Below, piece after piece: positions 1 to 64,000 of a DNA stretch of 64,000 nt (within the stretch, counting starts at the first letter, position 1; every line of letters starts with the position of its first letter). This DNA comes from Tribonema minus. Its lineage: Eukaryota; Sar; Xanthophyceae; Tribonematales; Tribonemataceae. The stretch is taken from the NCBI GenBank assembly GCA_017506865.1, contig JAFCMP010000133.1:124001-188000 (forward strand), written 5' to 3'. Below the pieces are notes generated by a model. It was not told the origin of the DNA. It saw only the letters and a list, made by a program, of their open reading frames with translations, and did not search any database. Made by a program: the position numbers and the translations under genes.

Positions 1-1
1 G

Positions 2-3000
2 GCCGTGGCGAAGCGCCTCGCGGCAGCCACAGGCGCAGCCACGGGCGGCCGCGTCATGGTCATGAGCGTCCTCGAGGGCTCCAACAACCGGCGCCAGCGC
101 GCGTGGGCGTGGGCGGAGCCGCCGCACGTCGTCATCGGCAACCCCGAGACGCTGAGCGCGCTCGTCGCGGGCGGCGCCGTGCGCTGCAACGGCGTGCGCT
201 ACGTCGTCGTGGACGAGGTCGACGCGTGCCTGCGCAGCGGCGACGCGCGCGCCGCGCTCACCGCGCTGCTGGCGCGGCACCTGAGCCCGACGTTTGCGCA
301 GGTGCGCGCCGCGCCGCAATCGTCCTTTCAGAGATTGAGGACGCGCTGATTGGCGGCGTAATCGGGGACCAGGCGTAGGATGCGTGCTTTTACGATCCCG
401 GGGGGAAGCCGGCAGTGTGCGGCCCTCTGCGCGGCAGCGAGGGGTTGAAAGCCGTTCAGCTTCTGCTGCCGTAAAGCAGGCCATCTATTTGTGATAGCCT
501 GTCTTTCTACTGACGACTCGTGTGGGCTGATGCCGGGAGGCGCTTCTGGCGCGGCACCTGAGCCCGGCATTCGCGCAGGTGCGTGCAGCGCCGCGCCGCG
601 CGGCGTGATCCGTCGTTCTTTCAGTTCGAGGACGCACTGGTGACGGCGCAATTGGGGACCAGGCATAGAGTGCGTGCTCCTGGGCAGCCGGCGGTGTGCC
701 AAAGCACGCCTCGAGGTGACAGGCAGCCAACGAGTGTTGGCCACAGCTGCAGTAGAAGCGATAGCTGGGAGGCGCAGTTCAACGCACTGACCGCGGCCCT
801 GCGCGCGGCGGCGAGGTTTCGGTGGCCGTTCACCTTCCGCGGCGCAGCTGCCGTGGCAGAGGCCACCCATGCGCGATTCGCCCCGTCCATTTTTCGACTG
901 AGCACGCGCTGCTGACGGCGCGTGTAGGGGCTGATGCTGGGAGGCTGATATTTGCGTGCGCCCGCGCCGCCGCCGCCGCCGCTGCCAAGCAGGAGGAGGA
1001 GGCGGAGACGCCGCAGCTGCCAGGGGGCGTCGCGGTGACGGGCGCTACTCGGCAGCATCCTCATCTCTGCACACGCTGCCATTCACTTGAACGATATCTA
1101 CGCGCCCTTTCAGCGCACGCCGCACCGCGCACCCGGCCCCAACCCTAGCTCTACCCCTAAGCAATCGCACGCATACGCTCTGCCTGCGCGCCGCCGCCGC
1201 CGAGCAGGAGGAGGAGGCGGAGGTGCCGCAGCTGCCGGGGGGCGTCGCGGTGACGGGCGCTACTCGGCAGCATCCTCATCCCTAGCTCTAGCCCTAAGCA
1301 ATCACACGCATTCGCTCTGCCTGCGCGCCGCCGCCGCCGCCGCCGCCGCCGAGCAGGAGGAGGAGGCGGAGGTGCCGCAGCTGCCGGGGGGCGTCGCGGT
1401 GACGGGCGCGGCGGCGGCGGCGGACGGGGCGCGGCGGCGCGTGCGCGCGCGGCAGACGGTGTTCGCGAGCGCGACCGTGCCGCAGCACAACCACTTCATG
1501 CGCCAGTGCGTCGCGCAGCAGTGGACGCTCGCGGAGCCGGTGCACGTGCAGGTGACACTCAATTGCAACCCTACCTGTAGCTCTACCACTTATCCTGACC
1601 ATAGCCCTAGGATTAGCGCTATTTCGGAGTTTGCCGCTTCGTGCGCCAGTGCGTCGCGCAGCACTGGACGCTCCGCGGAGCCCGTGCACGTGCAGGTGAG
1701 CTCTCACAGTCATAACTGTCGTCGAGTGCATCATAGGATACATTCCTCTACGGGAGCAACTTAATCCGCGAACAAGCCACAGACTTTGTGCCCCGGAACT
1801 CCCGCGCCGCTGCGCACGCGTCCCGCTTCCGTACTTCATGTTTCCCCTCGAACTGCACGGTGGCTGGCTGGCCGCCGCCGCAGCATCGCCGCGCCGTGTG
1901 CTTTTCTCACAGAGGTGCGCTGCCTGGCAGCGGAGCAATACATTGCGTGTGCGCATGGGTGGCTGCACTGCCAGATGCACGTTCAATTTAGCAGCGAACG
2001 TGTCAGCGGCGCCAGCGCACGGTGAGCATCAGGACGGTGAGCATCCGCGCCGTGCCCCCCCCCACCCCGTAGAAGGAGCTTAACCGCCTGGCACTTGTGA
2101 CGCAAGTCGGTCCAGCGCTACGCTGCAAAGCAGTTCGCGGAGTGCTTTGTCGCAAGCATTTTGTTGCACGTGTGTGCGACGTCGCGCAGAGCGCAGATGA
2201 GCATCACTGCCAGCTGCGGCTCTTGGAACTCACTTCAGCATTTGCAGCTGGAGAACTTTATACAGCTGGAGATTTGCTGCGCGCGCGCACCCCCTGCACA
2301 CACAACACGCTCCGCTCCGCTCAGCGCTCATCACAGCATAACGCCGCCGCCGCGCAAGCGCCATGCAATGCGGGTGGCAGGCGCTGGGCCTCACCCACTG
2401 TGCGTGTGTGTCACAAGTCACGGGCGCCCACGGCCCCCCCTTCGCCATCAATCCGTTGAGCGTTGCTGCCACCGCATCTGTGCGCCCGCCACACTCGCAC
2501 GCGCTGCCGCTGAGCCATGTGGACGCCGCCGCGCCGTCGCCGCCGCCGCCGCCGCGCGCAGGTGCACCCGAAGGAGGCCATGCCGCCGGGCCTCACGCAC
2601 CACTACGTCACGTGCGCGCCGGCCAAGAAGCTCGCGGCGCTGCGCGCGCTCGTGCGGCGCGAGCTCGGCGGCGACGGCGGCGGCGGCGCCGCGGCAGCAC
2701 CGCGCGCGCTGGTCTTCGCGCAGGCCAACCGCCCGCTGGACCAGATGGCCGCAGCGCTGGACGCCGACCTGCGCAAGGCGCGCGGCGGCGGCGACGGCAG
2801 CGACGGCAGCAGCGCCGCCGCCGCGGCGCGGGACGGCGGCGCAGCAGCAGCAGCGGGCGGCGGCAACGACGCGGCGGCGGCGGCGGCGCCACTGGCGGAT
2901 GTGCTGCGCGAGGACCTTGGGCTCGCGCGGCGCGCGGACGCCGTCGCGCGGTATCGTGCCGGCGCCGCGCGCGTGCTGCTGACGACGGACCTCGCGGCGC

Positions 3001-3248
3001 GCGGCCTCGACGTGCCGGAGACGACGCACGTCTTCCACTTCGACCTCCCCGCTGACGCCGAGGGGTACATACACAGGGGGGGGCGCGCGGGGCGCCTCGG
3101 GCGCGCCGGCCGCGTCGTGAGCATCGTGACCCCGGAACAGGAGTTTGTGCTGCAGCGGCTGGCAAACGCCGTCGGCGTGGAGGTCGCGCAGCTGGGGAAG
3201 GCCGCTGGCGCTGGCACCGCTGTCGTCGCACCTGCAGCCAGTCAATGA
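2..3248 (+). CDS. RH58-like DEAD-box RNA helicase, 3' part (N-terminus outside window)
   Basis: ATP-dependent RNA helicase of the plastid RH58 type. Exons: 2-301, 1357-1551 and 2562-3248 (stop TGA 3246-3248), with phase-0 junctions. The first exon carries PPHVVIGNPETLSALV (motif Ib region) and the DEAD-box variant VVVDEVD. The second has the SAT motif in QTVFASATVPQHNHF. The third has helicase domain 2, with motif V TDLAARGLDVPETTH and motif VI YIHRGGRAGRLGRAG. The DEVD box, the VFASA.IPQH block and the C-terminal EFVLQR block fit Arabidopsis RH58 as I remember it, better than other DEAD-box proteins. Long Ala/Gly-rich inserts (about 2680-2890) lie between the conserved blocks. Motifs Q, I and Ia lie before the window. 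The start of exon 2 is the least certain boundary, because the preceding DNA holds two decayed copies of it. Family call firm; RH58 subtype and plastid location inferred. Confidence 0.85.
541..720 (+). repeat. Decayed copy (echo) of helicase exon 1 end plus intron start
   Basis: The stretch around 546-590 repeats the end of exon 1 (267-301) including the CAG|GTGCG donor. About 600-690 then repeats the following intron DNA (about 315-390): ATCGTCCTTTCAG-like, GACGCGCTGATTGGCG-like and GGGGACCAGGC. It lies inside intron 1 and no longer encodes a usable exon. Confidence 0.8.
961..1300 (+). repeat. Two echoes of the start of helicase exon 2
   Basis: Copies at about 961-1064 and 1190-1290 repeat the (GCC)n tract, the CAGGAGGAGGAGGCGGAG block and the CTGCCGGGGGGCGTCGCGG block found at the true exon start (about 1326-1410). 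Both echoes end in the same GGGCGCTACTCGGCAGCATC tail, whereas the third copy runs on into the conserved helicase sequence. The intron DNA between them (CTCTGCCTGCGCGCC) is repeated too, giving a tandem array of about 130-230 bp units. Confidence 0.85.
1636..1705 (+). repeat. Echo of the helicase exon 2 donor end
   Basis: This stretch repeats the exon 2 end (1496-1560), from the CTTC-TGCGCCAGTGCGTCGCGCAGCA block through GTGCACGTGCAG and an intact GTGAGC donor. It is frame-damaged relative to the exon and sits inside intron 2. Confidence 0.8.
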
Positions 3249-3320
3249 TACTGCTTTTGAATTGAAACTGCTTTTGAAGTGATACTGCTTTTGAAGTGAT
3301 AGTGCTATTGAAGTGATGGC
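3245..3320 (+). repeat. Short tandem repeat in the helicase 3' UTR
   Basis: Three to four units of about 19 bp (GATACTGCTTTTGAAGT-like) begin at the stop codon of the helicase gene and run into the presumed 3' UTR. Confidence 0.75.
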
Positions 3321-4373
3321 TTTGAGAAGATGTTGGTGGTGGGCTGCGCGCGATGCTTGCGTGGCTGCTGGCTTGCTGCGCGGCCATTTTGCTTGCTGCA
3401 TGCGTGGCTCTCGAGTTGCGGCGGCACTGTCTTTTTGCGAGATGCAACGGGCACCGAGCCGTGTAGGGCTTCCCAATGTGTCTGGATGGCGTACGTGCTG
3501 TGCTACGTGATTGGGATGTGAGGCGTGCAGCAGAGCAGTCGAGCACTGCCACGTCAAAAGGGTCTCACTGAATCATTTGAGCAATGCCCGGATTGTGTCG
3601 TTGATAGGGCTAGGGTTCGGATTGTGCCCGCTGGCCCGGCCTTGCGCACGTGTACGCCTGTTCGCGCGGCGCCGCTCTTGCAGCAGTCCGTCTCACACAT
3701 ATACAAAAGCCGTATGCAGCCAGCGCTGAACAGTCAGATTCCAAACCGTATGACCACCCAGGTGTTGGTGGGCACACCATGACCGTTGCGAAGTGGCGTC
3801 TCTATTAGACTATAATACTGAGCTCATGGCAAAGCGTACTTCGACGTTAGCATACGATCGCTGGACATGATAGGCGCTGTGGTGACTGAGCCTGCAACCG
3901 TGTTTGTCGCACGCGGTTGTTTGCCTGAAGGCACGCCATGGCGCTGCACTGCGCACTGCGGCGCTACTGGCAGTAGCACTTCTTGGCACGCCTGGAATGG
4001 CCTCCATACCAGTCCTTGCAGTATATGATCTGGTGACGACATGCACTGCTTGGCGTCTTACATGCTTGGCATCGACATTACTGGCATGCTTCACATCGAC
4101 ATGACGGTGCATGGTCGAGGTATGGTGGCTAGATGTGGCTGAACTCGGTTGCATCCGGATAGAGTCTGGAGCGTCGCACCCAATCATGATCGAGTTAGGC
4201 AAAAACGCTGCTCGGCACGCCGCGGAGGTGTGACATTGGGAAGCGCCGTTCCTGTCCTCTGCAGCAGTGACGCAGTCGTCTGTCGTCTTACCAGCCGCAG
4301 CAGCGCACTTACACATCCGGCCATTCAGCCACGGCACACATCACCGAGCTTCCTTCCAACTCCAGGTTGATCC
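3321..4373. other. Helicase-MetE intergenic region
   Basis: Both flanking genes point right, so this should hold the helicase 3' end and the MetE promoter. I see a degenerate telomere-like stretch near 3598-3620 and no convincing TATA box, open frame or RNA gene. The last roughly 60 bases (ending TCCAACTCCAGGTTGATCC) are probable MetE 5' UTR. Confidence 0.5.
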
Positions 4374-7300
4374 ATGACTGCCGCGCAGACTGCCACCCTC
4401 GGCTTTCCTCGCATTGGCCCCAATCGCGAGCTCAAGAAGGTGAGTGGACATTGCTTTTGCGTGCAATTGTCCAATTCACCAGCTAGCGCCGAGTAACACA
4501 AAGAGACGCCATGCGGTTTGTGAAGTGCTGCGTGATGATAAAATGGGGCTACACACCTCGCTGGCGGTCCAGTCCATCACTTCTGGAGCGGCAAAACCGG
4601 CGAGGTGAGCCGTACTTGAGCGTGTTAGCCATGCGCTATATGCTGTCAGCAAGCGGCGGCTGTCTTGTACATCCGCGGCACGGGATCCATCGAGAAAACA
4701 GCCTCGATGCGGTTGATGCGTGTGACAGTGAAGCCGTGAGTCATGCGCTCATACTCAGTGGATGAAAGAGCTTATGCGCCGCTGTGCGTGCACAATCAGC
4801 CTCGCTAGACGGTGGCGCCAGCTCATGCCGCAATCATCGAAAGCGGCCGCTTGCCCCAGAAGGCATACGTACTCCCCCCCGCAGCGCGTGCACTTGTTGT
4901 ACACACATGCCGCTGCGGCCTTGATTCTGACAAACGCTGTCAAGATCCTGCTTCAGTCGAATCAATCTCAATAGCTCACTATTACAAACATACTGGCAAG
5001 CATACGTACTTCGCTGCGCTCAGGGCGGTTTTTTTTTGCGGGGCTGCAGCGACTTCGCCTGGGCTGCAGACCTGTAGGAATTTATACTTGTACTTTTTAT
5101 TAATCCTCGCTCAGGGCGCGAAAAAGCCCAGATGATTGGCATCTAGCTGTAAAGAATCTACATGTTGTATGACAGTATGAAAGTGTCGCAACGACAACCA
5201 CTCAAACGCCGCCGCCGCCACATGGCATACTTGTACATGCATCAGCCGGTATACTTGCAAGCAGTGCGCGTGCATAGTCCGGTGCACCTCATTCACACAG
5301 GGCTTTGCTTACAAAAGTACGCTAGAAATGTAAGTGGTAAGAGATGATGCAACGTGAACGCTCTACAGTACGCCGCCTCTCACCGCCATCAGCTGCGGGT
5401 GCGCCGTGCCCCCCCCCCCCCCCCCCCCTGTACAGCTGAGCCGCATACACGCTGGCATGTGTTTGTGCCTACCTGAGCCGTAACGTGCAGTGCATACATA
5501 GTAGGCGACCTGCACCGAGTACTGTAAGCATGCTGGCACAGGCAGGTATGCTTGCACCCTGAGCCAACATTTCAGTACGCGCCCCAAGCCGTGACGTGCG
5601 CGTTCAACCCGCGGTATGCTGAGCACCGCCAACTTGCTTATATATGGGTACGTATGTATGCGCCCGCCTTGAGCGGCAAGGCACACCAGCCGAGCGCTGC
5701 ACCCCCTGCCGGCGTAGGTATGTATGCACACGCCGTCCTGAGCCGTGTCATCCGCATCAGCTGAGCGCTGCACTCCCTTCCTATGGGTATGTATGTATGC
5801 GCGCCGCGCACTGATCCGTGCTGCACATCCCCCCCCCCCCCCCCCACCTCCCCGCGCGCACCTCAAGCCGGGGAGGCCCACTGGGCCACCCGTCGGTACA
5901 AGCATATGCATGCATGTATGCGCGCCGCGCCCTGAGCCGTGCTGCACATTCCCCCCACCGGCCCCCCCCCCCCCCTGCAGGCCGTGGAGGCCCACTGGGC
6001 CGGCAAGCTGTCCGAGGCCGACATGCTCGCGGCCGCGCAGAAGGTGGAGGAGGAGGCGTGGTCGCTGCAGGCGGCCGCGGGCGTCGACCTCATCGCCGTC
6101 GGCGACTTCAACCTGTACGACCAAGTGCTGCAGTACACCGACGCGCTGGACCTGGTGAGCGCGCGCACATTTGCTGACCGCTGTGGCAGCGGCGGTGATC
6201 CTGTTAGTGTAAGGGTTAGGGCTAGGGTTGGGGTAACCCTGAAACAAATAGAAAGTGCTAGGGCGCACGCGCCAGTTGTTGAGTTTGCAGCACTATTACC
6301 GGTGTGATGCGTTCAAATGTAGGTAGTGCATCATCGCTGTCAGCGACTTCAACCTGTATGACCAAAAGCTGCACAACACCGACGCCCTGGACCTGATGAG
6401 CGCACACGCCGTCGCTGAGCGCTGCTGCAGTAGAGTATTGTGTATATAGTGTGCCAATACATCCATTGGCAATGTGTCAAGGAAGTCGGCTGCTGTTGAT
6501 TGATTTGCTGGCAGCTTTGCCGCTGTGGCACGTGCGCTGCAGTGCGCTGGTTTGCTGGATCCAGCGCATCACAGCCTCAGTGCTGCGTAGACTTGAAAAG
6601 CAGATCATTTGCAGAAAAGCAGGTTGTTTGCAGTAACAAAGTGGTATTGGTTATGGCCACGTGATGATGATTCGCCATTGCCATCAAAATCCCAACTTCT
6701 GTGTGAGAGTGCGGCAGCCATGCGTCTGCTCAGGCTAGTCTGCTCCCGGCTGCTTCAGTAATTGGCTCAAGTGAGAGTTTGAATAAATATATAACCCCTC
6801 CCTCAGTTGTATATAATCTATGTACTTATTAATTCTCGCTCAGGGCGCGAAACAGCCCAGACAAATGGCATCTAACTTGAAGCTTGCTGTGCGGAATCTA
6901 CATGTCGTGTGACAATCCGAAAGCATCTCAACGACAACCACTCAAACGCCGCCGCCGCCAAATGGCATCTCCGGATCCTCCACTACTTCCTCCTCCACGT
7001 GCCCCCCCCAATCTATGTACTTCAAATATATGTATGCATACACATAGAGCCCGCCTTCTAACGGCTCTCACAAAGTACCACCAAGCTCTGCGATCCTCCA
7101 GGCAGCAGAACATACGGGTAGGCACATTTACCCTAAACGAGCATACCTGCCGCTGCTCGCTGCTGCGCAGGTGCCGGAGAGGTTCGCCGGCGTCCAGAGG
7201 GGTACCGCCAGGGCGTTCATGATGGCTCGCGGCGCCGAGGGCAAGCCCGCACTCGACATGACTAAGGTGCGCGACGAATTCTTTTTCTTCACATGATGTG

Positions 7301-10300
7301 TAGTGAGCAGATGACGGACGTACCGTGTGTCATTGTCACTTATTCTCGCTTGAGGCGCATGATGGCGCGTGGCGCCGAGGGCAAGCCTGCACTCGACTTG
7401 ACAAAGGTGAGCGTCGTTGTATTGTTCCTCCACATCATGATAATCAAGCCTCTCAATTATTGTTCCATGCTTGAGTCAGCGAATTGGTGGACCTACCGCA
7501 TGTACCTACGTGACGCAGGTGCGTGCATCAAGAAGCCCGCTGCAGACAAATGCCGAATTGCGCGCCCATTTATCGAGCAATTCACGCGGCGGGTTGTAGT
7601 GACCGTGGTCAGGCAGTCTGCGGCCGCCAACGCATCTTGTTTCCGGCTGTATGTGCGCACATGGGTGCTGCTAGTAGTGTTCTCAACAGAATGTGTAGGT
7701 CCCTTAAATGAGCGCGTCAAGACCCAGGCAGCAGGGCACGACAAAATCATAACATGCCCACTGCCACAAGCTAGAGTTCAACGACCCTCTACTGAACGCG
7801 TGCTGCTGCACACACACACCCCCCCCGCCCCCCCCGCCGCCCCCCACCCCAGTTCTTCAACACCAACTACCACTACAATGTCCCCGAGCTGCGCGTCGAC
7901 ATGGAGCCGCGCCCCGCCTTCACAGCGCTGCTCAGCAGCATCAAGCGCGGCGTCGCGGCGCTCGGCGGCGCGCGCGCCGCCGCCGTGATCCTCGGCCCCG
8001 TCACCTTCCTCCACCTCGCCAAGTTCACCGATGGCGGCAGCGCGGCGGCGGGGCGCGCGGCGCTGCTCGCGAAGCTCGTCTCCGCGTACCGCGCGCTGCT
8101 GCGCGACGCGGCAGCGCTCGGCGTCGCCGAGCTGCAGCTGCACGAGCCCGCGCTGTGCGCTGCCGCCGACAGCGCGGAGCTGCGCGCGCTGTACGCGAGC
8201 GCGTACCCCGCGATCCTGGAGGCGCTGCCTACGAGCGGCGCCGGCGCCGCCGCGGTGAACGTCGTGTCGTACTTCGATGACGTCGACGACGCGACGTTCG
8301 CGTGGCTCGCCGCGCTGCCGCGCGTCGCGGCGGTGTCGCTCGACTTCACGCGCGGCGACGCCGTCGGCGTGCTGGCGCGCCACGGCCCGCTCGTATGTGA
8401 GGGGAGCGCTAGCGCCGGCGGATATCTCCATTGCATGTGTATTCCTCTCGGCTCTGCGCGCGTTTGTTGAGCCTCCCGGCAATGCGATCGGGTGTATTTC
8501 TCGACTATATGCGCGGTCGCTGAGCATCAGCTGCAATGCGAATCTTCGCACGGCGTTGTTCTGTGGCCCGGCAGCGTCAGTTGTGTGGTGCTGGCTTTCT
8601 TGGCGCGGCTTGCGGTGCAAAGTGCGGGGTTTTGAATGCGCTCTGTACAGGAGCTCACGCGGCTTGATGAGCGGCCACGCTTGCTGAGGGGTGCGGGCAG
8701 GCTGCAATGAGCACTGCCACATGTACTTCGAATGTCGTAGGCAGGTATGCATAGAGCTGCCGCACCCTCACACGCAGCAGAGCCGTTGGCGAGGTCAGCC
8801 GGCACCACCTGCTGAGACGTGAGCTCACTGCAGCTCCAATACGTATGCAAAATACGCTGTTTCATGTCATCCAGCACACCATACAGAACTATCTCGGCTC
8901 CTGACTGCACCCCCCCCCCCCCCCCCCCCCCTCTGTCCGCATTTATAAAAAGCTAGTCATTCAGCCTTCTCATTTGATTCTGAAAGGCATGTTTTATGTC
9001 TGGCTGAAACGTGTATGTGTGTAACGGCTGTCATTGTTCTCCCCCCCCCCCCCCCCTCGCCCCCCACCCCACCCCCCAGGCAAGACCCTCGGTGCCGGCG
9101 TCATCGACGCGCGCTCCCCCTGGCGCGCCGACCCCGATACCATCCTACCCCTGCTGCGCGCGATCCGCTCGGCCGCGGGCCCCGCCACCCCCATTCGCAT
9201 CCAGCCCTCCGCCAACCTGCAGTTCGTGCCGGTGGACGCCGCGTGTGAGAAGGGGCTGCACGCGGCGCGACCCGCCGTCGCGGGGGCGCTCGCGTTCGCG
9301 GCGCAGAAGCTGCGCGAGCTGCGCGACGTCGCCGCGGCGCTCGCCGCGGGCGCGGACGGCGCCGCCGCCGCCAAGGCCCTCGAGGTGCGTGCTACTCATC
9401 GCCATCATCGTAAATGAGTTTGAAGTGTGTTCTGTGCTCCTTAGCCATGATGTCGCTAGGTGATGCCTGTAAAGAGTATGAAGGTATGTAGGTATGTGTA
9501 ATGCTCGCCCCGGATATGTGTAATGCTCGCCGCGGGCGCGGACGGCGCCGCTGCCGCCAAGGCCCTCGATGTGCTTTCGTTGGCAACGTCATTCAGAAGT
9601 GATCGTCAACGCGCAGTGAGACTCTTTCAGGGTAGCCACAAGATGCGTGTGAAGAGATGCAGGTGTAGGTATGAGTGATGTTTGCCGCAGGCGCGGACGG
9701 CGCCGCCGCCGCCAAGGCCTTTGAGATTCGTGCTACGTAGCCATCATTGTGGGTGCTTGAAACCAGTGCGTGGCTACACACTGCAGCACTGCCGTGCACG
9801 CTCGCATGCACTTGCAGGGTGGCCACAGCTCGAGTACTTCTATGTGTACACGATGTGTCTTCAAGTAGTAGTGCCAGTGAATGTAAATCCTGCGTTGAGT
9901 ACAAATATATTTACAGATGTACATACTCTTACAAATGTTCATGCGCGGTCGCTGCAGGCGCACGCAGCCGCGTGGGCTGCCTTCCGACGTCGGGGCTCAG
10001 CGGCGTCGCGTGCGCGGCCGCCGCGGAGAGAAAAGTGGCAGCGCTCGGCGACGGTGCCTTCATCGCTCACAACCGGTATTGTTATCATTCATGTACATAA
10101 ATGTTTTATGATTTCATCGCTCACGCGCGGTCCCTGCAGGCGCACGCGGCCGCGTGGACCGCCTTCCGCGCGTCGACGTCGGGGCTCAGCGGCGCCGCGT
10201 GCGCCGCCGCCACAGAGAAGAGGGTGGCAGCGCTCGGCGACGGCGCCTTCAAGCGCGCGCTGCCCTTCGAGGAGCGCGTCAAGCTGCAGCTGCCGGGGCT

Positions 10301-13300
10301 GCCGCTGCTGCCAACGACCACCATCGGCAGCTTCCCGCAGGTGCGCGCGGCGCATGCAAAAACTCCGTGGTGTAGTCGTTTGTCGGTTGAGCGGTTTGGG
10401 AATTTGATGCGCGCCTTGTGGCAAAAGCAGTGAAGGACTATGGAAATGGACGGTTGAGGTCTTGCTGATTTGATTGCTCAATCGCGCAACGCTGGGCCTA
10501 GAGTGCACTCCAGTAGGTCAGAGCGACACTAGGCGAGCTTCATCCATCCAAGCGCACTTTGCCCCTTTTGAGGGAGTCGGCGCAACTTCAAGTTGCAACT
10601 GCCCCCCCCCCCCCCCCCCCCAGTGGTGTGGGACCGGGTGGCCGACAGCATGAGCAGAAGCATGCAATGGTCAATGCTCACTAAAACAATACAAGCACTT
10701 AATGCAAAAATGAGAGTGCACACTGACCCTTGGGGTTACGTTGAATCGTGGTTTTCTGGGCTGCCGGCCACAATGCGGCCTGGCACAGCCACTTTTAGGC
10801 TCTCTCTTGAGAGTGGTTCACGGCCTGCAGTGCAGCTCTCAAACACGAATGCTGAGGCTGACTGCGCTGCCGCATCTGAGCTAGAGCCAAACAGTGGTCA
10901 GCATTTGACTGTGGAGGGGAGCGCACGCTGCCCTCGAGGCCAGGGATAGGGGCAAAACTATGGTTACAAATATAACCAGAGGGTTGGGAAGAGCACATTC
11001 AACTGTTTCGCCGCTCTGAACGCCATAGCTGGCGGGGTCAGGCGTAGCTGATTCCGGCGCTGCTGGCTTGCATGGCATTCCCATGGATTGCAACTTCCAA
11101 CTAGTGCTCGAAGATTTACGCACATGGCGCTGTGTACACAACATGCTGTAGACATGAATTACAGTTTCTGGCTTCATCAGCTCGATTACTTGAAAGTATA
11201 CCATTATTAGGTAGCATCTGTCAACGACGCCGAGAGTAGTAGCTTCCATCCTAATCATCAAAAGTCAACAATGATTGCTATACCTACTCTTGCCGCTGCT
11301 TGCTGCCAACTGCGGCAGCAGTGAGTGAACGAGGCTGTTGGCAAACTGCCGCAACATCAGAGGCGCCGCCGGCAGTTATCATCAGAATTAATGCACACAC
11401 TTGATGTGAGAGCATGCAGGCTCATCGGGCTTTGCTTTGCGCGTTTGTACGTCAGCTGAAGGCACCCACTGCGAGATACGCTGCAGCAGCAGAGTATGGA
11501 ATGTTGCAGCCGCATCTGTTGAAACGAGTGTGTGCCATCAATCCGTTCAACCACCCCCACAAATGGATGCTCACAGAACAACATAAGAGCCGGCCCTCTC
11601 GTGACCCCTTCGCGATCTGTGTGCCGCCAATGCGTTCAGCTATCCACAAGATGGATGCTTCCTGAACAGCGTCACAACTAGACCACTGTCGTACGCAGGA
11701 TATGCTGCAGTAGCAGAGCCCGGAATGTTGCAGCTGCATGTTTGTGTACCGTCAGTCCGTTCAACCAACGCCCCATACGATGAATGCTTCCGAAACAGCG
11801 CCTCAACCCGCGCTTTCTTGCGCTCTTTGTAATGAGGGTGCCGTCGATGCCTTCCACCACCCACAAGGTGGATGCGTCCAGTACAGCGTCTCAACCCTCT
11901 TTTGGAATACACAACCCTCTAATTAGACCACTGCCGTACCCCCTTGATTGCGCAGACCCCCGAGGTGCGCCGCCTGCGCAACCAGCTCAAGAAGGGGACC
12001 ATCATGCAGGAGCAGTACGACCGCGCCATCGACACGCACATCGCCTACGCGATTGGGGTGCAGGTACGCACGGCTGCGTGCCTGCATACCGTGTGGCGTC
12101 TTGCGTGTCATATCGTATGCAACGTCATGCGTTCCATACGTCATGCATTATATACCTGCCTGCGGCTGCATACCTGCATGCCCTGTGGCGCCATGCATTA
12201 CATACCTGCCTGCGGCTGCACACCTGCATACCCTGTGGCATCAGTCATTACGGTGTCATGCATTGTATACCTACCCGCGTCTGCATACCTGCATGCCCTA
12301 TGGCGCCATGCACCATCTATCCCATACTCTTGATGCAGGCAATCAGGCTTGGGGGGAGCTCGCTCGCTTTTTTTTTTTTTGACGTCGCGCCAGGAGCGCG
12401 CTACGCATGTGCAATACCTGCACACTCTGTGCCATCACCACCTACTTTTGAGTGTGCTTCCGACACTGGGCGCAAAGCCTCCAGCGCACTCCAAACAAGG
12501 CACGCCGCAGTGATTTCGACAGTTCCAAGTCCAGCACCGGCGTCGCCGCGCTCTGCCATGCACGAAGCTGCAGCCGCCACTGAAATAGTACTGAAGCGTG
12601 TGAGCCGCTGCTTCACCATGAAACTTCAAGTCAGGCACTGTGAATTTTCAAGTCAGGCACTGCGTCACCCCTTGAACATGTCCGCAGGACGCGCTACCCC
12701 TTGACATCCTCGTGCACAGCGAGGCCGCGCGAATGGACATGGTTGAATTCTTCAAGCTGAAATTTCCAGTTTAGTGCCGCGTCACCCCTTGAACCTCTTT
12801 CCCGTCGCGCAGGATGCGCTGGGCCTCGACATCCTGGTGCATGGCGAAGGTGAGCGCACCGACATGGCCAAAACTTCTTAGAGAAGCTGAAACTTCAAGT
12901 CTGATGCCGCTTCACCTTTTTGAACGTTGTCTCCGCCTTCGTGCGCAGGGCGCGCTGGGCATCAACATCCTCTTGCACGAACATGATTGAGTACCTTGAG
13001 CTGAAACTTCAGGCCTCGAAGTCCAATGCCGCATCACACCTTGAACTTTGCTCCCGTCGCGCAGGACGCGCTGGGCCTCGACATACTCGTGCACGGCGAG
13101 GCAGAGCTGAAACTTCAATTCTAAAGCCGCGTCACCCCTTGAACTTTTTCCATTCGCGTGCAGGACGCACTTGGCCTGGACATCCTCGTGCACGGCGAAG
13201 CCGAGCGCACCGACATGGTGGAGTTCTTTGGCCAGCAGCTCGAGGGCATGGCCTTCACGGAGAACGGCTGGGTGCAGTCGTACGGCTCGCGCTGCGTGCG

Positions 13301-15981
13301 GCCGCCCATCATCTGCAGCGACGTGTCGCGCCCCAAGCCCATGACGATCCGCGAGTTCAAGGTAAGATAGGGGCGCCGCAACATTTAATCAAATCCTGTC
13401 CGGCTCAAATTTGTGGATGAGCTTCAATAATGCTACGTTTGACTGAGGATGTGCGGCCGCCCATCATCTGCGGCGACGTGTCGCGCCCCAGGCCCATGAC
13501 GGACCGCAAGTTCAAGGTGAGAAGGATTAACACAGGGACCTAAGTCCCATCAGCATGTTCAACTGGTCGCTTCCCTGTGCACATGCGTCGCGCAACTGTC
13601 TGCTGAACTGAGCATCATGCCATCGCTCCAGCCCACTCCTGGTGTGCCGGCAAACAAGCCGTGGACTTGCGGCTGAGCTGTTGCACTGTCCTGCTCGCTG
13701 TTTTGTTTATCATCGATCATCTCCCTTCGCGATATTTGCGGTTCACTTCTGCTGTTCTGTTGCTCTGGTGCGCGCCGCTACCCGCATTACATTTGCAGCG
13801 CCCGCGGCACAAGGTCTGCCTCCAAGGCGGCCGCGCACTGCTCTTTGCGCACTGATCATCATCTTCATTTGTGATTTTTTGTCTCTGCTGCACGCTGCTA
13901 CCCGCATGACATGCGCTGCGCCCGCGGCGCGAGGTCTACCTCCAAGGCGGCCACGCACTGCTCTCTGCGCACTGATCATTATCTTGATTTGTGCATCTTT
14001 CATCAAATTATTGTTGTGATTCACTTCTTCTGTTCTGTTGTACTGTTGCGCGCCCCCGCAGGTGGCCCAGTCCATGACCGACAAGCCCGTGAAGGGCATG
14101 CTCACGGGCCCCATCACCATCCTCAACTGGTCCTTCCCGCGCGCGGACGTCGACCGCAAGACGCAGGCCTACCAGCTCGCGCTCGCGCTGCGCGAGGAGA
14201 TCAAGGACCTCGAGGACGCCGGCTGCAGGGTCATACAGGTATGAGCACTGCTGTTGTGCTGTCAGTAGAGGTCTTGTGGAATGTATGGAGGCACTTGATG
14301 GCAATGGCGACCTTGGAAACACCATAGAATGGCCCAGCGCTCGCGCTTGCACTCATGCTGCGTGCTGAGGTCCCCTCAAGGATGCCGGCTGCAGGGTCAT
14401 TCGGCTATGATGAGCGCTGCTGTGATGCCTCTGTAGGGCAGGTACACAAGTGAGGGCAAACTTGAACACGCTACAAATCAGACCAACTCGCGCTCGCACT
14501 GCGCGAGGAGTCCCAGGGCTTCGAGGACGGTGGCTGCAGGGTCGTGAGCGCTGCAGTGGTCACCGTGGTGCTTTGGAGGGCAGGTAGGTAGGTAGGTCAA
14601 GCTTAGGAATGCCATACTTGACGCAGAATAAACCAATTCGCGCTCCCGCAGCTCCAAAGGGATTTAGGGCGCTGAAACGTGCCTGCTGCAGGGTCAGCAA
14701 GGTGCCACACACAGGGCACGCGCTGCAATTCAAGTTGCACTGGCGCGCGCAATTGCCTATCCACCACCACGCATACAAACTGCACAAGGGCTCATCGGCC
14801 TCTTTCAACACCTGCTCGCCGCTTGTGCACTGACCGACACCCCCCCTGTCCCCTCCTATCCCCCCCCCCCTCTCAGGTGGACGAGCCCGCGCTGCGCGAG
14901 GGCATGCCGACGCGCCCCCAGCAGAAGGAGGCGTACCTCAAGTGGGCGGTGGACGCGTTTCTGCTGGCCACCGTCGGCGCGCGCCCCGAGACGCAGATCC
15001 ACACGCACATGTGCTACTGCGAGTTCCAGGACTGCCTGGGCGCGATCGCGCGCCTCGACGCCGACGTCAACTCCATCGAGAACAGCCGCAGCAACAACTC
15101 CACGTGAGCGCCTGCCGTCGTTGCGTTGCGCCGCCGCCTGCTGCTCTTCTTGCCATCGTGATACTTGGAGAAGCGTAGTAATGTGCAGTAGCAGAGCATC
15201 ACGTGCCTTAGGATTAGGGTGAGATTAGGGTTAGATAACCCTAACCATAATCCGCCGCACGCTGCTCACCACGGCATGCTTTGCAAAGTGTATGAATGCG
15301 CATCAGCAGAGCTTCACGTGCCTTAGAGTTAGAGTTAAATTAGGGTCAGCTCACTTCAGTGTACATCAAGGTATTATTCTGTGCGGCTCAAAGCCTGTTG
15401 CCAAACTTTGAACAGGCATCAGGCCAGTCGGACAGAGTCACAACACCTACTCAAATAATTACTTGCACCTCGCAAGATCACAAATGGGTGCCGCTTTAGG
15501 CTGTAGAGACCGGTAAAACATCACTTTCATGTCCGAGCACGCATAGAAAAAGCTGCCTGCCGTCGAGGTCCGAGACCCCCCGCGCTCCCCCTTGGCACCT
15601 TCCACATGTCAAGGCACGCAGTACTGCCAAGCAGCGCATGACCCCCCCCCCCCCCCCCCTCCCAGGCTCGAGTCCTTCGCCGCAGCGGGCTACAAGCACC
15701 TCCTCGGCCCCGGCACGTACGACATCCACTCCCCCGTCGTGCCGTCCGTCGACGACGTCGCCGCCAAGCTGCGCGCCTTCGCGACCGCGTTCCCGCTCGA
15801 GCGCATCGTCGTCGGCCCCGACTGCGGCCTCAAGACGCGCAAGTGGCACGAGGTCATACCCGCGCTGCGCAACATGGTCGCGGCGGCGGCGGCGCTGCGC
15901 GCGGAGGTCGCCGGCACCAGCGGCAAGGGGCACGGTGCCGCCGCCGCAGCTGCTGTCCGCTCTAACGGCCACTGCTGCTGA
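4374..15981 (+). CDS. metE: Cobalamin-independent methionine synthase (MetE), 11 exons, 803 aa
   Basis: Transfers a methyl group from methyltetrahydropteroyl-polyglutamate to homocysteine to make methionine without B12 (EC 2.1.1.14). Exons: 4374-4439, 5981-6154, 7171-7266, 7853-8396, 9080-9384, 10140-10340, 11956-12063, 13164-13361, 14062-14238, 14877-15103 and 15666-15981. They sum to 2412 nt and join in phase. Two junctions fix otherwise ambiguous sites: donor 8397 (GTGAGG) with acceptor 9079, and the phase-2 join 15103/15666, which makes NNST-LESF. The start gives [20 protein letters not shown], the usual N-terminus, with no targeting extension, so probably cytosolic. Zinc ligands H667 and C669 (THMCYCEF), E691 and C752 (PDCGLKTR) keep the E. 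coli spacing. Other family blocks: [46 protein letters not shown] and [10 protein letters not shown]. The tail has about 28 extra Ala-rich residues. Almost every intron contains decayed exon copies (listed separately). Confidence 0.96.
5086..5228 (+). repeat. Dispersed hairpin repeat, copy A
   Basis: First of five related copies (others near 6819, 47344, 55685 and 60076). It reads TTATTAATCCTCGCTC, then the hairpin-forming GGGCGCGAAAAAGCCC, then a GGCATCTAG block, AATCTACATGT, AACGACAACCACTCAAACG, GCCGCCGCCGCC and a final ATGGCAT. It lies in MetE intron 1. Probably a short non-autonomous mobile element; class unknown. Confidence 0.75.
5409..5428. repeat. Poly(C) tract in MetE intron 1
   Basis: About twenty consecutive C bases. 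A similar run lies at 5829-5845, and another (interrupted) run at 5951-5975 sits directly before the CTGCAG acceptor of exon 2. Comparable tracts precede or lie in introns at 8910-8931, 9041-9056, 10602-10621 and about 15642-15663. Confidence 0.9.
5866..5893 (+). repeat. Echo of the start of MetE exon 2
   Basis: GGAGGCCCACTGGGCC follows a poly(C) run, as at the true exon start (5981). The next 60 bases (TGTATGCGCGCCGCGC, TGAGCCGTGCTGCACAT, poly(C)) repeat the preceding intron tail, also seen at about 5790-5845. The unit is therefore intron tail plus exon start. Confidence 0.75.
6203..6240. repeat. Degenerate telomere-like tract in MetE intron 2
   Basis: GTAAGGGTTAGGGCTAGGGT followed by TGGGGTAACCCTGA: imperfect TTAGGG repeats that switch strand at the end. 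A similar tract lies at about 15211-15250 (TTAGGGTTAGATAACCCTAA) in intron 10, and another at about 35125-35170. Confidence 0.6.
6330..6412 (+). repeat. Echo of the end of MetE exon 2
   Basis: This repeats exon 2 from the ATCGC-GTC-GCGACTTCAACCTGTA block through ACACCGACGC-CTGGACCTG and the intron start GAGCGC. The donor is mutated: the true GGTGAGC (6154-6160) reads GATGAGC here. Confidence 0.85.
6819..6969 (+). repeat. Dispersed hairpin repeat, copy B
   Basis: Same orientation and order of blocks as copy A: TTATTAATTCTCGCTC, GGGCGCGAAACAGCCC, AATCTACATGTCGTGTGACA, AACGACAACCACTCAAACG, GCCGCCGCCGCC, AATGGCATCT. It has about 10 extra bases in the middle. It lies in MetE intron 2. Confidence 0.75.
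7350..7412 (+). repeat. Echo of the end of MetE exon 3
   Basis: It encodes the same [16 protein letters not shown] end as exon 3 (7229-7266) and is followed by an intact GTGAGC donor. The exon 3 start is not copied. Confidence 0.85.
9495..9740 (+). repeat. Two echoes of the end of MetE exon 5
   Basis: Copies at about 9526-9575 and 9684-9740 repeat CTCGCCGCGGGCGCGGACGG through GCCAAGGCCCTCGA (true copy about 9338-9384). The second also repeats the intron start (GTGCTAC...CGCCATCAT). In both, the GAG|GTGCGT donor is destroyed (GATGTGC and GAGATTC). A further short piece is near 9500. Confidence 0.85.
9945..10065 (+). repeat. Echo of the start of MetE exon 6
   Basis: It repeats GCGCGGTC-CTGCAG and the first roughly 100 bases of exon 6 (true copy 10131-10250), including the GGGGCTCAGCGGCG and GTGGCAGCGCTCGGCGACGG blocks. 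The acceptor CTGCAG is intact, but an internal deletion of about nine bases and later substitutions make it unlike the true exon after 10065. Confidence 0.88.
11450..11905. repeat. Nested degenerate tandem repeat in MetE intron 6
   Basis: Four units of about 55-60 bp (near 11529, 11616, 11744 and 11838) share a GTGCC-TCAATCCGTTCA, CCACAA-ATGGATGC and AACAGCGTC pattern. They sit inside a larger unit of about 225 bp that also repeats GAT-TGCTGCAGTAGCAGAG and GGAATGTTGCAGC (11480 and 11703). Confidence 0.8.
12075..12330. repeat. Tandem repeat of about 60 bp in MetE intron 7
   Basis: Units read CATGCATTATATACCTGCC, GCGGCTGCATACCTGCATG, CCCTGTGGCG. About four degenerate copies follow the exon 7 donor; the first overlaps the intron start (GTACGCACGGCTGCGTGCCT), so the array may have grown from the junction itself. 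Confidence 0.8.
12680..13115 (+). repeat. Four echoes of the start of MetE exon 8
   Basis: Acceptor AGs at 12687, 12812, 12948 and 13064 are each preceded by CACC-CTTGAAC-T and followed by GCGCTGGGCCTCGACATCCT-like sequence, as at the true acceptor (13163). Spacings are 125, 136, 116 and 99 bp. Each unit closes with an AGCTGAAACTTCAA-like spacer. The second copy has gained a GTGAGC donor (12850), so 12813-12849 could act as a 37-nt cryptic exon that would shift the frame. Confidence 0.92.
13449..13522 (+). repeat. Echo of the end of MetE exon 8
   Basis: It repeats GTGCGGCCGCCCATCATCTG, GCGACGTGTCGCGCCCCA and CGCAAGTTCAAGGTGAGA (true copy 13297-13367). A GT donor is kept. Confidence 0.88.
13735..14061. 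repeat. Tandem duplication of the intron 8 tail before MetE exon 9
   Basis: Two units of about 130 bp (about 13745-13870 and 13873-13998) share GCTACCCGCAT-ACAT, GCGCCCGCGGC, GGTCTACCTCCAAGGCGGCC and GCGCACTGATCAT. A partial third unit (14018-14061) repeats TTCACTTCT-CTGTTCTGTTG and ends at the exon 9 acceptor. Confidence 0.85.
14330..14705 (+). repeat. Three echoes of the end of MetE exon 9
   Basis: Copies near 14337-14405, 14484-14545 and 14632-14700 each repeat CTCGCGCTCGCACTG-like sequence and GGCTGCAGGGTC (true copy 14174-14245). The first two also repeat the intron start (GAGCGCTGCTGTG). Decay increases with distance from the exon. Confidence 0.85.
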
Positions 15982-17296
15982 GCTGCCATCACTGGCAGTC
16001 GCCGATCTCCTGCTGCGGTGCAGACCGCCGGTCGTTGGGCTGCTGTTGCAAATGACTTGAGTTGCGGGTGAGGCGGGGGGGGGACGGGCTGGCGCGAGGA
16101 CAGTAAGGGGAGCCGGGGGGGCTTGGCGCGGGGCTGGTATACTATTGGTGGCTACTGCTGCTGAGGTATGCTATAGGAGGATGTACACTATGACAGGCAG
16201 TGCGAAGCGCTGCGGGGGTTAATGCCTGCCAGCTTCAGCTGGATGCTGTGTTGGAATGGAGCGAGAAGCCACATATTCCGGCAGCAGGGGTATTCTTCTG
16301 GCGTATGCGGTCCTGTGGGCGCCTGGGTGCCTGATGGCGACGCCAAGCCTTCAAGTTGGAGGCCGCTAACACAAGCGTACTTCAGATTTAAATGTATTGC
16401 ACTCCGCCTGGTGCAGCTGCAACATGTGTGTGCCTTCACTTCTGAAACGCTTGCTTACAGTTTGTTAAATACTTGCAGCTTGCACCAACGCCCCCACAAC
16501 AACATGTGCTGTATCCCACTTGCACATGCGTGTTGAGTCATGATGCACTCATGTATGCACTATGATGGAAACCGCGCCATGCATTTCTTGGTGTTGTCGC
16601 ACCCTCACAACGCACTCTCTCTCTCTATCCACAACCTGAAGTTATGATGATGTTGCAGCTGCCAAACTTGACCAATGCCTTCGTGCCCAGGCTGTTGCAC
16701 CCCAAGCTGTGGTTTTTCATGCTGTGACAGCATGGTCAGAGGTGCTCCTAGGCTTCATGCGCAGTAGGAACAAGGCAATGAACTGAAACAGTACTGTATG
16801 ATGCAAGAACCGGGAGTGCGTACGAGTACATACTAATGCCCCCCCCCCCCCCAGAAGCACGCTTTCTGTTTCGAAATCTGCTCTTGCGGCCGGGCAGTAT
16901 GACCTGGAGCACATGGCACATTCTTGCTTGACCACCACCCACCTGTGCCTGACCTGGAGAAGTACACAATTTGTTGCTGGCTCTTGTGCAAGTGTCAATG
17001 CCTGCATTAAGCTATTCAGAGGTTTACAAGATGCCTGTCAAGAGTGCCATGTATGATGGAGGCAGTTGCCTAGGCTGTGCGACAGAGCGTCATTGACGCC
17101 CAAACTTGCGCCCATATGCACGCCTGTGTGACGCAACATGAACACGTCTCTTATCGAATCGCACACACAGCGTTGCTTCACGTTGCAGGCACCTCATGGC
17201 ATGCCTGAGTGATTTTTGCTGCTCTGCTCTCAACTCGATACAGTTTGCTGTGGAACTGCTGCCGCATCGTCAAGGTACTGACGGACGCACAACACT

Positions 17297-17405
17297 GCGA
17301 GCTGAAAGAACGCACCACATGGACTCAGAGCGCCCCCTGTCGCATTCTGATATTACTGTGGGAGCTGCAACCTAACCTCCCATCAACTTCAACGGTGGGT
17401 TGAAC
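17297..17405 (+). repeat. Upstream repeat unit U, copy 1
   Basis: Family of about 110 bp with GAGCTGAAA-AACGCACCA, ATGGACTCACAGC-CCCCTG, a CCCATC block and the imperfect palindrome AACTTCAACGGTGGGTTG followed by AACTT. Other copies: about 19296-19425, 23083-23170 (partial) and 23214-23330. The palindrome arms pair at 8 of 9 positions around a GGTGG loop. Confidence 0.65.
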
Positions 17406-17902
17406 TTATGTGAACGTGCGCAGCGCGGCTCGACCAGGCGCATGTGGACGCGCTCGCGGGCCTGGTCACGCTCAGCCACAAGCTCAGCTAGCTCACCGAG
17501 TTCACCAAGCGCGAGTCGCCCACGGTCATCACGTAAAGCGATGCGCCCAGGGGTCATGCGCGCGCGTGCGGCTCGGGCCCTGCACGGCTGCTGCCGGCGC
17601 GGAGGGCGGTGCGGCAGCGGCAGCGGCAGCAGCGGCGGCGGCGGCAGCGGCTGCTGCAACGGCAGTGGCAGCAGCGGCAGCAGCGGCAGCGGCGGCGGCA
17701 GCAGCAGCGCTGCTCCACGGCAAACGTGGCGCCGTTGTCGGCGACCGTGCGCAGACGTGCTGATGCGCCGGCGGCGGCGGTGGCGCGGAGCGCGCTGGTT
17801 GCCGACGCGTATAAAGTTTTTTGTTGGTGTGTGCAGCCAAGCACCCCGCACGCTGCAGCTGCCGCGGCGGCGGCGGTATGTGGTTGCCATGTAGACTGTC
17901 AC
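17400..17902. other. GC-rich triplet-repeat block abutting unit U
   Basis: The minus strand is open for 176 codons (17372-17902), with Leu/Pro/Arg-rich repeats and an ordered RDDRGRLALGELGELAELV segment. The plus strand reads a similar Ala-rich repeat and also DQAHVDALAGLVTLSHKL before a stop. (GCN)n composition makes any frame open, so coding status and strand are undecided. It starts exactly where the AACTT of unit U ends. Confidence 0.3.
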
Positions 17903-19295
17903 CCGGGGATCAGGGGCAGCTTAATTGTGGCTCTGACGCTAGGTCTTGCGGGAAGGGGAAGCAGGTGACGGGGGAGGGTGCAGCAGCGGCGCAAAACGAG
18001 TGGCATACGCACTGCTGTTGGCGGCTCAGTCAAGGGTAGCACACGGGTTCCATGGCACAGTGTGTGATGAATAGCAGGCTTGCAGCTTCGGGGTATTGCG
18101 TGCACAGTTGTACGCATTGTGTTTCGTGAGCGGGGGGGAGGGGCTCTTCAGCCGTCAGGCATGTTGCCAATAGTACACAAATCTGATTCACACTGCTTGA
18201 GCCGCTCTGTGCGGTGCCATCCTTGTTAGCGCAAAGATTTCGCTTCCACAGTCATGTGTCTCAAAAAACAACCGTCTGCAGGTGGGGGCTGCACGAAAGA
18301 GCACAGTGTGGCCATGGGTGCTACTCTATACTGGCTCTTCATTGATGTGTTATGTTGTCGAACTGTCGACAAGGATTTGTGCATGGTCCGGTGTTGTGAA
18401 CTACACACCAGGGTCTGGTGTATGCTTTCGTGACATCAGCCAGAGGTTTTGCCACAGATTGGCGACTGAATATGTCCGGTACTTTCACATCGGCTCATCC
18501 TGCAGCTTTTAGGGTAAAAAAGTAGCTCTCGTGCACATGTCAACGTCTAAGGACAATCGCGCACTAGGACAACCCGTTGTCATTTTTGAAAAAACTTGTC
18601 ATGATACTGTCAAGGTGTGGTGGGCACCACAGAGCTTCCTAGCACTGCTGCGCGGTCAATATCCGTCGATGCCGCTCTTGCAGGAGATGGCAGGTGTGCA
18701 TTGACCATGGCCAGGCTCCCGCCGCCGCAACGACAAAAGGTGAAACCGAAGGCTGCCCAGCTCCTGTGAGGCTGCTGCTGCAGTCAAGCTGCCACTGCTT
18801 CGGGCTTATTGCGTCAACCATCAAGCGATGCACATCCTTTGCCACCGCTGATTGAACAGACATGGCAGCGATGGGTACTCATTCTCACGTTTTGTGCAGC
18901 TACTGTACTGCTGTACGCCTGCATGCATTCATATCCGGTGGCGCTGAAGTCGGATGAATGCTTTCTGCTAAAAAAAGCTCTCGCGCTCGTGTCAACGCCT
19001 GAAGACCATTGTTGATGTCTTGAGCTTATCACGATACCTGTCAAGATGTCATGTGCATGATGGAGGTCCTCACTGCCTAACCTATATCCAACACACAACC
19101 CCCATCGGTCTTCCAGACTGGCCCGAGTGCAATGCCTGTGTCACGTGCACTTTTTAATTATTGAAAAGATTTTAAGTTGCACAGGTGTTAACTTGGGAAA
19201 GTTGCAGCAACCTCAATGGGTTGTGGTTGGGTGTGTGAGTTGTTCTCAACTCGGCGTCTGCACGATGCCGCGCCGCCTCAGTGTTGGTGGCTGCG

Positions 19296-19425
19296 TAACG
19301 ACATGAGCGGATAAACGCATCATATAGATTCACAGCACCCCTGCGGCACTTTGAATGCCCCTGATGCCTCTCCTTGGATCCTCATCTGATCGCCCATCAA
19401 CTTCAACGGTGGGTTGAACTTCGGG
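19296..19425 (+). repeat. Upstream repeat unit U, copy 2 (uninterrupted target site)
   Basis: Contains the intact CATC-AACTTCAACGGTGGGTTG-AACTTCGGGACGTGAG order just before the ankyrin-like gene. The same order upstream of the second ankyrin-like locus is split by two retrotransposon copies, so this is the empty-site reference. Confidence 0.75.
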
Positions 19426-19559
19426 ACGTGAGTTCACGTGAGTTGGCTGGCACTCACAGCAAAACCCCAGGGGCGGCAGCAGCAGCACATCGGCCTCCAG
19501 CGTGCAACGTTAAGTTGTCAGTGTTGACGCCGAACGCACTCAGCAGAGGGGAGCCAGCC

Positions 19560-20867
19560 ATGGCAGAAGCCGAGATCTCGGTCAGATCCACCAGAGCGAG
19601 GGCGGCAGGTGGTGCAGATCACCCGGTCTTGACTACTGCACCGCACATCCTAGCTTTCCTCCCACCGTCGCTCATGACCAGAACCACCTGCATCGCCTTC
19701 AACGCTGAGATCGAGAAGCTGGACTCCCCACGGAAGCACCAGACGGTGGCGGCAGATGCCGTGGCTAGCAGTAGCCTCATAGAGTGGGCATTGCAGAACG
19801 GCTTAAATGCGGCCTTAGCGCAGCACTCCTGCGTACGCCAAGGAGATCTAGAAGGTCTGCTTAGTCTCCGCAGTTCACACGCCCCGCTGCTGCGACGAGA
19901 GTACACCAACATAGCTGCAGAGAGAGGTAACCTGCAGCTCTTGCAGTGGCTGCGGCAGAACGGCATCATCTTGGGCAAATTAGACAAGGAGGTATGCCAG
20001 GCTGCTGCAGCAGGTGGACACCTCGAGGTGCTGCAGTGGCTGCGCCAGACGGGCTGCAGCTGGACGTACAGCACGTGCAGAGCTGCCGCAGCAGCCGGAC
20101 ACCTGGAGGTGCTGCAGTGGGCGCGCGCCAACGGCTGCCCGTGGTACAATGGGGGCATAGTCGTCTGCTCATCAGCGGCTGAAGGGGGGCACCTCGCTGT
20201 GCTGCAATGGGCGCGAGCAAATGGCGCATGCTGGAACGAGAGCACCTGCTGGCTGGCCGCGACAGGAGGGCACCTCGAGGTGCTGCAGTGGGCGCGAGGC
20301 AACGGCTGCCCCTGGGACGAGCGGGTATGCAGCCATGCTGCAAGCACGGGGCACCTCGCTTTGCTGCGTTGGGCCCAGGCAAACGGGTGCCCCTGGGAAG
20401 AGCACACATGCACACAGCTGGCGCAGCGTGGCGATCTTCACACGCTGCAGTGGGCGCGCGCCAACGGCTGTCCCTGGGACGCAGGGACGTGCAGGGTCGC
20501 CGCGTTCAAAGGACATCTAGAGGTGCTGCGCTGGGCGCATGCTCATGGGTGCCCCTGGGACGAGGGAACCTGTGAGGAGCTAGCCAGATTAGGTGACTTC
20601 GAGTCGCTAAAGTGGGCACGCAGCAACGGATGCCCCTGCGATGCGGCGGTCTGCATGCGTGTTGCCATACACGGAGACTCGGACATGCTGCAGTGGGCGC
20701 GCTCACACGGGTGCCCCTGGGACGTATGGACCATATGGTATGCCAGAGAAAACGGGCACCACCACGTGGTCGAGTGGGTGCGTGCACATGGGTGCCCGGA
20801 CCACTTTGAGTTCTCTGAGTCAGAGCACGGCGTTGCTATTGACTCTGATAATGAATACCATGAGTAG
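19560..20867 (+). CDS. CPWD-type ankyrin-like repeat protein A1, 435 aa
   Basis: Unspliced frame. I start it at ATG 19560 (MAEAEISVRSTRARAAGG) because the paralogue at 27101 conserves this start and its context (AGCCATGGCAGAAGCCGAG); an in-frame ATG at 19374 is not supported by the paralogue. Residues about 20-60 (APHILAFLPPSLMTRTTC...) are faintly F-box-like. From about residue 120 there are eleven 27-residue units of the pattern GHLEVLQWARANGCPWD-x2-TC-x2-AA-x2; the last ends at GCPDHFEFSE. The C-terminus is acidic (SDNEYHE). Such CPWD repeats are abundant in brown algae, oomycetes and some giant viruses and are usually treated as divergent ankyrins that bind proteins. No partner or catalytic domain is visible, so no specific function can be given. 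Confidence 0.85.
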   Translation: MAEAEISVRSTRARAAGGADHPVLTTAPHILAFLPPSLMTRTTCIAFNAEIEKLDSPRKHQTVAADAVASSSLIEWALQNGLNAALAQHSCVRQGDLEGLLSLRSSHAPLLRREYTNIAAERGNLQLLQWLRQNGIILGKLDKEVCQAAAAGGHLEVLQWLRQTGCSWTYSTCRAAAAAGHLEVLQWARANGCPWYNGGIVVCSSAAEGGHLAVLQWARANGACWNESTCWLAATGGHLEVLQWARGNGCPWDERVCSHAASTGHLALLRWAQANGCPWEEHTCTQLAQRGDLHTLQWARANGCPWDAGTCRVAAFKGHLEVLRWAHAHGCPWDEGTCEELARLGDFESLKWARSNGCPCDAAVCMRVAIHGDSDMLQWARSHGCPWDVWTIWYARENGHHHVVEWVRAHGCPDHFEFSESEHGVAIDSDNEYHE

Positions 20868-21431
20868 CATCGCGCTTACGCAACTGCTCAGCGCTCGGTC
20901 GGATGACCAGATTTTGATCTGCGGTCAGAATTTTTGGGTGATGATGGTGAGCAAGTGCATGTGATTGAACCGGTGTAGGGCGGCATTAGCCAAAATCGAC
21001 TTGTGTCCTCTGATGCCGCAATATACATGTATGCACGTCGGTCCATACATATTTGTGTCAGCAACACATTCAGTTTGTTGCCTGTGCTGCTGCTACTGCT
21101 GCTGCTGCTACTGCTGCTGCTGCCGCTGCTAGTGCTTGGTGCTCATAACCATGATGGTGTTTTGACAACATCATGATTTTCTGGTGGTGCCTGCATGCCT
21201 TTGGTGCTGTTGCCTGTTGAGTAGCGATAACTCTAGTTCGATGATGGTTGCACAGGTGAGTCAGTCTGTTGCTTCCGGTGCCCGTGACAGTGGCATTCTA
21301 GCAGCAGCAAACAACCGAGTGGTTTGCAGATGCACTGTTCAGATGCGCAAACGGCCGTGTAGACGGCAGCTACAGCATACTGCATAACATCATCATACTT
21401 CAAGTGCTGGTTCCTCCTCCACGTTTGTAGG
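20868..21431. other. A1 3' flank, duplicated downstream of A2
   Basis: Sequence from 20868 to about 21370 matches 28735-29230 at a moderate level: ACTGCTCAGC-CTCGGT-GGATGACCAG, TGAACCGGTGTAGGG, TTGTGTCCTCTGATGCC, ATGTATGCACGTCG, and a TGC/CTG microsatellite (21080-21135 against 28950-28990). It marks the right edge of the segmental duplication. No gene seen. Confidence 0.7.
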
Positions 21432-21785
21432 CCACATCGTTGTTGGCCCCGTCGCCCCCGACTGCGGTTTCAAGACGCGCAAGTGGCACGAGGTCATACC
21501 TGCGCTGCGCAACATGGTCGTGGCGGCGGCGGCGCTGCGCGCGGAGGCCGCCGGCACCAGCGGCAAGGGGCACGGCGCCGCCGCCGCCGCCGCCGCTGTC
21601 CGGTCCAACGGCCACTGCAGTGGAGTGGGCTACTGGTGGCATTTACACAACAATTACTTCCTCCGTTCTTACTTGCCTCAAGTGCACACACACTTCTGAT
21701 CAGGCCTGTACTGCTGCTGAGGTATGCCGTAGGAGGATGTGCACTATAAGAGGCGGCGCGAAGCGCTGCGGGGTTTAATGCCTGT
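21430..21785 (+). pseudogene. Displaced copy of the MetE last exon and 3' flank
   Basis: About 21430-21620 repeats the end of MetE exon 11 (from about 15801): [20 protein letters not shown], then [12 protein letters not shown] and RSNGHC. There is a seven-base insertion just before PDC, and the stop is lost (CACTGCTGCTGA became CACTGCAGTGGA). About 21712-21785 then repeats the MetE 3' flank (16150-16225: CTGCTGCTGAGGTATGC, AGGAGGATGT-CACTAT, GCGAAGCGCTGCGGGG). It has no upstream exons or acceptor. It lies 5.4 kb from its source, with gene A1 between. Confidence 0.9.
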
Positions 21786-21939
21786 GATCTTATATGACAT
21801 GTAGTCAACACCACGCATTCACAGCACAACAAAGTCTTCATCATTGTCTCCCATTCCATGGCAGCTGGACCGGGTTTGCATAAACCTCACGAGATCATGG
21901 ACTCTAAAACCTACAAGTAGGGTTCTTCAGTCACCCATA

Positions 21940-22993
21940 TCAGTCACCCACCATCATATACTCATTGCACGCCGATGCATCCATGCTGGCGTTATGGCGC
22001 AGCCCCAAGCTCTCAAGCCGGGCTACCTTTTTCGACAAGAGAGCCTTGTCAATGTCCGCTATAGTCATGCAGCGAACAGTGTCGAACTCACTCCTACCGT
22101 CGTCAATGATATCCACCAGCCCCAGCAACACTGGCAATGGGTGCGGCGCATCCAGCTCCATTGCCTCCGTCACCATCACATCGTGTAAAAAGCCGACGGT
22201 ACGCACCATTTTGTTGGGGTCACGTATAGGGTTGGCAAAGTGCGTATATTTGGATTTTACATACCCCTATATATACGTACTTTTGGCGTATAATACGTAT
22301 ATACTGCGTACATTAGCGTATCTGACAAAGCCAAATCTCGCTACGGCGCTTTCCCGTCTTTGGATTTCTCTGAAACCAGGTGCATTCGAACGGGCTCAGG
22401 CTGCTGATTACAGACATGCAGACACTAGAAATAATTGCCTTCATAAAGTGATATCAGAGCAACACTTGAAGTATGGGATTTTCTTGAAGTTGGCCGAAAT
22501 GCCAAAAGAAGCTTGGTTACGGCCTGAGTGTGCCGACCGCATGGTGCCGCTGAAAAGCCGCACCTCGCCAGGGGGCAGCCTGTGCTCTGTCAGCATGAGC
22601 AGCGACTCCTTCCCTTCGTCCTCTTCCACATCACCGATAGAACAAGCCGTGAAGGCTCGTGCAGGCTCTGCTGGCGAAGTGCGAAGCTGCCTGAGCCACT
22701 GAATTGTCAAGTTCAGGCTGTGCAGGCGCCTTGTGTGGCTTAAGACCACCGCTCAGCCCTGCCTTTCCGCTTCTGGCCCCAAGATAGCCCTAGCCACCTT
22801 ACCCTTGGCATGCGCTGGGCCACGGGCGACACTCGTGAGCACCACAGCGGTGCAAAAGCGTATACGCGAATATACGCCCCGTTTCGGCGTCTACGCGTAT
22901 ATATACGCGTATATACCAATATACCGTATATATACTATCTACGCATGTGCCAACCCTAGTCACGTATGATGTCGATGTTTAGCTTCTTTTCTC
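21940..22993 (-). pseudogene. Minus-strand reading frame split by a hAT insertion
   Basis: An exon-like frame begins after a GTTGCAG acceptor at 22994 and reads EKKLNIDIIRD up to the element. It resumes at 22218 with PNKMVRTVGFLHDVMVTEAM and stays open to 21940, possibly using a GTGGGT donor near 21952. Joining 22959 to 22218 with one copy of the 8-bp duplication keeps the frame exactly, with no stop. The product is not one I recognise: mixed alpha-helical composition, no repeats, codon use less GC-extreme than MetE. With the element in place the frame ends almost at once inside the element, so this allele is probably inactive unless the element is spliced out. Confidence 0.65.
22227..22958. 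mobile_element. hAT-type non-autonomous DNA transposon, 732 bp
   Basis: Ends are inverted: TAGGGTTGGCA at 22227 and TGCCAACCCTA ending at 22958, with about 21 of 24 terminal bases matching. They are flanked by a perfect 8-bp duplication GTCACGTA (22219-22226 and 22959-22966). An 8-bp duplication with YARNG-like tips is the hAT superfamily signature. Subterminal regions are rich in CGTATA/TACGTA motifs, as expected for transposase binding sites. The centre (about 22340-22850) is GC-neutral and holds a minus-strand frame of about 100 codons (22441-22749) with the segment LLMLTEHRLPPGEVRLFSG. This is not a hAT transposase signature and could be captured host DNA. Confidence 0.9.
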
Positions 22994-23082
22994 CTGCAAC
23001 TTCAACAGTGTGTTGAACTTGTTCGCAACGCTCGCCTCGTAGTGGTTGGTGCCTGCACGTCATGTCATCAACATGAGCAGAC

Positions 23083-23330
23083 GGAACGCAGCACATGGAC
23101 TCACAGCGCCCCCTGCCGCCCTCTGATTGCCGCCGGTGATGCCTCTCCTTGGATTTTACTCCGTTGAAGTACTGGGACCGGCAAAGTGAAACCAGGGTAG
23201 TTGCACAAAAGCATGAGCTGAAAAACGCACCATATGGACTCACAGCACCCCTGCGGCATTTGAATGCCCCTGATGCCTCTCTTGGATTTGTAGGCAAACC
23301 TACCTGACTGCCCATCAACTCAAACTTCCC
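23083..23330 (+). repeat. Upstream repeat unit U, copies 3 and 4
   Basis: Copy 3 (23083-23170) has ACATGGACTCACAGCGCCCC and GATGCCTCTCCTTGGATTTT. Copy 4 (23214-23330) has GAGCTGAAAAACGCACCATA, ATGGACTCACAGCACCCCTG and CCCATCAACTCAAAC. Copy 4 ends at the left edge of retrotransposon copy 1. Confidence 0.7.
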
Positions 23331-23332
23331 GA

Positions 23333-25919
23333 GACCGCGTCTCCACGCTGCTAGAACCCATTGGCCAGTTTGGGGTCGGCGCGCGGGGGGGCGCGGAGAG
23401 GTGGCGCTCATGGCGCAGCTCACGCATGAGTGCGGCGGCGTGCTCCTTGCCATTGACGGCAGTAATGCCTTCAACGCGCTGTCGCGCTCGGCAGTCCTCA
23501 CTGCGGTGGCCGAGCATCTGCCTGGCCTGTACGGCTACGCCGTAGTACGTCGAGCACATCTACGGCCCCGGGCGGGCCCCTTGGCTACAATTTGGCCTAG
23601 ATGGGCACGCCGACGCCGCGATCATCCTCTCCCAACAGGGCGTGCAGCAGGGCGACCCATTGGGGCCGCTGCTGTTCGCGCTGGTACTGCGCGGCACCAT
23701 GGTGGCTGCCCGCGCCAAGTTCCCGCAGCTGGCGCTTCCGGGCTACCTCGATGACCTCACCATCATGACACCCAGCTGTGACGCGCCAGTGCTCGGCCAC
23801 GTTGGCCGCGCGTTCCGCTTCATACAACAGGCGCTGAGCGAGCTAAACATTCAGGTCAACGTCACGAAATGCGCGGCGCTGGTGCCGGCCTCAGGCGGCG
23901 CTCGCGAGCGCGCCGCCGCCGTCTTCGCTGCCGCCAATGTCCCCGTACCAGTATGTGACGACGGCATCACGCTGATGGGGGTGCCGGTTGGCACCGAGGA
24001 CTTCGTGCGCGCACACGTAGTGGCGACCCTTCGTGCCCCCGGCACCGACCGCCTGGTGGCGGAGCTGGTGCAGATGGAGGATGTGCAGGCTGCCTTCTCG
24101 ATTCTGCGTCTTGCTGTCCCCGCCCGCGCAGGGCATGTCGCACGCAACACGGCGCCGTCCCTCACGCACGAGGAGCTACGGCGCTTCGACGCCATCACGC
24201 TAGCGGCCGTGGCTGCGCTGGCGCAGGAGCCATCGGCGGGCCTTACGCCGCCGGCCCACGAGGGCGCGCCGGCGGCTGGTGACGATTGCCGCGGCCCGCC
24301 AGCGGTTGCGGCGGCGGCGGCACCGCCCTCTCTGTGGGCGGCGGCAGTGGCATGGGTACGCGGCGCCGACTGGGGTGGCGAGGCCCCGGTGACGCTACTA
24401 GCACATCAGCAGGTATGCGTGCATCTGCGGCTGGGGAGCGGTGGCTTTGGCGTGCTGGGCGCGGCGCCGCGTGCATGTGCCGCATTTGCTGCGCGTACCC
24501 TCGAGTGCATGGGACCGGCACTGGCGGCGTTTCCAGTGGCGGCACGCAGCCGCGTCCTGGAGCACGCCCGCTACGGCTTCACCTTCACTCAGATAGCTAC
24601 CTGCCTGCAGCAGCTGCGCAGCGGCAGCGATGATGCCGCAGCGGCCTCGCACTGCTCCTGCCCTCGGTCTGGTACCAGGACTGGCGCCAGGACGACGGCG
24701 CATGGCGGGCACTGCGCGATCTGCTGCAACGGGCAGGCGGAGCTGCGGGGCTGGGCATGCGGACTCGCGCCGGCGCGCGCTGCGCTGCGCCAGCGGCGGC
24801 GCGCGAGCCAGGCTCTGCCCAGGCCCCGCCGGCCGCCGTGCTGCCGCGGCGTCAAGCCGCGCTATCACGGGTGCTAGACGCAGCGCTCGCCGCCACGCAG
24901 CTGCGCCGGCTTGAAGCAGCAAATGCGTTGGAAGCAGTCGCGGCGTGGCGCAGCGGCGCCTCTAAGGGGGCCATGGGTTTCTTGGCGCAACTGCCGAGCA
25001 CTGACCCAGCGGAGACCATGTCGCCGCCAGAATTCCGCGAGACGCTGCGGCGCCACCTGGGCGTGGAGCGCCCCGCCTCCGCTGCGGCGCGGTGCCCCAA
25101 GTGCCATAAACCGGTGGACTCAGGTGCCCACCTGCGCCGCTGCACACAAGGGCTTAACGTCACGCGACACAACTTGCTCGCAGACGCGCTCTTTCAGCTG
25201 CTCAAGCAGGTGGCCCACCTCCGCGGTCTCGACCGGGACACCCTTGCCCCCTTCCGCCGCTACGCTGCGCGCCACGGGTTCAACAAGTTCATGGACATCG
25301 TCTTCGGCAGCAACCAGATCTGCCTTCTAGTCCCTAAAGTGCAGCCGAGCGCCGACGCGGTAGCGGCAGGCCGGTGCACTAAACTGCGCGGCGGCTTTGA
25401 AGTAGCTTGTTGCATAGACGTCACCATACGTGACAGCTCATGTCCCTCCCGCCTCCGTCAGGCTCAGGGGGGCGCGCGCGATGTGCAGCGCGTGCTTGAA
25501 TCGGCTTCGCAGGAAAAGATAGACACATACGTAGTCTCAGGGGCCCTGGACCCCACTACACACACCCTATTTTCCGCAGCCTTTGACCACTTCGGCGCTA
25601 TGTCACGCGACACACAAGCGCTGCTACACGCACTCGCCGAGCAGAGCTCGCAGGGCAGCTACAATCTCGCGCAGCGCGTTGCCTTTTGGCGCCCCCGCAC
25701 CTCCCTCGCGCTACAGTGCGCGCTCACACGTGTCGTGATCGACAACTGGAACGCAGTCATTGCCCCTGATGGCGACGTCAGCGCTTACCGCCGCATCGCA
25801 CTGTTGCAAGTGCCGCGGCCCTCGCCGGCCAGCGCCGAACCGCCGGCCCTTCCGTAGGTTTAGTTATTGCAAGCCCGACTTATCGTGCGCGCAGCCCATG
25901 CGGTCCAGGACATAACATA
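23333..25919 (+). mobile_element. Non-LTR retrotransposon (RLE-type), copy 1, frameshifted
   Basis: The polymerase region shows QFGVGARGGAE (about 23366-23400), domain A LLAIDGSNAFNAL (about 23450-23490), domain B GVQQGDPLGPLLFAL (about 23640-23683) and domain C GYLDDLTIM (23741-23767). The frame shifts near 23395, near 23540 and near 24640, so this copy is dead. The C-terminal part is intact: a C-x2-C-x8-H-x3-C finger (CPKCHKPVDSGAHLRRC), then a segment with CCIDVTIRD and EKIDTY that resembles the restriction-like endonuclease core of R2-type elements. Stop at 25855-25857, then a roughly 60-bp 3' UTR ending CATGCGGTCCAGGACATAAC. No LTRs and no poly(A). The 5' junction lies in a decayed AACTCAAAC and the 3' junction faces AACTTCAAC, a probable 9-bp target duplication. 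Confidence 0.85.
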
Positions 25920-25943
25920 CAACTTCAACGGTGGGTTGAACTT

Positions 25944-26952
25944 CGGGCTTGAAGCAGCAAATGCGTTGGAAGCAGTCGCGGCGTGGCGCAGCGGTGCCTC
26001 TAAGGGGGCCATGGGTTTCTTGGCACAACTGCCGAGCACTGACCCAGCGGAGACCATGTCGCCGCCGGAATTCCGCGAGACGCTGCGGCGCCACCTGGGC
26101 GTGGAGCGCCCCGCCTCCGCTGCGGCGCGGTGCCCCAAGTGTCATAAAACAGTGGAGTCAGGTGCCCACCTGCGCCGCTGCACACAAGGGCTCAACGTCA
26201 CGCGACACAACTTGCTCGCAGACGCGCTTTTTCAGCTGCTCAAGCAGGTGGCCCACCTCCGCGGTCTCGACCGGGACACCCTTGCCCCCTTCCGCCGCTA
26301 CGCGGCGCGCCACGGGTTCATCAAGTTCATGGACATCGTCTTCGGCAGCAACCAGATCTGCCTTCCAGTCCCTAAAGTGCAGCCGAGTGCTGACGCGGTA
26401 GCGGCAGGCCGGTGCACTAAACTGCGCGGCGGCTTTGAAGTAGCTTGTTGCATAGACGTCACCATACGTGACAGCTCATGTCCCTCCCGCCTCCGTCAGG
26501 CTCAGGGGGGCGCGCGCGATGTGCAGCGCGTGCTTGAATCGGCTTCGCAGGAAAAGATAGACACATACGTAGTCTCAGGGGCCCTGGACCCCACTACACA
26601 CACCCTATTTTCCGCAGCCTTTGACCACTTCGGCGCTATGTCATGCGACACACAAGCGCTGCTACACGCACTCGCCGCGCAGAGCTCGCAGGGCAGCTAC
26701 AATCTCGCGCAGCGCGTTGCCTTCTGGCGCCGCCGCACCTCCTTCGCGCTACAGCGCGCGCTCACACGTGTTGTGATCGACAACTGGAACGCAGTCATTG
26801 CCCCTGATGGCGACGTCAGTGCTTACCGCCGCATCGCACTGTTGCAAGTGCCGCGGCCCTCGCCGGCCAGCGCCGAACCGCCGGCCCCTCCGTAGATTTA
26901 TTTATTGCCCGATTATCGTGTGCTCAACCCATGCGGTCCAGGACATAATATA
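25944..26952 (+). mobile_element. Non-LTR retrotransposon copy 2, 5'-truncated
   Basis: Begins abruptly at sequence equal to 24909 of copy 1 and runs through the same CCHC finger, RLE-like segment and stop (about 26893-26895), nearly identical at the nucleotide level. Its 3' end (GCGGTCCAGGACATAATAT) matches copy 1. It is flanked by AACTTCGGG on both sides (25935-25943 and 26954-26962), a clean 9-bp target duplication. 5' truncation plus a short duplication is the hallmark of target-primed reverse transcription. It encodes no polymerase. A frame of about 342 codons is open from flanking DNA at 25867. Confidence 0.88.
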
Positions 26953-27100
26953 CAACTTCGGGACGTGAGTTCACGTGAGTTGGCTGGCACTCAAAGCAGA
27001 ACCCCAAGGGCGGCAGCAGCAGCATATCAACCTTTCAGCGTGCAACTTTACTGCTGTCAGTGGTGACGCCGAACGCACTTAGCAGAGAGGGGAGGTAGCC

Positions 27101-28732
27101 ATGGCAGAAGCCGAGATCTCGGTCAGATCCATCAGAGTGAGGGCGGCGGCTGCAGATCACCCGGCCTTGACTACTGCACCGCACATCCTAGCTTTCCTCC
27201 CACCGTCGCTCATGACCAGAACCACCTGCACGGCCTTTAACGCTGAGATCGAGTAGCGCGAGGCCCCACGGAAGCACCAGACGGTGGCGGCAGATGCCGT
27301 GGCCAGCGCCAGCCTCATAGACTGGGCGGTGCAGAGCGGCTTAAAGGCGGCCTTGGCGCAAAAGTTGTGCGTACTCCACCGGGACCTGGACGGGCTGCTT
27401 GTCCTGCACCGCTTGCACGCTCTGCTGCCGCGACGAGATTACGCCACCATAGCTGCAGAGAAAGGGGACCTGCAGCTGTTGCAGTGGCTGCGGAAGAACG
27501 GCATTATCTTGAACGAATCAGACAAGGAGGTATGCAGTTCTGCTGCTGCCGGCGGTCATCTGGAGGTGCTGCAGTGGCTGCGTAAGACCGGCTGCGGCTG
27601 GAACGCGGACACATGCGCCGCTGCCGCAGCGGCCGGGCACGTCGAGGTCCTGCAGTGGGCGTACGCCAAAGGCTGTCCATGGGCTAGGCACGGTACGGGC
27701 ATCTGCTCAGCGGCAGCTGCGGGGGGACACCTCGCGATGCTGCAGTGGGCGCGAGCGCAAGGCTGTCGCTGGGACGCAGACACCTGCAACGACGCAGCAG
27801 CTGAGGGCCACCTCGAGGTGCTGCGGTGGGCGCGCGCAAACGGCTGCCCCTGGGATGCGCGTGTTTGCCAAGTTGCTCTGGAGCGGGGGCACCGGAAGGT
27901 AGTGCAGTGGGCACTTGCCAATGGCTGCCCCTGGGACGCAAGCGGCGCTTGTGCGCACGCCGTGCAACACGGGGACCTGGAGCTGCTGATTTGGGCTCGC
28001 GCAAACGGGTACCCGTGGGACGCGCGGACGTGCAGCGTGGCGGCATCACGGGGGCATACCCACATACTGCCTTGGGCGCACACTAACGGGTGTCCCTGGG
28101 ACGAGGAAACGTGCAGCGAGCTTGCAAGGCAGGGCGACCTCCAGTGGCTGCGGTGGGCCCGGCTCAACGGGTGCCCCTGGGACGAGCGGACATGCAGCTA
28201 TGCTGCGAGCAAGGGGCACCTCGCTTTGCTGCGTTGGGCCCAGGCAAACGGGTGCCCCTGGGAAGAGCACACATGCACACAGCTGGCGCAGCGTGGCGAT
28301 CTTCACACGCTGCAGTGGGCGCGCGCCAGCGGCTGTCCCTGGGATGCAGGGTTGTGCACGGACGCCGCGTTCGCAGGACATCTAGAGGTGCTGCGCTGGG
28401 CGCATGCCAATGGGTGCCCCTGGGACAAGGTTAACCTGTGAGGAGCTAGCTAGAGCAGGTGACTTCGAGTCGCTAAAGTGGGCACGCAGCAACGGATGCC
28501 CCTGGGACGAGGAGGTCTGCAGCTATGTGGCCTTGCACGGAGACTTGGCCATGCTGCAGTGGGCGCGCTCGAATGAGTGTCCCTGGGACGGATGGACCAT
28601 ATGGTATGCCAGAGATCGTGGGCATCACCACGTGGTTGAGTGGGCGCGTGCCGACGGGTGCCCCGAACCCTATGAGTCCGCTGAGTCAGAGTACAACGTT
28701 TATGCTGATTCTGCTAGTGAAGATGAGGAGTA
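27101..28732 (+). pseudogene. CPWD-type ankyrin-like gene A2 with stop and frameshift
   Basis: Paralogue of A1 with the same start (MAEAEISVRS, ATG 27101). A TAG at 27254-27256 replaces the AAG of A1 (GAGATCGAG-TAG). After it the frame is open from about 27257 to 28438 and encodes twelve 27-residue units, four of them absent from A1. A one-base insertion near 28431 (GACAAGGTTAACC against GACGAGGGAACC) ends that frame at TGA. The remaining units (TCEELARAGDFESLKWARS onward) continue in the next frame to the stop at about 28730. If both lesions are real this is a pseudogene of about 15 repeat units. A start after 27256 could still give a 385-codon protein. Confidence 0.85.
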
Positions 28733-29403
28733 ATATCGCGCTCACGCACTGCTCAGCACTCGGTTGGATGACCAGGTCTCAATCTGGGTCATTCCGCATG
28801 GGTTCTGATGGTGAGTAAGTAGTACTTATGAGTGCATGTATTGAACCGGTGTAGGGCTGCATCGGCCATAAACGCCTTGTGTCCTCTGATGCCACGGTAC
28901 ATGTATGCACGTCGCTCCATACAAATTTGTGTCAGCAACACATTGTTGCCTCTGCTGCTGCTGCTGCTGCTGCTGCTGCTACTGCTCGCTGCTCATGACC
29001 ATGATGGTGTCTTGACACTGTTGTCAGGTGGTGCCTGCATGTCTTTGTGCTGTTGCCTGTTCAGTGGCGATGTCTCTAGTTGGATGATGGTTCCACAGGT
29101 AAGTCAGTCTCAGGCTGTTGCTTCCGGTGCCTGTGGGAGTGGCATTCTGGCAGCAGCAAACAACCGATGGGTTTGCATACGCTTTTGTTAGTGGCGCAAA
29201 TGGCCGTGTATACGGCAGCTATAGCTTACCCCAGAGCAACAACTGTGAGGATCGATCAACGGCCAGAGGCTAGAGCGCCCTAGATGGAGTGCACCCCACT
29301 TTTATCCGCTGCTGTTGCTACTGCTGCTGCTGGGGGTAGCGGTGGCTAGATTGTGGCGCCTGTGTGCCAAATTTTGTCGGGAACCATTTTTGTTGTGTAA
29401 GGG
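28733..29403. other. A2 3' flank (duplicate of the A1 flank)
   Basis: Matches 20868-21370 as described there, including a pure CTG run at about 28954-28980. From about 29230 the similarity ends. The remaining 170 bases lead into the third ankyrin-like locus with nothing recognisable. Confidence 0.6.
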
Positions 29404-30448
29404 TTGATCACATGTGTGAGCGGCTTGCGCCATGATGGTCGAATGTGGGTTTCATGCTGTTTCCACATTCATTGCCGCATCAACGGTCTTCCTTATGACA
29501 ACCGAAGCGTCAGCTCATCAGCTACAGCAGGGCGCCACATGGCAGTGCTGCAGTGGCTGTGCCATATTGGCTGCCAGTCCACCGCAACGGTGTGTGCCGC
29601 TGCGGCAAGTGGTCTCCATGTGCTGCAATGGGCGCGCGCCAACGGCTGCCCTGGGATGAGCAAGTTTGCCATGCCGCTCTGGAGCGCGGGCACCTGGAGA
29701 TAGAGTAAATGCAGTGGGCTCACGCCTACGGCTGCCCCTGGGACACGAGCGAGGCTCATGCGTATCAATATATGTGTGATAGTATGCTGCGGCACAGAGC
29801 AGCTTGGAGCTGCTGCAGTGGGCTCACGGCCAAGGATACCCATGGCACGTACACATGTGCAGCATTGCTGCAGCAGCACGCGGGGGTCTCAAGTTACTGC
29901 AGTGGGCGCGCTCATGCGAATGCCCCTGGGACGAGGACACCTGCAACCGTGCTGCGGGGAATGGATGTTTTGCGGTGCTACACTGGGCACGCGCCAATGG
30001 CTACCCCTGGGATGCATGCACTTGCAGCAGTGCTGCAGACGGGGGGCACCTTGAGGTACTGCAGTGGGCACGCATCAACGGCTGCCCCTGGGATGCACGC
30101 ACATGCGGAGCCGCAGCAAGAAAGGGGCACATCGAGGTTTTGCGCTGGGCGCATGCCAACGGGTGCCCCTGGGACGAGGCAACGTGCGCGGGACTCGCCA
30201 GCGGTGGCCACTTTCAGGCTTTACAGTGGGCACGCGTCAGCGGGCGCCCCTGGGATGTGCGGGGTCTGCATGCAGTGCATGTGGCCTCGCACGGAGACTT
30301 GGACATGCTGCAGTGGGCGCGCGCACGCGGGTGCCCGTGGGACGGCAGGACCATGGTTGTTGCCAGAGATTTATCGCACCACCAGGTGCTTGAATGGGCA
30401 CGCGCAATTGGGTGTCCTGAGCCGGAGGATCCAGTGTTGATGCCATGA
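29404..30448 (+). pseudogene. CPWD-type ankyrin-like locus A3, multiply frameshifted
   Basis: The first part (29404-29703) reads AGRHMAVLQWLCHIGC and HVLQWARANGC, then breaks. A middle piece reads MQWAHAYGCPWDTSEAHAY in another frame (29709-). The rest (29804-30448) is open and carries about eight units (MELLQWAHGQGYPW ... CEPEDPVLMP-like end). At least two frame changes are needed to join them. It lacks the MAEAEISV start and is more diverged than A1 and A2 are from each other, so it is an older member of the cluster. Confidence 0.75.
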
Positions 30449-30734
30449 CCATCACTTTGGGGGAGTATTGAAAGCGTCTGATTTGATGCAGTAGGTGCTG
30501 ACAAACCGGGTTCTGATAAACCTACCAGTGGAATATGCGCAGCCCGAGGAGCTCAGACTTCCGAGGATGGGTGAATGTATAGCATTGTGTCAGCGTACAT
30601 GATGTTTAGTCGCAGCAATTATTAACTGTTGCACCCTTAGCGTATGCGGCCCGATTGCAGTAAATGTATGCGCACCTGCTCAGGCACATCTCATGCTGAG
30701 GTGTAAGCATGCTGCCGCTGCTGCCGCTGTTGCC

Positions 30735-30767
<33 letters not shown>

Positions 30768-31021
30768 GCTGCTGCTGTTGCGCTGTGCTGCTGCTGCTGC
30801 TACTGCTAGCAGCTGCTACTACTGCTGCTGCTGTCCCTGAGTACTCATGAGTGATGCAGGCCTGTACATATGCAAACTCTGCTGTTGGCCAACTGTTATG
30901 TGTGTAAGTCATGCAGATGCCCAATTTGCAACCCAAGAAACTTGAGTTCTTGAGAACAGCAACTCAACTTTTATGGTACAGTATGTATAGCCAGAATAAA
31001 CGCGAGAATAAAAAAGCCAAG

Positions 31022-31060
<39 letters not shown>

Positions 31061-31235
31061 AGGGGGGACAAGAACACGCTGGGCAGTAACATTCAACCAT
31101 GAGGGCTATGAGGGTGGTAGCTGCTGTAGTAGCTTGCGGTGCGCTTAGGAGCGTGCAGGCCTGGGTCATCGGGGGACAGCTGCACGGGATCGCCTTGCCG
31201 GACTCTCGGCCTTCGCACCCAAGAAGGTGCATCGC
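30449..31235. other. A3 to MAM33 copy 1 intergenic region with CTG and GA microsatellites
   Basis: A decayed CTG/CCG triplet tract occupies about 30712-30835. A (GA)n run at about 31023-31060 lies 175 bp upstream of the proposed start at 31236 and could be a GAGA-like promoter element or simply a microsatellite. No other gene seen. Confidence 0.5.
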
Positions 31236-34200
31236 ATGGCCGTGGCCGGCATGCGCGCTGCCGCATCTGATGGCGAAACGTTGTTGCAAGCGGAAAATCA
31301 ACAGGTATGCCCATCGTTGCAGCTGCGATGCTCAAGGGCGTGATGCGTAATCTGCGCAGTCATTACGAGCCACCAGATGACATGTCTCGCTGAGCTGTTT
31401 TATGAATAAATGTATGCCGATGCTACCTACCAGACGGAGTATCGCCCCAGTTCAGTGGCAAAAACACCCATTTGGCCAGCGACCGACGCTGCAGAAGGTC
31501 TTTCAAGGGGCAGCAGCCGCTACAAGATCGCGTCGTCGCGTTTGAGAAATGTTATCTTCATCATACTGCGACTGTTGTTGCCACTGTGATCCATACTCAG
31601 TCCAGGAGCCCCCAAGAGGCAGGTGGCAACGACGTCGCATCGTTTTCGCAGGTGCTGGCCAAGGAGCTCAACGCATTGAAGTCTGGTACGTTGCATGAGC
31701 GGAAGTGGGTATGCTGCTTGTCAATGAATCCAGAGCATCTCAAGGTCAGAGGTGGGCTCATGAATGCATTGCACCATTGATCAACGATGCACCTCGTTCC
31801 ACAGTTTTAGAGGCAACAAGCTCTTGACCACAGGCGGCCGGCTGCCTTGCACACTGTAATGGCATGCGTACATGGGTATGCATACGCCCAAGGCTGCAAG
31901 TGCGGGCGGGCGAGATCACCTTCAATGGCAAGCATGACCTCACACGAGCCCGCACTTTCATCTGGTGCCACAGTGGACTGAACCCTACTGTCTTTCAAAT
32001 TGTAAATGGTAGAAACACCTGTTTGTAGAGCCCAGAGGACTCAGTCTGGTCCAGGGGTAATCACATACTACAGTATGACGTTGTGCCTCCAAAACACAAG
32101 TTTTCTAAGCAACAGAAAGTACTTCAGAGCAGCGCAAGCACTGCCGGCATGGCAGACAGCGAACAGCATGCTCAGTCCACTTTCAACTTGGATTGTTATT
32201 GTTGAGATATGATCATATTACTGACTGCAGGAAGAAAACACATGATACCATCACATGTCTGTATCACTGCTTTTGCGAGCTTCAAAATCAATGAAGTTCA
32301 CAAAATGGCGCACGTATGCATATCATGATCCTGCTCCACGCATCAACGGTCCGTCAGCCCTGTACATGCGCACACCCTTGTCCTTATACTCATCAAGATG
32401 ATGCACGCTGGCGCCCTGTCACACGGTGCTCTGGTTCCCAAAGTCGTGGCAGAGCTAGGAGCAAAAGGGTTCACCATCACGCATAAGCGAGGGGTGCCGA
32501 CTCCAGGTACTCATGGCAAGACCCAAGATGAAATCTCCCTGGAACAGCAAGAGCACAACGGCGAATGCGTCACAGTCACTTTCCACAGCCAGACGGTGAG
32601 ACGCGTGACTTACATGTTTTTGATTTGCACAAATTCCATCATGCTTTGAAAATGTGAAGTTATAAATGTAGTATGTACAACAATATCAATACGTTGTGAC
32701 TTTGGGGTAGGTGGAAGTAGAAGTATAATAATTGAATTTTTACACACTGCAGTGTAATACTGGCACATTATAATTAGTACATGGTCGTCTGCCACTGCCG
32801 GCATTCAAGTTGGTGCATCGTGAACTCAGTCTAGCATCTGAGACCATCTGCCAGAGTAGCCACGGTGCTGAGGTATGTGGGGAGCTAATATCAACAGTCT
32901 GTTCCCATCGTGCGTTAATTTCGTATGGAGACTCTCGCAATGCCCACTCTCAATAGTGCTGGCAAGTGGATAAAAGAGGTTCACAACTGTTGAATATGAT
33001 GCTGACTTGACGATCATCATGAGGTAAGCGCAACGTTGCCCAGGGTGCTTCAGTTTGAACCGCCGGATCAGATTTTTGCAGCATCATGATCATGATCATA
33101 ATGAATTGGACCTCAATACTGCAACCTCAAACTTTGAAGTCTATGTGGCCAGTGTGCCAAGCATGCTTGAAAATTGCAAGGCTCACGTTTGAAACTCTGC
33201 AGATGCTCTGAACGCTTCATGTGTTCCTGATCTGTGACACTGGTGAATGAACAACCAGGCCAGGCCTCATGTAAGACATGCACGAAGACAAGTCTGCACA
33301 TTGTCAAGCATCTCAAAGATGCAGGCAAACAAAGAAATCTGGAGCCTGTTTGGTTTTGACTGTACTACTAGTATAGGGGCTATCCTTGGAGTAGTTCGGA
33401 GTGAGCTGCATGTATTACTATAATGAAGTGCATAGACCACAAACCTCATGAAAATCTCAATCCTTGCATAACAAGAGTTTGCTGGAAGCATATAATCGAC
33501 AATTGTGCATGGGCGGCGTTTTGCATCATGATGGTGATTCTGCATTATGATTGTGCGCTCCAAAATGCACTCGCGTTCAACTTACAGAGCATGACACTAA
33601 AGATAAAGCCGTCATCTCAGACATAGACTTGATTCTTGATAAGTTGGCTATGCAACTGTGCCTGCTGCACAATCTGCCGATACCTTTTTGATCGCGCGTT
33701 CTGTGTGTACCTGCGCTGCCTCAGGGACTCGATAACACCTTCGAACCCAAAGGTAAGAGCTCAATGTAAGGAACAACCATACCTGTGACCGGTCCGGGCA
33801 ATCGGGGTTTCCTGTCAGCCTGAGCATGCTGTGTGAGTAATAGGGCCACTGGGTTTGAAAATTGCGAACAACAACAGGACTCAATTAAGGGAAAAGACAC
33901 CACATCAAGTTACGCTGGCCAGGTCTGTTTGAACCCTCCTGCGTTTGCTGCAGCGTTTCAGCATGATGTCAAATTATGAACTCAGGCAACCAGCCCCCCA
34001 CGTTGCTGATGACCTGAGTACACTGCCAGTTTGAACTTTTTTGAAGGAGGACACCACGCTATGTCAGCAATCATAGCAATAAGCAACTGCCATTAATCAC
34101 CGCTTGGCCAGAACCAATTGCCGTGCAGATGCCTGCACGCTTGGACGCACTGCGCACACTACTTCAAAGTATACCTATCGCACAGATAAAAGGGGAGAAG

Positions 34201-37200
34201 GCATATCTTTATCACACGGAGAAAGTATGGCAAATGTTAGTGGTGTATGACTTGAGAGTGCAAGGGTTTGTGCCACAGTGGCAAACTTTGCAGCGCATAC
34301 TTTGCTGCAGGCTGATTTAATCGCATGTGTGTGTCAAGTCAGCGGGCGGCATACGTGCCACAGCCCCAGCACACAACTTCAAGTTGAACATCCGCACGCC
34401 TTTGATTCTTGGGTTCAAGTGCTTTTATTGTGCAGAGTCGTGCCTGTTTGAAGTCTAGTACTGTGGACTAAGGTTTTGGGCAGACTGAGTCTGGAGGGAT
34501 CACAACTAAACCGTCTTAATACAGCCGTGTGCCTCAGTGATGCTCCTGCTTGGTGTATAATGGTCTAAGCATCAGCAGTTTTATGTGACCACAACTTTGA
34601 AAGTGCTACGTGGGCCACACAACAAAAGTGCTGCAAGGCGCCTGGCGTGTTGGTTTGTTGATCTGGTAGGATCATGGGATGGTTCAAGTAGAACTTCAAG
34701 TTGCAGTAGAAGCACTGACATGTCAGCCACACACTCATCGACTCGCCCCTTGACATGAGTGGATGGCATAGAAGCAACATGCGTCGGATTAGCAGGCTCT
34801 CATAGGTCTGCTGTTGATTAGGCCATGCGAGGTCATGACTGGCTACCGTTGTGCAGTAGTGCCCGCGACCTGGTCATAGCGTCTGCCAACTGCTGGTAGG
34901 TGGCGCATATACATTTTTCAGCCAATAATAAGGCGAGTTTGTTTCAAAAAAAAAATTACATTATTTTTGGCCACATCTTGCTTCTAGGTCCGTTGCTTGC
35001 TGCCTGTCAGCCACCGCTGGATTGCCTGCACCAAGAGCTGTCGATTGCACATGTTTTCACAGTTGTTGAGGGCCATAGTTTACGGTTAAAGGTGAGCAGA
35101 GCCACCTCAATGTGACAGCACGGCTAACCCTAACCCTAGTTGTCACAGCAGTTGGAGGTAGGGTTCGGACCTTGGAGTCAGGGATAGCTTAGGGTTGAGG
35201 CCGGATTTTATATACTAAAGCTCGGATTTCATCAACTATAGCTCGGACATCATGCAACTAGCAGTGCGATCCATGGAGTACATGTCAGCATGTCTTTGCG
35301 TCCTTCTGGCTGACGTACTGTCAGTAGTGCACTACATCAGCTCCAGGAGGCGCAAAACCCACACTTCATGAAACACATGAAATGACCTATAATAGGCAAC
35401 CGAGCAGCACATAATGAAAACCACAAAAGGGTAAGAACGATATAAAAAAATACCGCTGTGCATTGCAGGGTCACAGCATATTCTTCGGAGAGTTCTGGAT
35501 TCCCTTCTCCACGTTTTCTGGGCCATTCCACGTTGTTGTCCAGAGCGTTTTCTTCTCAGGGCATGCTTTGCTTACCATTTACCTTGATTCACTGCACACT
35601 CTCAGCAGCTGGACTCTCTGCAGTCTTCTCCCTCTGCTCTGCCTATGTGACGTCCCTGACCGGTCACTTCATCATTTCAACAACATGTCTCTTCATCATC
35701 AATTTGCTTTGGCAAACATCATGCGCGTCATCAACAGTCACTCATTGCTGTTGAATACTGTTCACCCCTGACGTTTCCAAGACAGGTGCTTTGCAGAGGA
35801 TGTGGGCAGATGTTGTCGTGCGCAAGGGGAAGAAGAAGCCAACATCTCGTGTTACATTGACATGCCCAGCGACAAGCCAAACGTGAGTGCATCTGGACTG
35901 CATCACCCGCTTGCAATTTTTGTGACAGCACAACCACAGGCAGCTGACAGCAGTGGTCTCACACGGTTCTTGTGCTGATGATCTTTCACTGACAGTTTCT
36001 AAAAAAAGTTCCTTGAAGAGCTGGGGGTTCAAATTGCAATGGCTGCCAACTCAATGTCCACGAGAATGAAGACCCTAGCAGCTACTGCTAAGAAATTACT
36101 ATGCAGTAGGTCAATGAATCTGCTGCATGTACAGACCATGTACAGACTGAGTGTTTGCTTGATTGACAGGCCCTGGCAATGGCTCCCCCCCCCCCCCGCC
36201 CCCTTCACCCCCCCCATATGTATATACACATGCACTCACCCTTCAAACTCGTCGTGATGTTTTTAATACTGTGCACATGGCCTAAGTGCCAATGATCTCT
36301 GTCATATCGCCTTCTGCATATCAACTTTGAACCTGCAGTAATTGGCCTTGCCCTTGTGGTATCACGTGCATGACCGGGTTTGTACCCTGGCCGGTCTATT
36401 CGCATCCTGGCAAGTCGCTTCAACCACAAGTGTGATGGCGTTGCTTTGAGCTATCCGCACCATCACAAGCCATATGGACATCTGAGTGGGCGCTCTCCCA
36501 TGCCTTGGCGGCTGGCTATGCTTACCTCTTGTTGCATGTGATGGAGGCTTGCACAAACTGTCAAAAATTTCAGCACGCAGGTCATCATGTCTCTGGCTGG
36601 GATGGAGGTAGAGAAATGTAGCATTAGGCTGAAAAATAAGCTGCAAAAGCTGGGAGAACCATGCCCCCTATCTACATGTGGTAATCCCCAAGCAGCCTCT
36701 AGTCCTACTGAATTACCTCCTCATACTGCCAACATGAGTATGTTGTAATGTGCAGTAGTGCCGCTTCATGCCACCTTCGGGATTCGTCCTGCACCATGCT
36801 GCGGCGGCAGCGTCGAACTTCGTCACCACTGCCAGCGGCAGCGACACCGCCGTGGCACGTATGCGTCCAGCGGAGCCAAGTCCATCGCTGGCTCAAACAT
36901 TCAAATTTTGTGAGTTTTGCATGTACTCACGCAATTTGTGTTGTGCGTCAATCCATGTCTGCTGGGGTGAAGGAGCTGAGCATAAGCTCCATTACGTGGT
37001 CAGCGGAGACAGCAGACACCGGATGTCAGAAGATGCATTTTCCTGATGGCTGGAACAGCATCCCCCCTGAGCTGAATGGCGCACTCCTCCGCTACCTACA
37101 GGCCAGGTATGCTGCTGCAAGCGAAGAGCAGTGCTGCTGCGTCCAGGCTGAGCATGTACTGTCAAGGTAATTTTATTCTGTTGAAATACAGGCATCTGCA

Positions 37201-37506
37201 GCAGGGGAGCTCCCAGTTAACCAGTAGGCTACTTAGTTCGTTAACGCACACTTCTGATTCTTTGGTAATAGCCGCGGCGAAAGGCAAGTTCTTCCTCACC
37301 AAACAAAAAACAGCATGAATCGGTCACAGATTGTTACCTGCAACTTCCGCATGTAAGACACAATCCTGTCGTGTTCAGAAGCTGTCCTTGACAGTCTCAC
37401 AACCCGCTGTGGCCAATGTATAAGCCAGATGGCGCTTGATTGGTAACAACACTGGAGCATACTTGCAAATGTGCAGCGCTGAGTCTACTTGCGTGCGTGC
37501 TGTGTG

Positions 37507-37564
<58 letters not shown>

Positions 37565-37684
37565 CACAGGGGGATAGATGAGAGCATGGTGCGAGCAGTG
37601 CGCGCGTACTGGGATCACCATTGCGAGCCGCGCCAGAGGTACCTGACGTTCCTGCAAACACTGGTCAACTTCGACCAAAAGTGA
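31236..37684 (+). CDS. MAM33/p32-family protein, copy 1 (7 exons, 234 aa)
   Basis: Mitochondrial acidic matrix protein family (MAM33/C1QBP/p32). Exons: 31236-31304, 31601-31708, 32398-32595, 33725-33752, 35036-35091, 36976-37106 and 37570-37684; they sum to 705 nt and stay in frame. Family features in order: LAKELNALK (N-terminal helix), GFTIT...ISLEQ...NGECVTVTF (first beta strands), HVFTVVEGHSLRL (central strands), LNGALLRYLQARGIDESMV and the amphipathic C-terminal helix with YLTFLQTLVNF. Intron positions and phases match copy 2 at exons 4-7; exons 2/3 need a different donor (31709) and acceptor (32397) than copy 2. Exon 5 is the weakest. A longer first exon from ATG 31099 would need a frame change (see findings). 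Diverged to about 60% identity in the last exon. The family trimerises; the precise role here is unknown. Confidence 0.65.
37500..37562. repeat. (TG)n microsatellite before the last exon of MAM33 copy 1
   Basis: About 30 TG dinucleotides run up to the GAGCACAG acceptor at 37569. Copy 2 has a shorter, broken TG tract at the same place. Confidence 0.9.
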
Positions 37685-38700
37685 ACACGCTTCGGCTTCG
37701 CGCACTGTCACGGCGCTGCATGCGGCAGCTGTTCGCCTGCCTTAAGCAGTTGCTCTGCTCCAACAGCTGGCCGAACAACATGTCACCAGTGCCACAGTTT
37801 GGTGAACGCTAGTTGACCTCGCAAATATTCTTAAAAGACCATGGCATACTGATGATTATGAGAGGACGGGGGGGGGGGGGGGGGGGGGAGGGGGGGGGGG
37901 GGGCAAGCCTTAGGGGAAGCATGTGCAGTTGCCAAGGGTTTGTGTGGTGTTGGCAGCGTGCTGTGCAGCAGACGTGTAAGCCATGAGGCAGCAAAGTACC
38001 TGCAGTGCAGCGCTTAGATTCATGCGAGGTGCATGCCATTGCCATCTTGGAGCCGGGCAGGGAGAACGTTCACTTTGACAGCACTTGGGAGTTTGAATGC
38101 GCCTAATATTTATGCCAGCGCCAATCTTCTGGCCCACATGGCAGTTTCTGTCAAGAACCATACTGCTTTCCATGCGAGTGATGCAGACTGCAGCTCTGTG
38201 AGTCTGTGCTAGCATCTGCTCACATCTTGATAATCAATGGTGTCTTTCATGAGGAATGAGTGCTGCTCGTTGAGGATAAACTGTACATTCAGGCGCGCGT
38301 CGGCGTTTGCAGTGCACGTTTACGTTCAAAAGCAGGCGGCCGTTGGAGGACTTGTTGTTTGGTGGTTCTCACGCAGTGCCACTTGCCATGGTTGTATTTC
38401 AAAGGAACCTCAGGGGGGCCCGGGCCTGGCGGCTCACACAGTCGCAAACGAACATGTTTGTTGCACATGATGGTCTTCTAGGATCGTTGCTAAACAATCT
38501 GTACACAGAGGGTTTCCTTCCCTCCATTATGTAACAGGCCACGAGCCGTCAAGTGTGATTGCGCCCAGTCGGTACGGCTGCCAGTGCGTCCAAAGCAAGC
38601 AGCACCTGTTCCAATCAATGTTGGGCAACAATTCAATACTTGAACTTGTTGAACATTGCCTTTATTCTAATGTCACCAAATCCTTTTAGAACAATTACAG
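37685..38700. other. Spacer between the two MAM33-like genes
   Basis: Contains an interrupted poly(G) tract (about 37868-37903). A short plus-strand frame at 38307-38534 (LAMVVFQRNLRGARAWRLTQ) could be a coding fragment, but I cannot place it. Nothing else seen. Confidence 0.4.
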
Positions 38701-38909
38701 CGGATGTCCCTGACCCCGTGGCTCTAGCGGAGCCACCAGTCACAGCGATGGGTGAAGCTGCGGCAGCGACGCGAGGTGGTCCCAATGAGATGGAAGACGA
38801 GCATGCCGACGAAGCAAAGAGAGGCATTCAGCGAATGGCAATCCAGCAGGTCCACGATGACGCTGAGTGTCAAGGGACTCTAGTCGGAGAGGAGGCACAT
38901 ATCGACAAG
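38701..38909 (+). CDS. Candidate exon, acidic, possibly upstream exon of MAM33 copy 2
   Basis: Bounded by a good acceptor (TTAGAACAATTACAG) and donor (AAG|GTAGGG). It encodes DVPDPVALAEPPVTAMGEAA, EMEDEHADEAKRGIQRM and GTLVGEEAHIDK. It ends in phase 0, which is what exon 2 of MAM33 copy 2 (39726) requires. No similarity to copy 1 exon 1 is visible, so membership is a guess; it could equally be an isolated exon of another gene. Confidence 0.35.
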
Positions 38910-39725
38910 GTAGGGACTGCCTGCCATGGTCTGCAAGCTGATCAATAAAAAAAAGGAAGTGAGTTCAGATGTGCCTTCGAATGGCTTTAGCTTCACAGCT
39001 AATAATTGCTCCAAAGCTGAGCGCTTCAGCCATCGGTTTGATAGGCATTTTGTGCTTTAGCCTTCACGTCAGCCATGATGCTAGTGCCGTGCAGCTTCAG
39101 CGAATTTTTCGAGGTATAGTATATACATGGCCAGCAAGACGAATAAAAATCACCGTGGCTGATTGAGATGATCCAAGTAGGTGAACCCAATGCAAAACTG
39201 CAGAACACCACTCAATAATTATAGCCGCTGCACATAACAACAACCATTTCTCAAACCCAGTTCACTGCAAGCAAGCCCCGGGCTTTTGCTGGACAGCTTT
39301 GGGGGGGCACCTTCTGGCCAGAGTCTCTCTGAGCGGTGTGGCTTCACCTTGCAGTTGGAAGCACCCAGTCGCCCGCCATGGGCGCTCAGGCTGATGTAGG
39401 CGCATGTGATGACAAATTGAACTCTACAGGCACGACGTCGGCAGGTGTTTTATCAGGCGCAGCAGCCACATATGAAGCCAATTACCCCACCTTCAAGTTG
39501 CATGATGCGTGCCATGAAGAATGCGCAGCCCGTTCTCCGGTTCACAAGTAGGTCCACTTCCTTCGTCAAGTCTAGTGCAGTTGTTGCTGCTGCAGCATGT
39601 ACTTGACAATAGCAGAATAACTGACGGCACCTCAGAGGTGGTCCATCGCGTGGCTGCAGCCGCTGCACCATCTGCAGCTCTCATCACGCGATGCCATGCT
39701 GCCGCCATTGTGGTGCCAGAGCAAG

Positions 39726-42700
39726 CGCAGGAGCCCCACCGATAGCGATGAGGACGCATCTTTGGAGAGCGTGGTGGCCAAGGCGTCTGATGCCTTTGGT
39801 ACGTTGCACCAACAAAAATACACGGCGCTTGCACTCCGGTGTCAAATTATTCAAGGATGGGCTCACTGAAGGGCGCAATGCGCCCGACGAAGCACATGCA
39901 GATAGCTGAAGGCTTGAATTCAGAGTCTCCGAGTTTGTGCAAAGGCATTGATTGACCTCGGAGCTCCCTTCTAGCCGCCCTGTCAGCATACGTGCTCATG
40001 CCTTTAGGGCCTTAAATGTGGCTGAGGCAGGTCAATGCACTAGGTAGGTACATAAGTATTGAGCACACAACCAACTGAAATGTCAGAGGTGGATATCGAT
40101 ATCGAAGACGCGTCACATGTTTTTCGGCGGTAAAAGTTCAGTTCACACACAGGTGATGGCCACCATGATCTTCAACTCGCCGCATCAATAATGCTGCTGA
40201 TGGACAATTCACATCTGTTTTTGTCATCATGGGCACTGGGTACTGCGCATGCATTGCACTGAACGAACAGCCAATGCCACAGATGCTGCATGCATAGACC
40301 GATCATGTGCCTCACGATGTCAATGACGTTTTGCGCCACTTGCAGCTGTGTCCCAAGCCATAGCGGCGCTAGCAGCGCTAGCAGCGAAGGGCTTTACCAT
40401 CACACATGCAAGAGATGCTGCAGCTGCGGCAAACATCATGATAGACGATGGCGTCCACCTGGAACAGCTTGAGCGCAACGGCGAACGCATCAAGGTTCAT
40501 TTCTGCGGCAACAACGTAAGACGCGCAAACTGCATGCTGGCATCATTTTGTTCGTGCTGGTGTATGACTGGCCATGTATGAAGAGTGCCGCACAGCGCGC
40601 CACAGTGCGCGGTAGGTTCAGTATTTTACTGGAGCTCTGCCTCCTCTGCCACGTGGATGTATGTGCACTGTGTGCCAGTGGGCGGCTGCTGGACTGACGC
40701 TTTCAGGGAGTGAGGGGAGGTTTCTGGCAGCTTTCAAGAGCACCACAGCGGCAACTGTGACACTGCAGCCATGGCATAAAGCTGTTATCACAGGATTCTC
40801 TGATTGTATGATTGGGTAAGCATTCAAGATGCACACACATTGAAAGAATGTGTGCGCAAGTGATAGGAGCAGCAGCTGCTGCAGCTGACTAGTTCTTGCA
40901 TTTGAGGGCTTTTTTGACGATGCAATTCTGCATGCACGATGGTCGCCGCCGGCAAGGACTGCTGCTTGATCAAACTACCATCCCTGATTTTGATTTGACT
41001 TCTTCTTGCAGATAATACCTGCAATGTTGCGCTGTCATATCAGTCATGTTTACATGAGCTCGGCACCTCAAGGTTGAACTTGGCGCCAGCGGTGCAACGT
41101 GGTGACACATATTTGATTGCGTACATGCACGTTTATATCTGCATTGCATCACTGTGTGTCGCTGCTCGCTGCCTCAGGGTGACGGTCTCAAAGCCCCCTA
41201 TGACCCAAAAGGTATGAGACCTGGAGCTGGAACTGCTTTCTCGATTCACACAACACCTCCATTGACTGGTACAGAGGGCATCACGCCATGTCAACGATGA
41301 TAGGGGCCACTAAAGCTGAAACAATACCCAAAATGTTGACACTATTTTCCATCATTTCAACTGCTTCAAGTTTGTGAGCCATATGGTGAGAGTACACACG
41401 ACACCATGTGTCACTGTCGTGTCACCCTTGGAGTGGTGAGAATCCGGCAGGCCTCAGCGTGTGACAGTATCAGGTAGTGTGCTGCACTGGCAGGCAGCCT
41501 GTGCGAGAGGCCTGTGCGCGAGCGGGCAGCATGTCAGTGCATCAGCGCTCAGCACATGCACGCTTTCAGGCACGCTCGCTGGGTCATCTCATTGTGCAGC
41601 CTCACATTCTGGTGCATGCAAACTGCACTGCCATGTATGGTCAACACATCTGTGCAGGAAAGCCCTTGACCACTTGTGACTGCGTGACTGCGCACACAGC
41701 GCCTGCGCAGGCATGCGCATAGAGGGGCGGGGCACATGCATGGGGCATCTGACGCTGTCTCAGTGCTAAGTGAGTGCTGGGAAAGTTGCGAAGCGAAGCA
41801 AACAGCAGTTCTTGCGGATGCCCCAACAGCAGTTGGTGTAAGGAGGAGGAGTATACTACCCATTGCAAGACAAGAGGTAGTACGTATGGACTTGTATTTA
41901 TAAAGGCCCAAGGGAGGCCGGGTTGCCTATGCAATCGAAAAGCTTGCGTCAACGCAGCAGCCTAGTCTGCGCTGTGCCCTAGGAGTTTGGATACCGGCGC
42001 CGCAACACAGCCCAGCATTCGCGCTCCACGTGTGTATGCCATGACGCGCTCCGCCAACTCCCGCGCCAGCGATATGCTCAGCTCAATGTGGATCTGACGC
42101 TTAGCTAACCCGGCCTTGCGTAACACATCTGCCTTCCCCCCCCCTGAGCACAGTGCTGAGTGCATTGCCAACTCCTTAACAAAAAGGCTTGTCTGCTTGC
42201 CCAGCCGTCCGTACGACTCCTGCACGAATGGCACAAAAGCCCAAGATGACGTCAAGGTGCCGGTGTGGTGCTTGACCTTCGCGTCCTCCCCCACCCCAGC
42301 AGCATAGCCGTCCGTGTTCGAGGCATTTGTTTTGCCTGTCAGGTACGAGCTCGCTGTGGGTGCGCGCACACTTGTGTCTAGCACTATTCCCTTGTTACGG
42401 TATGCACTGCTAAAGTGCAGACACCCTGGGTCAATGACTGTGTCCGCCCGATACCCCGGTACCTTGAAGACGCTAGCGTCCTCATTGCGGACAATAGAGA
42501 CATGGTGCTGTCTCAAGATGCGCTGTAGGCACCGCTTTTGGGCAGTGTGTGTCGCGTTGTGCCCCCGTATGTGCTGGCTGGGGCAGCTGATCGCATGCGT
42601 GGAGGTGGGGCTCACGTCACTGCACCGCCATGGGCACACCTCGCCCTGTATGCCCCACCCGTCTATAAAGATCGCAACCATAATCATCGTGGCTGCTGCC

Positions 42701-45700
42701 ATACTGGACATGGGCGCCGCACCCGGGCGGTCATTGGCAGCGGGTGGCACGCTCATCCACGCCATTGCCCCGGACGCACGCTGGCTGCGCAGCTGCGCCA
42801 GGACCCGCGCGCTAGCCTGTTGGCGGCGGCGGCTGGTGTCACGCAAGTCACCAATAAGTGTAGCCTGCGTCGGCTTGCCCACGGCACCAGCCGAGGCAGC
42901 CTCTAGGTCCTCCACCAGGCAGTCCTCGTATTGACGTCGAAGAACATTTGAAAGGCCGGCTTGTAGTCCGTGCGTGAAGTGACCGCGCCGGCGGCGGGGC
43001 ACTACCTTTCTGCAGATCTCGTCAGCATAGGCCTCCCAGTCGTCGTCGTCGTCCTCCTGCCCGCCGCTGCAGCTGCTTTCTTCCGCGCTAGTTTGTGTTT
43101 TAGCGGGCGTGGAAGAGGCAGCCGCGGCAGCGGCTTGAGGGCCAGGTACGGTCGCCGCCGCAGCGGCCGCCTCGGCGCCAGGCACAATGCCGTGGGTGTG
43201 TGGGGCTGGCTCAGTGGTCCCCGTCTCCGTGACGGCAGTTGCGGCGTAGATCGCTTGCACCGCAGTGGGGAGCGTCGACGCTGCGGCCGTTGTATCCGCT
43301 GCCCACCGTAGCAACGATGCTGGGAGCTGCTCGGCCACAGCTGTGCGTGATTTTTCGCCGCCATCAGCTGTCAGCGCTCGCGTAGAGCGTCGCACGGCCT
43401 CGATGATTGGCGGCAGTCCCTGGTCCTCGCGTATTGCGCATGAGTGCTGCGCGAACCAGGTGACTGCGCCGTGTTCGTCAGTGCCGAGCCTCAGGGCCCC
43501 TGCTGCCACAGTGGCATGAATTATTGCAGGCCGCAGTGTTGTGCATGCCTGGGCCGTGTATGCGGCTGGTGCCAGTAGCCCCAAAAGCGGCATGCCCAGA
43601 CCGCCTCGTCGCTCCGGCAACCGTGACGCCCGCAGTGGCACTGCGATGTCCGTGAGTTCTGGCGGGCCCAAGCGCGGCAATACCAGCACGCTGCCACTGC
43701 TGGCTACCTCATTGTCACCAGCAGTGCAGGCGGCCAGCAGGTGTGACTTCATGACTGCCGCGGTAGCGCAGCCGTGCAGGTGCAGCATGCGTTCAAGCGT
43801 CCATGCACAGAACCCGTCAAATGCGTGCAGGTAGTACTCTGTTACTCATGCAAAGTTTCAATTTTTACAGGAGCATGTAGTACTCTTGTGCTCGAGTAAA
43901 TTTTTAATTTTCCCAGCAGTAGTACTAGAGTACAACGTGCACGTGCACACAATGTTTTATGTTTCAAAGAAGTACTTGATGAGTACTAACTGTCCTGACG
44001 GTGAACTATTTCAAGTGCTGTAGGTTGGCATGCACGATCCATACTCAGCAAGAGGACATGCTCAAAAATGCTAGAGCAAGGTTTTCTTGGACATTTTGAG
44101 CACTCTTTGTTCATGGGACTTATGGCCTACTCGAGTCCTTGTCAACTGCTACTTGAGTACAGTACTCATACTCGCGTAAAGTTGCAATTGTAAGGTGAGT
44201 AGTACTTTATACTTCTACTTGTGTAACTGTTTCTTTATGTTCAAAATGAGCAGTTCTCGAGTTTACGTATTGATTTTCCAGATTTATCGGGAGTACTCGA
44301 GTACTGGTTACTCGTTCTCATTCTGACTGTGAGCACCTATGGTCACAAAGGCAACTTGCCTGTGTGACCATATATGTTGCTCTGCCGTGCCAGTTCATCT
44401 ACTGGAGCTGTTGTAGTGTCGCAGATGGTTTCAAGTAGGTACACATGTTCCGACAGCGCGTACTCCCCACACTGGCGCACTGTAAGGCTGATCATCTGGG
44501 GGGCAATATTGCTGCACTTTCACTGCCACGCTTTATCAGCATACGCTACTCGAACTTGAAGTAGTGCTGGTGACTCGTCTGCTATTGGTTCCTTGCAGAT
44601 TTGTTCATCTGGGTGAAGGTGCAGAAGGGAGAGCAAGTTCTGGACGTCACGTGTGGCACCAACGAGCTAAATGTGAGTCATCGGCTAGACCGTGTCATCA
44701 TCATCATAATGGTTCGCAGCGCCCTTTTATGGCACTTGCATCTGCTTGGACATGGCACTAAAGGCTGCCATCCAGAGTTCATCACGATGAAGCCCAGGCC
44801 ACCCTGACCCACAGACTTCCCAAGGACACTGCAGGTGAATCAGCTCTACTCTTTCCATATCCAAGCCTGAAATAGCAACCTTGTCGCAAGGCGCTTCTGG
44901 TGCTCCAGCGCTTAAGCACATCAGAATAGCTAGTGTACTGGTGCTCAGGCGGCATCAAGGCTGACGACTCATACATTATGCTAGGCTTGCCAAGCGTGAG
45001 ATCCTCACGAAGCTGAGTATGTCGTTGGCGTGGGAGCTGGCGGAGCACATCATGGCGTACACTTGGGAGCGCGCATGCTGAGCTGCGTGGCAATGCCGGT
45101 CGTCAAGCTCTTGCCAGTGGGGTTCGGCGCAGACTAGCCTGAGGTTATTGGATTAGGGGCCAAAGGACGGTTTCCCTTGGAATGCAAATGACAAGTGGCC
45201 TCCCCCATTTGGGGACCTTGTGAATAAAAATACAAGTCCACAACTACTGTAGCGGAGGTATTCGGAAATCAATTTTGCCAGAACTGAGTGTTCATTGACA
45301 TAATGCATGTGCCAGCTGCGTTCTCGCCGCACAGGCGCTGTGATTGACGTCGTCAGATACGCACAAGAGTACGGCGCTCATGCGAATTGCGCGCAGCAAG
45401 CAGGCGGGCCCCCCCCCCCCCCCCCCCCCCCCCCCAGTTCTGGGCGTCATCATATTTTTTTGTGTGTGGACAACATGCCTTAAACTTTTAGACTTAGGGG
45501 ACAACAGTAGTATCTGACCGCAACAGTTGCAACATGCCTGTCAGCAGACACTGACCTCTTTAAATCCGAGGATGCAACTACGGCAGGCAATCATAAACAT
45601 ATTTCTGGTCGCAGATGCTGACCCCTTTCTTAAACTGGGCAATTCAGAGACTCCTCCTGTGGCAAATGTGCCAATGAGAGGCGACAACTGCATCTTAATG

Positions 45701-46420
45701 CTCACAAACGCGTGCATTTTCTGTACTTCAAATCTGTGGCTGCTGCAAATAGGCGCTGAGCGTGAAGAAGGTTGAGATGCGGCCCTGCCCCGTGCAGAAA
45801 GCGGACCCCGAAGGCCAGTCATACACGCTGACGGACAAAGAGTTCAGCGAAAGCGCCAAGCTGCGAGGCGCTTTTGGCCAATACATGAAGGCCAGGTAAT
45901 GGTGCTGCATGAACGTCATTGTGTCCAGCGTGTGGTCTCATGTGAATTATCGAGCGCTTGGGTGCTGATGGCTGTTTGGATTGCTCGAGTGAGCAGGAGT
46001 CACTGTTGTGCCTCTGTCATTTTCATGATGAGATTGGCGTCGCCGAGCTCCAGTTCATGATGTTGAGAGTCTTCCAGGTAATGAAAACCAATGAAGTACT
46101 TGACCCTAACCCTAACCCTAACCCTGTACTTCAGTTGCCCACTGCATTCTAGACGCTTATTTCTTGAGGCACATATGTGCGCTGCTGTTATGTTTGCCCT
46201 TGCACGCACAGATCACACCAGCACCATGTCATGCCGAGGAATGCGGTGAGCTTCATGAATTCATCACGCGTGCCGTGTGTGTGCCGTGTGTGTGCGCGTG
46301 TGCGGGGGGATAGACGAGAACATGGTACGGGCAGTGCGCACTTACTGGGACTGCCACTATAAGCCGCAGTGGATGTACCGGACATTCCTTCAAGCAGTGC
46401 TTGAGTTCGACCGCAAGTGA
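39726..46420 (+). CDS. MAM33/p32-family protein, copy 2 (start not found; last acceptor missing)
   Basis: Exons: 39726-39798, 40346-40515, 41178-41211, 44599-44672, 45753-45895 and 46306-46420, in phase over 203 codons including the stop. Domain order: ASLESVVAKASDAF, then GFTITHARDAAAAANIMIDD and LERNGERIKVHF, then LFIWVKVQKGEQVLDVTCGT (the F.V.V.KG..L...C strands of the family), then SVKKVE, KLRGAFGQYMKARGIDENMV and YRTFLQAVLEFDRK. The same GTACGTTGCA donor context follows exon 2 in both copies. A 3.4-kb intron (41212-44598) holds a minus-strand retroelement. The last exon has no AG before it (GTGTGCGGGGGGATAG), while copy 1 has CACAG there, so the C-terminal helix may not be spliced in. 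Probably a decaying paralogue or one with a non-AG acceptor. Confidence 0.65.
41962..43835 (-). mobile_element. RLE-type non-LTR retrotransposon, second family, 5'-truncated
   Basis: The open minus frame (41962-43788, about 608 codons, readable a little further up to about 43835) is the C-terminal half of a retroelement polyprotein. It has a thumb-like RLPERRGGLGMPLL block, a long low-complexity linker (Ala-rich, then QEDDDDDWEAY), a C-x3-C-x9-H-x3-C finger (CPWRCSDVSPTSTHAISC) and an endonuclease-like segment (YRADTVIDPG ... KGIVLDTSVRAPT ... KVKHHTG). The polymerase catalytic domains are absent: the element is cut at about 43835, next to an AGTACT-rich repeat. Finger spacing differs from the element at 23-27 kb, so it is a separate family. 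It lies in the antisense direction inside intron 4 of MAM33 copy 2. Confidence 0.8.
43836..44330. repeat. AT-rich AGTACT/CTCGAG-rich repeat element
   Basis: About 0.5 kb with many copies of AGTACTC, ACTCGAGTA and GTTACTCG in both orientations, including GTAGTACTCTGTTACTC at the left and GAGTACTCGAGTACTGGTTA at the right. Clearly different in composition from its neighbours. Probably a DNA-element remnant inserted beside the truncated retroelement. I could not identify a target duplication. Confidence 0.6.
44975..45137 (+). mobile_element. 3'-end fragment of the second RLE family
   Basis: Encodes LAKREILTKLSMSLAWELAE and, after one frame change, MLSCVAMPVVKLLPVGFGAD plus stop. This corresponds to the end of the minus-strand element (LAKRQIHIELSISLARELAE ... 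LLGHSAD). It is on the opposite strand to that element and 1.1 kb from its 5' cut, in intron 5 of MAM33 copy 2. Confidence 0.8.
45411..45435. repeat. Poly(C) tract
   Basis: About 25 consecutive C bases in intron 5 of MAM33 copy 2, 320 bp before the next exon. Confidence 0.9.
46103..46128. repeat. Interstitial telomeric array (CCCTAA)n
   Basis: Four near-perfect CCCTAA units, the C-rich strand of TTAGGG. Located in the last intron of MAM33 copy 2. Confidence 0.9.
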
Positions 46421-46444
46421 TGCGCTCTCTGCGCTGGCTCTGCG

Positions 46445-46580
46445 CTGTGTACTGCGCGCTGTACTGCACCTAGACTGAACTGTACTGCATTGTACTGTGC
46501 ACTGTACTGCTCTGTACTGTGTGCTGTACTGTGTGCTGTACTGTGTGCTGTACTGTGTGCTGTACTGCACGCTGTAGCTG
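46445..46580. repeat. Tandem TGTACTGTGTGC repeat
   Basis: Four near-perfect 12-bp units (46507-46560), with decayed TGTACTGC units on both sides. It starts about 25 bp after the MAM33 copy 2 stop codon. Confidence 0.85.
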
Positions 46581-47343
46581 AGCACGTGCAATGATTGCCA
46601 TGCGCCGAAGCAGACTAAGCAATATCGGGCTTGGCGTAAAACCTAGTGAGCCTCACAAAAATGCTGGAGAGACGACAACAACTGAGTATGGTGCGATCAA
46701 AAGTGATGTCACCTGACAGAGTGCGCAGTACTGCGCTCTGTAGCCGAGCGCTGCCCATTGCCAACTGCTGAAGCAAGCTGGGCAACATGAGGCTTTGTAG
46801 GACAGTCATTGCACAGTTACTGCACAAATACTGCACAGTTGCTGCACCTCACTGGAGTGTGCTGAGGAGACCACCACAGCGACTCGATTTGGTCTTTATC
46901 GAGCTTGGAGAGGGATGAAGGGGCGGGGGGGGGGGGGGAGGGGGCACTCTGGCAGGCATTCACAAGTATTGTTGTGACAATACCAGAGTGTGCTGAAAGC
47001 GCATACATGGGAATTACAGTTGCCAAGCCAACAATGTGTAAGCCACAGAAGCACTCACGCGTAACATGTGAGCAGTATACGCACCTGCTGCGGATCTGTC
47101 TTTGGATCAGGCAGCAATTGCGAACGTCAAAAAGCATGCCAACTTGCCAACGCCAATGCAATGGCCTTGCACTGCCCAAATGCACACATCCACGCATCAG
47201 GGATTCTGCTTGAAGCATCCCCTTGCTGTTTGTACGCTTGTGTCCTAGTTGCAAAGTTTTCAACACTACACTACTGCACATCTCGCTTCAGCTCAAAGAC
47301 CAATAGACTTTACTGCCACTAGTACTATTAGGGGAGGACCCCG
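46581..47343. other. Spacer downstream of MAM33 copy 2
   Basis: Contains a poly(G) run at about 46923-46938 and two loosely similar blocks with GAAGCA-GCTGGGCAA (about 46605 and 46771). No gene seen. Confidence 0.4.
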
Positions 47344-47492
47344 AGATGCAAATGGCATTTGGCGGCGGCGGCGTTTGAGTGATTGTCGTTGCGACACTTT
47401 CAGACTGTCATACGACATGTAGATTCTTTACAGCTAGATGCCAATCATCTGGGCTTTTTCGCGCCCTGAGCGAGAATTAATAAAAAGTACTA
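47344..47492 (-). repeat. Dispersed hairpin repeat, copy C (reverse orientation)
   Basis: Reverse complement of copies A and B: AAATGGCATTTGGCGGCGGC, GTTTGAGTGATTGTCGTTG, ACATGTAGATTCTTTACAGC, GGGCTTTTTCGCGCCC, GAGCGAGAATTAATAAAAAG. It is closest to copy A. Confidence 0.8.
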
Positions 47493-47501
47493 TTACTGCT
47501 A

Positions 47502-47915
47502 CTAGTACAAGTAGCAGTAGTTACTAGGGCGCAAGCCTTGGAAGTAATATGTTGTCTTGTCAAAAGCGCCGCTGCCAGCAGTGCTGGCATGCCTGCCCTT
47601 GCGCTTGTGCACCCGATTACAGGCATTACTCCGAGGTCGAATGTACCTGGCAGTTTCGACAGTTGACAGCAGGTGTGTGGGAGCTGAAGCACACATCAAT
47701 TGGCAATACACATCCTGCTTGGACTCTGCGATGCACTTGATACGTTTCATCACTTTGATCACAGTATGTATACTACATCTGCACTGCACACACAAGGTCT
47801 GAAAGTACCCCATTTGGACGTTTGGTTTAAAATTTTGATGCAGATCGTCGACGCACTTGCAGTTGTGGCAAGGGCAACGGCACACGATCAGGTGGCTGCG
47901 CAATCTGTCACACAA
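47502..47915 (-). other. Unassigned Cys-rich minus-strand open frame
   Basis: About 138 codons with a dense cysteine cluster (CRCPCHNCKCVDD) followed by CVQCRCSIHTVIKVMKRIKC. The spacing is not one I recognise; a zinc-binding transposase piece is possible. No splice context or start supports it, and the AT/GC balance is that of neighbouring intergenic DNA. Confidence 0.25.
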
Positions 47916-48581
47916 ATGCAGATATTAAGTCGACATGAAAGTCGGACCCGCCCGCGCACAAGTGGCACACGATCAAAGCAACGTTCGGGGCGGGACAAAG
48001 TCATGGTGTAATCCGCACTCTGTCGTGTAGGCGCGGGGCGACACTATTGAAACAATATGCTTGGCGGGCGCAGCGCAGGGTGCGCAGCGGCATGCGTGTG
48101 GCAGGTATATGCGCTGCAACTGCTTGTGCGCTGCAGCCACGCCACACCTGCTCACATGTGTGAGTACGGCATCAGCGCACCACTCATCCGTGCTGGGCGT
48201 TCTTCCTTCCATGAGCTTCTGAGGGGTCCAAGGCGCCGTGGATGACATGCTAGTCTAGAAAAGGGTACAGCGGCATTGGGAGCAGCACCGCGAGCCAGAA
48301 CACGTGCATCGGGGGCGGACACCAACACCGAGTGTGTGCCACAGTGTAGAAACTGACTTGGAGCCCGATTCCGGGCTAAAATTCAAATGCTTTGTCGTTC
48401 CAAAGAGAGGCAAGCTCGCAACCCAGAACTGTTCGGCAACGAAAGGGGGAGCGGGCGCTCGGACAGCGGCTGGCGCGGTTCAACCATGCATGCAGAGTGG
48501 GCGTGGCGTGTGACGACAATTCAGGCAGCAACCCCACGAGGGGCATACTCAACAGGCCAACTAGTAGCCCTACCCATATTT

Positions 48582-48975
48582 GGTTCTCCGACTGCTTCTG
48601 CATGACACATAATGAGGCCTGCACATCTTCAACAACTACTTGAAGATTGAGTTGCGCATTACCGGTACATGTATGATGAGTAATTGATGACGATTCTGTC
48701 GCTACTAGTACTTGATTTTGACATTGTGAATTTCTGTGATTGTCACTATCTTGCAAAAACGCGTTTCAAGCATGCTGACCGCCGTGAAACTTCGGTTCCC
48801 CGACTGCCTCGGCATGCTACACATGAAGTCGCCTGCATATCTTCAACAACTGCTTCAACAAGGATGTGAAATTGACGATGAATGTGTGACGGCCTGTTGT
48901 TTGTCATCTTGACATTGTAAATTCAATCGCAGTTCCTACTTCCATGATGGTCACTCTCCATGCAAAAGCAAAGGA
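48582..48975. repeat. Degenerate tandem duplication of about 217 bp
   Basis: GGTTCTCCGACTGCTTCTGC (48582) and GGTTCCCCGACTGCCTCGGC (48799) begin two units. Both contain GCCTGCA-ATCTTCAACAACT, TTGACATTGT and GATTGTCACT/GATGGTCACTCTC-like ends. Confidence 0.7.
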
Positions 48976-50282
48976 GCCTGAAAAATTATTATTGATTCTT
49001 TTTCAGTTTTTTTTAGCATTGCAGACCAACCAATTCTAAACTTTTGTTTTCTTGTAAAAAAGGTTTGACGTGTTTCGAAATGGGCAAATTTTTTGCAGTG
49101 GGGGTTTGAGGGGAAAAAAAGAAAAAAAAGGGGGAAGAAAAGAAGGAATAAGAGGAGATTTTGGCCAAATTCGCTGCCGCCGCTGCGGGTGTGCCGGCTG
49201 CGCGCAGCGCGGCTGCAGGCTCAATTTTTTTGCGCGTCTAGTATGCAAGTTTTTGAAGATGTGCAGCACAGCGCATGTAGCAGCCATTGGCTGGTCACAG
49301 CTGCAGGATTCATGCAAAAGTGGCGTGAATCATGCCACATTTGTCCACATGGGGTGTTCATTACGTTGTGAAGCAATTGCGCACAAAACCTTCATTGTGC
49401 AATCATGATTTACATCGCACACCTGATGAAACAAGAGTATTGCAGAAGCAGAACGTCCAGCTGCTCAATGGCCCTGATGCTACTTAGCGCAACTCCCTTA
49501 AACCCTCATGCTTGCATTTGCATGCACCCTACCAGTAGCACATCCGCACCGCTGATCAGAGGCCAGAGATCCACATGTGAGCAGTGCGATGGACTCAACA
49601 AGCTATGCACACCTAGCACTTGCTGCAAAACAGTTGTTGCACCTTGCAAGCTGACATGCATTCTAAGTGCAAGCCAAGCAGCACGGTGTGTGCCGCCGCC
49701 CAGGCAAGCAAGCCCTGCCGCATGTGCGCAGCGTGGCGCCCGCTACCGGCCACAGGAGGCTGCGAAGAGTGGAAGCTTGCGGGCGCGCTGCAGACACATC
49801 GTGCGGAGTGCAAGTGCAACACCGCCGCCAGGTGCCTGGGCAGCGATATGGGCAGCGCTGCCTGCGGATGCGTGCCGCGTTGCCAACGGGCAAAGCACTG
49901 ATGCACACCATATATTGTGCAGCACCGCACCTGCACACCGCCACCAGATTTCATGTGCGGCATTGCAGTGCGTGTGCAGTGCGTGCCAGTGCCAGTCCAA
50001 AGGCGGCAACGTGTAGCACGTGACCCCCCCCGCCCCTCCTGCGTCCACGGGCGGCTGCAATAGCAGTAAAGTGCATGTGCACGTACGTGCACGTCCGCAG
50101 CTACACAAGGTGACAATGCATGTGCGCGCCACCGGCACCTCCATGAACAGCCATGCGTATGCGCGCCGCCGCTGCTAGCATGCTTCAATGGTGGGGCAGC
50201 ACACGCGCGCGCCGCCAGCTGCATGCTGATGCATGTGCACATTACCGCTAGCGAATGTGGGCGCAGCGTATGTTGTGCGCCG

Positions 50283-50385
50283 CCACTGAGCCATGGCCCC
50301 TGACGCACGCCGACTCAGCCTGAGGCTGCGCAGCTGCGAAGTGATGACCCGCGCGCTAGCCTGTTGGCGATGGCGGCCGCGAGTC
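50283..50385 (-). mobile_element. Fragment of the second RLE retrotransposon family
   Basis: On the minus strand it reads RQQASARV, LRSQR-like and RASGAMA, matching the linker of the element at 42755-42860. At the DNA level CCCGCGCGCTAGCCTGTTGG is shared. Only this internal piece is present. Confidence 0.65.
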
Positions 50386-50587
50386 TTCAATAGGTGCGTC
50401 CAGTACACCACGCACACATTAGGGCACATGGTGGACTGGCTTCTTGAGCTGCTGGCGTGGCTGGGTACGCACCAACTCCGAGGCACTTGCAGTTTGATAC
50501 TGATGGTAATCGACTCTGAGGCCACCTGTGCCCCCCCGGCCGGGCAGCACTTGAGATTCTCACTGCGTATATTTCCCTACATATGGC

Positions 50588-50596
50588 TATAAAAAG
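50588..50596 (+). promoter_or_regulatory. TATA box candidate for the CBM6-like gene
   Basis: TATAAAAAG lies 167 bp before the proposed ATG (50763), with no other gene between. Position and spacing allow a long 5' UTR. No transcript data. Confidence 0.35.
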
Positions 50597-50762
50597 TTAC
50601 ATACAGTGTATATATTACCTACAGTGTATACGGCCCATAAATCTTTTTTGAGAGTGTCTATTTGTGCAAAAAAAAAATCGGCCTGCGAGATTCATTGGTC
50701 CCTGACTTTTCCAGGAAAATTTGTTGGTAATCAGCCCTGGCCGGTTTGGGTGCACGCGTGCT

Positions 50763-52965
50763 ATGTGCGTCATGGCGACTGTGACGATGACTCTACTACT
50801 TCTGCAACAGGCCTCCGCTGCAAAAATGGGGGCCTCCGCTGCGCCCACTGCAGCTCCTTCACAGGCACCATCTGCGTCTCCCTCGTCTGCACCAGTTGGA
50901 TCTCCTTGGGCGGATAATGTGCGAGACGTACCAGGCATCATAGAAGCAGACGCCTTTGCGATATTTTCGAATACCGACGTTGTAGCACCTTCCAGTGGCG
51001 ACGGTACACAGTTGGGGATGTTGGCGGCTCCTGCAGAAGGTCTTTACTTGGTGGACGCGAAAGAGGGCGGAATCTACGACGTGTCCTACTGGTCAGTGCT
51101 GGTGGCTGTGTAGATGCTCTACCGAAGACTTTGTCCTGAACCTAATTTTGCGGGGGTGTAGATTATATGATCGCAGCTGCTGTCGACGCTGACACCGGCC
51201 TCTGTATCTGAGAGTGAGGTTGAATCACTATGACTCACATAGAAGTTCATGATGGTGCTGTTATATCCATGGAAATGAATCAAAAGATTGTAGAGCTCTA
51301 GGTGACAAAGGATGGTTAGCTGCAAGTGCCTTCCACCAATAACCGTGTTCGCCGCTGCTGCAGTCATTGGCCACGAGTCAAACAGTGTCATCATATTCAC
51401 AGGTCAAAAGACTTCTGTGTGCGAGCTTTTTAGAGTTCGAGGGCATGGGTGTTCAGTATGAGAAGGTCTCACATGTCCGGTAGGCCAGCTTCAGCTGGTG
51501 GCCCAAACATCCATACTGTAAGGCAAAGCCTATGGGCCTGCAAGCGAAGCTGCCATGTGCCCTCCAGGCCCATGTCATGACCTCCGGTCAATCCTGCTTA
51601 CATGGCCAACTGCTTTTATGCATACTCATGTACAGTAACTTTTATTGCTCACGTGACCACAACATGTAGACTACTAGTAGTACAAGATGTTGACGTATAC
51701 GCAGAATGCCGCATGCAAGGTCTGAGCCAAAAAGCCAACAACACATATTTATGTACTATGTATACATAGTATACTACAAAGCATCACCACATTAAAATCT
51801 ACTGGTTCTAGACTGTATACTTTCCTGCTGAAAAATGGTTCCAAACTATGATGTCGCAGAAGCAAAGCAGCAGCAGCACATCTGAGCATGCGAGCGGCGA
51901 AAGCAACTGATGAGCCAGGCGCTGCTGCTGTGAGGTGGGGGTGCATGTGAGGCAACTGGCTATCTGGTTAAGAAAGTCTGACCAGATAGCGCGCAACCTT
52001 TTGTGGTACAGTTGGAAGTGCCCCTGTCTTAACAGTTGGAGGAGTCTGAGGGGTGCATGTGAGGCAACTGGCTATCTGGTTAAGAAAGTCTGACCAGATA
52101 GCGCGCAACCTTTTGTGGTACAGTTGGAAGTGCCCCTGTCTTAACACTGCTGCTGCTGTGCAGGGGCTGTTTGCGTGCTCAGCCTGCTGCTGCTGTCACT
52201 CTGACAGAAAGATTGCTGTTCATACGTCTGCCGTGGCCAGCAGAGAGCACAACAGCAGTGACAGCAGCATGAGACAGGGTCTCATACCTGATTCAGGAAA
52301 GCGCAGTAATCAGAGCCGCTGCTGCAGCCAACTGCTGCTGCTGCTAGTGGGCTGTAGATGCTAAAGCCAGATTTGAATGTGGTGCTTGCAGCTCAGTTTC
52401 TGTGTAAACGAAAGACTACAGTAACCGCTCAGCTGCTGCTGGTGGTCTGCCGTGGCCAGCAGAATTTAACAGCAGCCTGAGTAACCTGCAGCAGCATGAG
52501 GCAGACCATACCTGAGCCAGCAAAGCACCGTCAGCAGAGCTGCCTGGCTGCTGGTGGTGCTGGTGCTTTCTGCAACTTGAAGTTTTTCAAAAGAAAGTGA
52601 TCAGTGTTGCTGCTGTGGCCAGGCCAGCAAAAAGCACAAACAGCAGCATGAGACAGGCCAGACCCAAGTCAGCAAAGCACTGCTGGCTGGTGCTTTCGGC
52701 TTGCCGCAACTCAAGTTTTCTCAGCAAATCCGTGTAGCAACAACAGACAGGCACATGGGTGGCGATCCTTTCAGTTAGCGCAAACGTATTAAGGTATCAG
52801 AGTGGAGGACCCAGGCGATGGCGCTGGGTGACTTTATTGTTGAACATATAGTAAGTTGGCTGTGCAAGCACACAGTGTCACATGGAGTAGCGATCCATTG
52901 CGCAGAGTGTGATCGAAGAATGTCAGCTGCAACAAAATCCAGTTTTCGACCATGTCCGCGATATT

Positions 52966-52998
<33 letters not shown>

Positions 52999-53397
52999 GC
53001 CATGCTCCTTAGTGCATGGACAGTACTTCCAATCCATGCCCCCACGCCCTGCTTGACTGGCCCCCGTTGCTTGCATGCTATTGGCTTTCTGCTCAGGCTA
53101 TCCGGCGCCAACGCGATGCCCGCTACGCTCTCCATGTTCGTGCTGCTGAAGCCGATCGTCGCCATGCCCCTCAACGGGGTGTTCATCAGTTCAATAGACT
53201 GCACCGTACAGGCAGCAAAAGCGGCCACGACGCTCCTACGCATAGTTGACTTCGCGCCAGCAGGGAATGCGCAACAGGTCGAGGTCTACAAAGGCGGCAA
53301 GGTGAAGCTGCGCGCAGGACCCTATGAAATGAGGGTGTGCTTCCTGGCTGTGCCGCCGGGGCTGGTGTTTGACAGCGTGGAGGTGACTGCTGCGTAG
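50763..53397 (+). CDS. Secreted protein with CBM6-like carbohydrate-binding domain (2 exons, 209 aa)
   Basis: Exons 50763-51091 and 53097-53397 join in phase 2 (TG|G makes Trp, giving YDVSYW-LSGANAMPATL), 630 nt in all. Residues 1-20 (MCVMATVTMTLLLLQQASAA) form a signal peptide; an alternative ATG is three codons on. A Pro/Ser/Ala linker (PTAAPSQAPSASPSSAP) follows. Then comes a beta-sandwich pattern like CBM6/CBM35: IIEADAFAIF (calcium-side strand), LVDAKEGGIYDVSYWLSG (compare the Y-x-V...G-x-Y-x-V strands) and the last strands KVKLRAGPYEMRVCF and FDSVEVTAA. Binding aromatics are not obvious. It may bind wall or mucilage polysaccharide outside the cell. The 2-kb intron is packed with repeats. 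Gene model fairly sure; domain call moderate. Confidence 0.65.
51941..52150. repeat. 112-bp tandem duplication, each unit with a 10-bp perfect hairpin
   Basis: Units start at 51941 and 52053 and are almost identical over about 95 bp. Each holds GCTATCTGGT, a 12-base loop, and ACCAGATAGC (51959-51990 and 52071-52102). Located in the intron of the CBM6-like gene. Confidence 0.92.
52150..52740. repeat. CTG/CAG-rich degenerate tandem array
   Basis: Three to four units with GCAGCATGAG-CAG, CCTGA-CCAGCAAAGCA, GCTGCTGGTGGT and TCTGCCGTGGCCAGCAGA recur between 52150 and 52740, in the same intron. Confidence 0.75.
52969..52997. repeat. (TA)n microsatellite
   Basis: About 14 TA units, 100 bp before the second exon of the CBM6-like gene. 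Confidence 0.95.
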
Positions 53398-55107
53398 GTT
53401 GACCGCTGCGATTCTTGGGGTACTACTACACTTGTCGACCGTGACGGTAGCGGGCGCGGTTGCTTTGCGCAAGGGCTCTTGAAGTTGAGGCCAGGAAATG
53501 GCTTAAGTAGTAGTGTTCCAGATTTGGTCTTTTGTTGTTGAAGACGTGCCCTTCCTGTTTTCCCGCAGTAGAGGTCAGAGCATGGGGGCTCTCGCGGAGC
53601 TGGCGGGGTGAAAGTGGGCGCGTCGCTGGCTTTTGTTTTGCGCTGACAGTGTCAATTATTTGGCTATGCCATAGTCTGATAGTTTTGGGCGGCGTAGAGG
53701 TGACGAGGGCATCTGTCTCGTCGAGATCGTGGCGTGGAAGCAGTTGCTGGTTTTCAGCAATGCCGTAGCTGAAGAATAATTCGGATTTCGGTGCCCAGAT
53801 CGAGGCTGGTCTTACCATGACTGGCGGCGCTCAGGAGCCACGTCATGGTATATAATGGATGCGGTTCTCTGTCGCTTTCCACCATGGTACGGTCAACGGT
53901 TTTGACAGACTTCAGGTTGGAGTCTGCTGAATGACGCACCACCAGTGAAATCCACTAGGCCGCAAGGTGCTGTGGCTGTGTTCCTGAAGGGGCTGATTAC
54001 TCACGCATGCCAACGGCCTCCAAGACTTCGTTTTTATGTTGCAGGACAATTCCGCATTTTTTCGGTCTCAGTGCTACAACATTTGGTGTTCGTCCAAAGT
54101 TTGCGCAGTGATGACACAAAAATGAGCTGCTGTGGTGCCAAGGACCGAGATTTCGCGTGCCTCTTTGCAATTCTGCCATGTTCGCAAGCGACGCCTTTAA
54201 GTCGGCCTTACCGCCAATCTTTTGAACGCTCCACGCCAAGTTGACTCAATCTTTTTTACTTTGCCACACATGCACGCCTTGCAAATTTGATTAATCCTTG
54301 TTGGTTGGTATAAGATTCCTGTAGGGTTTTCCATACACTACAGGAGTTACAGTGAGTAAGTATTACACCATCCTCCGCTCTTTGCTGCGTATGCACGATG
54401 TTTCACAGTGGGCTTGGAAAGCACTATTCAATTTTTTAGAGTTTTTGAATATTAAAAGAGCCATGAATTTCCACCAATTATTTGAATTTTGCTGTCCAGT
54501 CTGTTTTAATAAAATATATATATATTTGGTGTGTGGGAATCTGCCCCTTTATCCGCCCCACAACCTCAACTTCCAACTTCCGTAACTGCCATCTACCGTT
54601 GGTCAGTTGCCCACCACGAGGCCCACTACTTTGGCACCCTTGGTGTGGTGTAACTGCCACCTATGATTGGTTAGTTGTCTACCAATCAGGCCCACCACTC
54701 TGGCCCTGGGTGTGCCCACACTGGCTCTCTAAGTTGCCAACTGTTGGCAGTAGCTCTCCTCTGCTCTCTTGCAATGCAATCACTCTTAACCTGCAACACG
54801 ACAGTGTCAAACTTTGCAACCCTGCCCTGCCTTGCCAACCTGGAGTCAACAAGTGGCCTGCTGTTTTTCACCTACAGCTGAGTGTGGGCTGACCTACAAC
54901 TGGTCTGGCCATCACACACTCTGTGTTTTGGGGCTTAAAACAGCCTACCACACAGGTGGGTTTTTACAAATAGCATGGATGTTTATGTAAAGAAAACACC
55001 AAATAAATCCCACGCCCAAGAAAAGCGAAAAAATTATACAACTCCAGATGTAAGAAAAAGACATTTGAAAGTGATTATTCCTGAATTTAAAATTAAACCT
55101 AGCGGTC
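53398..55107. other. Intergenic region
   Basis: A two-unit degenerate tandem repeat of about 70 bp at 54586-54730 shares AACTGCCA-CTA, GTTGG-CAGTTG and CAGGCCCACCACT. The rest is AT-richer with only short frames. No gene supported. Confidence 0.45.
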
Positions 55108-55341
55108 GGTAGCACGTGGAGCTGCAAGGCGAGCGAGCACAAGTCCTCCACAAGCATCGTGCTGATCCGCCATGGCTGTGCAGTGCGCGTCACCGTTGGC
55201 AACTTCAAGTGTGCTGTGATTGGCGGGGGAGGGGGGGCGCGCAGAGCGTGCGGTGCGGAAGTTCATGGCATTGCCGTGGGCCGCAGCATGCCAGCGGCAT
55301 CCACTGCCGCTGGCTTTGACATGTCCGCCTCTGCAACGTAA
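55108..55341 (+). CDS. Unassigned GC-rich coding-like segment
   Basis: An open frame in a GC-rich island reads SSTSIVLIRHGCAVRVTVG, NFKCAVIGGGGG and AEVHGIAVGRSMPAASTAAG, and ends at TAA 55339-55341. It could be the last exon of a small gene; an acceptor-like CGGTAG lies at 55108-55113. I do not recognise the product, and no partner exon is evident. Confidence 0.3.
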   Translation, partial: GSTWSCKASEHKSSTSIVLIRHGCAVRVTVGNFKCAVIGGGGGARRACGAEVHGIAVGRSMPAASTAAGFDMSASAT

Positions 55342-55684
55342 GCGGCGCGGCGGCGGCACCTCGTGTGATGGCGGAAAGACCTGTGGGCGTTCCGCCGCCT
55401 CGGCCTCTGAGGCGAGTCGACAGCAGCAGGTCCCAGTGCCGCAGTGTCGGACTGAGTCCTCGGGCACAGACTTAGGCTCCACAAGCGCCATTTCCGCGAT
55501 CAGTGCTCAGCTCTGTCGGCAGCACTCCACATGGCGTACACTTCGTTTGTCGTGACGCCCGTGGTGGAGTGGAAGGGGGGCAGATGGACAAGGACTTCTA
55601 GGGGGGAGATGCTACTTGGCGATGTCGTTTAGAAGTGATCGGCAAGGAGACGCTTTCAAGGTGACACTGTGCATGAAGACATGT

Positions 55685-55752
55685 GTAGCAAGTCCACGGA
55701 CATTCACCATCTGGGCTTTTTTGCGCCCCTGAGCGAGCATCAATAAAAAGTT
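55685..55752 (-). repeat. Dispersed hairpin repeat, copy D (partial)
   Basis: Shares only the hairpin end with copies A-C: ATCTGGGCTTTTTTGCGCCC, CTGAGCGAGCATCAATAAAA. The triplet-repeat end is missing. Confidence 0.65.
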
Positions 55753-55928
55753 CCTAGGGACGAAGTCACTAGGTCTCCGTTTGCACATGGTGCTCGAAAT
55801 GTCGGTCCGATGCACGTAACTGCTGCGTAAACTGTGAGTTCGTGCGAGGAAGCGAATAGTGAAGAGCGGTGCACCACGGCGCAAGCAGGGACGCTAGTGC
55901 AAGCCGAGACGCTAGTTGATGAGCCACG

Positions 55929-56463
55929 GTGGCCATAATGCCGTTGCACAGAGAAGCCAATCGGGCTCGCATGACAGCTTCGAGAGCAGCAGAAACTGAG
56001 CCAAGCAACCAGACGCAGCAGACAGATCTGGCGCAACAGCCCGTAGACAAGCGGAGACGGCCAGCGAAGCAGCAGCCAGGCGAGACACCGCGAGGGTCAA
56101 ACAAGCAGCGTGGCAAGCAGCGCTCCGAGGGGCAACGGATCATAGTCGCCGATATTCATGATCCATGATCATGAATCACGCTGGCTGCCTCGAAGAAGCA
56201 AGCACCGTACGGCGGAGGAGGTGGTCATGAGACCGAAGCAAGTGGTAAGGCTAGCTCAAAGACTAGGCGCGAACAGCAAGAAGAAGGAGCAGCTGGTGCG
56301 GTACAGCTCGCGGACTCCGACGCGGAGGACGGTGGTAACTGAGCGAGGCACTCCAACGCAGCACACGCGAGAACAGGTGCAGAGTGAGGTGCAGCAACAG
56401 CCCTTGCTGCACGTGGGCAGCAAGCGCTGGTGTGTTGACGACGGCAAAGTGAACCTCTGGTGA
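55929..56463 (+). other. Two overlapping small basic open frames
   Basis: Frames 55929-56168 (EPSNQTQQTDLAQQPVDKRR, then KQRGKQRSEGQ) and 56158-56463 (KHRTAEEVVMRPKQVVRLAQ, then RRTVVTERGTPTQHTREQVQ) overlap by 11 bases at ATGATCCATGATC. Both are rich in Arg, Gln and Thr and lack obvious repeats. A single protein with a frameshift, or a gag-like remnant, is possible. No family recognised. Confidence 0.3.
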
Positions 56464-56769
56464 TGGCGGCAGAAGCAGCCGCACTGGAGCTGCAATGAGC
56501 ACCTAGTAGCTTGTGGTCCCATTTCGACACCTGCTGAGCATGACTAGGCTCACCCTACTCTACGTGTCTGCAGCATACGCCCAAGCGTAGCTGTGGAACA
56601 AGCTTTATTGACAAGCTTGTCTTATGCAATGGTGTGAATGCAAGGTTCGGGTTTCAGTTTCAGTGGCTTTGCGACGATGGGCTGGCAAAAACATGATGGT
56701 GATGCTACTTGACTAGCATGACGTGCACTATACTGGTGATTAAGGTGACATGCAGATATGCAGCAAATC

Positions 56770-57280
56770 ATGGCTGACTTGGCGACCCATGAGCAATGAC
56801 TGCCCATAGCTGGTGCTTGCCAACTGTTCGCAACGGCAAGCCGGCCTGGCTGGCTGAAGCTGGGGCAATAACTCAATTACAACCTTGAGGCTTGCAGATC
56901 TTCTTGCTGTCAGACCGGGCGGTGAGCACGCAGTAGACTCAAGGCTTCGGTCGATTGACCTGGCGGTCCTTTAGCAATGAACTTTTATGCATAGGACTTG
57001 CCAACTCTTCGCAATGGCGACTGGCTTGGGGTGGCTGCAGCTGAAGACATGTGCAACATGCGATGCAGAGCTGCCAGTGCATGCTGTTGCACTGGGCCGT
57101 GTATGCAGTGAGCACGCAGCAGGCTGCGATCGGTAGACTTGGCGACTCATAAGCATTGAACAGCCATGGCCAATCCTTGCCAACTGTTTGCAATGGTGAC
57201 TGGCTTGGGCCGGTTGCACCCGAAGATCCATCTCTGAGGCTTGCAGATCTGCTTGAACTAGCACTGAGTGCCACCCTCCC
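56770..57280. repeat. Degenerate tandem repeat, about 185-bp unit, three copies
   Basis: Each unit has GGCGAC-CAT-AGCAATGA, CTTGCCAACTGTTCGCAA, GCGACTGGCTTGGG-GG and GTGAGCACGCAG (starting near 56779, 56960 and 57143). GAGGCTTGCAGATCT occurs at the end of units 1 and 3. Confidence 0.75.
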
Positions 57281-57596
57281 AGTATTGTCGCAATGGGTAA
57301 CAAAGATGCCACTGCCAACGTCGTGGCAAAGCTGCTTCAGGGAGCAGGTGCCATGGTCATGAGTTCTTCGTGGGGCAAGGTGATGCCAACAATGCACTAG
57401 TGTCAACAGCATCATGTGGTATGAGAGCAGCTGAGGCGCAGACCAAGCTGGCACAGCTGCAGGACGTCATAGCACACTTCTGAAACTGCCATGAAACCTG
57501 CGTGGAGTAATTGCAATCCTCTGGTCGGTACATGCGCCTGATGAAGCTACATGAAGTGGTACCCAAGCTCGTTAACGCCGAAAGGCGTGGCAGCGA

Positions 57597-58562
57597 ATGC
57601 GGCTGGTTTGGTGGGTGGGCTGGGCTGCAGGGCTTGCAGGAGCTAGCACCAGCGGCCCCCAGGTGATGCCAGCGTGCGTAGCCCCTTCGAGAGAACTTCA
57701 AACGTGTGGTGGTGTCTCGGAAGCCCTGGCTGGCGTGCGGAGGAGGGACAGGGAGCGGCTTGGCGTGCTTGGAGAGCAAGCGGAGTCGGCTGCACGCCAC
57801 GGCACCAACCACAAGTTACTAGCAGCGGTAAATGGCAATATCTTGTCAGGCTTGCAGCCTGCGGTGAGCCGTGACCTCGCTCATCAAGGAGGCGATGCTT
57901 TACTTAGTTATATAGCCTTTCTCTCTAGCGTCAGCGCCTGGCGCCCAGTGACTCCCTCTGCTTATCTCTATGATATCGGGGTTCACGTAGATAGCCACAA
58001 TCTCCAGTTCAGGGCCCATCATGGTGACCTTGGCCTGCATGAAAACTTTGAGATGGAGTCTGCGTGGAGCTGGGTGGCCCTTAGAAGGGTCTGTCTGTGG
58101 GGGGAGAGTCTTGCAGCTTTGTTTGGTATCCCTGCTAGTGTGTGGGGGACAGTCGCTTGCGGATGCTTTGTTGGGGGTGATATGGGAGGCCCGGTGAACC
58201 ACCGTCCCGCTCATCAAGGAGGCGATGCTTTGCTTAGTTATATAGCCTTTCTTTCTAGCGTCAGCGCCTGGCGCCCAGTGACTCCCTCTGCTTATCTTTA
58301 TGATATCGGGGTTCACGTAGATAGCCACAATCTCCAGTTCAGGGCCCATTATGGTGACCTTGGCCTGCATGAAAACTTTGAGATGGAGTCTGCGTGGAGC
58401 TGGGTGGCCCTAAGACGGGTCTGTCTGTGGGGGGAGAGTCTTGCAGCTTTGTTTGGTATCCCTGCTAGTATGTGGGGGACAGTCGCTTGCGGGTGCTTTG
58501 TTGGGGGTGATGTGGGGGGCGGGGTGTGGCGTGCAAGCTTTGCATGCTACATCCAAGAGTGA
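57597..58562 (+). CDS. Hypothetical protein with an in-frame 110-codon internal duplication
   Basis: The frame is open for 321 codons. I cannot fix the start: candidates are 57597 (MRLVWWVGWAAGLAGASTSG, signal-like) and later ATGs. A 330-bp block (57878-58207) is repeated directly (58208 to about 58520). Each copy encodes AHQGGDALLSYIAFLSSVSA, DIGVHVDSHNLQFRAH, ENFEMESAWSWVALRRVCLW and GTVACGCFVGGD. Of ten base differences between copies, seven are silent in this frame and three change residues (H/Y, V/M, M/V); in the best minus-strand frame most change residues. That favours coding on the plus strand. No known domain recognised. Codon use is less GC-biased than the housekeeping genes. Confidence 0.5.
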   Translation: MRLVWWVGWAAGLAGASTSGPQVMPACVAPSRELQTCGGVSEALAGVRRRDRERLGVLGEQAESAARHGTNHKLLAAVNGNILSGLQPAVSRDLAHQGGDALLSYIAFLSSVSAWRPVTPSAYLYDIGVHVDSHNLQFRAHHGDLGLHENFEMESAWSWVALRRVCLWGESLAALFGIPASVWGTVACGCFVGGDMGGPVNHRPAHQGGDALLSYIAFLSSVSAWRPVTPSAYLYDIGVHVDSHNLQFRAHYGDLGLHENFEMESAWSWVALRRVCLWGESLAALFGIPASMWGTVACGCFVGGDVGGGVWRASFACYIQE

Positions 58563-59509
58563 GAACAAGGCGACACACCTACAACATGGCATTTCCACAG
58601 CCACAAGTGGAATATAATAAAAGTACAACAAGAGTATATGCTCCTGCGTTGCCATGCTTGCCGATGTACACATCTGCAGTGTGCAATGATGCAGCGTAGT
58701 GTATGGTGATGCCTTCGATGACCCCAGGCGCTGGAGCAATACATATGTGGAACTCAGTGGAGTTGCGCAGGCCTTCACAGCACAAAATGGCTGCTTACCT
58801 GCAGCTCAGCGCGGCTGACGTTTGCGCGATAAATCTCTCAATTCTTGGGAAATGTTATGCTCCCGTGTTGTTTCGCAACCTACTTTTTCTGAAAGATATC
58901 ACTTCACGTTGTTTCTTTGCACACATTGTCACATGTAGCGCCTCCAGTGCCGCCTGCTTCCTCCGCTGCTGTGCATTGACAACGGTGTGCCTGTCTGCAT
59001 GGTCAGCTTCCCAACATGTTTGCAATACAGCAACCCTGACGTCAAAATTCCACATTTGTGAGCAACCACCACAGTGCTCTTTTTGACTTTTGCAACACCA
59101 TGGTGCACTCTACCAGCACGCGTCCCTAGGACTTTCCCCCAGCTCGCAGGGCAATTATACTTGAGAAGTACAACGTCAAAGACTGGAGCCTCTCCGCCGC
59201 CGTCCCTGCCGCCGGCGATGGCGCGCGCCTTCAACCCACAACCGACACAAGGACACTATCTTGGGGCCTCGCGGCACCCTCGATTGTTAGTCATACAACT
59301 CTGCGGAGTGTTGTCCAAGGAATGTGGTTAGAGAGCAGCGCCTGTGCGCGGCGACGGGGCAGGCGGCGGCAGCTGCTTGGCGGGAGCGGCGCGGAGGAGC
59401 AGGAGCAGGAGCAGCAGGAGGAAGGAATTCGCAGCAGGGGTTCCAGTGTGCGGCCGGGGACACCGGGGGGGGTAACACTAGCAAATAGAAGGGCGGGTTT
59501 CAGTAGATA
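58563..59509. other. Intergenic region with a GC-rich frame
   Basis: After a CTTTCCCCCAGCTCGCAG acceptor-like site (59132-59149), a plus frame reads AIILEKYNVKDWSLSAAVPA and stays open to about 59540 through an Arg/Glu/Gln-rich stretch (EEQEQEQQEEGI). It might be an exon of an unrecognised gene. Nothing else is seen in 58563-59130. Confidence 0.3.
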
Positions 59510-60015
59510 TGCTTGCTTGAGTGACAGCAGCAGCCTTTGCAGCACCAGTGCCTGGCACTTAGTGATCCATGACCATTGTCCTCAGTTCTGGGCACTGCTA
59601 TCAGTAGCCCAGGCCTGCACAAAGCTGTTCTCGGTTAGGAGCATTTTGGCAGAGACACGGGAGGCCTCGCCTCAAAGTGGGTCTGGTTGTGTAGAGGCAG
59701 TAGCTTAGACACTTTGGTGCAGCATGGTAGTGGGGACCAATCAGGGTTTGGGTGGGGGGTGTTGGGGTTGGGTCGGACTCTTCGTAGCAACAGCATTGAT
59801 ACCTTCAGCACCAGTGCCTGGTGCCCAGTGATCATTTTGCCTAGAGGCGTATTTCAGACGCGTCAGCATGGTCCTCAGTTCTGGGCGCTGTCAAAGGCGA
59901 CCCAGGCCTGCATAAATCTTTTTCAAGACGGGACAAGTATGCCTCACGGCTGGGCAACCCTAAGTAGGATTTGGTTGTGGGGTGTTGGTGGTAGTGTGAA
60001 GAGGGGGAAGCCTGT
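59510..60015. repeat. Degenerate tandem duplication of about 290 bp
   Basis: Both halves carry CAGCACCAGTGCCTGG, CAGTGATC, CCTCAGTTCTGGGC-CTG, CCCAGGCCTGCA-AAA and GG-TTGGTTGTG. The CTGG-GCCCAGTGA core also occurs in the 330-bp duplication at 57.9-58.5 kb (CTGGCGCCCAGTGACTCC). Confidence 0.7.
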
Positions 60016-60064
60016 TTGCGTTTGAGTCTCTCTTCGGAGAAGGAATGTTGCATTTAGTGCACAT

Positions 60065-60118
60065 CCAAAGAGAGGGCTTTTCGCGCCCCTTGTGAAGCGA
60101 AATTAATAAAAGTACTAC
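60065..60118 (-). repeat. Dispersed hairpin repeat, copy E (partial)
   Basis: Retains AGAGGGCTTTTCGCGCCCC, GAAGCGAAATTAATAAAA and GTACTA of the hairpin end only. Confidence 0.6.
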
Positions 60119-61240
60119 GTCAGATTCACATGTGCTCTGCATAAGGTGCGGGCAAGGGTATCCTGGCAAGAATGGAACGAAGCATCTGCTCTGTGCCAAC
60201 GCTCTGCTCGACAGCTGCTGCAGCACCGCTGAATACACGCAATACCTCAAGGTTATGGGCACCAAATTTAGCGCTGTGCGATGCTGTGGCTGCATCGCTG
60301 CTGTTGTAATGTGAACTGTCTTGAAAGCTCATTACAGCAAGCGCAGCAGGTGCCGCCATGCAACTACTGGACGGAAGGGCATGCCTTCACGAATGCTAAT
60401 GCTAGCATTGCCGCTTTGTATTGACACAGCAGTGCTGCTGTGTGATGCACCTATTCACGCATGCAAAGTTGCCGCTGCTGTGCGGCATATGCTGTCGCTG
60501 CACTGCTATAGCTACTGCATCTTGCACAAGCACAAATGCAACTGTTGTCATCTGCCAGACGTTCCATATCTTCAGTATATCACACGGTCGTGGCGATCAT
60601 AACCGACGATGCTCCTTTTATGGCATGCGCCTCTGCCATCGCCATGCTGAGTTGAACGGCTGCTGTCATATTATGCAACGTGATGAAGTTGCCAGAGCCT
60701 TGTCTGCGCCATGCTGGATGATATGCGGGCCGCCATTTCAGCGTGCACGCGCACACAGACAACATCCAACGCCCTCGGCACTTGAATGACACAAGAGATT
60801 ATCGCCCGAATGCCGATGACACTTCCACTTGTTCAATGGGGGGGTTGTCACTCGCTCGCGAGGGTGAATGAGGCGCGATGGCACGCGCTTGCAGACGCCA
60901 GTGCTCAGTCGCGGGAATAGCAGCGCTCAGCACAGTAGCACCTGAAAACGCAAGGGCTCGCGTGAGCGCTGCAGCGCACACAGCCTGGGCCCCAGCAGAG
61001 CGACTGTTACACAGCAGGCTGAGAGATGATCGATGCTGTCGTTTGAGCGCGCAAACTCTCCGCAAAAAGTACATGAGTGGGCAATACCATATGCATATGA
61101 TATGCCCTGTGAGCACTGCCGCAAGCACGGTCTGCACCCGCTCACGTAGTGCACAGATTAATCATGACGCAATGCTTTACACAATGCATTCCGTGTTTGC
61201 AAGTATCAATCATTCCGATGGTGCTTCGCTGATTCATGGC

Positions 61241-61292
<52 letters not shown>

Positions 61293-61546
61293 TACGCAGC
61301 AGCCACGTGACACAGAGACACACCACGCGCACGCATCGCAAGTACCTAGACGTCTCTATTCATGTCGAAGCGCATAACTCACGCAACGTGTACTAGTGTG
61401 CAGTGCAGGGAGAGAAACAAAAAGACGGAGAGGGGGTGGGGGGTGGGGGGTGGCTGCACACCATCAGCAGCTTAGCGGACAGAGAGGTAAATACACGCTG
61501 GGGAGGGCGCATAGGCGATGCCTTAGTCAGGTACAAGCGCGGGCCC
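60119..61546. other. Intergenic region with a CAG microsatellite
   Basis: A pure (AGC)16-type run at 61243-61290 is the only clear feature. Short Cys-rich frames (60132-60314 and onward) have no support. Confidence 0.45.
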
Positions 61547-61621
61547 CTAAGGTGCGCCCGCGCCCACTTGCGGCGCGCGTGCTATTGTCGTACAGTAGCT
61601 GGGGGGGGGGGGGGGGCGTCT

Positions 61622-61652
<31 letters not shown>

Positions 61653-62560
61653 GGCTGGGGTGCGTTGTCTCGCGGCGATGGAAGGTGCGCGCGTGCGAGC
61701 CCTTGTGCAGCGTGTCACGGGGCGGTCGCAGCGGGCGGCCTGTCGCAGAGGAGAGCAGCAGAGGCGCGAGCATCGTGAGCGGCGGCGGCGCACGGGAGGC
61801 AGCGCGCGGACGATCACGTGCAGGATGGCGTACTGCAGACGTAAAGGCGTTCATAGGCTACGGCCACACACGGTGCACGATTACGGGGGCCATCGCTTGC
61901 CTTCTCTGCGTCGGGGTGAAACGGAATGCACAGCACCGCTTCAAGCTGAAGACACGTATGCAAGCATTGATAGGTTACAAAAGAGGCCACGTAGGGGCGC
62001 CACTCAGGCCACCGCCAGCGAGTGCGACAACCTCAGTGAAACCAAGCAACTGGCACGTATAACAAGGCGACCGGCACCAGCGCGCCACCGACATGCAGCA
62101 ATTCTTTCGTACATCGTGGTAGATTGCAGGCTGCGCCGCCAACCATATGGATGCTTACCTGATGTACACCTTGAGGTTGCCGTGGATGTCGCACGCGATG
62201 ATACCGCGGAAGCCGGGCCCCTTGTCAAACATGCCGCTCGGACACGTGCTGCACGTCCCGGGCGCCCTCCCAGGGCTCCCCCCTGTGACCGCCGCTGCTG
62301 CCGGCAGCGGCGCTGCTGCTGCCAGCGCCGCCGCCTCAGCCGCCGCCGATTCCGGCGGCGGCGGCGGCAGCGCTGCTGCTGCGCTAGAGCGCGAGTGCGC
62401 GCCGCTGCTGCCAAACGACCAGCGCCACCGCGGCGGCTGCGGCTGCGCATCGCTGCTGCTGCCGCAGGCGCCGTGCGCCGCCTCCACATCGCTGCCGCCG
62501 CCGCCGCCTGCCGCGCGGCCCAGGAGGTTGCGCGCGCTGCAGCGGTGCGGCCTGTCCGCC

Positions 62561-62591
<31 letters not shown>

Positions 62592-63638
62592 AGTGCGCGA
62601 TGGCGCGCTGCGGCAGCGGCGGCACGAGGTCTTCGCCGAAGACTGCGCGCAGCGTGGCGGCGGGGACGAAGGCGGCGCACGCGACCACGCGCTCGCGCGG
62701 CTTGCCGGCCGCCGTGACGACGAACGTCTCGTGCGGCGGCACGCGCTCCGCCGTGGCGGCGGGCCACAGGTGGACGAGGCCGTTCTCGCTGCCGCAGATG
62801 GCGTAGCTGCGCGCAGCACAGGGGGGGGGGGGGGGGGGGGGGGCACACAGCTCGACGTGAGCATTGCGTCCAAATCTTGCTGTCGGCGCTTACAGTGGCA
62901 TCGCAGCCGAAAGCCACTGGCAGAGACGTTGACGAGCACGACCGCATCGCTCGTTGCGGTGGCGGGCAGTCAGTCGTTCTCACAGCGCCTGCAGGGCGGA
63001 CAGGAGGCACTGATGCATTGAACCTGCAGCAAGCAGGCAAAAAGTGCGGGCCACAGTGGCTACCGCGTTACAACACACACACACACATACACGCCTCGCA
63101 GCAGCAGTGCAGAGCAGCGCGTCGCCCGCCCGCTGCTCCCACTGCGCAGCGCGCAACCCACGACCCGACCCGACACACACAGCACGCACGCACGCGCGCG
63201 CGCGCCGAGCGCTGCCGCTCACCGCCCGTCCTCGCTGTACGCCGCCGCGACTGGCGCCGTCTCCGCGGCCATCCCGCGCAGCTTGGCGCTCGCCTCGAAG
63301 ACGTCGAGGCGCCACACGCGCGCGCGCGAGTCGCTCGTCGTCGCCAGCACGTCGTAGCGCGCGCTCAGGTCCTCCGCGCTCGCGCCCGCCACCGCCGCTG
63401 CCGCGCCGCCGCCGCCGCCGGCGATGGCGCCGCCGCCACCGCCGCAGGCGCCGGTGGCGCCGCCGCAGGCGCCATTGGCGGCGCCGCCATTGGTGGCGTT
63501 GGCGCCCGCGACGCCGGCGGCGGCGCCACACGCCGCGCAGGCGCAGCCGCTCAGCGGCGGCGGGCGCCGCTCGAAGAACGCGAGGCCTGTGACCTTTTTG
63601 CCGGGGCGGCCCTTGGCGGCGCGGCTCTTGGACTGGAC
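61547..63638 (-). CDS. WDR44-like WD40-repeat protein, 3' exons
   Basis: Minus-strand exons 63638-63223 and 62806-62159, joined in phase 2 (GACGGGCG|C gives DGR-YAICGSENG). The first encodes AAKGRPGKKVTGLAFFERRP and, after a Gly/Ala-rich insert, YDVLATTSDSRARVWRL. The second encodes GSENGLVHLWPAATAERVPP, HETFVVTAAG and finally GIIACDIHGNLKVYI. This matches the order GKKITG..VTSNDSRIRLYDL..SGSEDKYVYIW.. and the final strand of WDR44-type proteins, which bind Rab GTPases on endosomes. The exon end at 62159 is a clean CAG|GTAAGC donor; a plausible last exon is 61598-61547 after a poly(C)-CAG acceptor (stop 61549-61547). Earlier exons lie beyond the window. Both introns end in poly(C) on the coding strand. 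WD40 call firm; WDR44 subtype moderate. Confidence 0.7.
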
Positions 63639-64000
63639 CTGGTAGTTGGTGTGGTTGGGGGGAGGATGGGGGGGGGGGGAGGGGGGTGGGGTCTCAGGTC
63701 AGTGGTGGTTGGGGGGAGGGAACGCGGGAGGGGGGGGGGGGGGGACGGGGGCGATCTCAGGTTGGTGGTGGTTTGGGGAGGGAGGGGGGAGGGCGGGGTC
63801 TGTGCGCCGTGCAAGGTCTCCTGCCGCACACGCAGCGGGCGCAGTGACAGGTAGGAGCTGCATGGCGTGCAAACATGCTGGCGCGTGAGACGCACAAATG
63901 CGTCGACCGTGTGCACAGAGCGTGTGTGTGACGGCGATCTGCTGCTGTGCGCGTGTGGAGCGGCGTGGGCGGCGGCGACGACGACAAGCACGCTGTTGCC

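Follow-up and report, generated by a model that had tools for sequence, protein, structure and literature searches.

Decayed tandem copies of exon borders in the introns of Tribonema minus genes

Genes of the window

The window, a stretch of 64,000 nt from the xanthophyte Tribonema minus (contig JAFCMP010000133.1, positions 124,001 to 188,000), opens within a gene for a DEAD/DEAH-box helicase, the 5' part of which lies outside it, and continues with MetE; all features of the two genes described below are on the + strand. The coding exons of the helicase used here are 2-301, 1357-1551 and 2562-3248, the latter being the last of the gene; this exon model is our own joining, and its one support is the match of the joined frame to the Pfam families DEAD and Helicase_C. 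MetE extends from 4374 to 15981 and has 11 exons (4374-4439, 5981-6154, 7171-7266, 7853-8396, 9080-9384, 10140-10340, 11956-12063, 13164-13361, 14062-14238, 14877-15103 and 15666-15981), which join to a protein of 803 aa with 100% identity to the deposited T. minus protein. Long C tracts are found in the MetE introns (e.g. 5408-5428, 5830-5845, 8911-8931 and 14860-14870), several of them immediately upstream of acceptors, as in introns 1, 4, 9 and 10. Elsewhere in the window, 81-bp coding-like tandem repeats at 28085-28277 and 29970-30174 have an NGCPWD motif, which we take to be ankyrin-like.

Echoes of exon borders in the helicase and MetE introns

We use the term echo for a decayed tandem copy of an exon border that is located in the adjoining intron. 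A preliminary description of the window had reported such copies in the two genes and given their number as 'about 17'; its list has 18 places, all of which are supported here, the one at 14632 marginally. For each place, the exon edge, extended by 30 nt into its intron, was aligned locally to the named place, and the score was compared with those of 500 dinucleotide shuffles. At 17 of the 18 places the score was reached by none of the shuffles. The echo at 12948 is supported instead by a genome match at 12885-12979 (76% identity, E 9e-10), also present in self-BLAST, since the shuffle row for this place aligned to the copy at 13064 and is thus no test of it. The copies of exon ends inside the adjoining introns are therefore real.

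In the helicase gene, the end of exon 2-301 and its donor flank are copied at 540-678 (76% over 142 columns; 0/500 shuffles; unit of 277 nt), which is the sole other genomic match of this donor edge. Exon 1357-1551 has an older echo of its acceptor edge at 965-1045, with 53 exon nt and 28 intron nt aligned (0/500 shuffles), a younger one at 1189-1260, found by the shuffle test and identical at 53 of 53 positions of the exon part, and an echo of its donor edge at 1634-1706 (61 exon nt, 92%), which retains the GT and carries a frame-breaking insertion of 1 nt. In MetE, 21 exon nt of the acceptor edge of exon 5981-6154 recur at 5840-5887, within a wider intron array at 5648-6001, and its donor edge recurs at 6331-6430 (82% over 100 nt), with the GT changed to AT. 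The donor edge of exon 7171-7266 has an echo at 7354-7439, found by the shuffle test, which retains the GT and is the sole other genomic match of that edge; that of exon 9080-9384 has a near echo at 9525-9574 (96%) and a far one at 9684-9750 (86%), and the acceptor edge of exon 10140-10340 is copied at 9939-10062 over 112 exon nt (84% over 131 columns).

The acceptor edge of exon 13164-13361 is preceded by an array of four echoes at 12662-13107 (12662-12752, 12755-12867, 12885-12979 and 12998-13107), which are the only genomic matches of this edge besides the query itself; an echo of the donor edge of the same exon lies at 13451-13525 (92% over 72 nt) and retains the GT. Three echoes follow the donor edge of exon 14062-14238, one at 14331-14436 (shuffle test), a second at 14482-14543 (85% over 62 nt), no intron part of which aligns, and a weak one at 14632-14696, which scored 31 vs 27 for the best shuffle. 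The statement that every copy spans a splice junction thus holds for 16 of the 18 places, one of which, at 9526, has only 4 aligned intron bases, and fails at 14484 and 14632, where no intron bases align.

By self-BLAST, echoes are present at 11 of the 24 MetE and helicase junctions, in 9 of the 12 introns. By alignment score (threshold of 44), 10 of the 24 junctions have an echo, vs 0/480 control introns and 0/184 further introns within the gene itself; when the threshold is lowered to 36, one of the 480 controls passes.

The copies are local, direct and adjacent to the junction

The whole-genome comparisons were made against the T. minus assembly (158 Mb, 554 contigs). Five junction queries matched nine other places in their own introns and one elsewhere (53 nt, 85%). 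As a positive control for this search we used a dispersed element of about 139 bp observed in MetE introns 1 and 2 (5097-5228 and 6826-6968); the copy from intron 1 gave at least 43 genomic matches, most of 96-98% identity (40 of 264 candidates scored). The echoes are thus not found as many near-identical copies in unrelated genes, as introners are, and a dispersed-element origin was discarded on the strength of these queries; the preliminary description was right to set the echoes apart from introner insertion and transposition. Within 1500 bp, the repeat pairs of 13 sequence pieces were direct in 190 cases and inverted in one, and shuffled sequences had none.

Only the exon end adjacent to the junction is copied into the intron. 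Exon segments 120-190 nt from the junction were copied in 1 of 105 cases, and the far edge of the same exon was found in the intron in 0 of 112 (exons of at least 180 nt), so that a whole exon copied with both flanks, as in tandem exon duplication, was not seen. The apparent ending of the similarity at the junction was set aside as partly an artefact of exon-only queries, and the flanks were then compared separately: in 26 of the 38 echoes compared, the intron flank matched that of the real junction better than did any of 60 unrelated-intron controls, and in 12 it did not. In most cases, homology therefore extends into the intron. Offsets are mostly 75-600 nt, with medians of 138 nt for clusters at junctions and 109.5 nt for interior clusters. 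Where a junction has several copies, they are arranged head to tail with a spacing of about 110-170 nt (e.g. 146, 311, 448 and 610 nt from a donor), and an array at 13028-13206 has a period of 99; this regular head-to-tail spacing is minisatellite-like, and the copies are direct tandem duplications of a segment inside a gene, as in tandem genomic duplication.

Echoes recur in other genes

Twelve 20-kb stretches from other contigs were sampled together with the window. One of the contigs, C1 (L003-L004), has a GC content of 72-75%, vs about 50-60% in most other stretches, and is possibly a bacterial contaminant; its 20-kb piece (GC 73%) was kept out of gene finding and is included in the counts of direct and inverted pairs. 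A self-trained gene finder gave 24 genes and 100 introns at its third parameter setting, the first two having been dropped for over-calling tiny exons. The exons outside MetE come from this gene finder, whose training set included MetE and the helicase, so that its fit to those two is no independent test, and which called some echoes exons, namely 993-1034, 1208-1249 and 12813-12836 and one in a chaperonin gamma gene. Before counting, the MetE and helicase predictions were replaced by our own models, and the exon called in the chaperonin gamma echo was removed.

Outside MetE and the helicase, an echo that passes the score threshold of 44 is present in the adjoining intron at 28 of 176 junctions, vs 0/3520 length-matched pieces of other genes' introns and 5/864 other introns of the same gene; at a score of 36, these controls give 4/3520. 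At least one echo is present in 12 of the 23 intron-bearing genes sampled and absent from 11, including one gene with 0/22 junctions. The chaperonin-family genes, four loci picked by family and not by inspection, have echoes at 6 of 34 junctions, vs 0/680 control introns; five of the six are in one gene, and the sixth is exactly at threshold. These figures bear out the suggestion that the process is repeated in this genome. One intron of the chaperonin gamma gene (L029:3487-4500) has at least six donor-edge echoes, and the one called an exon has 141 nt of exon sequence. In all, 73 echo alignments were obtained; eight come from a single intron (S25-9821 intron 2) and about eight sit 51-55 nt from the junction, and both sets probably reflect low complexity.

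Tandem duplications within introns and elsewhere

The introns of MetE and the helicase also hold tandem duplications that touch no exon, found by self-BLAST and absent from the preliminary description. One lies at 5648-5820, and others at 11475-11895 in MetE intron 6 (70% over 207 columns, offset of 224), at 13742-13993 in intron 8 (84% over 132 columns, unit of about 122) and at 15131-15349 in intron 10 (73% over 104 columns, unit of 121); self-comparison also revealed a tandem array at 12140-12312 in intron 7. Across the sample, 48 of 387 windows of 70 nt from intron interiors were copied elsewhere in their intron, vs 43 of 179 exon edges (p 0.0008). Among the 49 clusters in 75 introns, 33 touch a junction and 16 are wholly interior, vs an expected junction-to-interior ratio of 0.32 (about a quarter), although some of the 'interior' clusters are pairs of echoes, so that the ratio is approximate and may err either way. 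Bases in local repeat pairs amount to 14.7% of introns vs 5.7% of the sequence outside predicted genes. Since duplications lie inside introns and outside predicted genes as well, the process is not specific to junctions. The proposal of tandem duplication across junctions, which turns exon edges into intron and lengthens introns, is upheld, without the special status it had given to junctions; the process may still be junction-biased.

Other repeats were observed in the window. Three duplications of high identity (96-100%), at 51938-52034/52050-52146, 57878-58196/58208-58526 and 24908-25926/25946-26959, have copies separated by 15, 11 and 19 nt, respectively. There are 35 pairs with at least 90% identity, seven of which were singled out for spacers below 20 nt, and the spacer of the high-identity duplications may be filler DNA from break repair. 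Telomere-like CCCTAA motifs number 26, vs a shuffle mean of 13.9 (about twofold), at sites such as 1155, 1292, 6216, 15214-15244 and 46104-46121, several within echo-bearing introns; no tie between the motifs in the window and the duplications was established.

The outermost copy is the coding one

The deposited MetE protein uses the outermost splice sites, and in the chaperonin gamma gene the outermost exon, joined to the next, aligns gap-free at the join with solved gamma subunits. The outermost site is thus presumably the one used in living cells. The claim that the used exon is always the outermost copy agrees with both cases and is also partly true by construction, because a copy located in the intron lies by definition inside the used exon; the rule would moreover be largely what selection leaves over, as duplications that added intron sequence to the mRNA would be purged.

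At junctions with at least two echoes, the exon departs from the state shared by all echoes at 19 sites, 17 of them third codon positions, which argues that the outermost copy has stayed the coding one since the duplication. Sites that differ in only some of the echoes are spread over codon positions 1, 2 and 3 as 42, 45 and 70, a mild third-position excess (p 0.003). A selected coding role for the echoes themselves was discarded, since gaps that break the frame occur in 24 of their 73 alignments and stops in the exon frame in 10. The nearest and the farthest echo were compared with the exon at 19 multi-echo junctions: in identity, the nearest is closer in 16, less close in two and tied in one (sign test, p 0.0013), and by alignment score it is ahead in 14, vs three (p 0.013). 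Such a gradient is expected if duplication is repeated at the used junction, with growth there; conversion weakening with distance would give the same trend. Neither the third-position changes nor this gradient had been predicted in the preliminary description, whose interpretation both support.

Exon halves of the echoes are better kept than intron halves

The mean identity of the echoes to the real junction is 0.908 for the exon part and 0.676 for the intron flank (positions 7-46), vs flanks of 0.84-0.87 in simulated neutral tandem decay at the same exon identity of 0.908. Simulations with long indels match the flank, but their alignments reach the junction in about 0.58 of cases, vs 34 of 38 observed. 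Echoes of the same junction compared with each other showed this contrast less strongly, with 0.858 for the exon part vs 0.750 for the flank (22 pairs), or 0.863 vs 0.759 by junction (13 junctions). Exon halves thus outlast intron halves beyond neutral decay, which could be due to conversion from the exon, to lower mutability of GC-rich exon sequence or to selection. The splice dinucleotide is retained in 33 of the 38 echoes.

Discussion

We think it probable that the echoes result from frequent tandem duplication of short non-coding DNA, tolerated across splice junctions and lengthening introns. Short non-coding stretches (offsets mostly of 80-300 bp) would be tandemly duplicated at a high rate in this genome, presumably by replication slippage or break repair, and a unit that spans a junction would yield two copies of the splice site. 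Splicing at the outermost site would leave the transcript unchanged, so that such duplications would be tolerated, and would turn the inner exon edge into intron; the filtering of duplications would presumably be done by selection. Repeated events at the used junction would push older copies deeper into the intron, and the echoes would decay free of coding constraint, the used exon changing mainly at synonymous sites. Several observations sit less well with this account: the exon halves are better kept than neutral decay predicts, the flanks of 12 of the 38 echoes do not surpass all controls, clusters at junctions exceed uniform placement, differences among the echoes have a mild third-position excess, and 11 of the 23 intron-bearing genes lack echoes. 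That this is a route of intron gain was not borne out: the deposited MetE protein, the one examined in this respect, has no extra exon between echo and exon, and, as no new intron was seen, we speak of intron lengthening.

Insertion of introners or transposons beside exons would also add intron sequence, and the introns here do contain dispersed elements; the echoes, however, match only their own exon, locally and in direct orientation, which leaves this origin next to no probability. That the arrays are artefacts of assembly, from misjoined haplotypes or read errors, is hardly more credible, given that the copies differ by graded amounts, with separate indels, and that the pattern is found on many contigs. 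The longer copy that the gene finder took for an exon of the chaperonin gamma gene could point to degenerate remains of whole tandem exon duplications, but the far exon edge was never found in the intron, and we regard this too as very improbable.

Two further readings concern how the echoes are placed and kept, and we favour neither. Breaks or slippage could occur preferentially at splice junctions, for instance through transcription-linked damage, and not evenly over introns, and the excess of clusters at junctions and of copies of exon edges over interior windows would fit. The copied interior windows, however, show that duplication is general, and a conserved exon partner keeps a copy recognisable for longer and would raise the share of junctions in the absence of targeting; we therefore take the excess as mostly persistence, and consider a junction-directed process unlikely. 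Slightly less doubtful is that local gene conversion, or selection on some role in splicing, keeps the echoes exon-like, their similarity being partly maintenance and not recent origin and the age gradient possibly reflecting conversion that falls with distance. The better-kept exon halves and the retained splice dinucleotides speak for maintenance; against it, the frame-breaking gaps and stops make a coding role unlikely, and one-sided decay at the exon rate (about 0.9 per base) already predicts a retained dinucleotide in about 0.8 of the echoes. It is also conceivable, if improbable, that introns are built outward like tree rings, with duplication biased to the used junction and with local conversion from the living exon, or a constraint linked to splicing, keeping the fossil exon edges legible for far longer than their surroundings. 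In that case every intron would amount to an archive, ordered and dated, of the past states of its own exon.

Studies by Gao and Lynch, of 2009, and by Hellsten, of 2011, are reportedly cited on intron gain by tandem genomic duplication. In a potato RdRp gene, a tandem duplication across an intron-exon boundary gave rise to a new intron plus an inserted exon, and an 83-bp duplication in the first intron left the gene structure unaltered (PMC4974935). The boundary-crossing case described there is one event that made a new intron, whereas in Tribonema the copies lie inside an existing intron, the mRNA is unchanged, and the events recur in many genes, at donors and acceptors. The Rogers model, in which introns are gained by tandem genomic duplication of an exon segment bearing AGGT (reviewed in PMC3443670), resembles our case in that a segment is tandemly duplicated within a gene and splicing conceals the product; in Tribonema, however, the source is not the exon interior, and no intron arises. 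In Drosophila, novel intron positions attributed to sliding or tandem duplication (PMC2891723) likewise involve an exon sequence present twice, one copy of it turning into intron, but the positions there are new, whereas in Tribonema they are fixed and the introns lengthen. Introners, as described in PMC9860276, also add intron sequence by a repeated process, but they are dispersed, whereas each echo is a local copy of the exon beside it. In the literature searched, we found no account of introns gaining length through repeated duplication of their junctions, although the search was limited and a weak test; junction echoes may accordingly be a variant of tandem genomic duplication not previously described in that role.

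Measured from the junction to the last echo, the arrays have a median length of 249.5 nt and take up 34% of the echo-bearing introns and 13% of the bases of all introns sampled. The median length is 1055 nt for introns with echoes (n=27), vs 691 nt for those without (n=48; p 0.028), although longer introns also offer chance more room. Differences in intron length are commonly attributed to transposons and small indels, and junction duplication would be a third, measurable source. As the used exon keeps its place at one end, where copies are apparently added, older versions of the exon edge are kept in order, and the ordered echoes would form a record, within one genome, of synonymous change and of decoy splice sites. 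They also show how often a genome can carry duplicated, intact-looking splice sites with the protein unchanged.
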